A DNA stretch of 64,000 nt, taken from positions 1 through 64,000 of the forward strand of contig CAIULN010000095.1 in assembly GCA_903900025.1 (NCBI GenBank), written 5' to 3'. Both the position numbers and the translations under genes were made by a program. Numbering within the stretch: position 1 is the first letter of the stretch; every line of letters begins with the position of its first letter. The stretch comes from an uncultured Methanomicrobiales archaeon (lineage in GTDB: Archaea; Halobacteriota; Methanomicrobia; Methanomicrobiales; Methanospirillaceae). The notes beneath the pieces are model-generated. The model saw only the letters and a list, made by a program, of their open reading frames with translations, was not told the DNA's origin and searched no databases. Below are positions 1-64,000 of the stretch, piece after piece.

Positions 1-1
1 C

Positions 2-532
2 GATCGTGAGATTGCCCGGGCCGTTCATCTCCGCGAGGAGCCGGTCTCACCGGAGGGAAATATGCTTGCTGCTGCCATTAGTCGGGTTGCCGCAGCGAAT
101 GCAACCGCCCAGGGGCCGTGCTCATTTGATGCGTGGGAGGGAGCTCTTGGCGGGGCAACGGTAACAGTGGTAGTGGAAGAGACGGAGTCGAATGCAAAAC
201 TCTGTGGCCCGGCATGCGCCAACGAGATCTTTGTCCACGACGGATCAATCCTTGGCGTCCCGGATGCCGAGAAATGGAAGCAGGTACGCACTGAAGGGGT
301 CTCCACCGGCATCACCTATTTAACTGCGGTTGCCTCCCTTGCAGCGGCACGCATTGAAGTGTCGGCACGCTGTGGGAAGTCCACTCAAGTACAGGTCAAG
401 ATGGCAAAGCTCCCCAGCGACATCAACCTCAAAGTTGAGGAATATGCGATGAGGTACATCACCGATAATAATAAGAAAGTGGATGTGCGTGGACCGGTAT
501 TTCTTTGCGTCCGCTCAACCGTGCTGGAATAA
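2..532 (+). CDS. Conserved methanogen protein, 3' part only (possibly methanogenesis marker 14)
   Basis: The reading frame is open from the first bases of the window through to the stop at 530-532, so the gene begins upstream and only its last 176 codons are visible. An internal ATG at 62 is not a convincing start because the upstream codons read as normal protein ([19 protein letters not shown]). The visible part is a soluble domain with a GNMLAAAIS segment, a Gly-rich EGALGG turn, the motif [13 protein letters not shown] and a C-terminal [12 protein letters not shown] strand. It resembles my recollection of the methanogenesis marker 14 family, but I cannot confirm this without a profile search. 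There are no membrane segments. The next gene is on the same strand but has its own promoter. Confidence 0.5.
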
Positions 533-690
533 TTCATTCAACTTTTTTTCCCATTCCTCTATGAAGATCTGACAATGGGCGATGCACAACAGGAGGATAA
601 GCGACGGATTATCAGTGGGGGTCATTGTCTTTTGGTCGGTCCCCCCATTTCTATAGAGGGAGTGGTCACAGGTTTCTTTTGGGACGAGTG

Positions 691-740
691 TGTTAGAAAT
701 AGATAACATTAATATCCTTTGATGTTAGAAATAAATAACA
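691..740 (+). promoter_or_regulatory. Two 18-bp operator-like repeats upstream of the DUF2178/XRE pair
   Basis: Two near-identical elements, TGTTAGAAATAGATAACA (691-708) and TGTTAGAAATAAATAACA (723-740), differ at one base and start exactly 32 bp apart, about three helical turns. Each has 5-bp palindromic arms (TGTTA/TAACA) around an A/T-rich centre, the shape expected for a dimeric helix-turn-helix regulator. The second ends directly at the ribosome binding site (aaagga, 741-746) of the GTG-started gene at 748, so occupancy would block initiation. The obvious candidate ligand is the XRE regulator encoded two genes downstream, which would make this autoregulation. That last step is inference. 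Confidence 0.6.
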
Positions 741-747
741 AAAGGAA

Positions 748-1143
748 GTGACTGAAACGAAACAGAGAAATCTCTTCCGTATCATAGCCGGGACACTGAT
801 GCTCATCAGCGGTCTTGTTTCGATTGTCCTGACTTCTGGCGAGGCAATTATTGGTTCCATTTTCCTTACTGCAGGACTTGTCTTTGTGATTACCGGTATT
901 ATCAGGCACAGGAAATATGGAGATAAAACAGAATCTGATGAACGGTCGAAAAAGATCGGAGCCTATGGCCTTTCCTATGGCTGGCTGACCGGCATTTTCT
1001 TCATGTTTGGGCTGTTCTGGCTGGATTATCTGGGCATACTCAGGATGGGCACGCAGCTTGCGCTCGCCCTTTCAATTGTCGTACTTGCTCTGTCCACCCT
1101 GATATACCGGATGTATCTCTTCAGGAGAGGGGATGTAGACTGA
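748..1143 (+). CDS. DUF2178 four-helix membrane protein
   Basis: A 131-residue integral membrane protein with about four hydrophobic helices (roughly residues 8-27, 31-50, 75-96 and 101-121) and a charged cytoplasmic loop (HRKYGDKTESDERSKKIG) in the middle. The ESDER motif before the third helix is typical of DUF2178 proteins, which are commonly encoded beside a small XRE-type regulator, as here. The GTG start at 748 is set by the aaagga ribosome site just upstream. Function is unknown; pairs of this kind are thought to act as small membrane-linked regulatory modules. It is cotranscribed with the regulator at 1173. Confidence 0.75.
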   Translation: MTETKQRNLFRIIAGTLMLISGLVSIVLTSGEAIIGSIFLTAGLVFVITGIIRHRKYGDKTESDERSKKIGAYGLSYGWLTGIFFMFGLFWLDYLGILRMGTQLALALSIVVLALSTLIYRMYLFRRGDVD

Positions 1144-1172
1144 CATTCATGGGGCTGTGGGGTTGAACTGCG

Positions 1173-1406
1173 GTGCAGACAAAAATAAAGGAATACCGGA
1201 CCCGGTTGTCCATGACGCAGGACGACCTCGCAAAAAAGGCAGGGGTGAGACGGGAGACAATCGTTTTTTTAGAGCAGGGGAAGTATAATCCATCACTCAG
1301 GCTCGCACATGATATCGCGAAGGTTCTTCATGCAAGAATTGATGACCTGTTCATTTTTGATGATGATGTGCCTGAGCCGGAGGAGAGGACGATTCTTGTG
1401 GATTAA
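1173..1406 (+). CDS. Small XRE-family HTH transcriptional regulator
   Basis: A 77-residue protein that is almost only a Cro/C1-type helix-turn-helix: [48 protein letters not shown], with the recognition helix around residues 24-35 and an acidic tail ([11 protein letters not shown]). It belongs to the short regulators usually located next to DUF2178 or similar membrane proteins. It starts at GTG 1173, 29 bp after the membrane-protein gene, and is probably in the same transcript. It is the natural candidate to bind the two 18-bp elements at 691-740. No sensor domain is present, so any signal must come through a partner. Confidence 0.85.
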
Positions 1407-1460
1407 CTACCGTGCTGTATTGATGTAATTCGTTCGGGTTCGCCGCAGCAATCAGCAGAT

Positions 1461-3725
1461 TCATTTTTTTGGGGGTTCGCACAGTTGTTTGAAGATCAGT
1501 ATCGTCGCTTCCTTATCGAGCGGCTGGTTATCATTGCCGCACTTGGGGGAGTAGATGCAGGAGGGGCACCCCTTCTCACATTGGCAGTCCCGTACAAGTT
1601 CATAGGAAGTGGCAAACAGCTCGGGCAGAATTTCGTATGCTTTCTCCGCAAGACCAACCCCGCCTTCATAGGCATCATACACAAAAATGGTTGGCTCGCC
1701 ACTCTCACCATATACCGGTGATGACAGCCCGCCGATATCCCACCGGTCACACATGACATGGAGCGGCATCAGCGCGATGATCGCGTGCTCAGTCCCGTGC
1801 AGTCCCCCGGCAAGATCGAGCCCTGATTCAGCAACCCTTTGTTCAACATCAGCGGGCGGGATAAACCAGAACGCCGTTGTCCGGAAAGTCAGTGGCGGGA
1901 GTACAAGTGGCTCCACACCAATGATTGTATCCTTGCGTTTGACCTTATAACCTGTATACAATTCGGTCACCTCCACGTCGCCAAATGAGCACGTCACCCC
2001 ATTAATTGTCCGGGTTTCCAGAGTCCCGATGACCGCAAGGTTCACCTCTTTTAACGGCTGCGTATAGTAGTCCACATCGGTTTCTGCAACCCTGACGGTG
2101 TGCGTTTCAAGATCCAATTCCCTGACAACATAGATCTCCCCCTGGTGGAGCATGATGGCCCCTTTGTGGGCTTCGCGGTAGACGTGCGCACGATCCATGG
2201 TTTCAAGGAGCCTGCCATTGCACAGGATCCGGAAGGTCTCACAACCTGTGCCGTCAAGATTCACCGCATCCGCCGCCCTGCCGCGTCCGCCGTACACCCA
2301 CCCGTGGGGAGTTTGCTTCAGCAGGTTCTGTGATGCGAGTTCCAAAAGGAGGAAAGGGAATGCGTCCCCGAAGAACTGAACGTCGATCTCATCCTGCAGA
2401 GGGAGTTCTGCTGCTGCGCAGAGCATATGGCCGGACACGATGTAGGGGTTCTGGGTATCGATAATTGCGTGCTCATGCGAACGCGAAAAGAACTGGCCGG
2501 GATGGTGCATGAAGTACTGGTCAAGCGGGTTTGCCTGAGCAACGAGGATAGCAAGCGACGGGTCACCTTTTCTCCCCGCTCTCCCCGCCTGCTGCCGGGT
2601 TGCCATCATGGTCCCGGGGTAGCCGGAGATGATCACGGCGTCCAGTGAACCGATATCGATCCCCAGTTCAAGGGCATTGGTCGAGACCACGCCTTTCATC
2701 GACCCGTCCTTGAGCTGCCGCTCGATTGCACGGCGTTCTTCAGGGAGGTACCCGGCGCGGTATGTGGCAATCGCACCGGCAAGCCGGGAGGAAAAACGCC
2801 GTGCATCATCGCGTGCCCAGACCGCAACCAGTTCTGCCATCTTCCGGGAGGCGGTGAAGCAGAGCGTCTGGAGATTGCCCCTGATACAGGTGCCCAGCAG
2901 GTCCTTTGTCTCCTCGTGGGTCGACCGATCGCCAATCCCATCGTAATACGGGTTATAGAGGACAAAGTGGTTCTTTCCGTGCGGGGAGGCGTCCCTGTCC
3001 ACAAGTTCAAACGATCGCCCTGTCAGCCGCCCGGCAAACTCCAGCGGGTTGGCGAGTGTTGCGGTCGAGAGGATAATCTGTGGATCTGATGCATAATGCC
3101 GGCAGAGGCGAAGCAACCGCCGGATCAGCATCGCAATGTGGGAGCCGAAAACGCCGCGGTACCGGTGCGCCTCATCGATAACAACAAACCTCAGATTGGA
3201 GAGAAACTCACGCCATTTCGCGTGCCAGGCAAGCACCTGGTGGATCTCGTACGGGTTGGAGACGATAATCCGTGCATTCGTCCGGATTGCCGGCCGCTTT
3301 GACTGGGGGGTATCACCGTCATAGATCGCCGGGCTGGCAGAGATTCCGGTAAAATGCACCATCTGCTTCAGGGTTGCGAGCTGGTCATTCGCGAGCGCTT
3401 TTGTCGGATAAAGGTACAGCGCCCGTGCCTGTGGATCTGCTTCAATCCCCTCAAAGACCGGGATATTAAAAGCGAGCGTCTTTCCGCTTGCCGTTGGTGT
3501 TGTGAGGATTACGTTTTTTCCGTTACGAATATGGTTGATGGCTTCGCACTGGTGGGTGTAAAGCCGTATCCCTCTCTGCTCAAGGAATTCCGCGGTGGCT
3601 TCATTGAGCGGGGTATGGAGTGTTCCGTACTCCGGGGACTTCGGCCCGGTTGTCTCAATGTGCACAACCCGCTTCTGCATGACCGGGTTGTGTTCAAGGA
3701 AAAAAAGGACATCAGCAACAGCCAT
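1461..3725 (-). CDS. mrfA: MrfA-like DEAD/DEAH-box helicase with C-terminal DUF1998 zinc domain
   Basis: Superfamily 2 helicase of 754 residues. Walker A TPTASGKT is at 76-83, the DEAH box at 184-187, motif III STATLANP follows, and motif VI reads QQAGRAGRKGD. The C-terminus carries the four-Cys cluster of the DUF1998/MZB domain (CQCEKGCPSC...KCGN). This architecture is that of Bacillus MrfA (YprA), a helicase of mitomycin-C adduct repair, and of yeast Hrq1. I chose the ATG at 3725 (MAVADVLFF) over a longer frame from 3794 because the extension runs into the neighbouring gene and a gggg-type ribosome site precedes 3725. It overlaps the end of the exonuclease gene by 14 bp, giving the MrfA-MrfB pairing. 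Function in archaea is inferred. Confidence 0.85.
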   Translation of the reverse strand: MAVADVLFFLEHNPVMQKRVVHIETTGPKSPEYGTLHTPLNEATAEFLEQRGIRLYTHQCEAINHIRNGKNVILTTPTASGKTLAFNIPVFEGIEADPQARALYLYPTKALANDQLATLKQMVHFTGISASPAIYDGDTPQSKRPAIRTNARIIVSNPYEIHQVLAWHAKWREFLSNLRFVVIDEAHRYRGVFGSHIAMLIRRLLRLCRHYASDPQIILSTATLANPLEFAGRLTGRSFELVDRDASPHGKNHFVLYNPYYDGIGDRSTHEETKDLLGTCIRGNLQTLCFTASRKMAELVAVWARDDARRFSSRLAGAIATYRAGYLPEERRAIERQLKDGSMKGVVSTNALELGIDIGSLDAVIISGYPGTMMATRQQAGRAGRKGDPSLAILVAQANPLDQYFMHHPGQFFSRSHEHAIIDTQNPYIVSGHMLCAAAELPLQDEIDVQFFGDAFPFLLLELASQNLLKQTPHGWVYGGRGRAADAVNLDGTGCETFRILCNGRLLETMDRAHVYREAHKGAIMLHQGEIYVVRELDLETHTVRVAETDVDYYTQPLKEVNLAVIGTLETRTINGVTCSFGDVEVTELYTGYKVKRKDTIIGVEPLVLPPLTFRTTAFWFIPPADVEQRVAESGLDLAGGLHGTEHAIIALMPLHVMCDRWDIGGLSSPVYGESGEPTIFVYDAYEGGVGLAEKAYEILPELFATSYELVRDCQCEKGCPSCIYSPKCGNDNQPLDKEATILIFKQLCEPPKK

Positions 3726-4797
3726 AGAAGTCCCCCAGTAACCGGAAGAAGAGCAGGGCAAGCGAGACCACGTCCTGTCTGTTGTGCTCAACAACCGGAA
3801 CGAGCGGCCCGCAGTTTTTTGTGTTCAGGTAGGTCTCGTAGAACTCCGGTACCATCTGGCCGGGGATGTCGTCATTGCGGTAGATACCGAAGATCTCCTT
3901 CTCAAGCACGCCGAGGCGCAGCGACGGGACCTGGCCCCGCCACCTCCTGCGGGAGAAATGGAGCACATCAAAGTGGGGGATTTGGGAGGCATTGCCCATC
4001 CCGTAATACGCAAGGCGCTCCTGCAGGTACGGGAGGTCAAAGGATTTTCCGTTGAATGTCACGAGTGCCGGCCGGTCGCCCGAAAGGTGACCGCATGCTG
4101 CGATCAGCGCTGCCTGCTCCTCGTGGATATCGCGCAACAGGTACTGGTGGACAGAAAGCTTCCCGTTTTCAACCGTCCCGACTCCAAATAGGATGATCGG
4201 GCGGGAAAAGAGCCCCAGTGTCTCGATATCAAGAAAAACATAATCTTCGGGTTCTTGGAACCCGGCCATTCCCAGAACACCCGGGTGGGACATGGAATGC
4301 CGCCTGCCGATGAGACTCATCATCTCTGAAGAACCGGCGCAGTTGAGGTGCCCGAGAACCTGGACAGCCTGGATCCGGAACCTCGGATGATCCAGAAGAT
4401 CGCCGATGGTCTGATACCCCCGTGCCTTTAACCGCCGCTGCGTTGTTTCCCCGATCCCCCGGATCAGGGTGAGGTCCCCGAGGATCTCCGACCTGATCCT
4501 CCCCAGATCAACTGCCCCCGCCGTGATTTTGTGGCAGCTGTCAAGAAGGAAACATGATCCCCCTTCATTCACCAGTTCCTCACCCGAAAAAACGGAGCCG
4601 AAAGGCACACCCTGATACTGGTCCATCAGCCGGCTGAGGAGACAGCGCCCCCGGTCGTATTCGGAAGAAAAGACGTAGTTGTCCGAAAAACTTGTCCTGA
4701 ATATATTACCGTCCCGGATGACTTCATATTCCCGCAGCGTTTCCAAGCGCTGCTGCCAGAGGGCGCCAATCCGGGCAGTGGGATGCGATGTGGCCAT
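3712..4797 (-). CDS. mrfB: MrfB/YprB-like DEDD-type 3'-5' exonuclease
   Basis: A 361-residue protein with a C-terminal RNase H-like DEDD exonuclease fold: motif I FLDIETLGL, motif II FNGKSFDLPYL, and motif III HNRQDVVSLALL with the final Asp, matching the RNase_H_2/YprB family. A helix-hairpin-helix-like segment (IRGIGETTQRRLKARGYQTIGDLL) lies before the nuclease, so the protein probably binds DNA itself. It is the upstream gene of a two-gene operon with the MrfA-like helicase and overlaps it by 14 bp. In Bacillus, MrfA and MrfB act together in UvrABC-independent repair of mitomycin lesions; transferring that role to this archaeon is inference. Confidence 0.8.
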   Translation of the reverse strand: MATSHPTARIGALWQQRLETLREYEVIRDGNIFRTSFSDNYVFSSEYDRGRCLLSRLMDQYQGVPFGSVFSGEELVNEGGSCFLLDSCHKITAGAVDLGRIRSEILGDLTLIRGIGETTQRRLKARGYQTIGDLLDHPRFRIQAVQVLGHLNCAGSSEMMSLIGRRHSMSHPGVLGMAGFQEPEDYVFLDIETLGLFSRPIILFGVGTVENGKLSVHQYLLRDIHEEQAALIAACGHLSGDRPALVTFNGKSFDLPYLQERLAYYGMGNASQIPHFDVLHFSRRRWRGQVPSLRLGVLEKEIFGIYRNDDIPGQMVPEFYETYLNTKNCGPLVPVVEHNRQDVVSLALLFFRLLGDFYGCC

Positions 4798-4950
4798 CGT
4801 CAGAATAACAGTCCGGAACCGGTGTTTTAAACCCCCCGCTGTGTGGCGTGAAAGTGAAGCAATGCTAATCCCCTGACAGCGCCAACATGATCAGCAGAAG
4901 AATTCAGCCGGGCCTTTACCTGACCTGATCCGGACAACGTGGTCATCAGC

Positions 4951-5721
4951 ATGGATGTCAAAGGATTTCTCATCGACCTCGATGGTGTTCTCTATATTGG
5001 TGATCAGGCGATTGACGGGGCCCGGGCGGCAATCGACCTGCTCAAAGAAAAAAAATACAAGTTCCGGTTTGTTTCAAATACGACACGAAAGTGCAGAAAA
5101 ACGGTATCTGAACGCCTGGTTCGGCTCGGGTTTGACATACCGGAATCCTCAATCTTCACCCCGCCTCTTGCAGCCATCGCCCATATGAACGCTGCAGGAA
5201 AGCACCGCTGCCTCCTCCTCACGACAGGGGATGTCTACCGGGATTTCGAGCAGTGGTGTGACCGGAATCCGGAAAACAGCATGGTTGATTATGTCGTGGT
5301 CGGCGATGCCGGGGAAAAAATGACCTATGGCCTCCTGAACGCGGCATTCCGTGCGGTGATCGGCGGGGCCGAGATCGTCGCGCTGGAAAAGGACCGGTAC
5401 TGGATGGCACCGGATGGTTTTATGCTTTCGGCAGGACCGTTTGTCGCGGCGCTTGAATTTGCAGCAGGAAAAACCTCAACCGTGATGGGCAAACCATCAA
5501 AAGCGTTCTTCGACATGGCACTGAGGGACATGGATCTGCGCCCGGACCAGGCAGTTATGGTCGGCGATGACATCATCACTGACATCGCAGGCGCACGCAA
5601 AACCGGTATGAAAGCCGTCCTTGTCAGGACAGGGAAATTCTGTGAGGAGACCCTCAGGAGTGCTGTCATAAAGCCAACCTATGTCATCGATTCGATTGCC
5701 CGTCTCGGGGATATTCTATGA
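4951..5721 (+). CDS. HAD-superfamily IIA phosphatase (LHPP/NagD type)
   Basis: A 256-residue HAD hydrolase. The nucleophile motif is FLIDLDGVLYIG near the N-terminus, motif II is VSNTTR, the motif III lysine lies in the MGKPSKAFFDMAL region, and motif IV is MVGDDIITDIAGARKTGMKAVLV. A class IIA cap lies between motifs II and III. The family includes LHPP, NagD and archaeal sugar-phosphate phosphatases, so a small phosphoester substrate is likely but not determined. The ATG at 4951 (MDVKGF) fits the usual start; an in-frame GTG at 4939 would add four residues. Its stop overlaps the next start by four bases (ATGA), so the two are translationally coupled. Confidence 0.8.
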   Translation: MDVKGFLIDLDGVLYIGDQAIDGARAAIDLLKEKKYKFRFVSNTTRKCRKTVSERLVRLGFDIPESSIFTPPLAAIAHMNAAGKHRCLLLTTGDVYRDFEQWCDRNPENSMVDYVVVGDAGEKMTYGLLNAAFRAVIGGAEIVALEKDRYWMAPDGFMLSAGPFVAALEFAAGKTSTVMGKPSKAFFDMALRDMDLRPDQAVMVGDDIITDIAGARKTGMKAVLVRTGKFCEETLRSAVIKPTYVIDSIARLGDIL

Positions 5722-6779
5722 AAAAGGGTAGTACACATTGTTCCCGGCTGGCTATCCTGTATCATGCAGGTCCCGCAGTCCTGCTGGTCCTGTGCATGGC
5801 GGTATCTGCCGGTTGTCTAAACCCCCTTCTGCAGCACGAGAGGGTTATCGCCCCCCGCATTGTTCCTGTTGAAAACGCAGCGGTATCTCCGCCCATGGTG
5901 TATACCTTCCCGTTTGAACAGGCGGGTGTCACCCTCACCGTACCTATCAACGGGTCAGTCCTTGCCGGTGCAAGGGCAGCAGACAAGGAAGTCATCATAT
6001 ACGGGAACGTATCGGAACCTGACTGGGTGGCACAGACCTACCTCGCAATGATGAATGACCCCCACCAGGAGGAGTTTTACCGGGACCTCATTACCAGGTT
6101 GCGTGACATAAAGGAAAAAGACGCCCTGACCGATGACGAGTATGCCGAACTGATGGTGGTTTTTGTACAGTCGCTCCACTACGAGAACATCAGGGAAAAT
6201 TCGGTAAAGTTCCCCCTCGAGACATTCGTGGACAGATCCGGCGACTGCGATGACAAAAGCCTGCTCCTTGCGGCGCTCCTCTCCCGCGAAGGCTACCGGG
6301 CAGCCCTCTTCTCGTTCCCTGGGGAGTCGCATATGGCAGTCGGGATCACCTGCACCGGAACAGACTACAAAAAGACGGGATACGCCTATATCGAGACAAC
6401 GAACGTCTCGTTTGTGGGAGTCCCACCCGACGGGCTTGTTGGCGGCATTCAGCTGAAGTCCGTGCCTGCTGTAATTCCAGTTGGGAACGGTATAAAAACC
6501 TACACGGGCTGTGACCAGACTCTCTACCTGAACGAGATGTACAGGGTATCGGAACAGAAATTTTCTGAACTGTCTCAAAAGGCCCCTGCGATGAGGGCGG
6601 AGTTGCAGGCGCTGTCAGATTCCCGCAATATCAAAGCGTACAACCAGCGGGTGCCGGTCTACAACAACCTGGTTGACACGATGAAACAATACGCCGACAT
6701 ACACAATTATATCCTTGCTCACCAGCATGACCGGAAAGGGACGTATGATTGGGTGAAAATCCACTCGGTAAACCTGTGA
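5718..6779 (+). CDS. Transglutaminase-like lipoprotein
   Basis: A 353-residue secreted protein. A hydrophobic signal (residues about 17-33) ends in the lipobox VSAGC, which predicts lipid anchoring on the outer face of the cell membrane. The body holds a transglutaminase/cysteine-protease-like triad: Cys in RSGDCDDKSLLLAALL, His in GESHMAVGI and an acidic residue in YAYIETTN. The C-terminal part is helical and polar. Archaeal proteins of this type are probably peptidases or amidases; the substrate is unknown. It follows the HAD phosphatase with an ATGA overlap, but no functional link is evident. Confidence 0.7.
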   Translation: MKKGSTHCSRLAILYHAGPAVLLVLCMAVSAGCLNPLLQHERVIAPRIVPVENAAVSPPMVYTFPFEQAGVTLTVPINGSVLAGARAADKEVIIYGNVSEPDWVAQTYLAMMNDPHQEEFYRDLITRLRDIKEKDALTDDEYAELMVVFVQSLHYENIRENSVKFPLETFVDRSGDCDDKSLLLAALLSREGYRAALFSFPGESHMAVGITCTGTDYKKTGYAYIETTNVSFVGVPPDGLVGGIQLKSVPAVIPVGNGIKTYTGCDQTLYLNEMYRVSEQKFSELSQKAPAMRAELQALSDSRNIKAYNQRVPVYNNLVDTMKQYADIHNYILAHQHDRKGTYDWVKIHSVNL

Positions 6780-6791
6780 TTTATTTGTGAA

Positions 6792-7715
6792 TTATTCGTG
6801 ACTTCCCAGATCATTGAGGGCGACAAGTGACGGAGGGGGATACGCTGATTCCTGCCCTGCCCCATCCGCCGCCGCAGCCACCCTCCGGAGCGCCAGGTCG
6901 CAGTACTGCTGCGATACATCGATCCCGATGAACCGGCGCCGGAGTTTCCATGCGACAAGCGTTGTCGTCCCTGTACCGTTGAACGGGTCGAGCACGATGT
7001 CGTTTTTGTAGGAAAAAAGTTTCATGAGGCGCCGGGGAAGCTCTTCGGGAAACATTGCCGGGTGCCCGTAATCCTTCATTCGGATCTCGGGAGGAAAAGA
7101 CCATCGCCCGAGCACCCACTCCTTGAACTCTTCAGCCGTGATGTCAATATCCTCACGCCTTCCCGCCTTCTTGTGGGTCGCTTTGTCGAAGACCTCGATA
7201 AACTCCCACGTGTACTTGATGTAGGGCATCGAGGGGGACTTCCAGCTCCCCCACGCCGTGTACTTGGCGTTGTAGTTGTTCTTCTCCCAGAGAAACTCCG
7301 CTTTCCAGAGCAGGCCAAGCCCGGCCAACTGGCGTGATATGATGTGGTGGGTGGGGACGTAATCAGAGAAGAGCGGCTGGACATTTACCGCGATCCTCCC
7401 GCCGGGTTTCAACACCCGTTCACACTCGCGCCATACCACAAGCAGTTTTGTGAAATAGTCATTCCATTCATGGGTATCTTTCTGGGGATCCTGTACATAG
7501 GCATGCCCGAAATTATAGGGCGGCGATGTGATGACGATATCGATGCTCCGGTCAGGAATATGAGCGAGTGCCTGCCGTGCGTCCCCGCAGATGATCCGGT
7601 TCACGAATTTCCTGATCCTGACAGGATCACGTGTATACAGCGGCTTTTTTTTATCCTGTGAGCCTTTCCTGACCTTTGCCTTTCCCGCTTTGTCCTGCAC
7701 TTTCTCCGGCCGCAC
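6792..7715 (-). CDS. Solitary DNA methyltransferase (beta class, TSPPY motif)
   Basis: A 307-residue amino-methyltransferase of the N4/N6 family with the beta-class order. The catalytic motif IV IVITSPPYNFG is near residue 60, and the AdoMet-binding motif I LDPFNGTGTTTLVAWKLRRRFIGIDVSQQY is near the C-terminus. TSPPY is more typical of N4-cytosine than N6-adenine methylation, but the target base is inference. The N-terminus is Lys/Arg-rich. No restriction endonuclease or specificity subunit is adjacent, so it looks like an orphan methyltransferase with a regulatory or housekeeping role. It converges with the lipoprotein gene, with 12 bp between the stops. Confidence 0.85.
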   Translation of the reverse strand: MRPEKVQDKAGKAKVRKGSQDKKKPLYTRDPVRIRKFVNRIICGDARQALAHIPDRSIDIVITSPPYNFGHAYVQDPQKDTHEWNDYFTKLLVVWRECERVLKPGGRIAVNVQPLFSDYVPTHHIISRQLAGLGLLWKAEFLWEKNNYNAKYTAWGSWKSPSMPYIKYTWEFIEVFDKATHKKAGRREDIDITAEEFKEWVLGRWSFPPEIRMKDYGHPAMFPEELPRRLMKLFSYKNDIVLDPFNGTGTTTLVAWKLRRRFIGIDVSQQYCDLALRRVAAAADGAGQESAYPPPSLVALNDLGSHE

Positions 7716-7788
7716 GCTGCACCAGTCCCGTATGCTGTCCCGTGTATACTATTGCACCGCATCAGTTTAATGCTGGCACTACAGCGCA

Positions 7789-7800
7789 TTTTTTATAATG
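7789..7800 (+). promoter_or_regulatory. TATA element for the sufCB operon
   Basis: The A/T-rich stretch ttttttataatg stands out in the 142-bp gap between divergently transcribed genes. At 25-30 bp downstream it would place the transcription start near 7825, about 30 bp before the sufC ATG. It is the only clear TATA-like element in this gap. Confidence 0.5.
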
Positions 7801-7857
7801 ACCGGCACGGTGAAAAGCGTTTAATGCAGCAATCGACATACACTCTACGATTGTTCT

Positions 7858-8589
7858 ATGCTGCATATTGAAGACCTGCATGTGAATGTCGGTGACAAGG
7901 AGGTGCTGCACGACATCAATCTCCATATCAACGAGGGGGAGACTCACGTGCTGCTGGGTCCCAACGGATCCGGGAAGACAACACTCCTCATGACGATCAT
8001 GGGATTTACCAACTACACGATAACGGAAGGAAAAATCCACTTCAAAGGTGAGGACGTGACAACAATGCATGCCCACGAGCGGGCAAAACGGGGGATCGGG
8101 ATGCTCTTCCAGCGCCCGCCCACCATCTCCGGGCTCAAGCTGGGCAAGCTCCTCACTGCAATCTCGAGGACAAAAAACGAAAATATCACAACGCTCGCCG
8201 AATCGGTTCACATGGATAAATTTTTAGAGCGTGACATCAACAAGGGGTTCTCAGGAGGAGAGATCAAGCGCAGCGAGGTGCTCCAGCTGATGATTCAGAA
8301 GCCTGACTTCATCATGCTTGACGAGCCGGAGAGCGGGGTCGACCTTGAGAATATCTCCCTAATCGGTACAGCGATCGGCTCACTCCTCGAAAAGGACAAG
8401 CACATCGTCAAGCGCCAGAAGAGCGGGCTTGTCATCACCCACACCGGCTACATCCTCGATTACCTCGAGACCGACCGGGGCCATGTGATGTGTGACGGGC
8501 AGATCAAGTGCCACGGCAACCCCCGCGAGATCCTGCAGGATATCAAGCAACGCGGATACAAGGAGTGTCTCGAATGCCGTCACACATAA
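7858..8589 (+). CDS. sufC: SufC Fe-S cluster assembly ATPase
   Basis: A 243-residue ABC-type ATPase: Walker A GPNGSGKTT, signature FSGGEIKRSE, Walker B FIMLDEPESGVDLE, and the H-loop in VITHTGYILDYL. FSGGE plus EKNR/EIKRSE-like sequence is characteristic of SufC rather than of transporters, and there is no permease gene. It powers the SufBC scaffold that assembles Fe-S clusters in the cytoplasm, which is essential in a methanogen with many Fe-S enzymes. It overlaps sufB by 16 bp. The final residues (ECLECRHT) contain two Cys. Confidence 0.9.
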   Translation: MLHIEDLHVNVGDKEVLHDINLHINEGETHVLLGPNGSGKTTLLMTIMGFTNYTITEGKIHFKGEDVTTMHAHERAKRGIGMLFQRPPTISGLKLGKLLTAISRTKNENITTLAESVHMDKFLERDINKGFSGGEIKRSEVLQLMIQKPDFIMLDEPESGVDLENISLIGTAIGSLLEKDKHIVKRQKSGLVITHTGYILDYLETDRGHVMCDGQIKCHGNPREILQDIKQRGYKECLECRHT

Positions 8590-9689
8590 ATGCGCCTGAA
8601 CTCTCAAAGGTCGACCAGGAGCGGCTCGCGCAGTCAGGCATCGATCTTGCGATGAAGAACCGCTGCGGGAGCTACCTCCAGATGGACCAGGACATCGTCC
8701 ATGCCGAATGCGCACAGGAGGGGATCGAAGTCCTCTCCTATAAAAAGGCGTTTGAAAAATACGAATGGATGAAGGACTATGCCTGGAAGGTTGTCTCACC
8801 GGAAAAAGATGAGATCACACAATACGTTGCCGGTCAGAAAGACCCGAAAGGCTACGTCATCATCGCACACGAGGGCTCGAGCAACATCCTCCCGATCCAG
8901 GCGTGCCTTTACCTCGGGAGGGGACAGATCCAGCATGTCCACAATATCATCATCGCCGAGGAGGGTGCCGAGCTCCACATCATCTCCGGTTGTACAAGCG
9001 GGGCGCACGTGGGTAAAGGCGGAGCCCATTATGGCATCTCCGAGTTCTACGTGAAAAAGGATGCACAGATCAGCTTCACGATGATCCACAACTGGACCGA
9101 AGATATTGAAGTCTATCCGAGGAGCGCTTCAGTTATCGAAGAGAACGGGGTGTTCCTCTCCAACTACGTCTGCATGCAGCCGGTGAAAAAGGTCCAGATG
9201 TATCCGACGGCGACCCTGATAGGGGACAATTCCGTTGCACGGTTCTCGAGCATCGTGATCGCTTCAAAGGAATCCTTCATGGACCTTGGTTCCCGTGCCA
9301 TCCTCGAAGGGAAGGGTGCTAGCGCCGAACTGATCACCCGGGCAATCACAAAGGGTGGCACCATCATATCCCGGGGGCATATCAACGGGAAGACCGCCGG
9401 AACCCGGGGGCACCTCGAGTGCAAGGGACTGATCCTGCAGGACGGGAGGATTTATGCAATCCCCGAGATCGAGGGGTCGGTTGTCGGTACCGAGCTCTCC
9501 CACGAGGCAGCGGTCGGCAAGATTGCCCGTGACGAGATCGAGTACCTGATGTCCCGCGGGCTTGACGAGAACGAGGCAACGGCAACGATCATCAGGGGTT
9601 TCCTCGATGTCAAGATCACCGGGCTCCCCGAGGCATTGCAGAAGCAGATCGAGGCCATAATCGACGTGGCGGAGAAATCCGGGTTCTGA
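8574..9689 (+). CDS. sufB: SufB/SufD-family scaffold protein
   Basis: A 371-residue SufB/SufD beta-helix protein with the family core (GGAHYGISEFYVKKDAQISFTMIHNW; SRAILEGKGASAELITRAI) and the conserved C-terminal ELSHEAAVGKIARDEIEYLMSRGLDENEATATIIRGFL. The ATG at 8574 (MPSHINAPELSK) inside the end of sufC is preferred to a 22-codon-longer frame that only shadows sufC. Methanogens commonly carry this minimal sufCB pair with a single scaffold protein instead of SufB plus SufD. There is no sufS or sufU nearby, so the sulfur donor is encoded elsewhere or is sulfide itself. Confidence 0.9.
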   Translation: MPSHINAPELSKVDQERLAQSGIDLAMKNRCGSYLQMDQDIVHAECAQEGIEVLSYKKAFEKYEWMKDYAWKVVSPEKDEITQYVAGQKDPKGYVIIAHEGSSNILPIQACLYLGRGQIQHVHNIIIAEEGAELHIISGCTSGAHVGKGGAHYGISEFYVKKDAQISFTMIHNWTEDIEVYPRSASVIEENGVFLSNYVCMQPVKKVQMYPTATLIGDNSVARFSSIVIASKESFMDLGSRAILEGKGASAELITRAITKGGTIISRGHINGKTAGTRGHLECKGLILQDGRIYAIPEIEGSVVGTELSHEAAVGKIARDEIEYLMSRGLDENEATATIIRGFLDVKITGLPEALQKQIEAIIDVAEKSGF

Positions 9690-9699
9690 ACCTCACCGC

Positions 9700-10353
9700 A
9701 TGATGGCACAGTACACGCGAGCCGATGAACGCTTCAGGATGGTGGAGCGGCAGATCGAAGCACGCGGCATCCGTGATCCACGGGTACTTATGGCACTGCG
9801 GGAGATCCCCCGCCACCACTTCATCCCGCCACCGTATGACCGCGGGGCATATGACGACTGCCCGCTGCCTATCGGAAACGGGCAGACAATCTCCCAGCCC
9901 TATATTGTTGCACTGATGACAGAACTACTCCGGCCGGAACCCGGGCACAATGTGCTGGAGATCGGCGGCGGGAGCGGGTACCAGGCGGCAGTCCTTGGAG
10001 CCATCGTACGGCACGTGACAACGGTCGAACGGATCCCCTCGGTCGCAGACCTTGCGAAAAGAAACCTTGCCGCGCTCCACATATGCAATGTCGAAGTTAT
10101 TGTCGGTGATGGCACACTCGGGTATCCGGACTCTGCCCCATTTGACGGGGTCCTCATCACTGCGGCAACGCCGGAGGTCCCAAAGCCGCTTATCGGACAG
10201 CTGGCAGAAGGGGGCCGGCTTGTCGCACCCGTAGGGGGACGGGAGATCCAGGAGCTGGTCGTGCTGGAGAACCGCAATGGCAGGGTGACGGAATCGTTTC
10301 ATGGCGGTGTACGCTTTGTCCCGCTCATCGGTGAGCATGGCTGGGAGAACTGA
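9700..10353 (+). CDS. pcm: Protein-L-isoaspartate O-methyltransferase
   Basis: A 217-residue repair methyltransferase that methylates L-isoaspartyl residues in aged proteins using AdoMet. Recognisable parts are REIPRHHFIPP and YDDCPLPIGNGQTISQPYIVALM (substrate region), motif I VLEIGGGSGYQAAVLG, and the C-terminal LVAPVGGREIQELVVLEN. Full length for the family. The first of two adjacent ATG codons is used here. It is 10 bp after sufB and 6 bp before the cyclase gene, so it may be part of a longer transcript from sufC. Confidence 0.9.
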   Translation: MMAQYTRADERFRMVERQIEARGIRDPRVLMALREIPRHHFIPPPYDRGAYDDCPLPIGNGQTISQPYIVALMTELLRPEPGHNVLEIGGGSGYQAAVLGAIVRHVTTVERIPSVADLAKRNLAALHICNVEVIVGDGTLGYPDSAPFDGVLITAATPEVPKPLIGQLAEGGRLVAPVGGREIQELVVLENRNGRVTESFHGGVRFVPLIGEHGWEN

Positions 10354-10359
10354 GACGTT

Positions 10360-10968
10360 ATGAGATATATTGATGTGACACGTCCGCTCTCCCCCGGCAT
10401 GCTGGTATACCCGGGCGACATGCGCCCCACGTTCATACAGGAGGATCACGGACAATACCTGACCGGCGATATCCGCATGAGCACCCATACCGGCACCCAT
10501 ATCGATGCGCCGGTGCACTATCTCAAATCCGGCGATACGATCGACACCGTCCCGCTCGCGCACCTCATCGGCAGGTGCCGGGTGCTGGATGTCCGCGGGG
10601 GCGGCAGCATGATCACCGCTGATCACCTCCGTGGCAGGATCGGCGGGGTTTCGCGGCTCCTTCTCAAAACATCGTTTTCCGATGTAGACCGGTTCGCAGA
10701 AGACTATCCCTGCCTCACAGCAGATGCAGCAAGGTTCATCACCGGCAACAGGATCCAATGCGCCGGGATCGATTCTCCGTCCATCGAATCTCACAACGGT
10801 GACGGGACGGTGCACCGGGAATTGCTCGGAAAAGGCTGCGTCATCATCGAGCTCCTCGACCTATCAGCGGTGAGCGGGGGTGATTATGACATGGTGGCGC
10901 TGCCGTTGCGCCTTGCCGGGCTGGATGGATCACCGGCACGTGTCATACTGTTTACACAGGAGAAATGA
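10360..10968 (+). CDS. Cyclase-family metal hydrolase (KynB-like)
   Basis: A 202-residue protein of the cyclase/arylformamidase fold. The metal-binding motif HTGTHIDAPVHY is near residues 44-55, preceded by the family N-terminus DVTRPLSPGMLVYPGD and followed by LLKTSF and GIDSPSIE. Relatives include bacterial kynurenine formamidase and other amide hydrolases. There are no other kynurenine-pathway genes here, so the substrate is not known. Spacing of 6 bp from pcm suggests the same operon. Confidence 0.8.
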   Translation: MRYIDVTRPLSPGMLVYPGDMRPTFIQEDHGQYLTGDIRMSTHTGTHIDAPVHYLKSGDTIDTVPLAHLIGRCRVLDVRGGGSMITADHLRGRIGGVSRLLLKTSFSDVDRFAEDYPCLTADAARFITGNRIQCAGIDSPSIESHNGDGTVHRELLGKGCVIIELLDLSAVSGGDYDMVALPLRLAGLDGSPARVILFTQEK

Positions 10969-10973
10969 AAAAA

Positions 10974-11578
10974 TGGATATTGTTACCGATGCGGTAAAAA
11001 AATTGCAGGACGCGCTCCGGCACAGCGGGTGTGAGGATGGCCCGGTCGTGCTGCGGGTCGATCCTGATGTCGTGCCATGCCAGTATGAAAAGGGTGCGTG
11101 CATGGAGGCGGGGTTCGGGGGAAGGACCGGTGAGTTTGTCACCTTTCATCCTATAAGGGCAACCACAAAAATCGAGTTCGTGTTCGGGGCGCCGCTCGAC
11201 ACTCCCGCAACACGGGGGGCGGCATGTGCCATACTGAATGTGGTAACCGGATTTCTCTGCCTGTCCCGGAACATACGGGCGTGCCCCGCTTCCTGCCATG
11301 ACGCATGCAGGCAGGACATGAAAACAAGACTTGGAACAAAACGTGTGTATGGCATCGGCCCGATCCCGGCTGTTGGACAGGAGATGGGACGGCTGATGGT
11401 GAACAATCCGGACTCAGCCGACCTTATCCTGATAAATGGCGAGGGACTGATCGCGGCAGGGACCGGTGACATCATTGAACACTGCCGGGAAAAAAAGAGT
11501 GTACTGCTGCTCGGACCGTCCACCGCGGGCATCGCAAGCCTCGAAAAACTCGAACGGTTCTGTCCGTACGGCACCTGA
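10974..11578 (+). CDS. Conserved Cys-rich protein of unknown function (DUF364-like C-terminus)
   Basis: A 201-residue soluble protein starting at ATG 10974, preceded by ggag. A central cluster RACPASCHDACRQDM holds three closely spaced Cys, with further Cys at CQYEKGACMEAG. The C-terminal half (SADLILINGEGLIAAGTGDII...VLLLGPSTAGIASLEKLERFCPYG) resembles the Rossmann-like end of DUF364 putative metal-chelation proteins: a strand, a Gly turn and a GPST signature. I cannot assign a reaction. It lies 5 bp after the cyclase gene, in the same operon. Confidence 0.55.
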
Positions 11579-11630
11579 CCGTCCCCCCTTGCAGGGATAA
11601 GGATATTTCACTTCTCCGCCATTATATTGT

Positions 11631-12881
11631 ATGCTATTCGGGTCATCGGGAATCCGGCGGCGGTTCGATCAGGAACTCCTCCACATTGCCCTCAGGGCGG
11701 GATCAGCACTTGCAGCGCGTTCATCTGACGTCCTTATTGGGATGGATACCAGGACCACAAGCCCCATCCTTTCCCACCTGGTGATCTCCGGCATCCTTGG
11801 TTCCGGAGGCAGGGCATATTCCTGCGGTGTTGCACCAACACCGTCTGTTGCATATGCCGGGCGGCATATGAAAGCCGCATGCATGATCACCGCATCCCAT
11901 AACCCCGAGGAGTACAACGGCCTCAAACTGTTCAACCCGGATGGATCATCATTTACAAAACGGCAGCAGGAGGAATTCGGGGAACTGATCAAAAACGATC
12001 ACTGGACTGACTGGAAGAACCAGGGCTCCCTCACACCCACCGATGCACTATCGGGACATAAAAAGGCGATCCTTGACAAGGTCAAGGTCACCCGCGAGAT
12101 CTCCGTGGTCCTTGATTGCGGGAACGGAGCAGGGTGCGTGCTCACCCCCGACCTCCTCCTGTCACTTGGCGTCACGCCGGTCTGCCTGAACTGCAACCCT
12201 TCAGGATACTTTTCACGCCCTTCAGAACCACTGAAAGAAAACCTCCCCTACATAGGGGACGTCATGCGGGCAACCAACGCACGGTGTGCCGTTGTCCATG
12301 ACGGGGATGCCGACCGTACGATGGCATGGGACAACAGGGGGAGGCATATCTCCGGTGACCACCTGCTCATGCTCTTTGCGAAATACCTTGGTGCAAAGCA
12401 CGTGGTCACCACGACCGATGCCTCGATGATGATTGAGGAGATCGTAGAAGTGCGGCGCACGCCTGTCGGGGATACGTTCGTTTCTGAAGAACTCCTCTCG
12501 TGGGGGGATTTTGGCGGAGAGCCTTCCGGTGCATGGATCTTCCCCCGCATCTCCTATTGCCCTGACGGACCCTTTGCTGCTGCCCTGTTCTGCGAGATCG
12601 CATCGGAATGGGATGTGGCAGAAGAACTCGATACGATGCCTTTGTATCCCATCATCCGGGAATCCTTTGCCTGCGAATCGGCACGTGAGATCATGACGGC
12701 AATTGGCGCAGACAACCCGACTGACGGCATCCGTATCGCGGATGAGAACGGTTGGTGCCTGGTCCGTGCAAGCGGGACAGAACAAAAAATCCGGATTACG
12801 GCAGAAGGCAGGACACCTGAAACGGCAAAAGCAATGCTCGAACGCGGGCGTGCCCTTGTTAAGCAGGGAAAAACTGCTTAA
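11631..12881 (+). CDS. glmM: Phosphoglucosamine mutase / phosphohexomutase
   Basis: A 416-residue alpha-D-phosphohexomutase. The N-terminal FGSSGIRR is family-typical, Ser89 in the TASHNP loop carries the phosphate, the Mg-binding loop reads DGDADR, the sugar-binding loop FGGEPSGAW, and the C-terminal phosphate loop RASGTEQKIRI. In this context it most likely interconverts glucosamine-6-P and glucosamine-1-P between GlmS and the GlmU-like enzymes. It heads the glmM-glmU1-glmU2-glmS-acyltransferase run, with gaps of 23 bp or less up to the acyltransferase. Confidence 0.85.
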   Translation: MLFGSSGIRRRFDQELLHIALRAGSALAARSSDVLIGMDTRTTSPILSHLVISGILGSGGRAYSCGVAPTPSVAYAGRHMKAACMITASHNPEEYNGLKLFNPDGSSFTKRQQEEFGELIKNDHWTDWKNQGSLTPTDALSGHKKAILDKVKVTREISVVLDCGNGAGCVLTPDLLLSLGVTPVCLNCNPSGYFSRPSEPLKENLPYIGDVMRATNARCAVVHDGDADRTMAWDNRGRHISGDHLLMLFAKYLGAKHVVTTTDASMMIEEIVEVRRTPVGDTFVSEELLSWGDFGGEPSGAWIFPRISYCPDGPFAAALFCEIASEWDVAEELDTMPLYPIIRESFACESAREIMTAIGADNPTDGIRIADENGWCLVRASGTEQKIRITAEGRTPETAKAMLERGRALVKQGKTA

Positions 12882-12904
12882 ATGTTGCAGGCAGAGCTGT
12901 AGCT

Positions 12905-14104
12905 ATGGAATGTGTCGTGCTCGCTGCGGGCGAGGGAAAGCGGATGCGTCCGCTCACGGCATACCGTCCGAAAGTGATGCTGCCTTTAGCAAACCGCCCG
13001 ATGATGGAGCACCTTGTCATCGCCGCCCGGAATGCCGGAATTGAGGATTTCGTGTTTGTTGTGGGCTATGGCGAGCGCGAGATCCGCAAACATTTTGGCG
13101 ACGGTTCTGCGCTGGGCATCCGGATCAGGTATGCCCCCCAGCGCCACCAGCAGGGAACGGCCGATGCACTTAATGCGGCAAACGGCTCTGTTGAGAACCA
13201 ATTCCTTCTTTTGAATGGTGACATGATCCTGCAGAGTGAGGATATCAGGGGGTTGTGCACCAATAAAGCACCCTGTATGGGCACCAGCACAACAGACCAT
13301 CCGGAGGACTATGGGGTTGTTGTCGTGGATCAGGGCCGGGTGATCACACTCGAGGAAAAATCCACTCACCCGAAAAGTACGGTAATCAATGCCGGTGCCT
13401 ATGTCTTTGACCAGGACATTTTCAGCAGGATTGATGCAATCCGGCCTTCCCCGCGTGGTGAACTCGAACTCACCGATGCACTTGGGGAATATATCCGAAA
13501 TAAAAAACTGAAGGCACACCCCCTTTCAACCTGGATGGACGTGGGGCACCCCTGGGACATGCTGGATGCAAATGCACTGTTGCTGGCATCGGTCGAATCA
13601 AAAAACGAGGGGGTGGTTGAAAAAGACGTCCATTCTTCCGGGCCGGTGATCATCGGCAAAGAGAGCGTGGTCAAATCCGGGACCTGTATCGAAGGGCCCT
13701 GCATCATCGGCAGCAATTGCCGGATCGGGCCGCATGCATATATCCGGGGTGCTACGGCGGTCGGAAACAACTGCCATATCGGGCACTGCACGGAACTGAA
13801 AAATTCAATCATCATGCAAGGCACAAAAATTCCCCATTTCAACTATATCGGTGACAGTATCATCGGCAGCGGGTGCAATTTCGGCGCGGGAACCAAGATC
13901 GCCAACCTGCGCCATGACCACGCGACCATCAGGGTGGGGGGCAGGGACAGCAGGAAAAAAAAATTCGGCGCCATCATCGGGGACGGCGTGCAGTTCGGGA
14001 TCAACTGCTCTGTCAACGTGGGAGCAGTCATTGGGACCGGTGCAAAATTTGCCCCCAGCAGTTATGTTGAGGGGATCATCGGGGAAAATTCGTATATATG
14101 GTAG
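12905..14104 (+). CDS. glmU: Bifunctional GlmU-like enzyme 1 (uridylyl- and acetyltransferase)
   Basis: A 399-residue protein with an N-terminal nucleotidyltransferase (LAAGEGKRMRPLTAYRPKVMLPLANRP; later LNGDMIL and WMDVGHPWDML) and a C-terminal left-handed beta-helix of hexapeptide repeats from about residue 245. The helix contains the archaeal acetyltransferase signature IPHFNYIGDSIIGSGCNFGAGTKIANLRHDH and RKKKFGAIIGDGVQFG seen in Sulfolobus ST0452-type enzymes. It should acetylate glucosamine-1-P and uridylylate GlcNAc-1-P to UDP-GlcNAc in the cytoplasm. The gap to the second paralogue is 7 bp. Confidence 0.85.
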   Translation: MECVVLAAGEGKRMRPLTAYRPKVMLPLANRPMMEHLVIAARNAGIEDFVFVVGYGEREIRKHFGDGSALGIRIRYAPQRHQQGTADALNAANGSVENQFLLLNGDMILQSEDIRGLCTNKAPCMGTSTTDHPEDYGVVVVDQGRVITLEEKSTHPKSTVINAGAYVFDQDIFSRIDAIRPSPRGELELTDALGEYIRNKKLKAHPLSTWMDVGHPWDMLDANALLLASVESKNEGVVEKDVHSSGPVIIGKESVVKSGTCIEGPCIIGSNCRIGPHAYIRGATAVGNNCHIGHCTELKNSIIMQGTKIPHFNYIGDSIIGSGCNFGAGTKIANLRHDHATIRVGGRDSRKKKFGAIIGDGVQFGINCSVNVGAVIGTGAKFAPSSYVEGIIGENSYIW

Positions 14105-14111
14105 GTGAAAT

Positions 14112-15266
14112 ATGCAGGCAGTCATTCTTGCAGCAGGCGAGGGCAGGCGGGTCCGCCCGCTCACCCACAGCAGGCCAAAGGCATTGATCCCGGTGGCAAA
14201 CCGGCCGATCATTGAGTATGTGATCGATGCACTCATACAAAACGGGATCCGGGATATTATCGTTGTTGTCGGGTACCGGAAAGAACAGGTCACGCGATAT
14301 CTCAACCAGCTCGACGTGCCCGTCACCGTTGTCGTTCAGGACAAACAGCTCGGGACAGCCCACGCCCTGAAATGTGCCGAATCAAAAATCAGGGGGGATT
14401 TCCTCCTCCTTCCCGGAGACAACTATATCGATGCAGGATCGATCGCACAGATCAAGGACATGCGAAACGCGATGCTTGTCAAGGAGCACCCCAGCCCATC
14501 GAATTTCGGGGTCGTGATGTTAAAAGAGGGGAATGTCAACCATATTATTGAGAAGCCGGAAAAATCCCCCAGTTTCATGGTCAGTACCGGTATTTTTTCC
14601 CTGACACCCGGTTTTTTCCCGTATATCAGGGGCAACGATATCACAGACGCAGTTACCTGCATGCTGGAAGAAGGCACGACAATCCGTGGTGTTGTTGCCG
14701 GTGACTGGCAGGATGCCATCTACCCGTGGGACCTGCTCAGGATGAATGCCCGCCTCCTGTCGCAGATCTCCGCCTCCCGCCATGGTACTTCCAGCAGGAA
14801 CACAATCATCACAGGTGCCGTCCATATCGGGAAAGGCACAACCATCGGTCCCAATACCGTGATCTCAGGACCTGTCATTATAGGAGATGACTGTGAGATC
14901 GGGCCGAACTGCTGCATTATGCCGGATACCAGCCTCGGTTCCCGGGTCAAGGTCGAACCGTTCTGTTATATGGGCAATTCCCTGATCATGAACGACTGCT
15001 CCATCGGGTCGCACTCCCACATTCTCGATGCGGTTCTCGGTGAGGGGTGCATACTCTCCGATCATACGACCACCTGCACGAGCGCTTCGCTCATGGAGAT
15101 CGAAGGTGTGATCACCAAGCCGGCATTCGGGGCGATACTGGGAGACGGGGTACAGGCGGGAGCCTTTACCACATTCAAAAACTGCATCGTTGGGAACAAT
15201 ACCACGGTCGAGGATGGAAACCGTGTCATCTCTTCCTCGGTGCCCGATGATTCCCTGGTGATCTGA
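14112..15266 (+). CDS. GlmU-like enzyme 2 (sugar-1-P nucleotidyltransferase with altered hexapeptide domain)
   Basis: A 384-residue paralogue of the preceding gene with an intact nucleotidyltransferase domain (LAAGEGRRVRPLTHSRPKALIPVANRP; LPGDNYID; DWQDAIYPWDLL) and a beta-helix C-terminus (GAVHIGKGTTIGPNTVISGPVIIGDDCEIGP). At the acetyltransferase active region the NLRxD segment of paralogue 1 is replaced by TTTCTSASLMEIEG, although GAILGDGVQAGAF is kept. This suggests it keeps uridylyl/thymidylyl transfer but has changed or lost acetylation. Possible substrates are glucose-1-P or another hexose-1-P. Its stop is one base before the GTG of glmS. Confidence 0.8.
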   Translation: MQAVILAAGEGRRVRPLTHSRPKALIPVANRPIIEYVIDALIQNGIRDIIVVVGYRKEQVTRYLNQLDVPVTVVVQDKQLGTAHALKCAESKIRGDFLLLPGDNYIDAGSIAQIKDMRNAMLVKEHPSPSNFGVVMLKEGNVNHIIEKPEKSPSFMVSTGIFSLTPGFFPYIRGNDITDAVTCMLEEGTTIRGVVAGDWQDAIYPWDLLRMNARLLSQISASRHGTSSRNTIITGAVHIGKGTTIGPNTVISGPVIIGDDCEIGPNCCIMPDTSLGSRVKVEPFCYMGNSLIMNDCSIGSHSHILDAVLGEGCILSDHTTTCTSASLMEIEGVITKPAFGAILGDGVQAGAFTTFKNCIVGNNTTVEDGNRVISSSVPDDSLVI

Positions 15267-15267
15267 C

Positions 15268-17007
15268 GTGTGCGGTATCGTTGGCTATATCGGGAGAAAA
15301 ACAGCAGCACCCGTCATCATCAATGGTCTTCAGAAACTTGAGTACCGCGGATATGATTCATTCGGTATTGCCACGATCGGGAGCGGGATCGAGATCTGCA
15401 AACATGCCGGCAGGATCTCGGAAAACGCCCGGTCAGCACTTCACCTCAACGGCACGATTGGTATCGGGCATACCCGCTGGGCGACGCATGGCGTCCCTAA
15501 TGATATCAACGCCCACCCGCACACTGACTGTAAAAACCGGTTTGGCATCGTCCATAACGGTATCATCGAGAACTACGCGGAGTTGAAACGACAACTCATT
15601 GCACGAGGGCACCGGTTCCTTTCAGAGACCGACACCGAAGTCGTCGCCCACCTGATCGAAGAGGAATATACAGACAACCTGCTCTCTGCCGTCCAGAGTG
15701 TGGTCCCGAAACTGAAGGGCTCCTATGCGCTGCTGGTCATCTCTCCCGAAGAGCAAAGGATTGTCGCAGCGCGAAATGCAAGCCCGCTTGTCATCGGTAT
15801 TGGCGACGGTGAATATTTTGCTGCCTCTGACATGACCCCGATCCTCGAGCATACCGAGCGTGCCATTTTTCTCGAAGACGGCGATGTCGCAAGCCTCTCG
15901 CGCACCAGGATCGAAATTTACCATGGAAAGGATCCGGTCGATCGCCCGGTTGAACTCGTGGACTGGTCGGTCGAGGATACCAAAAAAGGTGGGTTCGCCC
16001 ATTACATGTTAAAAGAGATCTACGAACAGCCCCTGACATTTTACAACTCGATCCGCGCCCTGGATAAGGAGGCCACCCCTGCCATCGCAAAAAAGCCTTC
16101 ATCGGTCGCAATCGTCGCCTGCGGTTCGTCCTACCATGCCGGCCTCATATCCAAATATCTCATGGAGGAGACCTGCGGGATACCGGTGCGTGTCGAGTTT
16201 GCCTCAGAATTCAAATATTTTCCCCCGCCCGTCAGCTGCCTCGTGATCGGGATCACCCAGTCCGGGGAGACGGCCGATACCCTCACCGCGCTCAAACAGG
16301 CAAAATCGCATAATTGCCCGACGCTTGCAATTACGAACGTGCTGGGAAGTTCGGTGAGCCGGATCGCGGATACAACGATCTTCATGCGTGCCGGGCCCGA
16401 GATCAGCGTCGCGGCGACAAAGTCGTTTGTCGCCCAGCTTGCCGTGATGATGCAGATGGTAAACCTCATCTCCAACGAACAGTTCACAAAAGTACTGCTG
16501 CATGCGCACCGGGCGATCGACGATGTTCTCCTGAAGGATCTCTCTGATGCGGTCGCAACCTGTAAACAGGCACAGAGTATTTTCTATGTCGGGCGCGGGG
16601 CGTTTTATCCTGTCTCTCTTGAAGGCGCCCTGAAGATGAAGGAGATCTCCTATATCCATGCCGAAGGCTATGCCGCGGGGGAACTGAAGCACGGGCCGTT
16701 TGCCCTGCTCTCAAAAGATACCCCGGTCATCGCCATCTGCATGCCTGATGACACCTACGGGGCGATGATCTCCAATATCAAGGAGATGAAAGCCCGTGGG
16801 GCACCGGTGATCGCGCTTGGCATCGAAGGGGACGGTGAACTTGCTGATATTGTCGACATATTCATCCCCCTTCCAAAAACTCATAAGTTTGTCCAGATAC
16901 TCACAAGCCTCGTCGTCCTCCAGTTGCTCGCGTACCACACCGCAGTGGCGCTCGGCAGGGACGTGGATAAACCAAGGAACCTTGCAAAGAGCGTGACAGT
17001 TGAATGA
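15268..17007 (+). CDS. glmS: Glutamine-fructose-6-phosphate aminotransferase
   Basis: A 579-residue isomerizing GlmS that converts fructose-6-P and glutamine to glucosamine-6-P. The start is GTG at 15268; after Met removal the catalytic Cys of the N-terminal glutaminase is exposed (M-CGIVGYIG). Further glutaminase motifs are GHTRWATHG and HNGIIENY. Two SIS domains follow ([68 protein letters not shown]) and the C-terminus ends [13 protein letters not shown], as in the whole family. It supplies the GlmM-GlmU route; its end overlaps the acyltransferase start by four bases. Confidence 0.95.
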
Positions 17008-17603
17008 TCGAGTACGGGATTAATACGCTGGGGACGGGTGCACAGATCTTTGAACCGGTGACACTGGGGTTTCCCTCGCGGGAAAATCTCAAAAAGACCC
17101 GGTTTAAGGGAACAACAATCGGAAACCATGCGATCATCCGGTCCGGCACGATCATTTACTGTGACGTGGCAATCGGCGACAACTTCTCCTGCGGGCATCA
17201 TGTGCTCATCCGTGAAAAGACAAAAATCGGCAACCGGGTTGCAATCGGGACCGCATCCATTATTGAGGGCAGGGTCACCATCGGCAACGATGTCAGCCTC
17301 CAGAGCCTTGTGTATATACCGACTCATACGACCATCGGGGACCATGTGTTCATCGGCCCCAACACGGTCCTGACAAACGATCGGTATCCCCCGTCACGCA
17401 GCGGGAGGCTGCAGGGACCAACGATTTCAGACGGTGCCTCCGTGGGTGCAAATGTCACTATCCTTCCGGGCGTGCGTATCGGGAAGGGTTCGCTGATTGC
17501 CGCAGGGGCAATCGTGACAAGAGATGTCCCCCCCCATAAACTTGCCATCGGGTTGCCGGCAAAGATCAGGGACCTGCCGGACGTGATGAGCCCGGAACAA
17601 TGA
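17004..17603 (+). CDS. Left-handed beta-helix sugar N-acyltransferase (WbpD-like)
   Basis: A 199-residue hexapeptide-repeat acyltransferase: repeats such as [31 protein letters not shown] and [10 protein letters not shown] run through the protein, and the C-terminus [36 protein letters not shown] is that of WbbJ/WbpD enzymes. It probably acetylates an amino sugar linked to a nucleotide, as WbpD does for a 3-amino-glucuronate. The ATGA overlap with glmS places it in the sugar operon. The exact acceptor sugar is not readable from sequence. Confidence 0.75.
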
Positions 17604-17670
17604 TGAGAAGGAAAAATCCCGTTCTTCCTGTGGAGTTCAATAGGGCAATCCACCTAAGGGATACCAGAAC

Positions 17671-18804
17671 ATGAAAATACTTCTTGTCTCAACGCAGGAT
17701 TATATTCACCACCCCATCCTGTCGCGGCACCACAATATCTTCGAAGACCTTGCGACGCGCCACGAGGTGCATGTCCCGCATTTTCATGTGAGCAGGGGCA
17801 AAGAACGCACAACCAAGCTGATCGTGCATGAAGCAACGCAGTTCCCGGTGCAAAATCCCTTGCTCCACTACACCCTCAATACGCCGTACCACTTTCACAT
17901 ATTAAAAAAAATCATCAGGGATGAAGGGATCGATGTGGTCGTCGCAGCCCATGTACTTGCCGGTACCGCTGTGATCCATGCGGCAAAACAATTCGGGGTC
18001 CCTGTTCTCTTCGACCTGAAAGACTGGTTCCCGGATTCAGCAGCGGCATACATGAAGAACCGTGTCCTCCAGTGGACGGTTCGCAGGGTTGTCTGGGGAA
18101 TCACGCGGCACAACCTTGGCAATAGCGATATCATCACCACCGTGTCCCCGTCGCTGGTGGAAAAACTGAAGAATTTCGGTTTTGATGCAGAACTGGTGAC
18201 AAACGGCGTTGACACCGACCTGTTCATGCCCATGGATGGCACCACAAAAAGGGCAGAACTCGGCATCGCGCCGGACGATTTTGTCATCGGGTTTGCCGGA
18301 ACCGTGGAACGATGGTATGCGATAGACGAGATCATCAGAAGTCTCCCCGATCTGATTGAATACCGCAAAAAAACAAAGCTTCTCCTTGTCGGGGGATCCC
18401 TTTTTACGCCGTTTTTACAGGAACTTGAGCAGCTGGTCCGGGATCTCCATGTGCAGGACCACGTTATCTTTTCAGGGTTCAGGCCTTATCACGAACTCCC
18501 TGCCTTTATCGCGTGCATGGATGCCTGCACCATACCGCTGTCACCTTCCCGGTGGGTCGATATCGCCCTCCCGAATAAATTTTTTGAATATTCTGCATGT
18601 CAAAAACCCGTCGTGACACGCCCGATACCCGATGTGATGAAGATTGGAGGGCAAAATATTTTTCTGTACCGGACCCGGTCGGAATTTATCGGGCAGATAA
18701 AATCCCTTATGGACCACCCCGTTTCCTACCGGATCAACCTCCAGAAATACAGCTGGAAAGAAAAATCCCTCCAGATGGAAACCCTGTTAAAACGCCTCTT
18801 CTGA
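17671..18804 (+). CDS. Glycosyltransferase family 4
   Basis: A 377-residue GT-B enzyme. The donor-binding half shows VIGFAGTVERWYAIDEIIRSLPDL, LLLVGGS, HVIFSGFRPYHELPAFIACMDACTIPLSPSRWVDIALPNKFFEYSACQKPVV, which is the GT4 nucleotide-sugar site with the acidic residue in FFEYSACQKPV. The N-terminal half contains DVVVAAHVLAGTAVIHAA. There are no transmembrane helices; it probably works on a lipid-linked glycan at the inner membrane face. It lies between the UDP-amino-sugar genes and aglB, so a role in building the N-glycan is likely but inferred. Confidence 0.85.
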   Translation: MKILLVSTQDYIHHPILSRHHNIFEDLATRHEVHVPHFHVSRGKERTTKLIVHEATQFPVQNPLLHYTLNTPYHFHILKKIIRDEGIDVVVAAHVLAGTAVIHAAKQFGVPVLFDLKDWFPDSAAAYMKNRVLQWTVRRVVWGITRHNLGNSDIITTVSPSLVEKLKNFGFDAELVTNGVDTDLFMPMDGTTKRAELGIAPDDFVIGFAGTVERWYAIDEIIRSLPDLIEYRKKTKLLLVGGSLFTPFLQELEQLVRDLHVQDHVIFSGFRPYHELPAFIACMDACTIPLSPSRWVDIALPNKFFEYSACQKPVVTRPIPDVMKIGGQNIFLYRTRSEFIGQIKSLMDHPVSYRINLQKYSWKEKSLQMETLLKRLF

Positions 18805-18871
18805 TGAATTTATGGCTTTGTGAAAAACCTTGTTACTTTCAATATTTTTTATAACATTTTACTTGGCTATT

Positions 18872-19003
18872 GCATCATGGGGGATGCTGCCATCGCCAAA
18901 GGCATGGCAGGCTCGAGAAAATGGTGCGGCATTTTCGAGCCGCCACAGTGGCGGGGGCGGAGGCGTTTGCCGAAGCCCGCAAGAACGTCATACGATTTTT
19001 TAT
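18872..19003 (+). ncRNA. Candidate structured RNA upstream of aglB
   Basis: The 279-bp gap before aglB holds a compact hairpin-rich GC block between two A/T-rich stretches. Hairpins visible in order: GCATC/GATGC (18872-18887); CTGCCAT-C-GCC-AAA-GGC-ATGGCAG (18887-18910); GCTCGA plus AAATG paired with CATTT plus TCGAGC with a GA bulge (18911-18940); CCGCCA/TGGCGG (18940-18954); and GCGG-A-GGC-GTTT-GCC-GAAGC-CCGC (18957-18980). Several share one edge base, so they are adjacent or alternative. A TATA-like ttttttataac lies about 25 bp upstream (18846) and a T-run (gattttttatt, 18994-19003) lies at the end, as expected for a short independent transcript. It could instead be a 5' leader of aglB. 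Confidence 0.4.
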
Positions 19004-19083
19004 TAAGCATTTCTTCAGAGCCGGATTTATCCAAATTTATTTGTGGTCCTGACAGAAATATGGTACCTCATTAGGATGATCTG

Positions 19084-21693
19084 ATGACAGCACCCGAACT
19101 GAAAAAATATCGAATGTACATCGTTATCGGCCTTATCGCTTTTTTTTGTGCTTTTTCTCTCTGGTTGCGCCTGATACCCATGTTCAATATGGGCAATACC
19201 GACATCCTGAATGTTGTGGCAAGCGATGACCCCCTCTACAACCTCCGGCAGGTCGAACAGGTGCTGCATAATTTTCCCACCTATGCATGGTTTGACGCGA
19301 TGACGAATTTTCCCACTGGCGATTTTATCTACTGGGGCCCGCTCTTCACCTATATCCTTGTGTTTATGTGTATGATTACCGGCGCAGCGACGCGCCCGGA
19401 AATTATTTCGGCGTCGCTTCTCGTGCCACCCCTCATGGCGACGGTGCTCGTCCCTGTCATGTATTTTGTCGGGAAATCGTGCGGGGACTGGAAGACCGGG
19501 CTTCTTGCATCCGGCTTTATCGCCATTGTGTCAGGCCAATATTTCTACCGATCCTTCTATGGTTACCTTGACCACCATATTGCGGAAGCATTTTTTTCAA
19601 CACTATTCTGCCTAGCCTATATCTATGCACTCCAGACAGCAAAAGAGACAGAAATGGATTTTAAAAAGTTTGAGACGATAAAAAAGCCGGTTTTTATTGC
19701 ATTGCTTGCAGGATTTGCCTATCTGCTTGGCCTGTTCACGATGCCGACCATGGTCCTTTTTGCCATGATCGTGGCCATCTTCACCCTCGTCCAGTTTATC
19801 ATTGATTTCTACCGCGGCCAGAATGGAGATTATCTCCTGCTGGTCAATGGCGTGATATTCTCTGTTGCCATTATCGGATTGCTTCTGGTCAGTAGCAAAA
19901 TAGAATCCTATCAGATAGATTTTGCAACATATTCTTTCGGACACGTGTATGCATACCTGGGACTCATCGGGGGCACCGTGGCACTCTACATCCTGTCACG
20001 GTACTTCCATTCTAAAAACAGGCACCTGTATCCAATCTCGATCGCCGGGGCCGGTATGCTATTCAGCCTGGTCCTGTACGTTATAAACCCGTCGATCTTC
20101 AACCTCCTCATATCCAGTTTTTTTTCATTCTTCGGACAGGCGGCAGAATCGCTCACCGTCCAGGAGGCCCGGGGATGGGATATTGACCTTGCATGGGCAA
20201 CGTTCAACTATGGCCTTATCCTGATGCTCGGCGGGCTTGCCGTCCTCGCGTATAAAAATATCAGGGAGGAGCACCCCCACCAGGTATTCACCCTGATATG
20301 GTCACTCATCATCCTCGTTTCCACCTGGCAGCATATCAGGTATGAATACTATCTTGCCGTGAATGTTGCATTGCTTTCCGCGGTGGTCGTCAGCTTTGCC
20401 ATTGACGTAAGCTGGCAGAGTTCATGGAAATCGCTCAAAGGGATCTTCATACCTACAACAGAACCGCAAAAGAATCCGGCTTCTGGTTCCGATGCAAATG
20501 CAAAGCGTGAACGAAAACGGAAAAAGGGAGGGATGAAACCGGAACAGGGGCAGTCCCAGATACATGTCGCATTTGCATTGCTGCTCACTGTCACGGTGAT
20601 ACTGGCAGTCCTGTTTGTTGTTACCTCCGTTAATTACAGTTATTCGAATGCGGTCTCAAATCCCATACGGATGAGTCCAGACTGGCGTGAATCGCTTGAA
20701 TGGCTCGGCAACAATACACCGGAAACCGGCGTGGATTACCTTGCCGTTTATAACCAGAAGACGTACCGGTACCCGTCCCAGGCATACGGTGTCATGTCAT
20801 GGTGGGACTATGGGCATATGATCACGTTCATCGCAAAACGGATCCCCAATGCGAACCCGTTCCAGCGGGGGGTCGCAGGTGAGATCGGGGCGGCAGCGTA
20901 CTTTATGACCACATCCGAACAGAGTGCAAATTCTATCGCAGACCAGCTTGGCACCCGGTATATTATCACTGACATAGAAATGGACACCGGTAAATTCTGG
21001 GCGATGGCAACGTGGTTCAACAGGACTGCCAGCATACGGCCCTACCAGACGCAGTTTGCCGCATCGGATCCCGCACAACCCGATCGTTACCAGGAAGTCG
21101 TGCTCAATAACCAGACCTATTATCTCACCATGGTCTCACGGCTCCACAATTTCGATGGATCGATGGCAGAACCAACCCAGACTTATTACGTGGAATATGC
21201 CGATCCCAGCGTGTCCCGCATTTCGGTCCCCGTCATCACAAATGCTGTTGTGATGAATGCCTCAGAATCCCTCACAAGTGCCGCAGAGTATAACTCCAAA
21301 GCACCTTCCGGGTACCATGCCGCAACATTAAGTCCTGCAATTTTCCTTCCGGTTGAACCCGTCCCTGCGCTCCGGCACTACCGGCTCATCCACGAATCTC
21401 CGTCCAATGTCTTTGCCGCAAAAACACCCGACATCAAGTACGTGAAAATCTTCGAGTATGTGAAAGGAGCTCACATCAGAGGTGAAGGTATCATTGAGAT
21501 CCCCCTTGTGTCCAACACAGGCCGGCAGTTCACCTACCGTCAGCAGAGCACCAATGGCGAATTCATTGTGCCCTACTCCACGGGCGGAAACCCCTACGGG
21601 GTGAAGGCAGCCGGTAAATACCGGATCGCAATGACGAAAAAAGAGTTTGATGTTCCGGAGAATGCGGTGATGCAGGGGCTGACCATCAACTGA
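19084..21693 (+). CDS. aglB: AglB/STT3 dolichyl-phosphooligosaccharide-protein glycosyltransferase
   Basis: An 869-residue membrane oligosaccharyltransferase that moves the lipid-linked glycan to Asn of surface proteins (S-layer, archaellin) on the outer face of the membrane. The N-terminal half has about 13 membrane helices and the first external loop with the acidic pair in VVASDDPLYNLRQVE; GYLDHHIAEAFFSTLF is the second acidic motif. The soluble C-terminal part carries the WWDYG acceptor-recognition motif at residues 573-577. A Lys/Arg-rich insertion (around residues 475-490) precedes the last helix. Its position after the UDP-sugar genes gives a coherent N-glycosylation island. Confidence 0.92.
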   Translation: MTAPELKKYRMYIVIGLIAFFCAFSLWLRLIPMFNMGNTDILNVVASDDPLYNLRQVEQVLHNFPTYAWFDAMTNFPTGDFIYWGPLFTYILVFMCMITGAATRPEIISASLLVPPLMATVLVPVMYFVGKSCGDWKTGLLASGFIAIVSGQYFYRSFYGYLDHHIAEAFFSTLFCLAYIYALQTAKETEMDFKKFETIKKPVFIALLAGFAYLLGLFTMPTMVLFAMIVAIFTLVQFIIDFYRGQNGDYLLLVNGVIFSVAIIGLLLVSSKIESYQIDFATYSFGHVYAYLGLIGGTVALYILSRYFHSKNRHLYPISIAGAGMLFSLVLYVINPSIFNLLISSFFSFFGQAAESLTVQEARGWDIDLAWATFNYGLILMLGGLAVLAYKNIREEHPHQVFTLIWSLIILVSTWQHIRYEYYLAVNVALLSAVVVSFAIDVSWQSSWKSLKGIFIPTTEPQKNPASGSDANAKRERKRKKGGMKPEQGQSQIHVAFALLLTVTVILAVLFVVTSVNYSYSNAVSNPIRMSPDWRESLEWLGNNTPETGVDYLAVYNQKTYRYPSQAYGVMSWWDYGHMITFIAKRIPNANPFQRGVAGEIGAAAYFMTTSEQSANSIADQLGTRYIITDIEMDTGKFWAMATWFNRTASIRPYQTQFAASDPAQPDRYQEVVLNNQTYYLTMVSRLHNFDGSMAEPTQTYYVEYADPSVSRISVPVITNAVVMNASESLTSAAEYNSKAPSGYHAATLSPAIFLPVEPVPALRHYRLIHESPSNVFAAKTPDIKYVKIFEYVKGAHIRGEGIIEIPLVSNTGRQFTYRQQSTNGEFIVPYSTGGNPYGVKAAGKYRIAMTKKEFDVPENAVMQGLTIN

Positions 21694-21772
21694 ATGCCCC
21701 CCCTGCTCCCATTCGATCCACCATGCCGGATATGTCAGAGGAAAAGCAGGACAATAACGTGTTGACGATCGT

Positions 21773-22753
21773 ATGACCGGGTGCAGGGCAATCTTCGGAC
21801 CTATCTTCTCGCAGCATGATCTGGAGACCCATGATGAGTCAGACCGGCGGCTCCGTGATGCAGTGCAGGGAGTACCGCCCGATGTGCAATGGGACGAACC
21901 CTGTGCCGCTTCGGTCGATGACCTGCTGCGTGTTCACACTCCATCCCATATCCGGATGATCCGGGAGCTGAGCGCCCATGGGGGGCAGCACTTCATCGAC
22001 CCCAGTACCTACGTGACCGGGCGGTCGTTCGAGGTCGCATCACACGCCGCCGGTGCAGCCATCGGTGCGGTGAATGCTGCCCTTGACGGGGACCACTGTT
22101 TTGCCCTTGTCCGCCCCCCGGGGCACCATGCCGAGCCCGACCGTGCGATGGGGTTTTGCCTTTTCAACAACGCAGCAATCGCTGCATCGGTTGCCCTGGA
22201 CCGTGTTGAACGGGTGGCGATTGTGGACTGGGACCTTCACCACGGGAACGGGACCCAGAACATCTTTTACACAAATGACCGCGTCCTCTTCTGTTCGATC
22301 CACCAGGGCAACACATTCCCCCGCACGGGGTGGGTCGATGAGATTGGCGCGGGAGCCGGTAGGGGTTTCACGATCAACGCCCCGGTCCGCAGCGGTTCAA
22401 CCCTCGCGGATTACCACTATGTCTTTGAGCAAGTCTTCATGCCGGCGATCGAGCGGTTCAGACCCGGGATACTGGTGATCTCCGCAGGCCAGGATCCGCT
22501 CGCCGATGACCCCCACAGCGGCATGCGGCTGGCACCTGCAGATTTCGGTGTTCTCACCTCCCTTCTGAAGACCTTGGTCAGTACCCCGCTCGCCCTTGTC
22601 CTCGAAGGTGGTTACGGTCCCTCGCATGGTATGGCGATCGGCCAGATTTTTTCAGCGCTCAAAGGCAGTTTTGAGCTGCCTGAACCGGACAATCTTTACC
22701 CGCGCGAAAGCACCCGGCAGATCGTATCGGTGCTCCGAAAACTGGTCATCTAG
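21773..22753 (+). CDS. Histone-deacetylase-family zinc amidohydrolase
   Basis: A 326-residue class II HDAC/acetylpolyamine amidohydrolase homologue. Characteristic segments are HTPSHI, RPPGHHAEPDRAMGFCLFNNAAIAA (catalytic His pair), the zinc-binding DWDLHHGNGTQNIFY, SIHQG, and the second zinc Asp in SAGQDPLADDPHSGM, then the Gly loop LEGGYG. All zinc ligands are present, so it should be active. Substrates may be acetylated lysines or acetylated polyamines. It stands alone between aglB and a DUF2098 gene. Confidence 0.88.
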   Translation: MTGCRAIFGPIFSQHDLETHDESDRRLRDAVQGVPPDVQWDEPCAASVDDLLRVHTPSHIRMIRELSAHGGQHFIDPSTYVTGRSFEVASHAAGAAIGAVNAALDGDHCFALVRPPGHHAEPDRAMGFCLFNNAAIAASVALDRVERVAIVDWDLHHGNGTQNIFYTNDRVLFCSIHQGNTFPRTGWVDEIGAGAGRGFTINAPVRSGSTLADYHYVFEQVFMPAIERFRPGILVISAGQDPLADDPHSGMRLAPADFGVLTSLLKTLVSTPLALVLEGGYGPSHGMAIGQIFSALKGSFELPEPDNLYPRESTRQIVSVLRKLVI

Positions 22754-22800
22754 CACGCCCGCATAAAAGAATTTAAAGCAGCCGGTACCCATAGTCAGGT

Positions 22801-23094
22801 ATGAACGCGGACGAAGTCGGATTGGGCATGCTGGTGCGGTACCCGCGTACGGGAACCACCGGCACCATACAGCGCATCGAAACTGTGAGGGGGGATGCCT
22901 TTGCCGAACTGGACAGCACGCACCTTCTCTACCGCGTTGACCAGCTGATACCGGCCGGCAGCGCCGAAAAGGTCAAAAAGACCGCCATCGAAGACGCAAA
23001 AAAAGTGATCCAGCACGAGCGGGAATACGCTTCCAGCACAGAGTTTTTGGATGCCTTAAAAGGTACCGATCAGAGCTGCGAGGGAGGGGGTTAA
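22801..23094 (+). CDS. DUF2098 protein
   Basis: A 97-residue small soluble protein with the DUF2098 pattern: GMLVRYPRTGTTGTIQRIETVRGDAFAELDSTHLLYRVDQLIP, a compact beta barrel-like core, then a charged helix (AEKVKKTAIEDAKKVIQHERE). The family is confined largely to methanogens and its function is unknown. It converges on nikR with a 4-bp overlap of the two stop regions. Confidence 0.8.
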   Translation: MNADEVGLGMLVRYPRTGTTGTIQRIETVRGDAFAELDSTHLLYRVDQLIPAGSAEKVKKTAIEDAKKVIQHEREYASSTEFLDALKGTDQSCEGGG

Positions 23095-23513
23095 TCCTCT
23101 ACCCCGATCGTTGTCAGTTTGACCGACTCCACGCCTTTCTGTGACATCAGGTGCTCGGCCAGCGATTTGAGCTGTGTCCCGTCACCCCTCAGGAGGATCA
23201 CCTCCAGGCATCTCGACTCCGTCACATGGGAATGGAGTGATGCCTGGATGATCTCCTTGAACTGGTGCTGGATATCGGTGAGCACGACCAGAAGCCCCCG
23301 CTGGTCATGGTCATAGATCATCGTAATCACACCCTGCCGCTCGCCCTTGATATCCGCCATCCACTTGTAATACTGGATGTAATTCCTGATCGCGTCCCTT
23401 ATCCCCTCAGACCGTGACGAGTAGCCGCGGTAATTGATGATCTGGTCGAACTGGTCAAGGAGGTGCTTTGGCAGGGAGATGCCAATACGGGAGAGCTCAC
23501 TATCAATAGTCAT
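23091..23513 (-). CDS. nikR: NikR nickel-responsive transcriptional regulator
   Basis: A 140-residue ribbon-helix-helix regulator. The DNA-binding part is RIGISLPKHLLDQFDQIINYRGYSSRSEGIRDAIRNYI, followed by an ACT-like nickel domain. All four high-affinity nickel ligands are present at His83, His94, His96 and Cys102 (HQFKEIIQASLHSHVTESRC), corresponding to H76/H87/H89/C95 of E. coli NikR. It should repress nickel uptake when nickel is plentiful, which matters because methyl-CoM reductase and hydrogenases need nickel. No nickel transporter is in the window, so its targets lie elsewhere. Confidence 0.92.
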   Translation of the reverse strand: MTIDSELSRIGISLPKHLLDQFDQIINYRGYSSRSEGIRDAIRNYIQYYKWMADIKGERQGVITMIYDHDQRGLLVVLTDIQHQFKEIIQASLHSHVTESRCLEVILLRGDGTQLKSLAEHLMSQKGVESVKLTTIGVED

Positions 23514-23684
23514 ACAGAGTCCTTACCCTGATGTTTATTTGTGTGATTTTTAATATTTCGATCTCATTTCCGTAGCACGGGGTAAGAATTTTTCTGGTAT
23601 TTTTTGAAAGTGGCAAAAAGATCAAACCACCCCCCAAAAAAAGCTTGAATTTCTCTGGTTTCTGACGTGAAAAGCCTTCACTGG

Positions 23685-23712
23685 TTATGTATAAGTATCA
23701 TTGTTATATATA
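23685..23712 (+). promoter_or_regulatory. Promoter region of the aIF2-gamma operon
   Basis: Two TATA-like elements occur in the 221-bp divergent gap: ttatgtataag (23685-23695) and gttatatata (23703-23712). The first places the start of transcription just before the strong ribosome site aaggaggt (about 23717-23724) used by the GTG at 23735, so it fits better; the second would give a nearly leaderless mRNA. No convincing NikR palindrome is visible in the gap. Confidence 0.45.
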
Positions 23713-23734
23713 GAGTAAGGAGGTTCGATTTCAC

Positions 23735-24970
23735 GTGCATGATGTGACAATACCAAGCGTCAATATCGGGGTGGTGGGCCATGTTGACCACGGCAAGACC
23801 ACGCTGGTCAACGCGATTACCGGGACATGGACGGACCGGCATAGTGAGGAAGTCAAGCGCGGCATCTCCATCCGCCTGGGGTACGCTGACGCAACCTTCT
23901 ACCACTGCGGTTCGTGCGAAGGAGCGGATGCATACTCAACCAAGGCTGTATGCCCGGTCTGCGGCGGGAAAGGGACACCCTTCAGGTCAGTATCCTTTGT
24001 GGATGCCCCGGGGCACGAGACCCTGATGGCAACGATGCTCTCTGGGTCAGCCCTGATGGACGGGGCGATGCTCGTCATCTCTGCCTCCGAGAGGTGCCCC
24101 CAGCCGCAGACCAAGGAGCACCTGATGGCGCTGGAACTTGTCGGCATCAACAGGATCATTGTCGTCCAGAATAAGATCGATGTGGTCAGCCAGAAAGAGG
24201 CGATCGAGAACTACAACCAGATCAATGCATTCATCAAAGGGACGATTGCCGAACATGCCCCGGTCATCCCCGTTTCAGCCCAGAAAGGGATCAATATCGT
24301 TGCGCTCGTGCAGGCCCTCGATGCCACCATCCCGGAACCAACCCGCGACCCGAATGCAGAACCGGTCATGCTGATCGCCCGTTCCTTTGACGTGAACAAA
24401 CCAGGCTGCAACTGGAAAGAGATCAAGGGCGGGGTTATCGGGGGTTCCCTGATCCGCGGAATCCTCAAGGAAGACGAGGATATCGAGATCCGTCCCGGGC
24501 GGCAGCTGCAGGTCGAGAACCGGATCAGGTGGGAACCGATAACCACAAAAATCATATCCATCAATGCCGGCTCCACCAGGGTGACGGAAGCAACCCCCGG
24601 CGGACTTCTTGGTATCGGGACAAAACTCGACCCAGCGCTCACAAAAAGTGATGCCCTTGCCGGGCAGGTCGCCGGCCACATCGGCCGGCTGCCCCCCGTC
24701 TGGGATCGTGTGCGGTGCCACGTCACCCTGATGGAACGGGTTGTCGGCGCAACGAGCGAACTCGCCATCGAACCGCTGAAGTTCAACGAACCCCTGATGC
24801 TGTCGGTCGGCACCGCAGTCACCGTGGGTGTTGTCACCAGCACCAAAAAAGAGAGCGTTGAGATTTCCCTGAAGCGACCGGTATGCGCGGAGCTGGGTGC
24901 ACGGATCGCGATAAGCCGGCAGGTGGGAGCACGCTGGCGCCTGATCGGCATGGGCGTTTTGAACGAGTGA
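23735..24970 (+). CDS. eif2g: Translation initiation factor aIF2 subunit gamma
   Basis: A 411-residue GTPase that brings initiator Met-tRNA to the ribosome. G1 is VGHVDHGKTTL, the zinc knuckle is CGSCEGADAYSTKAVCPVCG, G3 is DAPGHE, G4 is QNKID, and G5 lies in the VSAQKGIN region. Domains II and III follow with NKPGCNWKEIKGGVIGGSLIRG and the C-terminal ISRQVGARWRLIGMGVL. The start is the GTG at 23735 behind a strong aaggaggt site. It opens an operon that continues with the PIN protein, Rpo7 and Spt4, a classic archaeal gene order. Confidence 0.95.
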   Translation: MHDVTIPSVNIGVVGHVDHGKTTLVNAITGTWTDRHSEEVKRGISIRLGYADATFYHCGSCEGADAYSTKAVCPVCGGKGTPFRSVSFVDAPGHETLMATMLSGSALMDGAMLVISASERCPQPQTKEHLMALELVGINRIIVVQNKIDVVSQKEAIENYNQINAFIKGTIAEHAPVIPVSAQKGINIVALVQALDATIPEPTRDPNAEPVMLIARSFDVNKPGCNWKEIKGGVIGGSLIRGILKEDEDIEIRPGRQLQVENRIRWEPITTKIISINAGSTRVTEATPGGLLGIGTKLDPALTKSDALAGQVAGHIGRLPPVWDRVRCHVTLMERVVGATSELAIEPLKFNEPLMLSVGTAVTVGVVTSTKKESVEISLKRPVCAELGARIAISRQVGARWRLIGMGVLNE

Positions 24971-25350
24971 AGGTGCTCCTCGACGCCAATGCGCTGATGA
25001 TGCCGGCGCAGTTTTCCATCGACCTTTTCGATGAACTGCACCAGCTGGTGGGCGCGTTCGAACCACTCGTGCTGGAAAGCATCATAAGGGAACTTACCGG
25101 CATCGCCTCTAAGAAGGGGCGGGATGCGGCGGCTGCGCGCTATGCCATGGGCGTTGCACAACGATGCACAACCGTTCGTTCAGCAGAACCTGTTTCGGAT
25201 ACCGTCGATGAACAGGTGATTGACTATGCACAGAAAAACGGCTGCCTGGTGGTGACCAATGACCGGCGCCTGCGGGAGATGCTGCTCTCCCGGAGCATTG
25301 GTGTTATATCCATGAGAAAACAGAAAAGACTGGAACTGATACAAAGCTAA
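24967..25350 (+). CDS. PIN-domain ribonuclease (Fcf1/VapC-like)
   Basis: A 127-residue PIN-domain protein starting at GTG 24967, which overlaps the aIF2-gamma stop by four bases. The acidic site is formed by the Asp of VLLDANALMMP, the Glu of ESIIRELTG, the Asp of VDEQVIDYA and VTNDRRLREML near the end. Proteins of this type between aIF2-gamma and Rpo7 are widely conserved in archaea and resemble the rRNA-processing nuclease Fcf1/Utp24 rather than free toxins; no antitoxin gene is beside it. Confidence 0.8.
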   Translation: MKVLLDANALMMPAQFSIDLFDELHQLVGAFEPLVLESIIRELTGIASKKGRDAAAARYAMGVAQRCTTVRSAEPVSDTVDEQVIDYAQKNGCLVVTNDRRLREMLLSRSIGVISMRKQKRLELIQS

Positions 25351-25359
25351 GGGATTGTC

Positions 25360-25992
25360 ATGTATTATAAAATCCGGTTGGATGATAAGGTGAGGGTGCC
25401 CCCCAACCGTCTCGGTGAGAAACTCGAGAAGGTTATTCTGGATGTCCTGCAGGAGCATCTGGAGGGGAGCATTGACAAGGAGATCGGGATCTTTATCTGC
25501 GTAACAAAGGTGCTTGGCGTCGGAGACGGCGAGATTGTACCCGGTGACGGTGGCGTTTATTACGACGTCAGGTTCGAAGCGCTGGTGCTCCGCCTCGCGT
25601 TGCAGGAAGTGATGGAGGGCGTTGTTGTGGAGACGACGAGTTTTGGCGCATTCGTCTCCCTTGGCCCCATTGATGCCATGCTCCACGTGAGCCAGATTTC
25701 CGATGAATACATCAACTTCGATGAAAAGAATGCACGGCTCATCTGCCAGGAGTCGAAACGCTTCATCGGGGTAGGGGACAGTATCCGGGCCCGCGTGGTG
25801 ACGCTGAGCCTGAACGAGCGCGAGCCCCGGGACAGCAAGATCGGGCTGACAATGCGCCAGGCCGGGCTCGGGACTGCCCTCTGGCTTGAAGAGGACATGA
25901 ACCTCGAGAAAGAGAAGGCAAAAGAGAAAGAGAAAGAGCCGCCCTCAGAGAAGAAGGAACGGGCGCCACGCAAAGCGACAAAGGAGAGGTGA
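25360..25992 (+). CDS. rpo7: DNA-directed RNA polymerase subunit Rpo7 (E')
   Basis: A 210-residue stalk subunit of RNA polymerase, partner of Rpo4. The N-terminal RNP-like tip domain (MYYKIRLDDKVRVPPNRLGE...VLGVGDGEIVPGDGGVYYDVRFEALVLR) is followed by an S1 RNA-binding domain (GVVVETTSFGAFVSLGPIDAMLHVSQISDEYI). The tail from about residue 180 is highly charged (KEKAKEKEKEPPSEKKERAPRKATKER), longer than the core family. It lies upstream of spt4, as in most archaea. Confidence 0.95.
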   Translation: MYYKIRLDDKVRVPPNRLGEKLEKVILDVLQEHLEGSIDKEIGIFICVTKVLGVGDGEIVPGDGGVYYDVRFEALVLRLALQEVMEGVVVETTSFGAFVSLGPIDAMLHVSQISDEYINFDEKNARLICQESKRFIGVGDSIRARVVTLSLNEREPRDSKIGLTMRQAGLGTALWLEEDMNLEKEKAKEKEKEPPSEKKERAPRKATKER

Positions 25993-25998
25993 GTGGTC

Positions 25999-26205
25999 AT
26001 GCCAGCTCCGGGCAAGAAGAAACAGGGAAAGGTGTGCCGCGAATGCCACCGCGTGGTTGACGGGGAGAGCTGCGTGGTCTGCGGGACCACAAACATCAGT
26101 GATGACTGGGCAGGTTACCTTGTCATCATCGATCCAGAACATTCGGATGTGGCAAAAAAAATGAATATCAAACTCCCCGGTCGGTACGCGCTGAAGGTCC
26201 GTTGA
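25999..26205 (+). CDS. spt4: Transcription elongation factor Spt4 (RpoE'')
   Basis: A 68-residue zinc-ribbon protein, the partner of Spt5 in the elongation complex. The zinc site is VCRECHRVVDGESCVVCGT, followed by SDDWAGYLVIIDPEHSDVAKKMNIKLPGRYALKVR, the family signature. ATG 25999 with gaggtgag upstream is preferred to a GTG two codons earlier. Its TGA shares one base with the ATG of the next gene. Confidence 0.92.
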   Translation: MPAPGKKKQGKVCRECHRVVDGESCVVCGTTNISDDWAGYLVIIDPEHSDVAKKMNIKLPGRYALKVR

Positions 26206-26699
26206 TGCTCACACTCCCAGAGGAGAAACGACATTTTTTCAAGGAGCCGTTCGGCGAGTTGTTTTCTGATGTTGCCGGTGCCCTCCCCTGGCTTAAAGAC
26301 CGTACCGTCTACACGGTGGGGGATGTAGTGACCCATAACCTTCATAAAAAAGGCGTCGAGCCTGCCATATCCATCATTGACGGGCACACCATGCGCTCGC
26401 CATGCACGAAAAATACCCCGTGCACCGGGCGGGTCCTGAACGTGAAAAATCCCGCCGGAACGATTACTGATGAGCTGATCGCAGGCATTAATGATGCAAT
26501 CGCCAATCCCCCGGCAACTATCTATGTCAGCGGGGAGGAGGACCTTGCAGTTATCCCGCTCGTGATCGCCGCACCGGAAGGAGGTGTTGTGCTCTACGGA
26601 CAGCCGCACAAAGGTGTCGTCGTCCGCATCGTCGACCGGAAGGCAAAAGAGAAGGCACAGGAACTGCTCTCCCATTTTGTCCGCAGGGCCGGTGCGTGA
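26205..26699 (+). CDS. GTP-dependent dephospho-CoA kinase (DUF359)
   Basis: A 164-residue archaeal DPCK that phosphorylates dephospho-CoA to CoA with GTP, the last step of CoA synthesis. It replaces the unrelated bacterial CoaE. Family motifs are TVGDVVTHNL, IIDGHTMR, NPAGTITDELI, ISGEEDLAVIPLVIAAPEGGVVLYGQPHKGVVV (here YVSGEEDLAVIP). I chose ATG 26205 over a TTG one codon earlier. It sits directly after spt4 in the transcription/translation operon. Confidence 0.88.
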   Translation: MLTLPEEKRHFFKEPFGELFSDVAGALPWLKDRTVYTVGDVVTHNLHKKGVEPAISIIDGHTMRSPCTKNTPCTGRVLNVKNPAGTITDELIAGINDAIANPPATIYVSGEEDLAVIPLVIAAPEGGVVLYGQPHKGVVVRIVDRKAKEKAQELLSHFVRRAGA

Positions 26700-26765
26700 A
26701 ACAGGATTTTTCATTGTCCAACCAGGGTGTCCGCCCGTCTTAAGAACAACTCCTGAACATGATCA

Positions 26766-26778
26766 CATTTTAAATAAC
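26766..26778 (+). promoter_or_regulatory. TATA element before rps24e
   Basis: The sequence cattttaaataac lies 28-40 bp before the ATG at 26806, in a 106-bp gap after the DPCK gene. It would start transcription close to the coding sequence, so the ribosomal protein genes may be expressed independently of the upstream operon with a very short leader. Confidence 0.45.
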
Positions 26779-26805
26779 ACGGTTCCCAATAATTACAGGA
26801 TATCG

Positions 26806-27105
26806 ATGGATTTTGAAATTACCAGCGATAAAAGAAATGAACTTTTATCACGAAGGGAGGTCGGGTTCAGGCTTCGGTATGAGGGTGCAACCCCGTCCCG
26901 CATGCAGATCACCGGAAAGATCTGTGCACTCCTCAACGTCAAGGACCAGCAGGTGGTGCTGGACTCATTGAAGGGCAGCTTCGGGAAGATGGAACTTAAC
27001 GGCCGAGCGCGTATCTATGACAGCGAAGAGGGCAAAAAGAAGACCGAGCGCGCACACCTGATGACACGCGGCCTACCCAAACCAAAAGAGGAAGGAGCGG
27101 CATAA
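26806..27105 (+). CDS. rps24e: Ribosomal protein S24e
   Basis: A 99-residue small-subunit ribosomal protein. MDFEITSDKRNELLSRREVGFRL...GATPSRMQITGKICALLNVKDQQVVLDSLKGSFGKMELNGRARIYDSEE is the family sequence from end to end, with a basic-acidic tail. The ATG at 26806 is preceded by agga. It is followed 2 bp later by rps27ae, the usual archaeal pair. Confidence 0.95.
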   Translation: MDFEITSDKRNELLSRREVGFRLRYEGATPSRMQITGKICALLNVKDQQVVLDSLKGSFGKMELNGRARIYDSEEGKKKTERAHLMTRGLPKPKEEGAA

Positions 27106-27107
27106 AC

Positions 27108-27290
27108 ATGGCAGCAAAAAAGGGGGCCGTGGCAAAGGGCAGGAACCGGGGCGCATTCTTCAAGGTTGAGGCGGGCAGGGTCATTACCGCAAAGAAATAT
27201 TGTCCGCGCTGCGGGCCCGGCGTCATGATGGCAGACCACAAGGACCGGACTGCCTGCGGTAAATGCGGCTATACTGAATTCAAGAAATAA
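27108..27290 (+). CDS. rps27ae: Ribosomal protein S27ae
   Basis: A 60-residue zinc-ribbon protein of the small ribosomal subunit. The zinc site is CPRCGPGVMMADHKDRTACGKCGYTEF (two CxxC pairs) after a basic N-terminus (AAKKGAVAKGRNRGAFFKVEAG). It is the archaeal counterpart of the part of eukaryotic S27a that is fused to ubiquitin; here there is no fusion. It is cotranscribed with rps24e and followed by the Kae1-Bud32 gene 8 bp later. Confidence 0.93.
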   Translation: MAAKKGAVAKGRNRGAFFKVEAGRVITAKKYCPRCGPGVMMADHKDRTACGKCGYTEFKK

Positions 27291-27298
27291 TTGTGTGA

Positions 27299-28876
27299 AT
27301 GCCTATTTTCGGGCAGGTACTCGGGATTGAGGGCACTGCATGGAACCTCAGTGCCGCGGTTTTTGATAATGGTCTTGTCTCTCTTGTCTCACAGCCGTAT
27401 AAACCGGCACACGGGGGTATCCACCCGCGTGAAGCAGCCCAGCACCATGCGTCGGTGATGAAAGAGGTTATCTCCTCTGTCCTGACGCAGCCGGAAAAGA
27501 TCACCGGGATCGCATTTTCCCAGGGACCGGGTCTCGGGCCGTGCCTCCGGACGGTTGCCACCGCCGCCCGTTCTCTTTCGCTCTCGCTCAAGGTGCCGCT
27601 TGTGGGAGTAAACCACTGCGTCGCCCACGTTGAGATCGGGAGGTTTGCCACCGGGTGCCAGGATCCGGTGGTGCTCTACGCGAGCGGGGCGAACACGCAG
27701 GTGATCGGGTACCTGAACGGAAGGTACCGCATTTTCGGCGAGACGCTCGATATCGGGATCGGCAACGCACTTGACAAATTCGCCCGCTCAAAAGACCTCC
27801 CGCACCCGGGGGGCCCGGCCATCGAACAGCGTGCGGCAACGGGCAGGTATACAGAACTCCCCTACACGGTCAAGGGCATGGACCTTGCCTTCTCCGGCCT
27901 CATGTCGGCGGCAAAGGACAGCAAAGCCCCCATCGGGGATGTCTGCTATTCGTTCCAGGAGACAGCGTTTGCGATGTGCGTGGAGGTGACCGAGCGGGCG
28001 ATGTCGCTTGCTGGTAAAGACGAAGTCCTGCTTGTCGGCGGGGTAGGGGCAAACCGGCGCCTGCAGGAGATGCTCTCCACCATGTGTGAAGATCGCGGGG
28101 CGCAATGCTACGTTCCCGAGCAGAAATACCTCGGCGATAATGGTGCGATGATCGCGTATACCGGGAAACTGATGCTTGAAAGCGGGTGCGTTCTTCCCAT
28201 CGAATCGTCACAGATCAACCCGTCGTTCCGCTCCGATGAGGTGGAGGTGACATGGAAGGCGCCGGCACCCCGCCCTGTACACCACGACGCACGGACGTCC
28301 CCTGCCACGACAGCCCGGGGTGCGGAGGCGATTATAGAATTTACCGGTACTACCGCATCCAAGCGCCGGGTCTCCAAGCGCTACCGCGTGCCGGCGCTCG
28401 ATCGCCGGCTCATCACCGAGCGCACCCGTGCCGAAGCAAAGTTGATCTCCGCTGCCCGCCATGCAGGTGTGCCCACACCTGTTATGAGCGCCATCACCTC
28501 CGATACGATTATAATGGAGCGTGTGCAGGGTAAGCTCCTCACCCACGGACTCTCGACCACAGATCTGAAAGAAGCCGGACGAATGGTCGGAAAACTGCAC
28601 AACGCGGGCATCATGCACGGTGACCTGACGACAAGCAACATGATCATGCGCGACGGGCGTTGCGTCCTGATCGACTTCGGACTCGCACAGGTCACCACCG
28701 AGATCGAGCAGCGGGGTGTTGACATCCACGTGCTGTTCCAGACGCTGGAGAGCACGGCCGCTGATTCTGCGGTCCTGAAAGAAGCGTTCTGCGAAGGCTA
28801 CCGGGAAACATTTTCCGGTGCGGAGGAGGTTTTCAGCCGCGAGCACGATATTGAATTGCGGGGGAGGTACCTGTGA
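27299..28876 (+). CDS. kae1-bud32: Kae1-Bud32 fusion, KEOPS complex t6A synthase and kinase
   Basis: A 525-residue fusion. Residues about 1-320 are Kae1/TsaD, which transfers threonylcarbamoyl to A37 of ANN-decoding tRNAs; the metal-binding HxxxH is in GVNHCVAHVEIG and nucleotide-binding Gly segments are GQGPGLGPCL-like (FSQGPGLGPC) and LLVGGVGANRRL. After a linker (about 325-350) the Bud32 atypical kinase/ATPase begins (RRVSKRYRVPALDRRLITERTRAEA), with the catalytic HGDLTTSNM and DFGLA motifs. The fusion is common in methanogens. Its stop overlaps the GTG of the next gene by four bases. Confidence 0.95.
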   Translation: MPIFGQVLGIEGTAWNLSAAVFDNGLVSLVSQPYKPAHGGIHPREAAQHHASVMKEVISSVLTQPEKITGIAFSQGPGLGPCLRTVATAARSLSLSLKVPLVGVNHCVAHVEIGRFATGCQDPVVLYASGANTQVIGYLNGRYRIFGETLDIGIGNALDKFARSKDLPHPGGPAIEQRAATGRYTELPYTVKGMDLAFSGLMSAAKDSKAPIGDVCYSFQETAFAMCVEVTERAMSLAGKDEVLLVGGVGANRRLQEMLSTMCEDRGAQCYVPEQKYLGDNGAMIAYTGKLMLESGCVLPIESSQINPSFRSDEVEVTWKAPAPRPVHHDARTSPATTARGAEAIIEFTGTTASKRRVSKRYRVPALDRRLITERTRAEAKLISAARHAGVPTPVMSAITSDTIIMERVQGKLLTHGLSTTDLKEAGRMVGKLHNAGIMHGDLTTSNMIMRDGRCVLIDFGLAQVTTEIEQRGVDIHVLFQTLESTAADSAVLKEAFCEGYRETFSGAEEVFSREHDIELRGRYL

Positions 28877-29430
28877 AACTTGTCGTCGTGACCAGCAATC
28901 CCAACAAGGCGCACGAGGTTGCAGCCTTCTTTTCCGGGGCGGTTTCTGTTACCCATGTGGCACTCGAATGCCCCGAGCTCCGCAGTGATGATGTCGGAGA
29001 GATTGCTCGCGGGAAGGCGAGGTATGCGTACGGGGAGCTTGGATCACCGCTGATTGTCGATGACACGGCATTTGAGATCGACGCACTCAACGGGTTCCCC
29101 GGACCTTTTGCTGCGTATGTGCTCGATTCGATAGGAAACGCAGGAATTCTCAGGCTGATGGACGGTGTCAAGGACCGGAACGCCAGCTTCACCACCGCGA
29201 TTGCATTTGCGGATGCTGACGGGATCCAGGTATTCACCGGCACCATCCACGGCACAATCACGACAGAGGGCAGGGGGCGGGGCGGGTTCGGGTACGACCC
29301 CATATTTGAGTGCAACGGAAAAACACTGGCCGAGATCCCGCTTGAAGAGAAGAGCCGGATCTCCCACCGTGCCAGGGCGCTTCGCGCCTTCCATGACTGG
29401 TTCGTGCAAAAGTATGGTATCACGTCCTGA
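28873..29430 (+). CDS. XTP/dITP diphosphatase (Ham1/RdgB family)
   Basis: A 185-residue house-cleaning nucleotide pyrophosphatase that hydrolyses ITP, dITP and XTP. It starts at GTG 28873, overlapping the Kae1-Bud32 stop. Motifs are VVTSNPNKAHEVAAFF (substrate phosphate), SPLIVDDTAFEIDALNGFPGPFAAYVL (catalytic Asp), GRGRGGFGYDPIFECNGKTLAEIPLEEKSRISHRARAL. Full length and intact. Confidence 0.92.
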   Translation: MKLVVVTSNPNKAHEVAAFFSGAVSVTHVALECPELRSDDVGEIARGKARYAYGELGSPLIVDDTAFEIDALNGFPGPFAAYVLDSIGNAGILRLMDGVKDRNASFTTAIAFADADGIQVFTGTIHGTITTEGRGRGGFGYDPIFECNGKTLAEIPLEEKSRISHRARALRAFHDWFVQKYGITS

Positions 29431-29485
29431 CACAAACGGTTAAAAGGTTTTACATCATTTATGGTAGGGCAGGAGTGTTTTTAAG

Positions 29486-29632
29486 ATGGCAAAGTTTCCC
29501 GAGGCAGAAGCCCGCTTGCTCAACGTGAAGATCTGCATGCACTGCAACGCACGCAACGCGATCCGTGCGACGACGTGCCGTAAATGCGGGTACAAGCATC
29601 TGCGCCCCAAGAACAAGGAGCGCAAGGCATAA
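29486..29632 (+). CDS. rpl40e: Ribosomal protein L40e
   Basis: A 48-codon gene, short enough to be missed by length filters. The product begins [18 protein letters not shown] and has a C4 zinc ribbon (CMHC...CRKC) followed by the basic end [14 protein letters not shown], the L40e sequence. It begins at ATG 29486 after a 55-bp gap that includes the A/T-rich tttttaag just before the start. In eukaryotes this protein is fused to ubiquitin; here it stands alone. Confidence 0.93.
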
Positions 29633-29764
29633 CCCGGTATTATTTTTTATTCTTTTCTCATCGTAATTTTACGGATAAAATTATCCGCGGGTATCACCCT
29701 TCTTTGCTACCCAAAGAAAATTCCAGCACAAAAAAATCCGAATGCACAAAAAACACTGGTGGTT

Positions 29765-30415
29765 TTATGCAGAATAATAGGTTACCCGTTTGCCTTTCTT
29801 GGCATATTCCCCGGCAAAGGTCTCGATGTTCCGCTTGTACCCGATCCGGTCGACAAAGCCGAGGTCTTTGAGTTTCTGGCGCACCCGCATCACGTCCGCC
29901 TCGTCCGCCCAGTCCTTCGTGTATACATAGATGACCTTCCGGTTGTCCCGCGATTCGGGGTTGGGCTTTGCGGTGCTGACCTTGGTCGAGATGCCCAGCG
30001 TCCCTTCGACCGTTGCGTCCCGCACCTTCTTCCACGATACATCGACCTGATCCGGCTCCTGGAAGATCAGCCATTTGCCCGCATTCTCATCCTCGATGGC
30101 CTCGGGTGGACTGTCCGGTGCGTCCTGTACGATCCAGTACATCTGCGTGGTCTTTGACGGGATCACTCCCTCACCGGCGCGGATCATCCCGTAGATCGTG
30201 TCCATCTCCTCAAAGCGCCCGATCAGGGCACCGGCAAGTTGCGGGTATTCGGCGGCAAACTGCCCGAAAATGACCTCGAACTCCGGGTTGAAGTTAACCC
30301 CCTGTTCAACGAGCGCATACAGGTACTTGCCCTGTGCCCGCAGCCCCTTGTTTAAGAGGTGCTCGAAGATCCCGTACCCAACGTCCGCGAGCGCCTCGGG
30401 GTCGACTTCTGCCAT
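29765..30415 (-). CDS. DUF1917/Bles03-like protein (putative phosphothreonine-lyase-like domain)
   Basis: A 216-residue soluble protein. The central and C-terminal parts (QMYWIVQDAPDSPPEAIEDENAGKWLIFQEPDQVDVSWKKVRDATVEGTLGISTKVSTAKPNPESRDNRKVIYVYTKDW) correspond to DUF1917, described from human Bles03. In archaea it is often labelled a putative phosphothreonine lyase domain, though no reaction is established. The N-terminal 80 residues are helical. The gene is monocistronic, convergent with rpl40e and divergent from htpX. Confidence 0.7.
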   Translation of the reverse strand: MAEVDPEALADVGYGIFEHLLNKGLRAQGKYLYALVEQGVNFNPEFEVIFGQFAAEYPQLAGALIGRFEEMDTIYGMIRAGEGVIPSKTTQMYWIVQDAPDSPPEAIEDENAGKWLIFQEPDQVDVSWKKVRDATVEGTLGISTKVSTAKPNPESRDNRKVIYVYTKDWADEADVMRVRQKLKDLGFVDRIGYKRNIETFAGEYAKKGKRVTYYSA

Positions 30416-30622
30416 ACTTAATCGTCATGTGCTGCCCGAAAAAATAGTTTCTGATTTCATACTCGCAATGAAACTGACAGGTACTGCGGCTTCTTCCGGG
30501 CGCCCACTACAAAAAAATGTATGGCATCACGCGACTGGAACGGGTGTCACACTCCTATCCGAGTAAAGTACCATGGTATCGTCGAATTCTTTAAGAGCGC
30601 CTTCATCGAATAAGTACCAACT

Positions 30623-31510
30623 ATGATCTGGAAACGTGACTGGGGCCTGACGGGAAGGGTCTGGCTGACGATGTTTTTGCTGTTTATCGTCTACCTCGTG
30701 TTCCTTGCCGTGTTATCGCTACTCGGGATCGGATTAAATTTCCTGATCCTGATCGCCGTCGGCATGGCGTTCATCCAGTATTTCTTCTCCGATAAGCTGG
30801 TGCTCTGGACAACGGGCTCCCGCATTGTCGCTGAGGACGAGTTCCCTGAACTGCACCGGATGATCGAGCAACTCTGCAGGGAGGCCGACCTCCCCAAGCC
30901 GAAGGTTGCGATCATGCAGAGCCCGGTGCCCAACGCGTTTGCAACGGGCAGGAGCCCGAAGCACGCGGTGGTTGCGGTCACCGACTCGATCATGCGCCTG
31001 CTCTCCCGCGAAGAACTGGAGGCGGTGCTCGCCCACGAGCTGTCGCACGTCAAGAACCGCGACATCCTGACCATGACGGTGGCAAGCTTCATCGCCATGA
31101 TTGCTTCGATCATCATGCAGAACTTCCTGTGGGGGGCGATGTTCGGCCGGCGCAACTCTGAAGGAGCCGGTGCGTGGATCATCGCGGGTATTGTCGCGAT
31201 GATCGTGTATTTCGTCGCCAACCTGCTGATCATGGCGCTCTCACGCTACCGCGAGTTCGCCGCCGACCGGGGCAGCGGCTATATCACCCGCAACCCCCGG
31301 GCGCTCATATCCGCGCTCAGCAAGATCAGCGGGCGGATGGATGCGGTCCCGGCAGAATACAAGGCAAAGGTGCAGGGAGCCAACGCGTTCTTTATCATAC
31401 CGGCGCTGTCGGGGAAAAACACCTTAATGGAGCTTTTCTCCACCCACCCTGCGCTCGAGAAGCGGATCGCCAACCTTGAACAGGTCGAGGCTGAACTCCG
31501 CGGGTACTGA
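30623..31510 (+). CDS. htpX: HtpX-family membrane zinc metalloprotease
   Basis: A 295-residue M48 peptidase for quality control of membrane proteins. Two N-terminal helices (about 14-32 and 36-55) are followed by the catalytic AVLAHELSHVKNRD (HExxH), two more helices (MTVASFIAMIASIIMQNFLW and WIIAGIVAMIVYFVANLLIMAL), and the third zinc ligand region REFAADRGSGYIT. The C-terminus FSTHPALEKRIANLEQ is family-typical. It is transcribed alone. Confidence 0.92.
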   Translation: MIWKRDWGLTGRVWLTMFLLFIVYLVFLAVLSLLGIGLNFLILIAVGMAFIQYFFSDKLVLWTTGSRIVAEDEFPELHRMIEQLCREADLPKPKVAIMQSPVPNAFATGRSPKHAVVAVTDSIMRLLSREELEAVLAHELSHVKNRDILTMTVASFIAMIASIIMQNFLWGAMFGRRNSEGAGAWIIAGIVAMIVYFVANLLIMALSRYREFAADRGSGYITRNPRALISALSKISGRMDAVPAEYKAKVQGANAFFIIPALSGKNTLMELFSTHPALEKRIANLEQVEAELRGY

Positions 31511-31628
31511 AGTACTCCGATCCGATCAATACACTTTTTCCAAAAAGTTTTACAAGGCCTCCCTGCACTGCGGGATTGTGTTGTGCAGTGATCCACAGCG
31601 TTATTACAGCAGGGAGAGATGTCGTTGT

Positions 31629-32642
31629 ATGGAACTCCGTATCACTTCCATTCCCATCCTCGTCCTTATCCTCGCCCTGCTCGTCCCGCCTGCCCGTGGC
31701 CATGCCCCTCTTTCCACGGGAGAGAACGGCGACCTCTCCATGGCAACCGTGATCAGCCAGCCGGAGAAGTCGTACGTCGTGTACGGGCACATCCATGAGC
31801 CGGGCGAAGCGGCGTACTACCGGTTCGATATGCACGCAGGGCAGACACTCCACATCGAGCTGCTCGTCAACCGGAAGGACAGCCCGGTTCCCGACCTCAT
31901 CATCATGGGGCCGGGCGTCCTGGTATCGGGCACCCCGCCGTCCCCGTCTCTCCAGGTCCCTCCGGGCAGCGGTGTACTCGTGATACCGGGCAGAATGCCA
32001 GAGCAGGCGATGTACGAGCCGTTCTCCCCGGCGGCATTGTTCCCGGTCGCGTCATACACGCAGAAGGCGGCGGGATCCGGTACGTTTTATGCGGCCGTGT
32101 ATACAGCGGAAGGGGAGCAGGACTACAGCTTTGCCCCCGGGTTCCGTGAAGAGTTCACCGCTTCCGAGTGGCTCTTTGTCCCGGTCAGCGTGATCGGGAT
32201 CCATGCATGGGAGGGGCAGTCCCTTGCGGTAATCCTCGCCCCGTGCATCGCGGTCGTGCTGCTCGGTATCGCACTCCTGCTGCGCCAACAGAAGCGGACC
32301 GGCACTTCCCGCTCCCTGTTCAGCTGGCTCGCAATCACCGCCGGGCTCCTGTATCTTGGCGGGGCTTCCGTCACCTTCACCCAGATGGTGCGTGCGCTCG
32401 GGATCACCGGCTGGGATCCATCTGCGATCCTCACGCTCATTTTTATCAGTATCCCGGTTGGCTTGGGAATCGTTGCACTGAGGACCGGGTTTGGTTCCGG
32501 ACAACCCGTGCTGGCAAAAGAGCGGGTATTGTTAGCGGTCATCGGGATGCTCGGGCTCCTGTTCTGGGCAGGGCTCATCATCGGGCCGGTGATCGCCTTT
32601 GTCGCGGCGATCGTGCCAGAGAGCACAAAACAAGGACCATGA
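31629..32642 (+). CDS. Membrane protein with external PPC-like domain
   Basis: A 337-residue protein starting at ATG 31629 (MELRITSIPILVLILALLVPPARG), a clear signal peptide. An external beta domain follows (about 30-190) with a GHIHEPGEAAYYRFDMHAGQTLHIELLV segment resembling prepeptidase C-terminal domains that hold extracellular proteins. The C-terminal third has four hydrophobic helices (about 207-225, 240-262, 270-290, 305-330). The function is unknown; similar predicted proteins occur in other Methanomicrobiales. It is 118 bp after htpX. Confidence 0.55.
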   Translation: MELRITSIPILVLILALLVPPARGHAPLSTGENGDLSMATVISQPEKSYVVYGHIHEPGEAAYYRFDMHAGQTLHIELLVNRKDSPVPDLIIMGPGVLVSGTPPSPSLQVPPGSGVLVIPGRMPEQAMYEPFSPAALFPVASYTQKAAGSGTFYAAVYTAEGEQDYSFAPGFREEFTASEWLFVPVSVIGIHAWEGQSLAVILAPCIAVVLLGIALLLRQQKRTGTSRSLFSWLAITAGLLYLGGASVTFTQMVRALGITGWDPSAILTLIFISIPVGLGIVALRTGFGSGQPVLAKERVLLAVIGMLGLLFWAGLIIGPVIAFVAAIVPESTKQGP

Positions 32643-32669
32643 AAAATGAATGCACGAAAAAATTTTTTT

Positions 32670-32915
32670 TTATTTCTTCTTCCGGTTTTTAACCAGATCG
32701 AACACTGCTACGATGACGCCGGCTCCAAGAAAAAAATATCCGATGAGACGATCCGAACCAAACACAATGCCAAGAATGATGAATGCCATTCCGAGCATGG
32801 CAAATGAAGATAATTGTGGTTCTGTTTTCTTTTTTCTCGCAATAATGAGCAGTACTCCGATACTAATCAGGATAATTACTGATAGTGCAATGAACGGTAG
32901 TGACGCATCTGCCAT
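32670..32915 (-). CDS. Small hydrophobic membrane protein
   Basis: An 81-residue protein (MADASLPFIALSVIILIS...) with three hydrophobic segments, at residues about 7-25, 37-53 and 55-73, and a basic end (KNRKKK). A longer frame upstream is not used because it runs into the A/T-rich promoter zone and lacks a ribosome site. No family recognised. Confidence 0.5.
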   Translation of the reverse strand: MADASLPFIALSVIILISIGVLLIIARKKKTEPQLSSFAMLGMAFIILGIVFGSDRLIGYFFLGAGVIVAVFDLVKNRKKK

Positions 32916-33089
32916 ACCATTCACGTTGAGGGTAGAACTGATAAATTTTCTGTAAAAAAAGGCTTTTTTAAAAAAATTCCTCCAAACAGGTTCTGTATTT
33001 CTCAGCATGCCGGCCGGCGGCGAGGCCTGCCGGCACATGCTCATGGCAATCATTAATACAAACGCTCGCCAAAATTGTAATCCACGACT

Positions 33090-33160
33090 GCATCGATGGT
33101 CTAGAGGCATGACTTAGGCCTTCCAAGCCTATAGCCCGGGTTCGATTCCCGGTCGATGCA
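33090..33160 (+). tRNA. tRNA-Gly (anticodon TCC)
   Basis: 71 nt with full cloverleaf. The acceptor arms GCATCGA (33090-33096) and TCGATGC (33153-33159) pair perfectly with discriminator A. The anticodon loop is CTTCCAA, giving TCC; the T arm is CCGGG-TTCGATT-CCCGG. There is no encoded CCA and no intron. It is followed after two bases by tRNA-Val, so the two are probably one transcript. Confidence 0.95.
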
Positions 33161-33162
33161 TC

Positions 33163-33236
33163 GGGCCCGTGGTCTAGCTGGCTATGACGTCGCCTTCACA
33201 CGGCGAAGATCTCGTGTTCGAATCACGACGGGCCCA
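33163..33236 (+). tRNA. tRNA-Val (anticodon CAC)
   Basis: 74 nt with acceptor arms GGGCCCG (33163-33169) and CGGGCCC (33229-33235), discriminator A, anticodon stem CGCC/GGCG around TTCACAC (anticodon CAC) and T arm CGTG-TTCGAAT-CACG. No CCA is encoded and there is no intron. Confidence 0.95.
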
Positions 33237-33441
33237 TCGCTGTTTTTGTTTTTCCTATCAGGCAATTGCATATAAAATAAACATCTGCCCGTTTTTTTAT
33301 GAGATACCCTGATGGAACAAAGGAATGTGCCGGGGTACCATGCATAATGGATAATCCGAATGCAAATTTTTTTTTAGGATCTTTTGAAGATAAATGCCAG
33401 TTGCGGGTAGAACAGCACAGAAACGACCGGTGCTGTGCCTC

Positions 33442-33834
33442 TCAGGCACGCGGTGTCTTCCGGTACACCATTCCCTGAAAGATGGCGATATTCTCACCGC
33501 TTTCATTGGTGACCCGGACCGTGTACGTGGCAATCTTCGGGTTGCGCGAGAACTCTTCAGCCTCTGCAAAGAGCGTACCCGACGATACCGATTTCACGTA
33601 CGAGATGTGGGCGTTAATCGCAGCAGCGGGTATCCCGTGGGAGTTGGATGCAAGTGCAAATGCCGTGTCAGCAAGGGTGAAGAGCGCCCCTCCATGGACG
33701 GTCCCGTGGCTGTTTTTATGCTGGTTCTGGATCTCCATTTTGACCTTCGCCCTGCCCAATGAGCCTTCCAGTAATTCGATCCCAGCCTGTGCGGCGTAGG
33801 CATCTTTTGAGAGAAATGTTTTAAAATTTTCCAT
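33442..33834 (-). CDS. PaaI-type hotdog thioesterase
   Basis: A 130-residue single hotdog domain. The central helix region HGTVHGGALFTLADTAFALASNSHG is the PaaI/4HBT signature (HGG followed by the catalytic Asp), and the last strands (TVRVTNESGENIAIFQGMVYR) complete the fold. It probably hydrolyses small acyl-CoA thioesters. It is monocistronic, starting at ATG 33834. Confidence 0.85.
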   Translation of the reverse strand: MENFKTFLSKDAYAAQAGIELLEGSLGRAKVKMEIQNQHKNSHGTVHGGALFTLADTAFALASNSHGIPAAAINAHISYVKSVSSGTLFAEAEEFSRNPKIATYTVRVTNESGENIAIFQGMVYRKTPRA

Positions 33835-34274
33835 CGTTCCACCGTAGGTACATAGACGTTGGCGGATAAAAAAACCTTTTTTTGGATCTGCTGGCAGGTT
33901 TTTGTATTCCCTTCACTTCCTGCCAGGAAGGGGTCTGGAGAAGCCCCTTTTCATCCTGTATATTCACGAACGGTGTTCCATGGCTATCGCATGGTGGGAG
34001 ATGCCCAAGGGGCGGGGGGATCCCCCGGGTTATGACAGCCGGCGAACCGGTGCCTGAAAAAACCATAGATTTCTTTCTTATCACTCTCCAAAGATGGTTA
34101 AAAATGCGGTTTTTTCCAGGGTCAACGAATATACCAAAGTTACATCTTTTTTTGCCCGTTCACCTCCCGGCTTTTTCTTTTTTTTGCCAGAGAGGAATGC
34201 CGGTATTCTGCAGCCATTCTTTGTAATGTGAACGGGAAAAACAGGGTGTGGTGATGTCCCTGCCACCTGTTTTG
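33835..34274. other. 440-bp gap without a gene; palindromes only
   Basis: No convincing coding frame. Open stretches here lack ribosome sites and family similarity. Visible structure: a hairpin AAGGGG/CCCCTT followed by TTT (about 33929-33954) and a 12-bp palindrome GGGGGATCCCCC (34015-34026). The left end is the promoter side of the thioesterase gene and the right end is the 3' side of the aldehyde oxidoreductase gene. Confidence 0.4.
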
Positions 34275-36047
34275 TTACAGGCCGAGTTCTTTGACCTTTG
34301 CAGCGGTGGGGCGCCCTTCCCTGTCCCAACCCCTCAGTGTATAGTATTCATCAAGGAGTGCCTCACGCTGCCATACCTGCCCTTTGGGAGCACCTTCCTG
34401 TAACGGGTCTTTTAAGAAGCGATCGGGGAGCGTATCATCTTTTTTTCCAAACCCGCGGCGAATGTTATACATTTTCTGAAGGTTCCAGATCCGTTCACCG
34501 CACGTAAGAAGCCCGGCCGAATCATACTTCATGCCCGTTGCAGCAGAGACCAGGGCAGCGTAATCATCGGCACCGAGGGCAAACGACGAGAAAAGACACA
34601 TCCCGGAAGCATCGATTGCGGCGGTCAGGTCCTGGAAAATCTTTACCCATCCGGGTTTTCCTTTTGTCACGTACGGATCGAGCTTTTCCGGTGCTCCCAG
34701 CACTTCGGGGGAAACCATGTAACCATAGACATGGTCTCCGCCCCTCACCGATGTAGCATAGGCAAGCCCGTGTCCCTGGAGCCCCCGGGGATCGTAGGCA
34801 GGCAGCTCCTGTTGTTTGACACTCATCGATAACTCCGCATGACCGTATTTTGCCGCAAACCGGTAGGACCCTTCTGCAAGTTCATCGCCGATGCCGTTCC
34901 GGAACGCTATTTTTTTCACCAGGTCCAGCATACCGGCTGCATCGCCGAACCGGATGGGATCCTTCACGTATCCCTTTTCGGCCATCTCCATAAGGCACGC
35001 AATGGTCGATCCTGTAGAGATGGTATCGAGTCCATAGTCATTGCAGAGGTTGTTTGCCCGGGTGACCGCCTTCAGGTCATCGACGCCGCAGTCTGCACCA
35101 AAAGCCCAGTCGGATTCATATTCAGGGCCTTCGCCGGTCTCCCCGTCAAATTCATGGACACGGCCACACTGGACAATGCAGGCAAAGCACCCCTTTGGCT
35201 TTTTTAAGATCGAACGTGCAATTTCCTCTCCTGAAAGTTTCTCTGCTGACGGGAAGTGGGCGGTCTGGAAGTTCCTTGTCGGATGGATATAATTTTCGTT
35301 GATGATATTGACAAGGACCGCAGTTCCATAGGTATGAAGAGCTTTTTCAATCCCGTTCTCCTCAATTTTCTTTTTTATTTTCTCTTTTTCTGCTGACCAG
35401 TTCTGCTCATCTGCCACTGCAACCTTTTTCTCGCCGCGTGCGGCAATGGCTTTCAGGTTCTTTGCCCCCATGACCGCACCGCAGCCGCCTCGTCCGGCAG
35501 CCCTGGTTTTCTCATTCACGATACAGGCGAACCGCACCAGCCGTTCACCGGCAGGGCCGATGCACGCGGCCCTGATCCTCTCATCGCCATGTTCCCTGAT
35601 GATTTCATCTGTTGTTTCCGATACCGTTTTTCCCCACAAGGCCTCTGCACCGCGGATCTCTGCCTTTCCATCGTCCAACAACAGGTAGACCGGTTTTTTT
35701 GCTTTTCCACTGACGACAACCGCGTCAAACCCGGCTTTTTTCATCTTCCAGCCAAACACTCCCCCGCTGTTTGCGCTGGTTGCGGTTCCTGTCAGCGGGG
35801 AAAGCGTGGTAACCTCATACCTGCTGCCCAGTGCAACACCGGTCCCGGTCAGGGGGCCTGCGGCAAATACCAGAATGTTTTTTGTGCCCAAAGGATCCGT
35901 CCTGGGATCAACCATATCGGTGAGGAGCCGGATACCAAAACCCCGTCCGCCAAGATAGTTCCGCTTGAGATCCGCCGGAGTCGGTTCAATCCGGATTTTT
36001 CCTGCAGTTAAATCTGCATAGAGCATCTGTCCTGCATATGCGTCCAT
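34275..36047 (-). CDS. aor: Aldehyde:ferredoxin oxidoreductase (tungstopterin enzyme)
   Basis: A 590-residue enzyme oxidising aldehydes to acids with ferredoxin as acceptor, using a tungsten bis-pterin and a [4Fe-4S] cluster. The N-terminal domain shows YADLTAGKIRIEPTP, NYLGGRGFGIRLL and ATSANSGGVFGWKMKKAGFDAVVVSGKA. Cluster Cys lie in CFACIVQCGR and in CNDYGLDTISTG, with a further Cys near the C-terminus (LLTCGERIWNLQKMYNIRRGF). ATG 36047 is used; an in-frame GTG at 36056 is possible. A TATA-like ttttaaaag lies about 60 bp upstream. It is divergent from an iron-sulfur flavoprotein gene, a possible redox partner by context only. Confidence 0.9.
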   Translation of the reverse strand: MDAYAGQMLYADLTAGKIRIEPTPADLKRNYLGGRGFGIRLLTDMVDPRTDPLGTKNILVFAAGPLTGTGVALGSRYEVTTLSPLTGTATSANSGGVFGWKMKKAGFDAVVVSGKAKKPVYLLLDDGKAEIRGAEALWGKTVSETTDEIIREHGDERIRAACIGPAGERLVRFACIVNEKTRAAGRGGCGAVMGAKNLKAIAARGEKKVAVADEQNWSAEKEKIKKKIEENGIEKALHTYGTAVLVNIINENYIHPTRNFQTAHFPSAEKLSGEEIARSILKKPKGCFACIVQCGRVHEFDGETGEGPEYESDWAFGADCGVDDLKAVTRANNLCNDYGLDTISTGSTIACLMEMAEKGYVKDPIRFGDAAGMLDLVKKIAFRNGIGDELAEGSYRFAAKYGHAELSMSVKQQELPAYDPRGLQGHGLAYATSVRGGDHVYGYMVSPEVLGAPEKLDPYVTKGKPGWVKIFQDLTAAIDASGMCLFSSFALGADDYAALVSAATGMKYDSAGLLTCGERIWNLQKMYNIRRGFGKKDDTLPDRFLKDPLQEGAPKGQVWQREALLDEYYTLRGWDREGRPTAAKVKELGL

Positions 36048-36394
36048 GGTGACCACAGTTGGTTAATTTAACCTCTGGAACATAAACATTCGTATAACGG
36101 AGTTCGGATAACTTTTAAAAATTGTTAAAGAAAAAGAATGCAACAACGGGAAGCATTTAAAAAAAGCAGGGGGCTCCATCCCTGCTTTACCCCTTGTCCG
36201 GGAATCGTGGCGGTGCAAAAACAGGATGCTGAAATACTACAGGTGAAGAAAGCAGGTGCGGGGGATGGAGAGAGAAGAACCGGGGGGTATTCCCCCTGGT
36301 TCGGTTTTTTACCTTTTTTTAGTCGCGCCCGTGCATAAGCGGGAGAGGGAATTTATGGGGGATCAGTACAACAATTAAAAAACGGAGGCATGAG

Positions 36395-36970
36395 ATGAAG
36401 GTTGTCGCGTTCAATGGGAGTGCACGAAAAGACGGGAACACCGCGATCCTTGTCAAAGAAGTATTTAAGGAGCTGAAAAAAGCAGGCATCAGGACAGAGC
36501 TTGTGCAGCTGGCAGGTAAAAAAATCCAGGGGTGCATAGCCTGCGGCAAATGTTTCGAAAACAAGGACCGGCGGTGCGTGATGAAAGGGGATATCCTCAA
36601 CGAGTGCATCGGAAAGATGCTCGAAGCAGACGGGATTATCCTCGCCTCACCGACTTATTTTGCCGATATATCAGCGAACATGAAGGCGCTGATGGAGCGG
36701 GCCGGGTTCGTATCGAGGGCAAACGGCGACATGTTCCGGCGCAAAGCCGGTGCCGCGGTTGTTGCCGTGCGCAGGGGCGGTGCGATCCACGCGTTTGATA
36801 CAATGAACCATTTCTTTTTCATCAGCCAGATGGTTGTCCCGGGCTCGTCCTACTGGAATGTCGGGATCGGGCTTGCACCGGGCGATGTGAAAGGCGATAA
36901 GGAAGGGCTTGCCACCATGAAGGTGCTGGGCGCCAACATGGCGTGGCTCCTTGAAAAGATCCACGGGTGA
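36395..36970 (+). CDS. Iron-sulfur flavoprotein / NAD(P)H-dependent FMN reductase family
   Basis: A 191-residue flavodoxin-fold protein. The FMN phosphate loop is FNGSARKDGNTAILV, and the Cys cluster CIACGKCFENKDRRC resembles the compact cluster motif of methanogen Isf. SPTYFADISANMKALMERAG and the C-terminal part complete the fold. Isf proteins pass electrons from ferredoxin to oxygen or peroxide; whether this one binds a cluster is inference. The start is set by ggagg at about 36384. A 347-bp gap separates it from the divergent aor gene; the gap contains only the two promoters and A/T-rich sequence. Confidence 0.85.
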   Translation: MKVVAFNGSARKDGNTAILVKEVFKELKKAGIRTELVQLAGKKIQGCIACGKCFENKDRRCVMKGDILNECIGKMLEADGIILASPTYFADISANMKALMERAGFVSRANGDMFRRKAGAAVVAVRRGGAIHAFDTMNHFFFISQMVVPGSSYWNVGIGLAPGDVKGDKEGLATMKVLGANMAWLLEKIHG

Positions 36971-37098
36971 CAAACCGGAGAGAGAAAATTTAAAAAAATG
37001 GAACAATTCCTGAAAAATTTTTACTGATTTTAAAAATTCTCTTTTAAAAAATGTAAGAATTTACTCAAACCGGACTGAAAAATAAAATAAAAGTCGGC

Positions 37099-37120
37099 CT
37101 GCCGGCTTAGCTGCCGGCAG
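37099..37120 (-). terminator. Hairpin terminator overlapping the end of the helicase-fragment gene
   Basis: On the minus strand CTGCCGGC-AGCTAA-GCCGGCAG forms a perfect 8-bp stem with a 6-nt loop, followed after GCCGAC by TTTTATTTTATTTTTC. The TAA stop of the 37107-37679 gene sits in the loop, so terminator and coding end coincide. Confidence 0.7.
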
Positions 37121-37679
37121 CGAACCACTCTTCTGCATCAATGGGGTACTGTGTTTCCAGCTCGGCCTGAACATTTAAAAAATCCGAAATGCGGTCAGGA
37201 GAAAGAACGACCACATCTCCAATGCGCCTGATCATATTCTTCGCCCTTGTACAAATGAGGACCGGGAGAATCTCGAAGGGGTCGGGCAGTCGATGATGCT
37301 GTTGCAAGTCGCAGGCATAGGCATCGGCTGCATCGACATGGGCCTGGATTATCTCATCGCAGTCCCTGAATTCGAACACAAAAACTGAACCGCCCAGGAT
37401 GGTTACATCAGGGCCCCTGCTGCTGCCGCGAGGCGATTCATATTCAAAGATAACCGTGTAATCCTCCAGGTCCGGTTTTACCTGGACGACTTGTTTCAAC
37501 TCTTTCTGTAAAACATCAAACACCTGTTCCCACGCGGCAACCTGGCTGTCATCGGCTGCACGGCCCAACCGTGCGGCATAGTGCCTGTCAAGTGCGTTGC
37601 GCCATTCCTGTCTTGGGACTAAAAGAAAATCCTGTGTCGTCCCGGACCAGCCATACGGCTTATTTTTCACTTCAGTCAT
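37107..37679 (-). CDS. Stand-alone N-terminal domain of a Schlafen/DUF2075-type helicase
   Basis: A 190-residue protein matching the N-terminal region normally found in front of the DUF2075/Schlafen-group-3 DNA/RNA helicase: YGWSGTTQDFLLVPRQEWRNALDRHY, SQVAAWEQVFDVLQKEL, YTVIFEYESPRGSSRGPDVTILGGSVFVFEFRDCDEIIQAHVDAADAYACDLQQHH, PFEILPVLICTRAK, GDVVVLSPDRISDFL. The EYE...PDV...FEF arrangement resembles a PD-(D/E)xK nuclease core, with Arg where Lys is usual. The helicase half is missing: the frame stops inside a strong terminator hairpin. It could be a truncated defence gene or a functional one-domain protein. It is monocistronic. Confidence 0.65.
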   Translation of the reverse strand: MTEVKNKPYGWSGTTQDFLLVPRQEWRNALDRHYAARLGRAADDSQVAAWEQVFDVLQKELKQVVQVKPDLEDYTVIFEYESPRGSSRGPDVTILGGSVFVFEFRDCDEIIQAHVDAADAYACDLQQHHRLPDPFEILPVLICTRAKNMIRRIGDVVVLSPDRISDFLNVQAELETQYPIDAEEWFAAGS

Positions 37680-37892
37680 GAGTCGGGCATCCCGGTTTTT
37701 CCTGAAAGGTTACTTTACAAGGATGAATTCATAAAGGTTGCCTTTTTTACGGGGAAGAGGGGTGCAGCAAGGTTGGGTGGAGTGTGGGGGGAGATGAGGT
37801 GATCAGGGGACTGCCGGAACACAGAGGCAAAAAAATCCTTTCCGCAGATCGGGCACGGAGCCGAGGAATGATAAACAAAAAAAAGTATGTGA

Positions 37893-38306
37893 TTATCTCT
37901 TCCAGACCTCCAAACTCGACATATTCCTGCTGTGATACGTAATCTCCTGTGCAGAAAACACGAGCACCACAAAATCGGGATTGTCAACGGATTTGAAATA
38001 CTGCTCGAACATCGGGTTCCAGTACTTCTTCTTGGTCGCGGTGTCCTCGTGGACTTTGCCTTTTGCCCTGATCTCGACATACGGATCCGAGAACTCCTTG
38101 CCCGACCAGACCGCAAGCGCTGCGTCTGCATTCTTTGTGAGCTGTTCAACCTTCTTGGTCGCCTTCATCGTCCCGCCAACAAGGGTCATGTCAGGGAACC
38201 CGGCAAGCACCATGAACCGCACCGCCGGTTGCTTCCCGTCAAGCGTGGCAACAGCCGCCACGTGTGGACCTGCGATGACTTCCAGGATCTGCTCTTTGAG
38301 AGCCAT
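37893..38306 (-). CDS. Pyridoxamine 5'-phosphate oxidase-family FMN-binding protein
   Basis: A 137-residue split-barrel protein: MALKEQILEVIAGPHVAAVATLDGKQPAVRFM, DAALAVWSGKEFSDPYVEIRAKGKVHEDTATKKKYWNPMFEQYF, FVVLVFSAQEITYHS. The family includes general stress protein 26-like flavoproteins that bind FMN or F420. The ATG at 38306 gives the normal length; a longer frame to 38396 has no support. Function is not known. Confidence 0.8.
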   Translation of the reverse strand: MALKEQILEVIAGPHVAAVATLDGKQPAVRFMVLAGFPDMTLVGGTMKATKKVEQLTKNADAALAVWSGKEFSDPYVEIRAKGKVHEDTATKKKYWNPMFEQYFKSVDNPDFVVLVFSAQEITYHSRNMSSLEVWKR

Positions 38307-38918
38307 GCGTATCACTCTAGCCGATAATGATATTAAAATTATGGAAAGCGGGGGAAGTATCCCCACAAAAAGGATCCCCGCATTCTGCCCGGACACCGGA
38401 TAAAAAATTATCCGCTGGACTGGCCCATAGGAAAATATCCGGACTACAAGTACAACCCGGATACTTCAGCAAGAACGGGTCCTGAGTCATGAGCCATTCC
38501 GGCATGAGGAAACGGGGTATGACAGACAGAGCCTGTGACCCGTCCCTTCCGTTCACCGGATAAGGAAGTGATCGTTTGCAAAAAACACGTTCTGGTATGC
38601 CCGGGTTGACACATATCCGGTCTCAGAGAGACACATGCTTGTGATCCCGTTGCATCATATGCAGGACTGCCTTGATCTGACAAAAGAAAAAAACTCTCTT
38701 TTTGGACTACCTGATACCAGTAAAAAACTACCCGGCGAAAAATGTGCACCGGATGGCTGCGGGACCGGTATGAATGTCAACGGTGTTGCAGGCCGGGGCG
38801 TGATACCGCACAAACGGGAGTGCTGAAGGCGTACAGCCCGTGCAACCTCCGCCGCCTCTGCAGTGTACCCTGGCAGCAGATGCAACGGTGCAGGCAACGC
38901 GAAAGAGTACCGGTGGCG
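38307..38918. other. 612-bp gap without a recognisable gene
   Basis: Several short open stretches exist on both strands but none has a ribosome site with a family-like protein. The right part is GC-rich with scattered short inverted repeats (GTTGCA/TGCAAC around 38779-38843). It may contain remains of a lost gene or regulatory sequence; I see nothing I can name. Confidence 0.35.
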
Positions 38919-41150
38919 TTACGGGGTGCGGGGGATACGGTACTTGTCATGAGGGACAAGAAAGTCAAACTGTGCCCCCGTGCCGGGCTCACCGGTTTCT
39001 GCAATCGAAATCCCGGTGATGGAGAGGATCTCCCGGACTAAGAAGAGCCCAAGGCCGGTATTCTCTCCGTAGCCTTTTTCAAATATCTTCTCTTTTTTGT
39101 CCACGGGGATACCGGCACCGTCGTCCCTTGTGCGGAGGGTGAGCCCTTCCGACTGCTCGAAAAACCAGACGGTGATCCGGGTGGTGGTTTTCCCATGGCG
39201 CAGCGAGTTGTCAAACAGGTTATAAAAAACCCGTTCGAGCATGGGGTCGGCAAGGATCTCCAGGCCGTCCGTGTCACAGTCAATTGATATTTCACCCGTA
39301 TCAAGACCTGACATTGCCTTTCTGACGACCTGGCGGACATCCTGCCACTGCGGGGACTTTACCCCGATATTCTCGTAATCCTTGGTGATGGCAATCTGGT
39401 CCTGAATCAGCCGTGCAGTATCGATCTGTTTTTGGACATAACTTACAAGGACAGAGTCCGAGATCATGTTCATCATCAGTTCCTGGTACAGCAGCAGGGC
39501 GGAAATTTTATTCAGGATGTCGTGTCGTGTGACGCCGGACAGAAGGGTGAGCTTTTTGTTTGCCAGCTGTATTGCTTCCTCTCCCTGCTTCTGCTCCGTG
39601 ATGTCATACAGCGCCCCCTGGATCGCGTATGGCCGCCCGTCAGGGTCGCAGATGTTCTGCACCTGCTCCCGGAGCCAACGCACCGCCCCGTCCCTGCGCA
39701 CGATCCGGTACTCCCGGACAGTGGAATAACCGGCCATGCTGGCAATATCCGAAAAACTTTTCCGGAGGCGCACCCGGTCATCGGGATGGATGATCTGGTC
39801 CCACCGCGGGGACCCGGATAAGAATTCCTGTTCGGTGTAGCCGGTGATCTGTTCGACCTCCCCGTGGAAGAACAGCGGCACGAAATCCATGGTGCTCCGA
39901 AACGCAATCCCGTGAAAGTTCTGGACAAAGGAGCGGTAGCGCTCCTCGCTTTCCTGCAGCGCCTGTTCTGCAAGCTTGCTGTCGGTGATATCCCGCCCGA
40001 CCGACTGGTACTCGACCAGGGTCCCGTTCTCATCAAATATGGCGCGGTCGAACCACCGCTGCCACCGCACCTGGCCGCCCGGCATGACGATGCGGTGGCT
40101 CACCGCCGCGACAGGGTTGTCGCGTGTCAGGCAGGCAAAATGATCACGGACAATCTTTTTGTCTTTTTTTGGAATTTCGGGAACGAACTTTTTCCCGATA
40201 ATATCCTCCCGCCGTTTGTTGAAATACCGGCAGTATGCCTCGTTCACGAAGATGTGCGTCCCGTCCGGCAAAAACCGGGAGATGAACTCGGTCTGGACTT
40301 CGACCACGTTGCGGTAGCGCTGTTCGCTCTCTTCAAGTGCGGTCTCCATCTTCTTGCGGCCGGTAATATCCCGGATGGACTCAATCGCACCGATCACCCG
40401 CCCTTTTGTATCATAGAGCCGCGATGCGATGAACCATATGTAAGCCCCGTTCCCGCCATAAATGCAGGGAGCGAACAGTTCGGAGATGAGTTTGTTGTCC
40501 TGCCGCGTGATATACGGGTAGCATTGTTCAACTTCCCTGTTTTCGTGCAGGACGAGGTTGATCAACAGGGGGCGCTTCATGCCGTAGATCGGGATGGCAT
40601 AGGAGTAATCTCCGGTGCCGAGGATATCCTCCTTTTGTATGCCGGTGATCTCCTCCATCGCCTTATTCCAGGCAATCACGTTTCCCGCAAGGTCGATGGC
40701 AAACGTCGCATCCGGAAGAAAGTTGATGATATCAGCCATACGCTGCTGCGACTCGTGGAGCTCATCCGCGTTGCGCCGTCCTTCAATGGCAAGCCGGACC
40801 TTGTGCTCGAGTTCAGCAAACTGGGAGCGGGGTTCACCTCCTTTCGGGAGATAGAAACTGGCACCGTTGTTGAGGGCTTCAATCACAACTTCCTCCCTGC
40901 CCTTGCCGGTAAACAGGATAAACGGGAGGTCACCGTAATTGGAGCGGATGTATTTGAGGAATGCAATGCCGTCGATGTCCGGCATCTGGTAATCGGCGAT
41001 GATGGCATCGTACTGCCGCACCTTCAGCATGGGGATTGCATCTGCTGCGGAGACCGCAGTATCAACGCTCATGGTGCCCGAGCGTTCCAGAAATATTTTC
41101 GTAACTTCGAGAAGCGCCGCTTCATCGTCAACATACAGGACAAAAAACAT
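38919..41150 (-). CDS. Hybrid sensor histidine kinase: REC-PAS-PAS-PAS-HK
   Basis: A 743-residue soluble kinase. An N-terminal receiver domain (VLYVDDEAALL; phospho-Asp in AIIADYQMPDIDG; FTGKG) is followed by three PAS domains at about 140-260, 270-390 and 400-525 (each ending in GRDITDSK/RDITGRKK/YDITEQKQ-like C-caps). The histidine-kinase core follows: H box TRHDILNKISALLLYQELMM, N box YNLFDNSLRHG, G boxes DDGAGIP and GENTGLGLFL. There are no membrane helices. This receiver-first arrangement is typical of methanogen kinases. ATG 41150 (MFFVLYVDDEA) is preferred to a GTG two codons earlier. No separate response regulator is adjacent. Confidence 0.88.
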   Translation of the reverse strand: MFFVLYVDDEAALLEVTKIFLERSGTMSVDTAVSAADAIPMLKVRQYDAIIADYQMPDIDGIAFLKYIRSNYGDLPFILFTGKGREEVVIEALNNGASFYLPKGGEPRSQFAELEHKVRLAIEGRRNADELHESQQRMADIINFLPDATFAIDLAGNVIAWNKAMEEITGIQKEDILGTGDYSYAIPIYGMKRPLLINLVLHENREVEQCYPYITRQDNKLISELFAPCIYGGNGAYIWFIASRLYDTKGRVIGAIESIRDITGRKKMETALEESEQRYRNVVEVQTEFISRFLPDGTHIFVNEAYCRYFNKRREDIIGKKFVPEIPKKDKKIVRDHFACLTRDNPVAAVSHRIVMPGGQVRWQRWFDRAIFDENGTLVEYQSVGRDITDSKLAEQALQESEERYRSFVQNFHGIAFRSTMDFVPLFFHGEVEQITGYTEQEFLSGSPRWDQIIHPDDRVRLRKSFSDIASMAGYSTVREYRIVRRDGAVRWLREQVQNICDPDGRPYAIQGALYDITEQKQGEEAIQLANKKLTLLSGVTRHDILNKISALLLYQELMMNMISDSVLVSYVQKQIDTARLIQDQIAITKDYENIGVKSPQWQDVRQVVRKAMSGLDTGEISIDCDTDGLEILADPMLERVFYNLFDNSLRHGKTTTRITVWFFEQSEGLTLRTRDDGAGIPVDKKEKIFEKGYGENTGLGLFLVREILSITGISIAETGEPGTGAQFDFLVPHDKYRIPRTP

Positions 41151-41367
41151 CGGCACTACTTGGTATAGCAGGATATATGTTAAGGATTGGTATGGCGGTA
41201 TATTCCGGGATTATGGAGGCAGGGCGGTATATCCCGGGATTTTAAAAAGTACCGGGTACTCTGGCGAAGAACCCGCATACGTGCGGACACTCGTATGCAC
41301 GACCGAAACAATTTCAAACGCTCCTTTCCTTTTTTATAGGGATAAGAAGCAGAGGTCAGTTTCTATA

Positions 41368-41523
41368 ATAAGGTACAAATGTTCCATCTGCGGGCACGTG
41401 TATGATCCATAGACAGGAGAATCCCGCCAGAATATCCCGCCGGGGATCCCATTCGAGAACCTTCCTTTGGACTGGCAATGCCCGGTCAGCTGTGCAGGAA
41501 AGGACGAATCCCGGAAGCTCTGA
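41368..41523 (+). pseudogene. Broken rubredoxin gene
   Basis: A continuous reading frame encodes a recognisable rubredoxin, RYKCSICGHVYDP-stop-TGESRQNIPPGIPFENLPLDWQCPV, then SCAGKDESRKL. Three lesions are visible: the expected start codon is ATA (41368-41370), an amber TAG at 41410-41412 interrupts the YDPxTGE loop, and the second cysteine pair reads CPVSC where CPVCG is expected. The first CxxCG knuckle and the aromatic core are intact. A gaggt ribosome site remains at 41352-41356. Sequencing error cannot be excluded for any single lesion, but three together indicate decay. Confidence 0.75.
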
Positions 41524-41767
41524 GATTTCCTTGGACTACCATGTGAACCGCCGCATGCAGGCTGGTCCTGCAGGTGGTTCCGGTGGTAATAACGAGAGCG
41601 TACCACAGGACCGGACATGAAAACGTCCCTGGCGCGGAAAAAAGTGTCCGGTATGAAAAAACCGCGAATGCCAAGTACAACTGCATTCTTTTTTCATTTG
41701 TGAAGCATCTGACGACAAGTCTCCTGTCTCCCAAACCTTCATGACATAAGACCCTCACCATACCAGT

Positions 41768-42625
41768 ATGCCAACCGTGCGGAGCGTTTCAGGGGGTTAT
41801 ACTGCACGCGAGACCATCGAAGGCGCCGGTGTCCGCCTGCACCGTGCGTTCGGCTACGACCAGCTCCCGCTCTTTGACCCGTTTTTGATGCTCGACGACT
41901 TCCGGGCAAAAAACCCGCATGATTACCTCCCCGGGTTTCCCTGGCACCCGCACCGGGGGATCGAGACGGTGACCTACATGCTCGACGGGCGCGTTGAGCA
42001 CGGCGACAGCATGGGCAACGCGGGCCAGATCAACGCAGGCGACGTGCAGTGGATGACCGCTGGTTCGGGGATCATCCACCAGGAGATGCCAAAACCCGTG
42101 GACGGCCGGATGGGCGGCTTCCAGCTCTGGGTGAACCTTCCCCGGGCACACAAGATGCACAATCCACGGTACCAGGAGGTGAAACGGGCGGAGGTCCCCA
42201 CGATCGAACCTCAGGCCGGTGTCAGGATAACAATTATCTGCGGGACGGTTGCGGGCGTGCAGGGGCCGGTGAGAGATATTGTCGCCGACCCGGAATATCT
42301 CGACGTGACACTGGGCACAGACACACACTACACGCACCCGTTAAAAAGCGGGTACACCGCGGCTGCGTATGTCATTGGCGGGTCGGGCTCGTTTGGCCCG
42401 GGTGCAGGAGAGGAGATGAGCAACCGCACGATGCTGCTGTTCTCCGGTGGCGACGAGGTCCGTGTGCAGTCCTCAAAAGGAGGGGTCCGGTTCCTGTTCT
42501 TTTCCGCAAAACCCATCCACGAGACGGTCGCATGGGGCGGGCCGATCGTGATGAACACGCAGGAGGAACTGCGGCAGGCATTCTTTGAATACCGGAACGG
42601 GACGTTTATCAGGACAACAGCATAA
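41768..42625 (+). CDS. Pirin-family protein
   Basis: A 285-residue bicupin. The N-terminal cupin holds the metal-binding segment FPWHPHRGIETVTYMLDGRVEHGDSMGNAGQINAGDVQWMTAGSGIIHQEMP (three His and one Glu), the pirin signature. The C-terminal cupin is degenerate, as usual. Bacterial homologues have quercetin-dioxygenase activity or bind redox-sensitive partners; the archaeal role is unknown. Probably monocistronic; the FkbM gene follows 81 bp later. Confidence 0.9.
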   Translation: MPTVRSVSGGYTARETIEGAGVRLHRAFGYDQLPLFDPFLMLDDFRAKNPHDYLPGFPWHPHRGIETVTYMLDGRVEHGDSMGNAGQINAGDVQWMTAGSGIIHQEMPKPVDGRMGGFQLWVNLPRAHKMHNPRYQEVKRAEVPTIEPQAGVRITIICGTVAGVQGPVRDIVADPEYLDVTLGTDTHYTHPLKSGYTAAAYVIGGSGSFGPGAGEEMSNRTMLLFSGGDEVRVQSSKGGVRFLFFSAKPIHETVAWGGPIVMNTQEELRQAFFEYRNGTFIRTTA

Positions 42626-42706
42626 CGGGAGGATGCCGGGGGTTCACACGGCACCATGGAGTTTTGCAGTTCCTGCGTACCCTCCGGTTCACGGCAGGAG
42701 AAAACC

Positions 42707-43333
42707 ATGCATAACGATCAACAACCCGTCAACGGGCTCCCATGCATCACCACCAGCGATCGGGTGAGGTTCCTGAATGCACCCGCACGATGGCGCCAGA
42801 TTACTGAGGTTCCAGAATACCGGTTTGATGATATAAAGCCGGATGATATCGTGATCGATATCGGGGCAAACGTGGGTGCCTTTTCAATCCGGGCTGCACG
42901 GCTTTCGCGGCGGGTCTTTGCCGTGGAACCGCTGACCTGCGGAGTGTTGCAGGAGAACATCAGGCTTAACAGCGTGGGTGCGCAGGTACAGGTTCTGTGC
43001 GGGGCGCTCGGTGATGGCAGCTTGGCGGAAGTGAGGTGGGATGACCAGGCGGTGACCGCGCCGACATTCCCGTTGAAAAATATTATTGCGATGGCTGGCG
43101 GCTGTGATTTCTTAAAATGCGACTGTGAAGGAGCGGAGTGGGGGATTGATCCCAAAGATCTTGCGGGTGTCCGGAGGATCGAGATGGAGCTGCACCTGCC
43201 GCCAATCTGCGGGCGGCCCGACACGGAGTTTCTTGATGCGGTCAGCCGGCAGTACGAGTTTACCATTGACCGGGTGCCGTGCCACGGACCTCTGGGGCTG
43301 ATGGGATACCTGCATGCAGAGAGAAAGACCTGA
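42707..43333 (+). CDS. FkbM-family methyltransferase
   Basis: A 208-residue Rossmann methyltransferase: motif I DDIVIDIGANVGAFSIRAARLSRRVFAVEPL, then VQVLCGALGDGS, and the FkbM C-terminal FLKCDCEGAEWGI. Enzymes of this family often O-methylate sugars or other metabolites. I chose ATG 42707 (MHNDQQP), which has aggag 8 bases upstream, over an earlier in-frame ATG at 42656 without one. Substrate unknown. Confidence 0.8.
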   Translation: MHNDQQPVNGLPCITTSDRVRFLNAPARWRQITEVPEYRFDDIKPDDIVIDIGANVGAFSIRAARLSRRVFAVEPLTCGVLQENIRLNSVGAQVQVLCGALGDGSLAEVRWDDQAVTAPTFPLKNIIAMAGGCDFLKCDCEGAEWGIDPKDLAGVRRIEMELHLPPICGRPDTEFLDAVSRQYEFTIDRVPCHGPLGLMGYLHAERKT

Positions 43334-43490
43334 CCAGGACACCCCGGGGGTATACTCCGCCTTTTTTGAGAACAAACCGTAACACTTGTTTTGATTGCCC
43401 GTCCGTATCCTCCCGTCAACCTCTCCTGCTGATAACGGTTCCTTTAGAAAGAATGTGGGATCCTAAAAAAATGGACAATTAAAAAAAAGG

Positions 43491-43948
43491 TTAGATTGAG
43501 GTGATTTTGAGGTTGTCGAACGAAACCTCAGGATATTTGCCCTCCGGCAGTGAACTCGCGGTCAGGGCGATGGCACCCCCATCAAACGAGTCATCTGACA
43601 CGGTGCTCAGTTTCTGCCCGTTCACCGTAAGACTCATGATATTCCCGTTACATTCCACATGGAGGTGGTTGCCTGCGCCAAGACCCGTTTTGATAGAGCC
43701 TGACTGGGTCGGCCCGCTCATGCTCAGGCTGTTCCCGTCCCGCCATCGTACGATAGTGTAATACCCGTCGCCCGAAATGGAGAACCGGTAATAATTTTTG
43801 AGTGTCCTGTTTTCTGACCTCCACACCATACCAGTTGTCAGATGTGCCGTCGGCAACCCTCGTGTCCACATCAAGGACGAAATCCCCGAAATTCTGGTGC
43901 AGCTGTTGGTATAGTGTGCCGGCTCCGGAAGGGACGGTTGAAAAAGAG
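43491..43948 (-). pseudogene. Truncated, frameshifted LamG-like domain remnant
   Basis: Reading the minus strand, one frame gives GTLYQQLHQNFGDFVLDVDTRVADGTSDNWYGVEVRKQDTQK, and after a one-base shift in a run of five T (plus strand 43795-43799) another frame continues NYYRFSISGDGYYTIVRWRDGNSLSMSG...NGNIMSLTVNGQKLSTVSDDSFDGGAIALTAS...VSFDNLKITSI. Together they form one concanavalin-like (LamG/DUF1080-type) beta-sandwich found at the C-terminus of archaeal surface proteins. The N-terminal part, signal peptide and start are missing, and the remnant begins directly at the end of the channel gene at 43949. Confidence 0.7.
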
Positions 43949-44623
43949 TTATTTTTTCAGGTATGTGCTCATCAGGTGGTCCATGATCTGGGCGCCCCGT
44001 TCCTTGAGCCCGAACCAGAAGACGATTGCAATCGCGGCACCTATGCCGATACCGATACCCCATGCAACCGGTGTCAGGAATGTGTAGATAATGGTGAGGT
44101 CCAGTTTTAACTGGGAAAGTGCGAAAACCGCGACCACGAAATAGAGGAAGATTCTCATCAGAAGGATAACCGGTTGCATCAGACCGACGTTTGCCGTCGG
44201 GTGGAATTTTAAAAGGAAATCGGCGAAGTAATCGATGAGGATGAACCCGACCAGGACAATAATGACGAATACAATGATGTGCGGGATATACTCGATGATA
44301 TCCTTCATGAGTGCACTGATGTAGTCAAAATTGAGGAGATCGACAGCGGCAAGGACTGCAATCAGGTAGATGAACAGGCGGATGACGATATCGAAGATAT
44401 AACTAATAGTAATTCCCGCCCCGGCAAGCGCCTTTACAAAGGTGGAATCCTGGAACAGACGGTCAACCTTCAGTTTATCCAGGATCATCTTCACGGCCTT
44501 TCCAAGGAGTCTGCCCACAATCCACCCGATGACAAGGATAAGGATTGCGCCGATCACGACAGGAAGGATTGAAGCGATCCCATCATACCATTTTGTCACA
44601 AGACTGCTCACAACATCTGCCAT
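43949..44623 (-). CDS. Mechanosensitive-channel-like membrane protein (MscS_TM repeats)
   Basis: A 224-residue protein with about five hydrophobic helices (about 18-42, 74-98, 108-130, 146-168, 180-205) arranged as two similar halves, each with a helix followed by a polar KAL/KFHPTANVG-type linker. It fits the conserved TM-helix family related to CmpX/MscS but lacks the large cytoplasmic MscS domain. It probably contributes to turgor or membrane-tension response. Starts at ATG 44623; its 3' end abuts the LamG remnant. Confidence 0.7.
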   Translation of the reverse strand: MADVVSSLVTKWYDGIASILPVVIGAILILVIGWIVGRLLGKAVKMILDKLKVDRLFQDSTFVKALAGAGITISYIFDIVIRLFIYLIAVLAAVDLLNFDYISALMKDIIEYIPHIIVFVIIVLVGFILIDYFADFLLKFHPTANVGLMQPVILLMRIFLYFVVAVFALSQLKLDLTIIYTFLTPVAWGIGIGIGAAIAIVFWFGLKERGAQIMDHLMSTYLKK

Positions 44624-44767
44624 AGAGTATCATAATCCATTCTATTTTTTGTCGAGTTAAATGTTACCCACCGGAAAACGTGATCAGGAGGCGGATCAGA
44701 TAAAATACAAACAGTAATTTTCCCCCGCCACCGGGCGAGGGGTGCAATAGTGAGAGAAAAAAAGGAT

Positions 44768-44983
44768 TTAGGCGTTCTTCATCTTCGCCTTTGCGACGTA
44801 GCCGTCCTTGCCGATGTAGTACATAAAGCCGGCTTCCTTTGCAATCTTCTCAGAGCCGACCTTCTTCTTCCTGCCACCCGGGTTTGACTTCATGGGTGCT
44901 GCCCAGACGTAGCCGTCCTTTCCGACAAAATACAGATAGCCCTTTTCGCGGCTGATCTTTTCCTTTCCGACTTTCTGTCCCAT
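44768..44983 (-). CDS. Small internally duplicated basic protein
   Basis: A 71-residue protein made of two similar units of about 27 residues: VGKEKISREKGYLYFVGKDGYV-WAAPMK and VGSEKIAKEAGFMYYIGKDGYV-AKAKMK, joined by a Gly/Lys linker (SNPGGRKKK). Each unit has an EKI...G-aromatic-hydrophobic-GKDGYV pattern. The content of Lys and aromatic residues suggests nucleic-acid or polyanion binding, but no function is known to me. A TATA box, a perfect 5' hairpin and a good aggtg ribosome site six bases before the ATG suggest strong, regulated expression. Confidence 0.75.
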   Translation of the reverse strand: MGQKVGKEKISREKGYLYFVGKDGYVWAAPMKSNPGGRKKKVGSEKIAKEAGFMYYIGKDGYVAKAKMKNA

Positions 44984-44994
44984 TTAAAACACCT

Positions 44995-45048
44995 CAAAAC
45001 TCCGACGGGAGTTTTGATAATGAGATGTTCCGTCTGAAACTATATAAG
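44995..45048 (-). promoter_or_regulatory. TATA box and 5' hairpin of the duplicated small protein
   Basis: On the minus strand a TATA element ccttatata (45048-45040) lies about 25 bp before a perfect inverted repeat CAAAACTCC-CGTC-GGAGTTTTG (45016-44995). The hairpin therefore falls at or next to the predicted 5' end of the mRNA, and the start codon follows 11 bases later with aggtg between. A terminal stem of this kind can stabilise an mRNA or control ribosome access. Confidence 0.55.
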
Positions 45049-45367
45049 GTTTCTCGTCGGTAGCCGTCGAAAGTTGCCATTTGGAGGGGCTATAACAGCC
45101 GTTTTTCGTATCAAACCACACAAATCGCGCCGTTTTAAATCCTGTTATAATCACCCGGAATCACCTGTACAAATTGGATTACGCGTTTTTTTTGAACCGG
45201 GATGGTACGTTCCACCGGAAATCCAATCGGGTGCGCTCTGCGCAGGGAATGTGGCGGGAAATATCCTGCAGTGTACGGGCGTCCCTGCACGTGGATGAAA
45301 TCCCCGCCATGGTCGCCCGTTAAAAAAATGGGTCCTGCAGCAGCCGGTGAGAGGGGCGGATCGCGGA
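45049..45367. other. Gap of about 320 bp without a gene
   Basis: No supported coding frame. A T-run gcgttttttttg (about 45183-45194) and the rest of the promoter region for the gene at 44768 are the only features noted. The right end is the 3' side of the F390-synthetase-like gene. Confidence 0.35.
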
Positions 45368-46732
45368 TTAACCGGACCGGCGGTCAACGATCCGTTTCGG
45401 CCTCCCGCTGAGTTTCTGCAGCTCAAGCCCGCCGGGTCTGGTGTAATTGAACACAATCGAGAACGTGTGGTCTTCAGCGTGCCGGGCAAGCCCGGGTTTG
45501 TATTTCAAGAACCGCTCCGTGAAGCGGTCCACAACCAGCCGCTTGTCACAATGGTCGGGATCATGACACTCCACGCTCACACGCATCACCACATCACCGT
45601 GTGACTCCCCGTCATACAGGAATGCCTCGTACTCCCCGGTGAGATACTGCATATTATCGTGCTGGAAAACGCCGGCTTCCACGTCCACGCGGTTCATGGA
45701 GTTGTTAAACACCCAGAACGTCTCGGCCTCCCGCTGCGGATTGATGATCCGCAGGTGCGTCCGGCCGCAGGCACACCGCTCCCGCGAGAGCACGACCGTG
45801 GTATCTTCAGTGTCATAGTTGATCAGGAGCGTCCCGCACCTCGAGCCTTCCGGCAGCAGCGTTGTGAGCACGGCCCGCCCGCATTCCCCATCCTGCACAA
45901 ACGTCTTTTGCTGCGGGTCGTACACATCGAGGTGGACGAGATCTTCTGGCACATGGAGCCCGGAAAACTCCGTGCATTCCCCGCACATCGTCCCTTCCGT
46001 GCTCCCGTAGGTATTGTAGACCGGGCAGCCCCACTGCTCGGTAAGGTATGCCCGTGATTCATCGGCAAAACTCTCCCCTCCCGCCACCAGCCTCTCGATC
46101 GATGTGTCCTTCGGGCGGGTCCCCTCTGCTGTGATCCGGCATGCGAGCCGGAGCAGTTTGAAGACGCTCCCTACGATTGCCGTGGGGCGGTAGCTGGTGA
46201 TGACCCGGGATGCAAAATCACACCGGCCGAACGGGATGATGGTCATGCCGAGCCGGTGTGCCGCAATGGTCATCGTGTTCGCCCCCACGTTCATCCCGTA
46301 GGAAGCGCAAACGACAATCCTGTCCCCGGCAGAAAACCCCTGCGACACAAAACTCCGTGCGTACTTCTCCGCGTACCGCTTCCAGTCATCCCATGTCAGA
46401 AAAAAACTCTTGGGTGTCCCGCTCGTACCGCTCGTCTCCTGAATGGTGAACACATCCCCCCAGCCGCTTGAGAGGAACTCGAAGTCCGGTGTCAGCGGGG
46501 GCTGGTGCTCCCTGATTGTCCGCCCGGCAATGAGCGGCAGGTGGAGCAGGTCTTCATGGGTGCGGATGTCCTCACACTTGATCCGGTTCTTTTTGAACCA
46601 GTGGCGGTAGAAGGGTGAATGTTCACAGGCGTACCGGATTGTATACCGGACCCTCTCGTCGATCAGCGCATCGAGGTCGCTGCGGTCCATCGTTTCGATC
46701 CTCTGGTCATAGTACACTGCAGGTGCCCTCAC
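45368..46732 (-). CDS. F390-synthetase/PaaK-like AMP-forming ligase
   Basis: A 454-residue adenylate-forming enzyme of the phenylacetate-CoA ligase family. The AMP-binding P-loop is QETSGTSGTPKSFFLTWDDW, then VAGGESFADESRAYLTEQWGCPVYNTYGSTEGTMCGEC (A5-type motif) and GTLLINYDTEDTTVV with a Cys pair in RERCACGRTHLRI. In methanogens PaaK homologues include coenzyme F390 synthetase, which adenylylates F420 under oxygen; without a CoA-pathway context this is the better guess, but not proven. It is divergent from the radical SAM gene with about 300 bp between the starts. Confidence 0.75.
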   Translation of the reverse strand: MRAPAVYYDQRIETMDRSDLDALIDERVRYTIRYACEHSPFYRHWFKKNRIKCEDIRTHEDLLHLPLIAGRTIREHQPPLTPDFEFLSSGWGDVFTIQETSGTSGTPKSFFLTWDDWKRYAEKYARSFVSQGFSAGDRIVVCASYGMNVGANTMTIAAHRLGMTIIPFGRCDFASRVITSYRPTAIVGSVFKLLRLACRITAEGTRPKDTSIERLVAGGESFADESRAYLTEQWGCPVYNTYGSTEGTMCGECTEFSGLHVPEDLVHLDVYDPQQKTFVQDGECGRAVLTTLLPEGSRCGTLLINYDTEDTTVVLSRERCACGRTHLRIINPQREAETFWVFNNSMNRVDVEAGVFQHDNMQYLTGEYEAFLYDGESHGDVVMRVSVECHDPDHCDKRLVVDRFTERFLKYKPGLARHAEDHTFSIVFNYTRPGGLELQKLSGRPKRIVDRRSG

Positions 46733-46900
46733 AGAGCATTGATAAAAAAGAGTGTTTATATCTTGCGCATCGTGCAGCGGAAAGCCTTGTATATCGTGAA
46801 TACATTCTGGTGAGCTCCCTTTTTCTCCACGTCCTTGTCAGCAGGTTATCCGCTGATCCTGTCGTGTGCAATCCGGCACCAGCACAAGGCTGATGATTGC

Positions 46901-47023
46901 ATGTCTTTCCAGGGGCCCCAAAAAAAAGATGTGCCAGCAGGCAGTCCGGACACGCCTTCGGGACAGGGGAGAACAGCGGTGGCTGCGGGATCGGCATTTA
47001 TCGGGTTTCGCATCCCATGGTAA
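46901..47023 (+). CDS. Possible 40-residue peptide directly before the radical SAM gene
   Basis: An ATG at 46901 opens a 40-codon frame ending at TAA 47021-47023, 10 bp before the proposed radical SAM start. The product is polar and Gly/Pro-rich with an aromatic end (SAFIGFRIPW). Position fits a substrate peptide for a SPASM-type peptide-modifying enzyme, but there is no strong ribosome site, no Cys and no known family, and other frames are also open here. Treat it as a hypothesis. Confidence 0.25.
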   Translation: MSFQGPQKKDVPAGSPDTPSGQGRTAVAAGSAFIGFRIPW

Positions 47024-47033
47024 TGGGGTTTTT

Positions 47034-48155
47034 TTGTACTATCACCTCATCCTGACAGACGAATGCAACCTGTGTTGCTCCTATTGCCGGGCAAAATCGT
47101 TTGATAACAGTCGTTCGGATGAGGGGTGCTGTGGTGAGATCGATGATACCCTTCCCGTGGATGTGTCGTATGATCTTGACACGCTCTACCATTTTTTACA
47201 AAAAGACCCGGTGCCAACCGTCACGTTCTACGGCGGGGAACCCCTGCTGAAGGCGGATGTGATTAAAAGGATCATGGACAATGCGCCCGTGCAGCGGTTC
47301 ATGATCCAGACCAATGGACTGCTGCTCGACCGGCTTGAGCCTGAGTATGTGAACAGGTTCTCCACCATCCTTGTCTCCGTGGACGGGCGGGAAGCGCTCA
47401 CCGATGCCCACCGGGGGCCCGGGACGTACCGGAAGGTGATGAACAACGTAAAAAGAGTGATTGCCAACGGGTTTTTAGGTGAACTCATTGCACGCATGAC
47501 CGTTACTGAAGATACCGACATTGTCGAAGCCGTCACCCATCTTGCCGGCAACCCCGACCACTCCTTCTCTTCCATCCACTGGCAGCTGGACGCGGACTTT
47601 TCGGACGACCTCTCCCGCACGACCTTTGCGCCATGGGTGCACGGGTGCTATAACCCCGGCATCCGGGTGCTTGTCCATGACTGGGTGAGGCAGATGTGTG
47701 AGCAGCACACCGTGCCGCGATGGTACCCGTTCCTCGATACGATGGGTGATCTCCTCAATGGGAGACCAAGCCTGCTGCGCTGCGGGTCCGGGCACGCGAA
47801 CTACAGCATCATGACGGACGGGCACATATCCCCCTGCCCCATCATGATCGGCATGAAGAAGTTCTATGTCGGGCACATCAGCCGGACACACCCCCTCGAC
47901 CTTTCCTGTGTCCCTGTCGGCGGGGAGTGCACCGCCTGCCCGATCAGGCATTTTTGCGGCGGCAGGTGCCTGTACACAAACATCGTGCACCCATGGAAAG
48001 GGCCGGAACGCAGGGTTGTCTGCGGAACGGTGGAGAACCTGCACGCCGCGCTCACGGGTGCACTCCCCATCGTCCGCTCGCTGATCGATCAGGGGGCGAT
48101 CGCAACCGCGGATTTTTCCTGCGAAAAGTTCAATGGCTGCGAGATTATCCCGTGA
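47034..48155 (+). CDS. Radical SAM/SPASM peptide-modifying-type enzyme
   Basis: A 373-residue radical SAM protein: CNLCCSYC provides the CxxxCxxC [4Fe-4S]-AdoMet site near the N-terminus, GGEPLL is the second family motif, and the C-terminal SPASM region has clustered Cys (RCGSGHANYSIMTDGHISPCPI, then CVPVGGECTACPIRHFCGGRC). It resembles the methanogen family annotated as putative peptide-modifying radical SAM enzymes (Mhun_1560-like). Family proteins begin close to YYHLILT, so I place the start at TTG 47034 behind gggg; the frame stays open upstream to ATG 46866. A run of seven T at the start makes a small indel possible. Substrate unknown. Confidence 0.75.
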   Translation: MYYHLILTDECNLCCSYCRAKSFDNSRSDEGCCGEIDDTLPVDVSYDLDTLYHFLQKDPVPTVTFYGGEPLLKADVIKRIMDNAPVQRFMIQTNGLLLDRLEPEYVNRFSTILVSVDGREALTDAHRGPGTYRKVMNNVKRVIANGFLGELIARMTVTEDTDIVEAVTHLAGNPDHSFSSIHWQLDADFSDDLSRTTFAPWVHGCYNPGIRVLVHDWVRQMCEQHTVPRWYPFLDTMGDLLNGRPSLLRCGSGHANYSIMTDGHISPCPIMIGMKKFYVGHISRTHPLDLSCVPVGGECTACPIRHFCGGRCLYTNIVHPWKGPERRVVCGTVENLHAALTGALPIVRSLIDQGAIATADFSCEKFNGCEIIP

Positions 48156-48181
48156 CCGGAACAGGGAGCAGGGGCCATGGA

Positions 48182-48195
48182 GATATATTTATACC
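48182..48195 (+). promoter_or_regulatory. TATA element for the small zinc-ribbon gene
   Basis: The sequence atatatttatacc lies about 50-60 bp before ATG 48245 and would start transcription near 48220, giving a leader of about 25 nt. It is the clearest TATA box in this interval. Confidence 0.5.
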
Positions 48196-48244
48196 CAGCG
48201 GTTTGATCTATGTACGCAGCGTCAAACCTGCATGAGTAAAAACA

Positions 48245-48412
48245 ATGGAAAGAAAAGGTTTTGGCGGCCCGAGAAACTTCGGCCCCCGCGAGATGACAAA
48301 GACAGTCTGTTCGGACTGCGGCAAAGAGTGTGAAGTCCCCTTCAAGCCCACAGAGGGAAGACCCGTTTACTGTCGGGACTGCCTTCCGAAGCACCGGAAG
48401 CCCCGCTTCTAA
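48245..48412 (+). CDS. Small CxxC-x17-CxxC zinc-ribbon protein
   Basis: A 55-residue protein: a basic, Gly-rich N-terminus (MERKGFGGPRNFGPREM) and a zinc ribbon with CSDC and CRDC pairs separated by 17 residues that include KECEVPFKPTEGRPVY. This is the widespread CxxC-x17-CxxC family, of unknown function, probably RNA- or DNA-binding. It has its own promoter, so a link with the radical SAM enzyme just upstream is uncertain. Confidence 0.85.
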   Translation: MERKGFGGPRNFGPREMTKTVCSDCGKECEVPFKPTEGRPVYCRDCLPKHRKPRF

Positions 48413-48455
48413 TCGTTCACAATCTCACACAAATTTCTCTTATTTTTAGATTGTT

Positions 48456-49430
48456 TCACCGCTTCTGCAGCGCTTTTTCAATTGAGAAGCGCCCGCGCCC
48501 GAACTCTTCGCAGAGAACAGCAACAATTTCCTTCCTCTGGCGCCCCCGTGCCCGCAGCGCCGCGTAACGGGATGCAAGCGCCGCACGCTCCCGTGCTGTC
48601 CACTTCTGCCCTTCGTTCTTGTTCCGCCTCACGAGAGGGCTGCGGAGGTTATCGAGCAAACCGCCGGGCTTCAACTGCCCAAGCTTGTGTATTTTTGTAA
48701 AAAATATCTCTTCTGAAACCTCAAACCCGATCACCCTGCGGTTGAGCCCGATTGCCACCTCTGCTGTCGAAAATCCCCCGAGGAAGAGATCACAGACAAG
48801 GTCACCCTCGTTGCTGCTGTACTGGAGCATCTTGACAAGGAGCGCACGAGGCAGCTCGTTCTTGTTCTTCTGCTGCCCGGGCTTGTATTCCCGGTTGATG
48901 GCCCAGACATCCTCACGGTCGCTGGTGTTGGGCGACCGTCCGTCATCGGTTTTTTCAGAAAGGCCGTACCGGCATTCGGTGTTGAAAACGCGCCGGCCGC
49001 CCGGCTTTTCGTAAAAGAGGATGTGATAGTGGGACGAGACATACTTGCGCCTGGTAAAGACCCCAAAACGAAACTTCCAGATACAGTGATTGACCTCTTG
49101 TAAGCAGGTCTGTTTCAGGGCATGCAGGATGTGATACAGGTTTGTATAACCGGAGACGATGTAGAGAGAACCTCCCGGGCGCAGTACCCGTTCCGCCTCC
49201 CTGATCCAGCGCACCGAAAAATCCGCGTATTCATGGTCAGGAATCTCAACATACCCCGGGATCACGCACCGCTCGTCACGGTTATAATGCTGGTGGAGGG
49301 TATCACCACGGATGCCGTACGGCGGGTCGGTGATGATCAGGTCAACTGAATTGTCCTGCAGGTGCTCCCGGGCGCCGCTGATACAGTCTTCATTATAAAA
49401 AAGGCCACCGTGCACAATCACCGGTTCCAT
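48456..49430 (-). CDS. Solitary DNA methyltransferase (DPPY motif) with C-terminal basic extension
   Basis: A 324-residue amino-methyltransferase. Motif IV LIITDPPYGIRGD is near residue 33 and the AdoMet part VCDLFLGGFSTAEVAIGLNRRVIGFEV near 215, the beta-class order; DPPY usually means N6-adenine. A Lys/Arg-rich extension from about residue 262 (VRRNKNEGQKWTARERAALASRYAALRARGRQRKEIVAVLCEEF) looks like a small helical DNA-binding module. No endonuclease is near. It is the second orphan methyltransferase in the window and is not closely similar to the one at 6792-7715. Confidence 0.85.
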   Translation of the reverse strand: MEPVIVHGGLFYNEDCISGAREHLQDNSVDLIITDPPYGIRGDTLHQHYNRDERCVIPGYVEIPDHEYADFSVRWIREAERVLRPGGSLYIVSGYTNLYHILHALKQTCLQEVNHCIWKFRFGVFTRRKYVSSHYHILFYEKPGGRRVFNTECRYGLSEKTDDGRSPNTSDREDVWAINREYKPGQQKNKNELPRALLVKMLQYSSNEGDLVCDLFLGGFSTAEVAIGLNRRVIGFEVSEEIFFTKIHKLGQLKPGGLLDNLRSPLVRRNKNEGQKWTARERAALASRYAALRARGRQRKEIVAVLCEEFGRGRFSIEKALQKR

Positions 49431-49478
49431 GGTGCTCCCATCTCTCTGTCAGCGGGCGAAAAAAAAAACACCTGCCAT

Positions 49479-50120
49479 TCACCTGTGGCCCCCCCGGATC
49501 TCCTGACGGAACCGGTGGATGATATCGTAGACCATCATCCGGAACTCGATGCCGACCTCCTCCCATGATTTGATGCCATTCTCAAAGTGAGCCATCCGGG
49601 GAGTGCCGATGGTCGGGTCTGGTGCCACGGGTGCCGTTCCGTTGGTCATGCCAAAACGGAAGAGCCGGCGGATAATCTCATAGTAGCCGGTGACAAGCAC
49701 GAGTAAAAAGACTATGGGGATCATGATAAAGGAGATGAACCAGAAAAACTGGAAGAGGTCGCTGCCGGTGATCTGGTCTACCCATTCAAAAATCCGGAGT
49801 ATGAACGCAATGACAAAGACGCTGCCAATCGCCCGGATGATAGGGGCGGGGAGGTCGAGCGGGAACGGGAAGGCGGTGAAGAGGTCCGCGATTAACAGGA
49901 TGATCCCGATGATGAGCAGAAGCCAGAAGTTGGCGTTGAGAAGATCGACCCCTGATTGGTAGGTGGGGTTTCCGATATAATACGAGAGGATGTTGGCGAG
50001 TACAACGATAATCAGGAACGAGATGATTCCGATCATCCGGGTGACAAAGACCCAGCCAAGTGAACGCTCGGCGAACCACTGCATGATGACCAGTCCTTCA
50101 TACCTATTGGTGAGCGGCAT
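49479..50120 (-). CDS. Four-helix membrane protein of unknown function
   Basis: A 213-residue protein with hydrophobic helices at about 28-48, 63-83, 92-112 and 125-150 and a soluble C-terminal tail that ends in a helix (GIKSWEEVGIEFRMMVYDIIHRFRQEIRGG). The start at ATG 50120 is supported by gggagg six bases upstream. No family recognised. It is followed downstream by the methyltransferase gene on the same strand. Confidence 0.6.
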   Translation of the reverse strand: MPLTNRYEGLVIMQWFAERSLGWVFVTRMIGIISFLIIVVLANILSYYIGNPTYQSGVDLLNANFWLLLIIGIILLIADLFTAFPFPLDLPAPIIRAIGSVFVIAFILRIFEWVDQITGSDLFQFFWFISFIMIPIVFLLVLVTGYYEIIRRLFRFGMTNGTAPVAPDPTIGTPRMAHFENGIKSWEEVGIEFRMMVYDIIHRFRQEIRGGHR

Positions 50121-50313
50121 ATAAATCCCTCCCGCACGAGCACAATGCTTTTATAATCCACACCGGTTTGCGCTGCGCCGGCGGATGGTGCTTCCAATCA
50201 CGGTACCATAACCACCGGCAGGGCACCAGAGTCCATGTGCAGGGAATGCAAAAAAAATGTGATCCGGTGGAGTTCGATGGCGTGGTTCCGGCCATCCTAA
50301 ATCCGGATACTTT

Positions 50314-52059
50314 TTACTTTTTGCCGACACCGTAATATTTCCGCAGGAAATCGTAGATCTTCTCTGATTCGATATATCCCTGGTCAAGTTTATGGATGAT
50401 ATCGTTGATTACATGCGCGAGTTTGATGATCTTTTCCGAATACGTGTTCTGCATCAGGTCTGCGGTGCCGATGATGCCCTGGACAGGGTTGCGGATGTGG
50501 TCGTTAAGGAGGGCAAACTGCTGCATATTCTTTTCGATCTGCTGGAACGCCTCCATTTTAAGCCGTTCAATGTCATGGCGTTCGGTGATGTCACGTGCAA
50601 TTGCAAGGACCGCCTTCTGACCAAAATAATCAAAGACACGGGCATTGATTTCCACAGGGATCATCTTCCCGCCCATCGTCCGGTAGCCGGACTCGAACAG
50701 CACATATCCATCCGCCCAGAGCCGCCCGGTCAGTGGCAGGGTTCCCTCACCCTCATCCGGTATGATAATGGCCGCGGGCGACATTGCCAGCAGATCCTCC
50801 CGTGAATAACCAAGGATGTCGGTTGACGCATCATTTGCCCCGATGATGGATCCGGTAAGGTCCCCCCCGCTGAACCGGTAAATGATGACGGGATCGGTGA
50901 TGCTGTTGAAGAACAGCCGGTAATTTTCCTCGCTCTGGTTCAGGCGTTGCCGGACCTGTTTCTGGGACATTTCCAGTTCACCGATCATTCCGTTAACGTC
51001 ATTCCCAAGTTCAGCGATCTCGTCGTCCCCGGATATCGCGATACGAGCAGAAAAATCCCGTTTTTTCCCGATGAAATTCACCCGGGAGCTCAGGCTGGAG
51101 ATCCTTGATAATATCGTTTTTTCGAGCAAAAGAAGCGTCACAAGCCCGAAGATCAGGCCGGCAGCCATCAAGAGTCCGATAAAATACTGTGTTGTCGATC
51201 GTCCCTGGTCATAGATATCACGGACAATGCTGACCCGCAGGATGAGTGCCGGTTCCCCATAAATATCCCGGATCAGCGAATACGTGGCAAGGGTAGTGCT
51301 GTTGAGTACCATGGAAGTTGTGGGTGCATCGACCGTCATATATTCAGCCCCTTCGCGCTGGATGAACAAGCCCGGCTGCGATACAAGCCCGGAAACGGCC
51401 GTTTTGAAATCCAATGGAAGGGTCGGGTCTTTGTATCCATACAAAACAAGCGGAAGTTGAGCCATCGATGAGAGCCTGGCCACCTCTGTGCTGTCGAGGT
51501 ATCTCCCCATAAGAATATAGCCGATACTATGGAGCTGCCCGGAATCTGCATAGACGGGACGGATCACAAGCATGAGGGGCCCTTCCGGAAGCTGTTGAAT
51601 TCCCATGATCCCTGTTGTTGAATTTAATTGTGTCCCGAAAACATTTTTCGATGAGAGAACAGAGCGGAGTTCTTCGGGAATGGACATCTGCCGGTGAGCA
51701 TTGAGATCGTAACCCTCCCCGGCAATAATCACCCTTGAAGAGTTTGACAGGATAATATAATTGAACTGGAGGCGTTCAAACGTATCAAGGCTCAGCCGTG
51801 ACCACTGCACGGCAGAAGAAGTGCCGGTCAGGACGCCACGGGTATCATCTCTTGATGCCCAGTCTGCTGCCATTGCATCCAGCGTGTTGATGTCGTTTCC
51901 AAGCGCAACGAGGACCCGGTTCGTGTCTTTTTCTGCACTGCGCAATTCGGTATTTGAGAACCCGCCAAGTACGACAATTTCTGATAACACCAACAGGACG
52001 AGGAGCAGGCTCAGAAGCGTTATGCAGATAATCGCCAGTGTTTTTTTTCGCAGGTCCAC
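50314..52059 (-). CDS. CHASE4-HAMP-PAS sensor without a kinase ATPase domain
   Basis: A 581-residue membrane sensor starting at GTG 52059 behind gggaggag. One helix (about 8-31), an extracellular CHASE4 domain (ADWASRDDTRGVL...), a second helix (about 288-310), a HAMP linker (SSRVNFIGKKRDFSARIAISGDDEIAELGNDVNGMIGELEMSQ), one PAS domain (about 385-495, DPVIIYRF to AIARDITERHDIE) and a short helical end with NDHIRNPVQGIIGTADLMQ, similar to a histidine-kinase H box. The N, G1 and G2 boxes of the ATPase are absent, so it cannot autophosphorylate. It is the last gene on the minus strand before the trp operon. Confidence 0.8.
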   Translation of the reverse strand: MDLRKKTLAIICITLLSLLLVLLVLSEIVVLGGFSNTELRSAEKDTNRVLVALGNDINTLDAMAADWASRDDTRGVLTGTSSAVQWSRLSLDTFERLQFNYIILSNSSRVIIAGEGYDLNAHRQMSIPEELRSVLSSKNVFGTQLNSTTGIMGIQQLPEGPLMLVIRPVYADSGQLHSIGYILMGRYLDSTEVARLSSMAQLPLVLYGYKDPTLPLDFKTAVSGLVSQPGLFIQREGAEYMTVDAPTTSMVLNSTTLATYSLIRDIYGEPALILRVSIVRDIYDQGRSTTQYFIGLLMAAGLIFGLVTLLLLEKTILSRISSLSSRVNFIGKKRDFSARIAISGDDEIAELGNDVNGMIGELEMSQKQVRQRLNQSEENYRLFFNSITDPVIIYRFSGGDLTGSIIGANDASTDILGYSREDLLAMSPAAIIIPDEGEGTLPLTGRLWADGYVLFESGYRTMGGKMIPVEINARVFDYFGQKAVLAIARDITERHDIERLKMEAFQQIEKNMQQFALLNDHIRNPVQGIIGTADLMQNTYSEKIIKLAHVINDIIHKLDQGYIESEKIYDFLRKYYGVGKK

Positions 52060-52293
52060 TGCCTGTCTCCTCCCGCAGACGGAATAGTGCGATTAAGATT
52101 GTTATGCCGCCAACCAATAAAGGTTCTTTTGGCAGAGGAGCATGAGCCCGGGGTGACCTCCTGCCGATGCACGGGCACATCCTGGTGTAAACCGTTGCCG
52201 TTTTTGGACCTGAACTGTCCGGGGTATGTATGGTGCAGGAATGGGGGGGCAGGTGGATGATCCGCTGAACCGTGTTCGTTTCTGCATATTAAA
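52060..52293. other. Divergent intergenic region
   Basis: Spacer between the CHASE4 sensor and the trp operon. It contains the sensor's ribosome site on the left and no convincing gene; short open frames on the minus strand lack start signals. The right end runs into the A/T-rich trp control region. Confidence 0.4.
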
Positions 52294-52349
52294 TGTAATA
52301 ATTTATACATTATTCATCAAAAAATTACAACAATGTATAAATATGTACA
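52294..52349 (+). promoter_or_regulatory. trp control region with two TGTA-N8-TACA elements
   Basis: Two 16-bp elements share the same architecture: TGTAATAATTTATACA (52294-52309) and TGTATAAATATGTACA (52334-52349), with start positions exactly 40 bp apart, almost four helical turns. The second contains TGTACA, the core of the TRP box bound by TrpY in Methanothermobacter. The TATA-like tttataca (52302-52309) falls inside the first element, so binding would block transcription of trpE. No trpY-like gene is adjacent. Function as an operator is inferred from symmetry, spacing and position. Confidence 0.6.
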
Positions 52350-52483
52350 AATTACACCTCTAAGCCAGTCAGGCAGTGCTTCGCACCGGGAATTCTCTCT
52401 GCCCGTGCAACAGGCCGTGCGGAATGGTCCCTACTGTCGAAACACAGATCTCTGGCCAGCATATGGATGGTGATGCCAGTGGA

Positions 52484-54022
52484 ATGGAAATTGCCCCGAT
52501 GAACAGACCCCTTGAACTGAATCTCAGCATTGATGAATATTGTACCGCAGTGAATACCCAGCCAAAACCGCTGGTCATCCCGTTGTGCGCAGAACTGCCA
52601 TTGCCGCAGATCTCCCCGCTGGATGTGTACACCACACTGAAAAAAGATCGCGGGTTTCTCCTTGAATCGATTGACGGGAGCGAAAAGATCGCCCGGTACT
52701 CCTTTGTCGGTCTCGACCCGTCATGCATCATCACGATTGGCAATTCGGTGGAGATCACCGGTACCGAACCCTTTGTCTCAATCGCGCGGTTCCCCAAAGG
52801 AGCAAACGCGGTCGACAACATCCGTTCAATCCTCTCGCGGTTCCATTACGTGAACGTGAAAGCCCCGCGGTTCTTCGGGGGCATGGTCGGGTACTTTGCC
52901 TATGATATTGTCAGTTCACTCTTCAGGCAGGTACCGGAGAAGCGCAGCAGTTCCCTGCCGGGGTCCCCACAGGCGCGGTTCATGTTCACCAAGGACTGCG
53001 TCGTCTTTGACCACCGGGACCAGAAGCTCTTCCTGTTCAGCAGCCCGTTTCTGACCTACGATTCCGATCCATCCGCAGAATACCAATCCTGCACTGATAC
53101 GATCACCCTGCTTGCAGACCGCATCGCTGCCCTCGCAGAGCACCAGCCTTTTTCTCCAAAGGGGCAGGTGAAGCAACGGGACGACCCGGTGCACTTTCAC
53201 GAAGTGACACAAAAAGAGGCGTTCCAACAGGCCGTGGAATGTGTGAAGGAGCACATCGCTTCGGGCGACATCTTCCAGGCCGTGATCTCGCGGTGCCTTG
53301 AATGCCCCGTCAAAGGGGACCCTTTCCTGCTCTATGAGTCACTGCGGGAGATCAACCCAAGCCCGTACATGTATTACCTCGATTTTGGCGATGAGCAGGT
53401 GATCGGGGCGAGCCCGGAGATGCTCATACGCGTCGAAAAACGGCGCGTGACGACCGTGCCGATTGCCGGCACGCGCCCGCGGGGGAAGACCCCGCAGGAG
53501 GACGTGGAGCTTGAAAAGGATCTCCTCTCCGATGAAAAAGAGCGTGCCGAACACACGATGCTGGTGGATCTCGCCCGGAATGACGTCGGGAGGGTGTGCC
53601 GGTTCGGGTCCGTGCAGGTCGGCGAGTTCATGGGGATCGAAAAATTCTCCCACGTCCAGCACATCGTCTCGACCGTGAGCGGCGTACTGAGGGATCACCT
53701 CGATGCGTACGATGCCCTGAAGTCCTGTTTTCCCGCAGGTACCGTCTCGGGCGCCCCGAAGATCCGCGCCATGCAGATCATCGGGGAGCAGGAGCAAGAA
53801 CCCCGCGGCCTCTACGCAGGTGCGGTCGGGTATATCGGCTTTGACCGGAGCCTCGAGTTCGCGATTGCCATCCGCACGATCATCGTGAACGCCGGGCGTG
53901 CACGGATCCAGGTCGGTGCCGGTATTGTCGCGGATTCAGTGCCCGAGAACGAGTGGCAGGAGACCGAGAGCAAGGCAGCAGCCATGAAGCGGGCGATCGA
54001 GCGTGCCGGGGTGGCCTCATGA
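52484..54022 (+). CDS. trpE: Anthranilate synthase component I
   Basis: A 512-residue chorismate-using enzyme. The tryptophan feedback pocket is recognisable (GFLLESIDGSEKIARYSFVGLDP), and the catalytic part contains FQAVISRCLECP, SPYMYYLDFGDEQVIGASPEML, PIAGTRPRGKTPQEDVELEKDLLSDEKERAEHTMLVDLARNDVGRVC and FPAGTVSGAPKIRAMQII. ATG 52484 has a ggtga site 8-9 bases upstream; ATG 52499 (MNRPLELNLSIDEY) is also close to the usual start, and the frame is open to 52376 without ribosome site. First gene of trpEGDCFBA. Confidence 0.93.
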   Translation: MEIAPMNRPLELNLSIDEYCTAVNTQPKPLVIPLCAELPLPQISPLDVYTTLKKDRGFLLESIDGSEKIARYSFVGLDPSCIITIGNSVEITGTEPFVSIARFPKGANAVDNIRSILSRFHYVNVKAPRFFGGMVGYFAYDIVSSLFRQVPEKRSSSLPGSPQARFMFTKDCVVFDHRDQKLFLFSSPFLTYDSDPSAEYQSCTDTITLLADRIAALAEHQPFSPKGQVKQRDDPVHFHEVTQKEAFQQAVECVKEHIASGDIFQAVISRCLECPVKGDPFLLYESLREINPSPYMYYLDFGDEQVIGASPEMLIRVEKRRVTTVPIAGTRPRGKTPQEDVELEKDLLSDEKERAEHTMLVDLARNDVGRVCRFGSVQVGEFMGIEKFSHVQHIVSTVSGVLRDHLDAYDALKSCFPAGTVSGAPKIRAMQIIGEQEQEPRGLYAGAVGYIGFDRSLEFAIAIRTIIVNAGRARIQVGAGIVADSVPENEWQETESKAAAMKRAIERAGVAS

Positions 54023-54600
54023 ACGTCCTGATCGTCGACTGTTACGACAGCTTCACCTACAACCTTGAGCAGCAGGTGGGCAGGCTGGGCAAAAACCCTG
54101 TCGTCATGACCTGCGATACGCCGCTTGAACATCTGCAGAGGACCGGATGCAGCCGGATTATCCTCTCGCCGGGGCCCGGAAGGCCGGAGGACTCCGGTGT
54201 CTGCCTTGAGGTGCTGGAAAGTATGAGCAGGACAATCCCGACGCTGGGAGTCTGCCTCGGGCACCAGGCAATATGCACGGTGTTTGGCGGAAACGTCGTC
54301 CGTGCAGAGCACCTGATGCACGGCAAGACCTCATCGATCCGGCACGACGGCCAGGGCATTTTTTCAGGTGTGCCAATGCCGTTTGAAGCGACCCGGTACC
54401 ACTCGCTCGTTGCAGACCGCGGCTCGCTCCCACAAGAACTCGTCGTCTCGGCGGTGTGCGACAAAGACGGCTGCGTGATGGGGGTGCGGCATACCCGCTA
54501 TCCCATTGAAGGCGTCCAGTTCCACCCGGAGAGCATCCTGTCCCCGGAGGGGGACCGTATCATGGAAAATTTCCTGCACAGGACCCCGGTGAGACCATGA
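54019..54600 (+). CDS. trpG: Anthranilate synthase component II (glutamine amidotransferase)
   Basis: A 193-residue class I amidotransferase that supplies ammonia to TrpE. Family motifs: [22 protein letters not shown], the nucleophile Cys in [22 protein letters not shown] and the catalytic His-Glu in GVQFHPES. It starts at ATG 54019, overlapping the trpE stop by four bases. Confidence 0.95.
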
Positions 54601-55613
54601 TCAGGGCAGCGATTGCCAGTCTGGTGGAGGGCAGGCACCTTTCTAGGGAAGAGGCGGCCGGCGTCATGAATGCGATTATGAGGGGGGAGGCGACCCAGGC
54701 GCAGATCGGGAGCTTCCTGACCGGGCTGCGCATGAAAGGTGAGACTCCCGGAGAAATTGCTGCATTCGCCGGTGTCCTGCGGGAGCATGCGATCACGGTA
54801 CGCCCGGATGTGCCCGGCATGCTCGTCGATACGTGCGGTACCGGGGGGGATGGTGCACAGACATTCAACATCAGCACTGCCGCTGCGTTCGTTGCTGCGG
54901 GTGCCGGTGTCCCGGTCGTCAAACACGGGAACCGCGGGGTCTCGAGCCGGTGCGGCTCGGCCGATGTCCTCGCATATCTCGGGGTCAGCCTTTCGGTCGA
55001 CCCCCGGATCCAGGCCCGGATCGTGGAACAGGTCGGGATCTCGTTCTTCTTTGCCCCCGCCCACCACCCGGCGATGCGCCACGTCATGGCGGCACGGCAG
55101 GAGATCGGGTGCCGCACGGTCTTCAACCTGCTCGGCCCGCTCGCCAATCCCGCAGGGGCACAGGCCCAGCTGCTCGGGGTCTACCATCCCGCCCTCACCG
55201 GCACGATGGCAGAGGTGCTGCGGGAGCTGGGGCTGTCACGCGCCATGGTCGTGCACGGCTGCGGGCTTGATGAGATGACAACGACCGGAGAGACCATTGT
55301 TTCGGAGCTGGGTGGCGGTGTGATCCACAGGTACACGATCACGCCTGAACAGTATGGCATTGCACGCGCAAAGAGCTCCGATCTTATGGGAGGCGATCCG
55401 GCGACGAACGCCCGGATCCTGTCTGACGTGCTCGGGGGCGAAAGGGGCGCTGCGCGGGACATTGTCCTGCTGAATGCAGGGGCGGCGGTCTATGTCGGGG
55501 GTAAAGCCCGTGACCTCCGGGACGGGATCGTGCGGGCAACCGCCTCCATCGATACCGGTGCTGCGCTCGAAAAACTCCATGCGTTGATCGGGGCGACCCG
55601 GGGTGCCGCATGA
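54597..55613 (+). CDS. trpD: Anthranilate phosphoribosyltransferase
   Basis: A 338-residue enzyme adding phosphoribose to anthranilate. The N-terminal helical domain ([33 protein letters not shown]) precedes the PRPP site [41 protein letters not shown] and [27 protein letters not shown] overlap with trpG and with trpC. Confidence 0.95.
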
Positions 55614-56365
55614 TGCTTGATTCGATCATCAGCGAAACAAGGAAGCGTGTCGACAGGCTCCCGGCATCGTTTCCGGAGAATCCCCGGAACACGCACGCAA
55701 GCCTTTCCCATGCAATCCGTTCCGCCAGAGGCAAAAACGCTGTTATCGCCGAGCTGAAATGCGCTTCGCCGACCCGCGGCACCATCCGCGGTAATGTCGA
55801 TATCCCGTCCATGGCGCAGGCGTTCGTATCCGCAGGGTGCGTCGCCCTCTCCGTCCTGACCGAACCGCATTTTTTTTCCGGGTCGGTACGGGATATCCCT
55901 CTTGTCAAGGATGTCGTCGGGGTCCCGGTTCTGCGAAAGGACTTCATTATCGACCGGCGCCAGATCGCAGAGACCCGGGCACTCGGGGCGGATGCCGTGC
56001 TCCTGATCGCCGCAGTCCTTGGCGGGCGGCTTCCGGAGTTCGTCGATGATGCCCGTGACGAGGGGCTTGAACCGTTCGTCGAGGTCCACACCCTGGCCGA
56101 TGTGGAGATCGCACGCTCCACCCGTGCGGATATCATCGGCATCAACAACCGCGACCTTTCCACGCTTGCTGTCGACCTCGCAACAACGCGTATCCTCTCA
56201 CCGCTCGTCCGTTCCACCGGAAGGATCGTGGTCTGTGAGAGTGGTGTTACGTCAGCTGAAGACGTGCGGAACCTGCGGCCGTTCTGTGACGCGTTCCTGA
56301 TCGGGACGTCGATCATGGCCCACGATACGCCTGAAAAAAAACTGGAGGAACTTGTATGCGCATAA
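55610..56365 (+). CDS. trpC: Indole-3-glycerol-phosphate synthase
   Basis: A 251-residue TIM barrel. Catalytic segments: [16 protein letters not shown] (Glu and Lys), [47 protein letters not shown], and [27 protein letters not shown]. It is a separate enzyme, not fused with trpF as in enteric bacteria. Its end overlaps trpF by 10 bp. Confidence 0.95.
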
Positions 56366-56928
56366 AGATCTGCGGGATCACCAGCGTGGATGACGCACTC
56401 GCTGCCCAGAACGCGGGTGCAGATGCCATCGGCGTGGTCATGTACAGCCATTCGAAACGTTCGGTGTCAAAGAAGAGGGCAGAAGAGATCTTTGCCGCGC
56501 TGGACCCCTTTACCGCAACCGTCGCCGTGAGCCATACAAGCGATCCGCGGGAACTTGCGGATATGCTGACACTCCGCCCGACGGCAGTCCAGATCTCGCA
56601 CCCGTTCCCTGTTCCGGAAAAAACGGGTGTCAAGGTGCTGCGGGTGGCGGCAAAGGGCCAGCCTCTCCCGGAGGACTGTGACGCGATCGTCATCGACGAG
56701 AGCCGGGGCGAGGGGAAGAGGTTCGACCTCGCGTTCGCCCGCGACGTGGTGCGAAGGTCGCGGGTGCCGGTCATCCTTGCCGGCGGGCTTACACCGGAGA
56801 ATGTTTTTGAAGCCGCTTCCCGCGTGCGCCCCTACGCCGTGGACGTGGCATCGGGCGTCGAAACGTATCCAGGCGTGAAAGACAACGAAAAGATGCAGGC
56901 GTTCGTTGTGGCCTGCCGCGGGGTGTGA
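56356..56928 (+). CDS. trpF: Phosphoribosylanthranilate isomerase
   Basis: A 190-residue TIM barrel, slightly shorter than average. Motifs: [36 protein letters not shown] (catalytic Cys), VAVSHTSD in place of the more common VGVF, and [45 protein letters not shown]. It starts at ATG 56356. Confidence 0.93.
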
Positions 56929-56929
56929 C

Positions 56930-58102
56930 GTGGGGGCAAAGGGACGGTTCGGCACGTACGGCGGGCAGTATGTATCAGAGACGCTGATGAGCGCATTACT
57001 TGAACTGGAGGAGGCCTACTCCGGGATCCGTAACAACCCCGGGTTCACCCGTGAGCTCGACGCGTACCAGAGGGACTATGCAGGACGCCCGACGCCGCTC
57101 ACCTTCTGCGAAAATGCCTCGCGCGAGCTCGGGTGCCGGCTCTACCTGAAACGCGAGGACCTCGTGCACGGCGGGTCACACAAGCTGAACAACACGCTGG
57201 GCCAGGCGCTGCTGGCACGGCAGATGGGCAGGAAGCGGCTGATCGCCGAGACCGGCGCCGGCCAGCACGGTGTCGCGGCCGCGATCGCAGGGGCGGTGCT
57301 CGGGCTGCCGGTCGAAGTGTACATGGGCGAGGCCGACACGCAGCGGCAGGCGCTCAATGTCTTCCGCATGGAACTGATGGGTGCGACGGTGATCCCCGTG
57401 AAATCCGGCACACGGACGCTCAAGGACGCCATCAACGAGGCGCTCCGTGACTGGGTGGAAAACGTGCAGGACACCCACTATCTCATCGGCTCGGTGGTCG
57501 GGCCGCACCCGTACCCGCTGATGGTGCGTGATTTCCAGTCAGTCATCGGGAGAGAGACGCGGGAGCAGGTGCAGAAAAAGGAGGGCCGGCTGCCCGATGC
57601 CATCGTCGCGTGCGTCGGCGGCGGCTCGAACGCAATCGGCATCTTCCACCCGTTCCTTTCTGATGACGTCGATCTCATCGGTGTGGAGGCAGCCGGCAAA
57701 GGGATCGGGACCGGGGAGCATTCCGCTTCGCTCTGCGCCGGTGAGCCGGGAGTGCTCCACGGTGCCCTCTCCTACCTCCTGCAGGACCGCGACGGGCAGG
57801 TGCTCCCCACCCACAGCATTGCCGCTGGCCTCGACTACCCGGGTGTCGGGCCCGAGCACGCGATGCTCAGGGACTCCACCCGCGTTGAGTACCACACTGC
57901 CGTGGATCACGACGTTCTGGAGGCATTCAGGTTCCTTTCCCGGATGGAGGGGATCATCCCGGCGCTCGAATCTGCGCACGCGGTCGCGTATGTCATGAAG
58001 AACGCAGACCGGTTCGGGAGGGGCGACGTTGTGGTGATCAACCTCTCCGGCCGTGGTGACAAGGACGTGGCGGAAGTGGCAAAGATGCAGGGGTGCGCCT
58101 GA
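56930..58102 (+). CDS. trpB: Tryptophan synthase beta chain
   Basis: A 390-residue PLP enzyme joining indole and serine. GTG 56930 ([19 protein letters not shown]) one base after the trpF stop matches the family start. The PLP Lys is in [24 protein letters not shown], with [10 protein letters not shown], the substrate Glu-Gly region, and the phosphate-binding loop [12 protein letters not shown]. It is TrpB1-type by length and by sitting next to trpA. Its TGA overlaps the trpA ATG by one base. Confidence 0.95.
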
Positions 58103-58911
58103 TGGGACGGATTGCCGGAGTGTTCAAGGGACGCAGCTCCACCGCACTCATTGGTTTTACCGTAGCAGGGGATCCGGACAAAGATACATGCGTCCGGATC
58201 GCACGGGCGCTCATCCATGCCGGCACGGATATCCTCGAACTCGGTGTGCCGTTTTCGGACCCGGTGGCCGACGGCCCCACCATCCAGCGGGCGGGAGACC
58301 GTGCACTTGCTGCGGGCACAACGCCGGACACGGTCTTTGCGATCGTGCGCGACGTGAGGGGACACAGCGATGTCCCCATCGTCCTGCTCACGTATTTCAA
58401 CACCGTGTTCCGGCGGGGGATAGAAAAATTCTACCGCGATGCCTGTGCCGCCGGCGTCGACGGGATCCTGATCGCCGATATGCCCGTGGAAGAATCCGGT
58501 GAGGTGCTGGTGGCTGCAAAAAAGAACGCGATTGACCAGATCCTGCTTGTCGCCCGGACCACCAGCGATGAGCGGTTGCGCACGATCGCTGCGAATGCCG
58601 GCGGGTTTTTGTACCTTGTGTCGGTGCTGGGCGTCACCGGCGCCCGGTCCGGTGTGCCGCAGGCCGCCTTTGACCTCGTCCGGCGCGCAAAAGCTGTTAC
58701 CGATCTCCCGGTAGCGCTGGGCTTTGGGATCTCGACGCCGGACCAGGTGGCATCCTGCGCAGCACACGGGGCCGACGGGGTGATTGTGGGCAGTGCGATC
58801 GTGGATCTTGTTGAACAGAATTTAAAGGATCATGCGATGATGCTGCACCGGCTGGAGGGGTACATCGCTTCACTGCGTGCAGCGCTGCAGGAGCCTTCCG
58901 GTGAGCGGTAA
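58102..58911 (+). CDS. trpA: Tryptophan synthase alpha chain
   Basis: A 269-residue TIM barrel that cleaves indole-glycerol-phosphate and channels indole to TrpB. The catalytic Glu and Asp lie in ILELGVPFSDPVADGPTIQ and DGILIADMPVEE, and the phosphate site in GFGISTPDQVASCAAHGADGVIVGSAIV. The ATG at 58102 is preceded by ggggtg. Last gene of the operon, followed by a terminator. Confidence 0.95.
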   Translation: MGRIAGVFKGRSSTALIGFTVAGDPDKDTCVRIARALIHAGTDILELGVPFSDPVADGPTIQRAGDRALAAGTTPDTVFAIVRDVRGHSDVPIVLLTYFNTVFRRGIEKFYRDACAAGVDGILIADMPVEESGEVLVAAKKNAIDQILLVARTTSDERLRTIAANAGGFLYLVSVLGVTGARSGVPQAAFDLVRRAKAVTDLPVALGFGISTPDQVASCAAHGADGVIVGSAIVDLVEQNLKDHAMMLHRLEGYIASLRAALQEPSGER

Positions 58912-58922
58912 CCTGCGCCTCT

Positions 58923-58956
58923 TCCATCCATTTTTTTGGATTGGAGGATTTTTTTT
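58923..58956 (+). terminator. Terminator of the trp operon
   Basis: TCCA-TCC (58923-58929) pairs with GGAT-TGGA (58938-58945) with one bulged base, and GGA is followed by eight T (58949-58956). A second T-run is in the loop. It lies 12 bp after the trpA stop, the place expected for the end of the transcript. Confidence 0.5.
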
Positions 58957-59120
58957 GCACCAGTTGTCCGGGATCGAGTACCAGGGCATCAAAACGGCTG
59001 TCTCGCACGGGACTTTTGATCGATATCGGTGACAGCATCCTTGTCTGCACCTCCACCCGGCACCAGAGCAATGAATTATAAAATGGCAATCCCTGAATAC
59101 ATTAGTGGGTTGTTCTGATT

Positions 59121-59393
59121 ATGGATATTCATGACCGGCAATCCCCCTGTGCGGCAGATGCACTCTTTGGCATAAGAAAAATTACTGTCAGGGGAAAATC
59201 TGTCGGTATCGCACGGCTCTACGACACGATCACCGAAGTGCAGGCATGGCAGCTTACCAGTGATGAGGAGATCAAAGCAGCGCTCCTTGACTTCGTATCC
59301 CGTCATAATTATGTTCCCGATGCACTCCGTGCTGAGTATGCACAGGCGCTGCTTTCAGAGTACAATGCAAAGGAATGCAGGCCGGGGGGGTGA
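59121..59393 (+). CDS. Small conserved protein of unknown function
   Basis: A 90-residue soluble protein (ALFGIRKITVRGKSVGIARLYDTITEVQAWQLTSDEEIKAALLDFVSRHNYVPDALRAEYAQALLSEYNAK). The pattern of a short beta hairpin with VGIARL-type strand, then helices with HNYVP and EYAQALLSEY, recurs in small proteins that I associate with arsenic-related or nitrogenase-related loci, but I cannot name a family. It ends 7 bp before the ArsC-type gene, so the two are cotranscribed. Confidence 0.6.
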   Translation: MDIHDRQSPCAADALFGIRKITVRGKSVGIARLYDTITEVQAWQLTSDEEIKAALLDFVSRHNYVPDALRAEYAQALLSEYNAKECRPGG

Positions 59394-59400
59394 GAGACCC

Positions 59401-59823
59401 GTGACAGAAAGAAAGAAAGTACTCTTCGTATGTACCGCAAATGCCGCCCGCTCACAGATGGCCGAGGGCTACCTACGGGAACGGTATGGCGGGCGGTACG
59501 AGGTATTTTCCGCCGGTACCCGCAAGGCACAGGTCAGCAGCCGTGGGATCACCGCCATGAAGGAGATCGGGATTGACATCACGCACCACCGCTCAAAGAC
59601 ACTGGACGAAGTTGCAGGCATGTCGTTTGATATCGCCGTGACCCTGTGTGACCGTGCCCGCGGGATCTGTCCGGTCATCCCCAATGCAGCACGGACCATC
59701 CACAAGGGGTTTGATGACCCGCACCTGATCCCCGGGACCGATGAGGACGTGCTCAACGGGTACCGCCGCGTCCGGGACGAGATTGCAGGTTGGATCGACG
59801 AGATGTTCGGGAAAAAACCGTAA
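59401..59823 (+). CDS. ArsC-type low-molecular-weight protein tyrosine phosphatase
   Basis: A 140-residue protein starting at GTG 59401. The P-loop is VLFVCTANAARSQMAEGYL (CX5R), followed by EVFSAGTRKAQVSSRGITAMKEIGIDITHHRSKTLDEV and FDIAVTLCDRARGICPVIP, FDDP, the thioredoxin-coupled ArsC/LMW-PTP pattern. The extra Cys at CDRARGIC correspond in position to the resolving Cys of Staphylococcus ArsC. Arsenate reductase is therefore plausible. Its TAA lies inside the left copy of the target duplication of the downstream MITE. Confidence 0.8.
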   Translation: MTERKKVLFVCTANAARSQMAEGYLRERYGGRYEVFSAGTRKAQVSSRGITAMKEIGIDITHHRSKTLDEVAGMSFDIAVTLCDRARGICPVIPNAARTIHKGFDDPHLIPGTDEDVLNGYRRVRDEIAGWIDEMFGKKP

Positions 59824-59828
59824 AAATC

Positions 59829-60158
59829 GGCTCTGTAGAAATCCCTGATCAAACATGACGAGATGAAGGAGATGCTGAATCGGGTTTCGATAGATATCGC
59901 AAAGGGGGCTGTCTGCCGTGACATCATGTCAAGGCAGACTCGAAGAAAATTATCCGAAGGATAATTTTGGGAGTGCCGCAGTGGCGGGTAATATCAGATC
60001 GAAGATATCCTGATGGATATCTTCTCTAGTTTACCCTTCCCTGCGGGAACGGCAGATCAATCGAAACCATTGATATGGTTTCTCCAATCAATCCTCGCTT
60101 TCCAGCGACGATTTATTCCACCAAGAACGTTATTGTTGTAGATGTTTTCTACAGAGCC
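59829..60158. mobile_element. 330-bp MITE-like element with 13-bp inverted ends and 8-bp target duplication
   Basis: Terminal inverted repeats GGCTCTGTAGAAA (59829-59841) and TTTCTACAGAGCC (60146-60158) match perfectly. Both sides carry the same octamer TAAAAATC (59821-59828 and 60159-60166), an 8-bp target-site duplication. There is no transposase. The end sequence and 8-bp duplication resemble IS6-family elements (IS26 ends GGCACTGTTGCAAA), so it is probably moved by an IS6-like transposase; family assignment is inference. Inside are four hairpins in a row. It sits exactly between two convergent genes, damaging neither. Confidence 0.8.
59911..60082. repeat. Four successive perfect hairpins inside the MITE
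   Basis: GTCTGCC-G-TGACA-TCA-TGTCA-A-GGCAGAC (59911-59939), AAAATTATCC-GAA-GGATAATTTT (59946-59968), GAAGATATCC-TGAT-GGATATCTTC (60001-60024) and GAAACCAT-TGAT-ATGGTTTC (60063-60082). Stems are 7+5, 10, 10 and 8 bp with no mismatches in the arms, and two loops are both TGAT. They could be cruciform-forming or encode a folded RNA. Confidence 0.75.
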
Positions 60159-60167
60159 TAAAAATCC

Positions 60168-60791
60168 CTACTTCTCCTCGCTCTGCTGTGCCGGGCAGAA
60201 GTTGCAGATCGAATGCGGGACTTCTTTTTCCTTGTCCCGGATCAGGCAGTAATATTCCCTGCCGCGTTTTTCAACGGTATACCCGCCCGGGAACGGCATG
60301 CCGACAGGGTGGCCCGGCTCGTCAAGCACAAACATGGAAAACGCCGAGATCAGGTAGTAAAAGAGCCGGTTTCTCGGCTGGCGGAGGTGCGGGTTGCGCT
60401 CGTTTACGTCGTCCCACGCAAAACATCCCAAGGGCACCATATCACAGAACGCAGAAAAGGTCTTTTGATCACTCACGGGATCTGGCATCCGCTCAAATTC
60501 CCCCCCACGGTCCATCGCGATGAGCCGGTGGTGGGCTCCGAAGAGCTGCCCGAGGAAATAGGGGCGGATCCTCTCCTTATAGGGGGAGGGGAGCTTGTCG
60601 ATCTCATTGTTCAGCCGCCCCCCGATCACCTGGAGCTCGAAGAGCGAGTAGGTCAGGACTTCGCGGGCGACGAGCGTACCGAGCTCCCCCCGGCTCCGTG
60701 CAATCCGGAACCGGTCTGCGATCGACCGGATCGTCGATAAGTCCTCTGAAAACTCCTCCATGAGCCCTGCTGCCGCAGGCTGCGCTGCCAT
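60168..60791 (-). CDS. UPF0305 (DUF2115) protein
   Basis: A 207-residue protein with the DUF2115 sequence: TLVAREVLTYSLFELQVIGGRLNNEIDKLPSPYKERIRPYFLGQLFGAHHRLI, FCDMVPLGCFAWDDVNERNPHL, and the C-terminal Cys pair SICNFCPAQ. The family is methanogen-specific and uncharacterised. ATG 60791 with ggagg upstream is chosen; an in-frame ATG 14 codons earlier is possible. Its stop is immediately beside the right target duplication of the MITE. Confidence 0.85.
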   Translation of the reverse strand: MAAQPAAAGLMEEFSEDLSTIRSIADRFRIARSRGELGTLVAREVLTYSLFELQVIGGRLNNEIDKLPSPYKERIRPYFLGQLFGAHHRLIAMDRGGEFERMPDPVSDQKTFSAFCDMVPLGCFAWDDVNERNPHLRQPRNRLFYYLISAFSMFVLDEPGHPVGMPFPGGYTVEKRGREYYCLIRDKEKEVPHSICNFCPAQQSEEK

Positions 60792-61010
60792 ACCCTCTCC
60801 TCCTTTCTGTACATAGCGTACCGGATATGACATAGTTTATGATGATCACCAAACGGATTCCAAAACGATGGCGGGGGTCCGGATTCAGGCGCTGTCCTGC
60901 ATGCCCTGCACGAACCAGCCCTGCCCCCTCCTTTGCCTGTAATCGCTGTACAAACAATAAGGTTCATGGCTTTCAATCACGTTCATTGAGATGAGACATG
61001 CGGGGGGAGC

Positions 61011-62225
61011 ATGAGCCGCAGAAAAAAACAGAGGGATATCTTTGCCGAGTCGCTCGCACTCCATGAAAAGTTCCATGGGAAGATCGAGGTCCACTCCAAG
61101 GTGCCCCTGACGACCCGCCGTGACCTTTCCCTCGCCTACACGCCGGGGGTCGGGGCGGTATGCAAGGCGATCGACAAGGACAAAAACCTCGCCTACCGGT
61201 ACACGCTCAAGGCGAACACGATTGCAATTGTAACCGACGGCTCCCGTGTCCTGTCGCTGGGAAATATCGGGGGATATGCCGCGATCCCGGTCATGGAGGG
61301 AAAAGCCCTGCTCTTCAAGAAACTCGCCGACATCGATGCGTTCCCGCTCTGCTTCGAGAGTTACCATACCGAGTTTGCCGACGAGATCAAAAACATTGCG
61401 CCGGTCTTTGGCGGGATCGCGCTCGAGGACATCGCGGCGCCAAAGTGCTTCGAACTCGAGGAGGCGTTGCAGGGGATCGGCATCCCGGTCATGCACGATG
61501 ACCAGCACGGGACTGCCATTGTTGTGCTTGCCGCGCTCCTGAACGCCTGCCGGGTGACAAAGAAGCGGTTCGAGGAGTTAAACATCGTTGTCAGCGGGGC
61601 CGGCGCTGCCGGGTTTGCAATCACCCGCATGCTCGCCGGGATCGGGTACGACCCTGACCTGTTCCCGCAGGTGAACGATATCATTGTCTGCGACTCGCAG
61701 GGGATCATCCACCGGCACCGCGAGGGCCTGTACGGCAATAAATACAAGTTCATCATGGCGGAGGAGACGAACAAGGCAGGCCGGACGGGCACCCTTGCCG
61801 ATGCGATGCAGGGGGCAGATGTCTGCATCGGTGTCTCGGTGCCGGACATTATCACGCAGAAGATGGTCCGGTCGATGAACCGGGACCCGGTCATCTTTGC
61901 CCTCGCAAACCCGTCGCCCGAGATCCACCCCCATGATGCACTGCTCGCGGGAGCGGCGGTTGTCGGGACGGGGCGGGGCGAGTTCCCCAACCAGATCAAC
62001 TACGCTCTCGCGTTCCCCGGTATCTTCCGGGGGGCGCTGGACGTCTGCGCTACACGGATCTCTGACGAGATGAAGCTGGCGGCTGCACACGCTATCGCCG
62101 ATTATGTCAGACGCCCACGCAAAGACCGGATCCTGCCCCGGGTCCTCAACCGCGATGTGGTGAAAGCCGTGGCACGGGCGGTCCGTGAAGCGGCGATCAA
62201 AAGCGGGTGTGCCCGGACGATTTGA
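61011..62225 (+). CDS. NAD(P)-dependent malic enzyme
   Basis: A 404-residue enzyme converting malate to pyruvate and CO2. Conserved segments: KIEVHSKVPLTTRRDLSLAYTPGVGAVCKAI (catalytic Tyr), NTIAIVTDGSRVLSLGNIGGYAAIPVMEGKALLFKKLADIDAFPLC, NIAPVFGGIALEDIAAPKCFELE (metal), MHDDQHGTAIVVLAAL, the nucleotide loop VSGAGAAGFAITRML, and ALANPSPEI. It lacks the phosphotransacetylase-like domain of bacterial MaeB, the short archaeal form. SD ggggggag precedes ATG 61011. It probably supplies pyruvate or reducing power from C4 acids. Confidence 0.92.
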   Translation: MSRRKKQRDIFAESLALHEKFHGKIEVHSKVPLTTRRDLSLAYTPGVGAVCKAIDKDKNLAYRYTLKANTIAIVTDGSRVLSLGNIGGYAAIPVMEGKALLFKKLADIDAFPLCFESYHTEFADEIKNIAPVFGGIALEDIAAPKCFELEEALQGIGIPVMHDDQHGTAIVVLAALLNACRVTKKRFEELNIVVSGAGAAGFAITRMLAGIGYDPDLFPQVNDIIVCDSQGIIHRHREGLYGNKYKFIMAEETNKAGRTGTLADAMQGADVCIGVSVPDIITQKMVRSMNRDPVIFALANPSPEIHPHDALLAGAAVVGTGRGEFPNQINYALAFPGIFRGALDVCATRISDEMKLAAAHAIADYVRRPRKDRILPRVLNRDVVKAVARAVREAAIKSGCARTI

Positions 62226-62406
62226 AAAAAAAATTTAGTCCGGCGCAATCAGCCGTTCTTTTTTTGCAGGCACCCCCACTCACGCCTGTTCCTGAACTGC
62301 CGGTCCCGTTATTTAACTTCGTTTTCGAAATCAATATCAGCATGCACGATGATCACCTCTTATCAGAAAACGACGTATTTTGGTCTCTGAAATGAGGTGA
62401 CAACAC

Positions 62407-62727
62407 ATGGCTGAAGAAAAGAAGGGTCTTGTTCAGGAATTTATGGATTTCCTTATGAAATACCAGGTCATTGGCCTTGCTGTAGCGTTTATTATCGGTG
62501 CAGCAGCGACAAAAATGGTGACGGCTTGTGTAGCTGATATCATCATGCCGGTCATTGCGGTGCTCATTCCCGGAGGGGACTGGAGGACTTCGGTCCTTCA
62601 GCTGGGCCCGGTAAAATTGCTTGTGGGTGATTTTGTTGGTGCTATCATCGATTTTGTCATCATTGCACTGGTTGTGTTCCTTATTGTCAAATATATGATG
62701 AGAGGGGACACATCCAAAAAGATCTAA
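62407..62727 (+). CDS. mscL: Large-conductance mechanosensitive channel
   Basis: A 106-residue MscL: the N-terminal amphipathic helix EEKKGLVQEFMDFLMKYQVIGLAVAFIIGAAATKMVTACVADIIMPVIAVLI (first helix with the conserved pore region), a short external loop and the second helix DFVGAIIDFVIIALVVFLIVKYMM. It is shorter than the E. coli protein and lacks the long cytoplasmic helix. It opens under high membrane tension to release solutes. It has a gaggtg ribosome site and its own promoter in a 180-bp gap. Confidence 0.88.
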   Translation: MAEEKKGLVQEFMDFLMKYQVIGLAVAFIIGAAATKMVTACVADIIMPVIAVLIPGGDWRTSVLQLGPVKLLVGDFVGAIIDFVIIALVVFLIVKYMMRGDTSKKI

Positions 62728-63017
62728 TCTTTTTTCAGGAGTTTAACTCCTGCATTTTGCAGGGTATCTGATCCAATGTCAGTCGGAATTGTTCCCGGAT
62801 TTACGTTATTTCGGAACAGGAAAGATGCGGACCAATCATGAGCCGGGAAAAGTTATGATGGTATATTTCTGGTGTTCGACGAGTCACCGGTATACACTGC
62901 TGATAATTCCGAAGTTGCCTTCCCTGGGGACAAGACGCATACAGAAGAAATTACCAGGACAACCATCGCGATGATGTTGCCCATAAAAGCCAATGGAGGT
63001 TTCCCGGGTTGGTGGGC
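62728..63017. other. 290-bp gap without a recognisable gene
   Basis: An open plus-strand stretch here (around 62872-63017, containing FDESPVYTADNSEVAFPGDKT) has no ribosome site and no family I recognise. The left part is the transcription end of mscL, with a GGAG-TTTAAC-TCC hairpin (62738-62751). Possibly the remnant of a lost gene. Confidence 0.35.
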
Positions 63018-63827
63018 TTATGCGACCGTGTCCCAGAAAGCGGTGAGTGCATTCCAGATGTTTTTGTGCAATTGCCTGATCATCATCTGAGATTTTTTGC
63101 CCCCGTTGTGCGGATCGCCCGAATTCCCGCGTTCATAGAGCGAGCGGTTCACCTCGATCTGGACCCACGGCACGCCCTTGTGCCAGTAGTGGGCGTTTAC
63201 GATGAAGCCCCCGGAGAACGGGTTATTGATGGCAACCTCACGCCCGAGGGAAAATTCGTCCCGGAATGCAGCGGCGAGCGCCCCGATCCATGCCGCCGGG
63301 CACGTGGCGACACTCCCTTTCCGTGCCCTGCCGTGCCGGTCGCCGTTGTTGCCAAGGCAGATCAGGGGGCGGGGTTTCCCGGCGTCAGTCTGCCCACAGG
63401 AACCGACGGGGAGCATGGAGTGGCAGTCAAACGCGACCTTCACGATGTGGTGATCGATCAGCTCGTCCACCCGCTGGTGGTACGGGAAATAATAGGTCAT
63501 CAGGAGCCGGTGGACGAGCGCCATGTCCGGGAACTGCCCCTCGCAATAGACATCCTTCCCGTCGATCGTCCGGACCTTGATGATGCCGTCCGGGTCCTTT
63601 CCCGGAAGCGGGAGCGGGGGGCGGTTCAGGTCAACAACCATGCGGGAGATGGGCGTGTCGATGAATGCACCGACGCATTTTTTGAAATTGAAGATCGTTC
63701 TGGTTGCAGGGTCGCAGTAATAGAGAAGCTCCTCCTCTGAAAGGCTGATCCGCCCGCGGACTTCGGGCGGGATCTCCACACCCCCGTGGGGGACCGAGAC
63801 CAGGAACGGATACCTCTTTTCTGGCAT
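63018..63827 (-). CDS. N-formylglutamate amidohydrolase family protein
   Basis: A 269-residue zinc-type hydrolase of the FGase fold: LVSVPHGGVEIPPEV (first metal His), VVDLNRPPLP, KVAFDCHSMLPVGSCGQ (second His), and the C-terminal NNPFSGGFIVNAHYWHKGVPWVQIEVNRSLY. Members hydrolyse N-formylglutamate or related amides. No histidine-degradation genes are nearby, so the substrate is open. Start at ATG 63827. Confidence 0.8.
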   Translation of the reverse strand: MPEKRYPFLVSVPHGGVEIPPEVRGRISLSEEELLYYCDPATRTIFNFKKCVGAFIDTPISRMVVDLNRPPLPLPGKDPDGIIKVRTIDGKDVYCEGQFPDMALVHRLLMTYYFPYHQRVDELIDHHIVKVAFDCHSMLPVGSCGQTDAGKPRPLICLGNNGDRHGRARKGSVATCPAAWIGALAAAFRDEFSLGREVAINNPFSGGFIVNAHYWHKGVPWVQIEVNRSLYERGNSGDPHNGGKKSQMMIRQLHKNIWNALTAFWDTVA

Positions 63828-64000
63828 GCTACCGTAGTGATGGTACGACGCGGGATTGTGTTAAGATTGCGGTGAACGGAACCAGAATTCGGGTATGCAG
63901 GTATATTTTTTAAAATTCTGGTACGCAGGCATGGCAGGCCGGGCGTGGTGGTACCCGGAACGGGGATACAATCGTAAAAACCGATACATGTCAAAAATTA
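63828..64000. other. Window end without a recognisable gene
   Basis: The last 173 bp hold the promoter side of the amidohydrolase gene and A/T-rich sequence; no complete gene is visible. Confidence 0.4.

Follow-up and report, generated by a model that had tools for sequence, protein, structure and literature searches.

Rows of TRP-box-like hexamers in ten-base steps before tryptophan genes of Methanomicrobiales, with TrpY as their probable regulator

Elements before trpE and their conserved core

In the window, the whole stretch of 64,000 nucleotides that was analysed, the trpE gene of an uncultured Methanomicrobiales archaeon is preceded by two palindromic elements of the form TGTA-N8-TACA, and the locus raises the question of what the repeated unit is and which protein reads it. 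The distal element (TGTAATAATTTATACA, 52294-52309) and the proximal element (TGTATAAATATGTACA, 52334-52349) are 40 bp apart and occupy the positions given in the original prediction, an earlier reading of the same DNA. The pattern has three matches in the window, compared with a mean of 0.19 in shuffled sequences, and none of 100 shuffles reached three; the third match (30126) is located within a coding ORF. The search for further copies that had been proposed located 10 places in the entire 1.75-Mb draft genome. The proximal element includes a predicted TATA box (TATAAATA, 52336-52343, + strand), which thus lies inside the operator, together with TGTACA (52344-52349). The usual archaeal TATA spacing would place the transcription start near 52362-52367.

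The trpE gene (52484-54022, + strand) was identified by the Pfam domains PF00425 (Chorismate_bind) and PF04715 (Anth_synt_I_N). It heads a trpEGDCFBA-like operon, the ORFs of which run to 58911, the later genes being assigned from a reading of their sequences. The start was set by the position of a probable Shine-Dalgarno sequence, GGTGAT (52469-52474, + strand), which lies within GGTGATGCCGGTGGA(A)TG; because the latter is conserved in most relatives, ATG at 52484 is the likely start. The conservation of this stretch (52469-52486) exceeds that of a plain Shine-Dalgarno sequence, and the start is ATG or TTG among relatives. Divergent from trpE, a CHASE4-HAMP-PAS protein is encoded at 50314-52059 on the - strand; its HisKA match stays below the cut-off, and its end is apparently not long enough for the ATPase domain of a kinase.

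Comparison of the trpE upstream regions of relatives revealed a conserved core, ACAAYAATGTATAWATRTGTACAAA (52327-52351, + strand). A search of 61 genomes of the order that allowed up to three mismatches found this core at 47 places, spread over 38 genomes, and the reversed pattern nowhere. Nearly all of these places (45 of 47) precede trpE or trpB2, which codes for a second tryptophan synthase beta subunit. The order is probably Methanomicrobiales, as the trpE element recurs in a genome named as Methanocorpusculaceae. Families f4 and f5 have trpE closely behind trpB2 and without an element of its own. The expected conservation in relatives thus holds for the proximal element, which is kept through the order, and fails in part for the distal palindrome, which is partly conserved and mainly within genus g1.

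Two of the 47 places are of separate interest. One (L077, G047:C3:26659-26683) is the only non-trp place; it carries the core with two mismatches where a short ORF begins, which is methyltransferase-like by its sequence and has no Pfam match. The other (L084, G026:C37:1639-1663) is a well-kept operator followed by decayed pieces of trp genes; its genome has no TrpE match, as if the trp operon had been lost recently and the operator left over.

Before trpB2, the core was found in 48 promoters at up to six mismatches. These include the promoter in the window's own genome (C73, L102), the upstream region of which contains TCAATAAAGTATATATTTGTACAGT. In nearly all genomes the core begins 38-42 bp before the ATG start codon, and the trpB2 mRNA is therefore probably about leaderless. 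In some other orders of the phylum, GTAC-centred rows, mostly with 10-bp steps, were observed before trpB2 (L323, L327, L324 and L302), at different positions relative to the start codon; other orders in the sample have no 10-bp TRP-like rows before trpB2, for example at L326, L331 and L332.

Six boxes in ten-base steps

The TRP box consensus of Methanothermobacter is TGTACA, and the resemblance of the proximal element to it, already pointed out in the original prediction, proved meaningful. Six hexamers related to this consensus begin at exact 10-bp steps on the + strand of the window. Box 1 (TGTAAT, 52294-52299, 4/6 matches) and box 2 (TATACA, 52304-52309, 5/6) are the left and right halves of the distal element. 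Box 3 (TCATCA, 52314-52319, 3/6) is weak, and its final CA falls in a conserved column pair (-8/-7). Box 4 (ATTACA, 52324-52329, 4/6) is followed by box 5 (TGTATA, 52334-52339, 5/6), the left half of the proximal element, which overlaps the start of the TATA box, and by box 6 (TGTACA, 52344-52349, 6/6), the right half, located just past the TATA box. Together the six boxes have 27 of 36 matches to TGTACA; when 52280-52370 was dinucleotide-shuffled 20,000 times, no shuffle reached this score in any phase.

The same phase is observed across the promoters of the order. Column conservation displays CA pairs at -18/-17, -8/-7, 2/3, 22/23 and 32/33, which is a ten-base repeat. When TGTACA is scored at each offset, sharp peaks stand at -40, -30, -20, -10, 0 and +10 above a background of about 1.5/6, with further peaks at +20 and +30 at trpE. 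Over 90 promoters the mean is 4.1/6 at offset -10 (box 4) and 5.2/6 at +10 (box 6); the peaks at -30 and -20 correspond to boxes 2 and 3, and offset -40 (box 1) is enriched in trpE promoters yet weakly conserved. The offsets from -40 to -20 and those at +20 and +30 lie outside the pattern by which the promoters were aligned. When each genus is represented by a single sequence, the boxes beyond the search core score 2.62 at trpE compared with 1.63 in shuffles (z 9.5) and 2.39 at trpB2 compared with 1.58 (z 5.2), both z values being upper bounds, as kinship above the genus level remains in the sample. Both promoter sets have hexamer autocorrelation maxima at 10, 20, 30 and 40, and the 10-bp period is absent at 159 other TATAWAT sites of the same loci.

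Since boxes recur every 10 bp, TGTA-N8-TACA can be read as a pair of boxes separated by one helical turn, and the 40-bp distance between the elements as four steps of a single array. Two independent 16-bp palindromes were rejected as a description, given that conservation in the same phase extends to columns beyond them (CA at -18/-17, -8/-7, 2/3 and 32/33). The claim of real operators over the TATA box is borne out by core conservation, shuffles and phase tests; the tandem palindromes of that claim stand as sites, and their unit is better described as TRP-box-like hexamers in 10-bp steps.

A TrpY homologue encoded on another contig

TrpY of M. thermautotrophicus represses trpE and trpY via TRP boxes; its homologue in T. 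kodakarensis has no regulatory role at trp, and the branches that hold the TrpY homologues of other methanogens were reported as unexamined (PMC6737238). A 2008 paper by Karr is concerned, by its title, with 'TrpY regulation of trpB2 transcription'. Methanobacteriaceae genomes, reached by a histone query and then searched with TrpE, have a divergent gene of 165-175 aa at five trpE loci, the product of which matches NCBIfam NF053754, 'TrpY family transcription regulator' (219.9 bits), and carries invariant residues that include G149 (alignment A1). Their trpY-trpE intergenes contain TGTATATTTTTGTACA, TGTATATATTTGTACA, TGTACATTATTATACA, TGAACATTTATGTACA and TGTACAGATATATACC. Among spacings of 6-15 bp, the best or joint best box pair is that of 10 bp in 5 of 5 trpY-trpE intergenes and 6 of 6 trpB2 upstream regions, and the pair sits just upstream of BRE/TATA.

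With the Methanobacteriaceae TrpY alignment as query, 56 of the order's 61 genomes have a single homologue, as do all 49 genomes of good quality. In the window's genome this homologue is a 166-aa protein (G000:C20:74525-75022, - strand) that matches NF053754 TrpY_fam with 207.7 bits at a cut-off of 180. It had been noted that no trpY lies next to trpE, which is correct, and that the regulator would be either distant or new; the single homologue, encoded on contig C20, fits the former. Several points weigh against TrpY as the regulator: the T. kodakarensis homologue leaves trp uncontrolled; the protein here is only 33-36% identical to the Methanobacteriaceae proteins; G149, an important residue of M. 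thermautotrophicus TrpY, is not conserved in alignment A2; and trpY is unlinked to trpE and trpB2, being on another contig in this genome and without linkage in any relative examined. The trpY promoter itself contains TGTATATTTATATACG 41 bp before the ATG, with two weaker boxes 10 bp apart. This pair reads TGTATA-N4-TATACG, and variants of it are present in many relatives and absent or poor in some.

The AlphaFold model of the homologue (pLDDT 92) is all-helical and HTH-like in its N-terminal half, with a C-terminal ACT fold. Foldseek matched the model to ACT domains. Lrp/AsnC (feast/famine) regulators likewise combine a helix-turn-helix with an ACT-like ligand domain, whereas TrpY forms a separate family (NF053754) on which Lrp-family proteins (ST1022 and Lrp) superpose poorly (TM about 0.3). 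A sequence search of the PDB with TrpY returned no significant match. A PF01842 (ACT) search of the same genome for TrpY recovered other ACT proteins only, because the ACT domain of TrpY is too divergent for that model.

TrpY exceeds the cut-off in 115 of 120 genomes of the phylum, including genomes that have no trpB2. Because it is nearly universal, the co-occurrence of TrpY and operator is weak evidence, and it was dropped as proof. Genus g2 (G008 and G024; 85% and 62% complete) is the only sampled genus that lacks TrpE, TrpB2 and TrpY together. Near trpE and trpB2, no neighbouring regulator is common to the relatives across genera, and only lineage-specific genes were found. Genera g6, g9 and g11 have an HTH-PAS gene upstream of trpE (L129, L094, L136, L137, L138 and L089), which may be unrelated or may encode a lineage-specific regulator.

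Candidate control by TrpY and its alternatives

We consider it probable that the array is bound by the TrpY homologue, which would repress trpE in the presence of tryptophan, and also trpB2 and, weakly, trpY; that the regulator of the array is TrpY appears very probable. Binding, the tryptophan ligand and repression are proposed by analogy with M. thermautotrophicus, and we infer cooperative assembly on the boxes. The row of TRP-box-like hexamers, running through the TATA box, would be the operator-promoter of the trpEGDCFBA operon. The exact 10-bp spacing puts all boxes on the same face of the helix, where TrpY dimers may fill them by assembling side by side. With tryptophan on the ACT domain, the complex would cover BRE/TATA and exclude TBP/TFB, so that trpE is repressed; the same kind of row would repress trpB2, and the shorter row would weakly autoregulate trpY. 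The TrpY regulon in the order would then probably comprise trpE, trpB2 and, again probably, trpY. In M. thermautotrophicus, further TrpY assembly is reportedly required for trpB2 to be repressed, and insertions reportedly disturb this repression; a phased array would be in keeping with such behaviour.

Other explanations were weighed against control by TrpY. Chance or ordinary AT-rich promoter sequence is scarcely credible as the origin of the elements: the half-sites are short, the region is AT-rich and TATAAATA alone accounts for part of the core, but the reversed control (0 of 61 genomes), the phase tests, the shuffles and the TATA control contradict it. Dinucleotides that are periodic at about 10 bp favour histone wrapping, and a histone gene is present in a Methanocorpusculaceae genome (L241). 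The period is nevertheless very improbable as a means of positioning an archaeal nucleosome in place of a specific regulator, as the signal is a specific hexamer that occurs almost only at trpE and trpB2 and is absent at other TATA boxes.

Two further alternatives concern the protein. TrpY might bind as an activator or dual regulator instead of a plain repressor, in keeping with Tar, which activates trp in T. kodakarensis from a palindrome upstream of BRE/TATA (PMC6737238), and with the Methanobacteriaceae pair located just upstream of these elements. We regard this as improbable, since the strongest boxes in the order overlap or follow the TATA box, where bound protein would block TBP. It is unlikely, if less so, that a different, still unnamed regulator binds the array and that TrpY has another role here. 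The T. kodakarensis TrpY that does not act on trp (PMC6737238), the presence of TrpY in nearly every genome of the phylum with or without trpB2, and the HTH-PAS gene upstream of trpE in three genera all point in that direction; against this, the box consensus, the 10-bp pairing and the targets match those beside Methanobacteriaceae trpY, and no other regulator gene recurs by trpE or trpB2 across genera.

For TrpY itself, a more tentative proposal, which we hold as possible without leaning towards it, is a one-sided filament on phased TRP boxes in which the TATA box is itself a box. The response to tryptophan would be graded by how many boxes a promoter has (about six for trpE, four to five for trpB2 and two for trpY), and this form of TrpY control would be general in methanogens, the Methanothermobacter version being one arrangement of it. 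The TrpY/TRP-box system is known, and what appears new is that trpY is unlinked, that the array extends across the TATA box and that a 10-bp rule holds throughout the order. One unexamined branch of TrpY thereby gains a likely function, a binding rule (hexamers at 10 bp) and targets across a whole order, and the locus exemplifies an archaeal operator in which the TATA box belongs to the unit.

The nearest known operators are those of Tar and of M. thermautotrophicus TrpY. The operator of Tar (TK0271) in T. kodakarensis, TGGACA-N8-TGTCCA, precedes trp and related genes (PMC6737238), and resembles the elements described here in being a palindrome with an 8-bp spacer before trp. It differs in its half-site, its position upstream of BRE/TATA, its activating role, its unrelated regulator and its coverage of aro and tyr-phe operons; the elements before trpE, with half-sites TGTA and TACA, do not match the Tar motif. 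With the TrpY/TRP-box system of M. thermautotrophicus, the array shares the consensus and the protein family NF053754. Its targets (trpE operon, trpB2 and probably trpY) make up the regulon reported for TrpY of that species (PMC6737238 and the title of Karr 2008). It differs from that system in that trpY is unlinked, being neither beside nor divergent from trpE, in that the strongest boxes overlap the trpE TATA box or directly follow it instead of lying upstream, and in that the rows reach six boxes.
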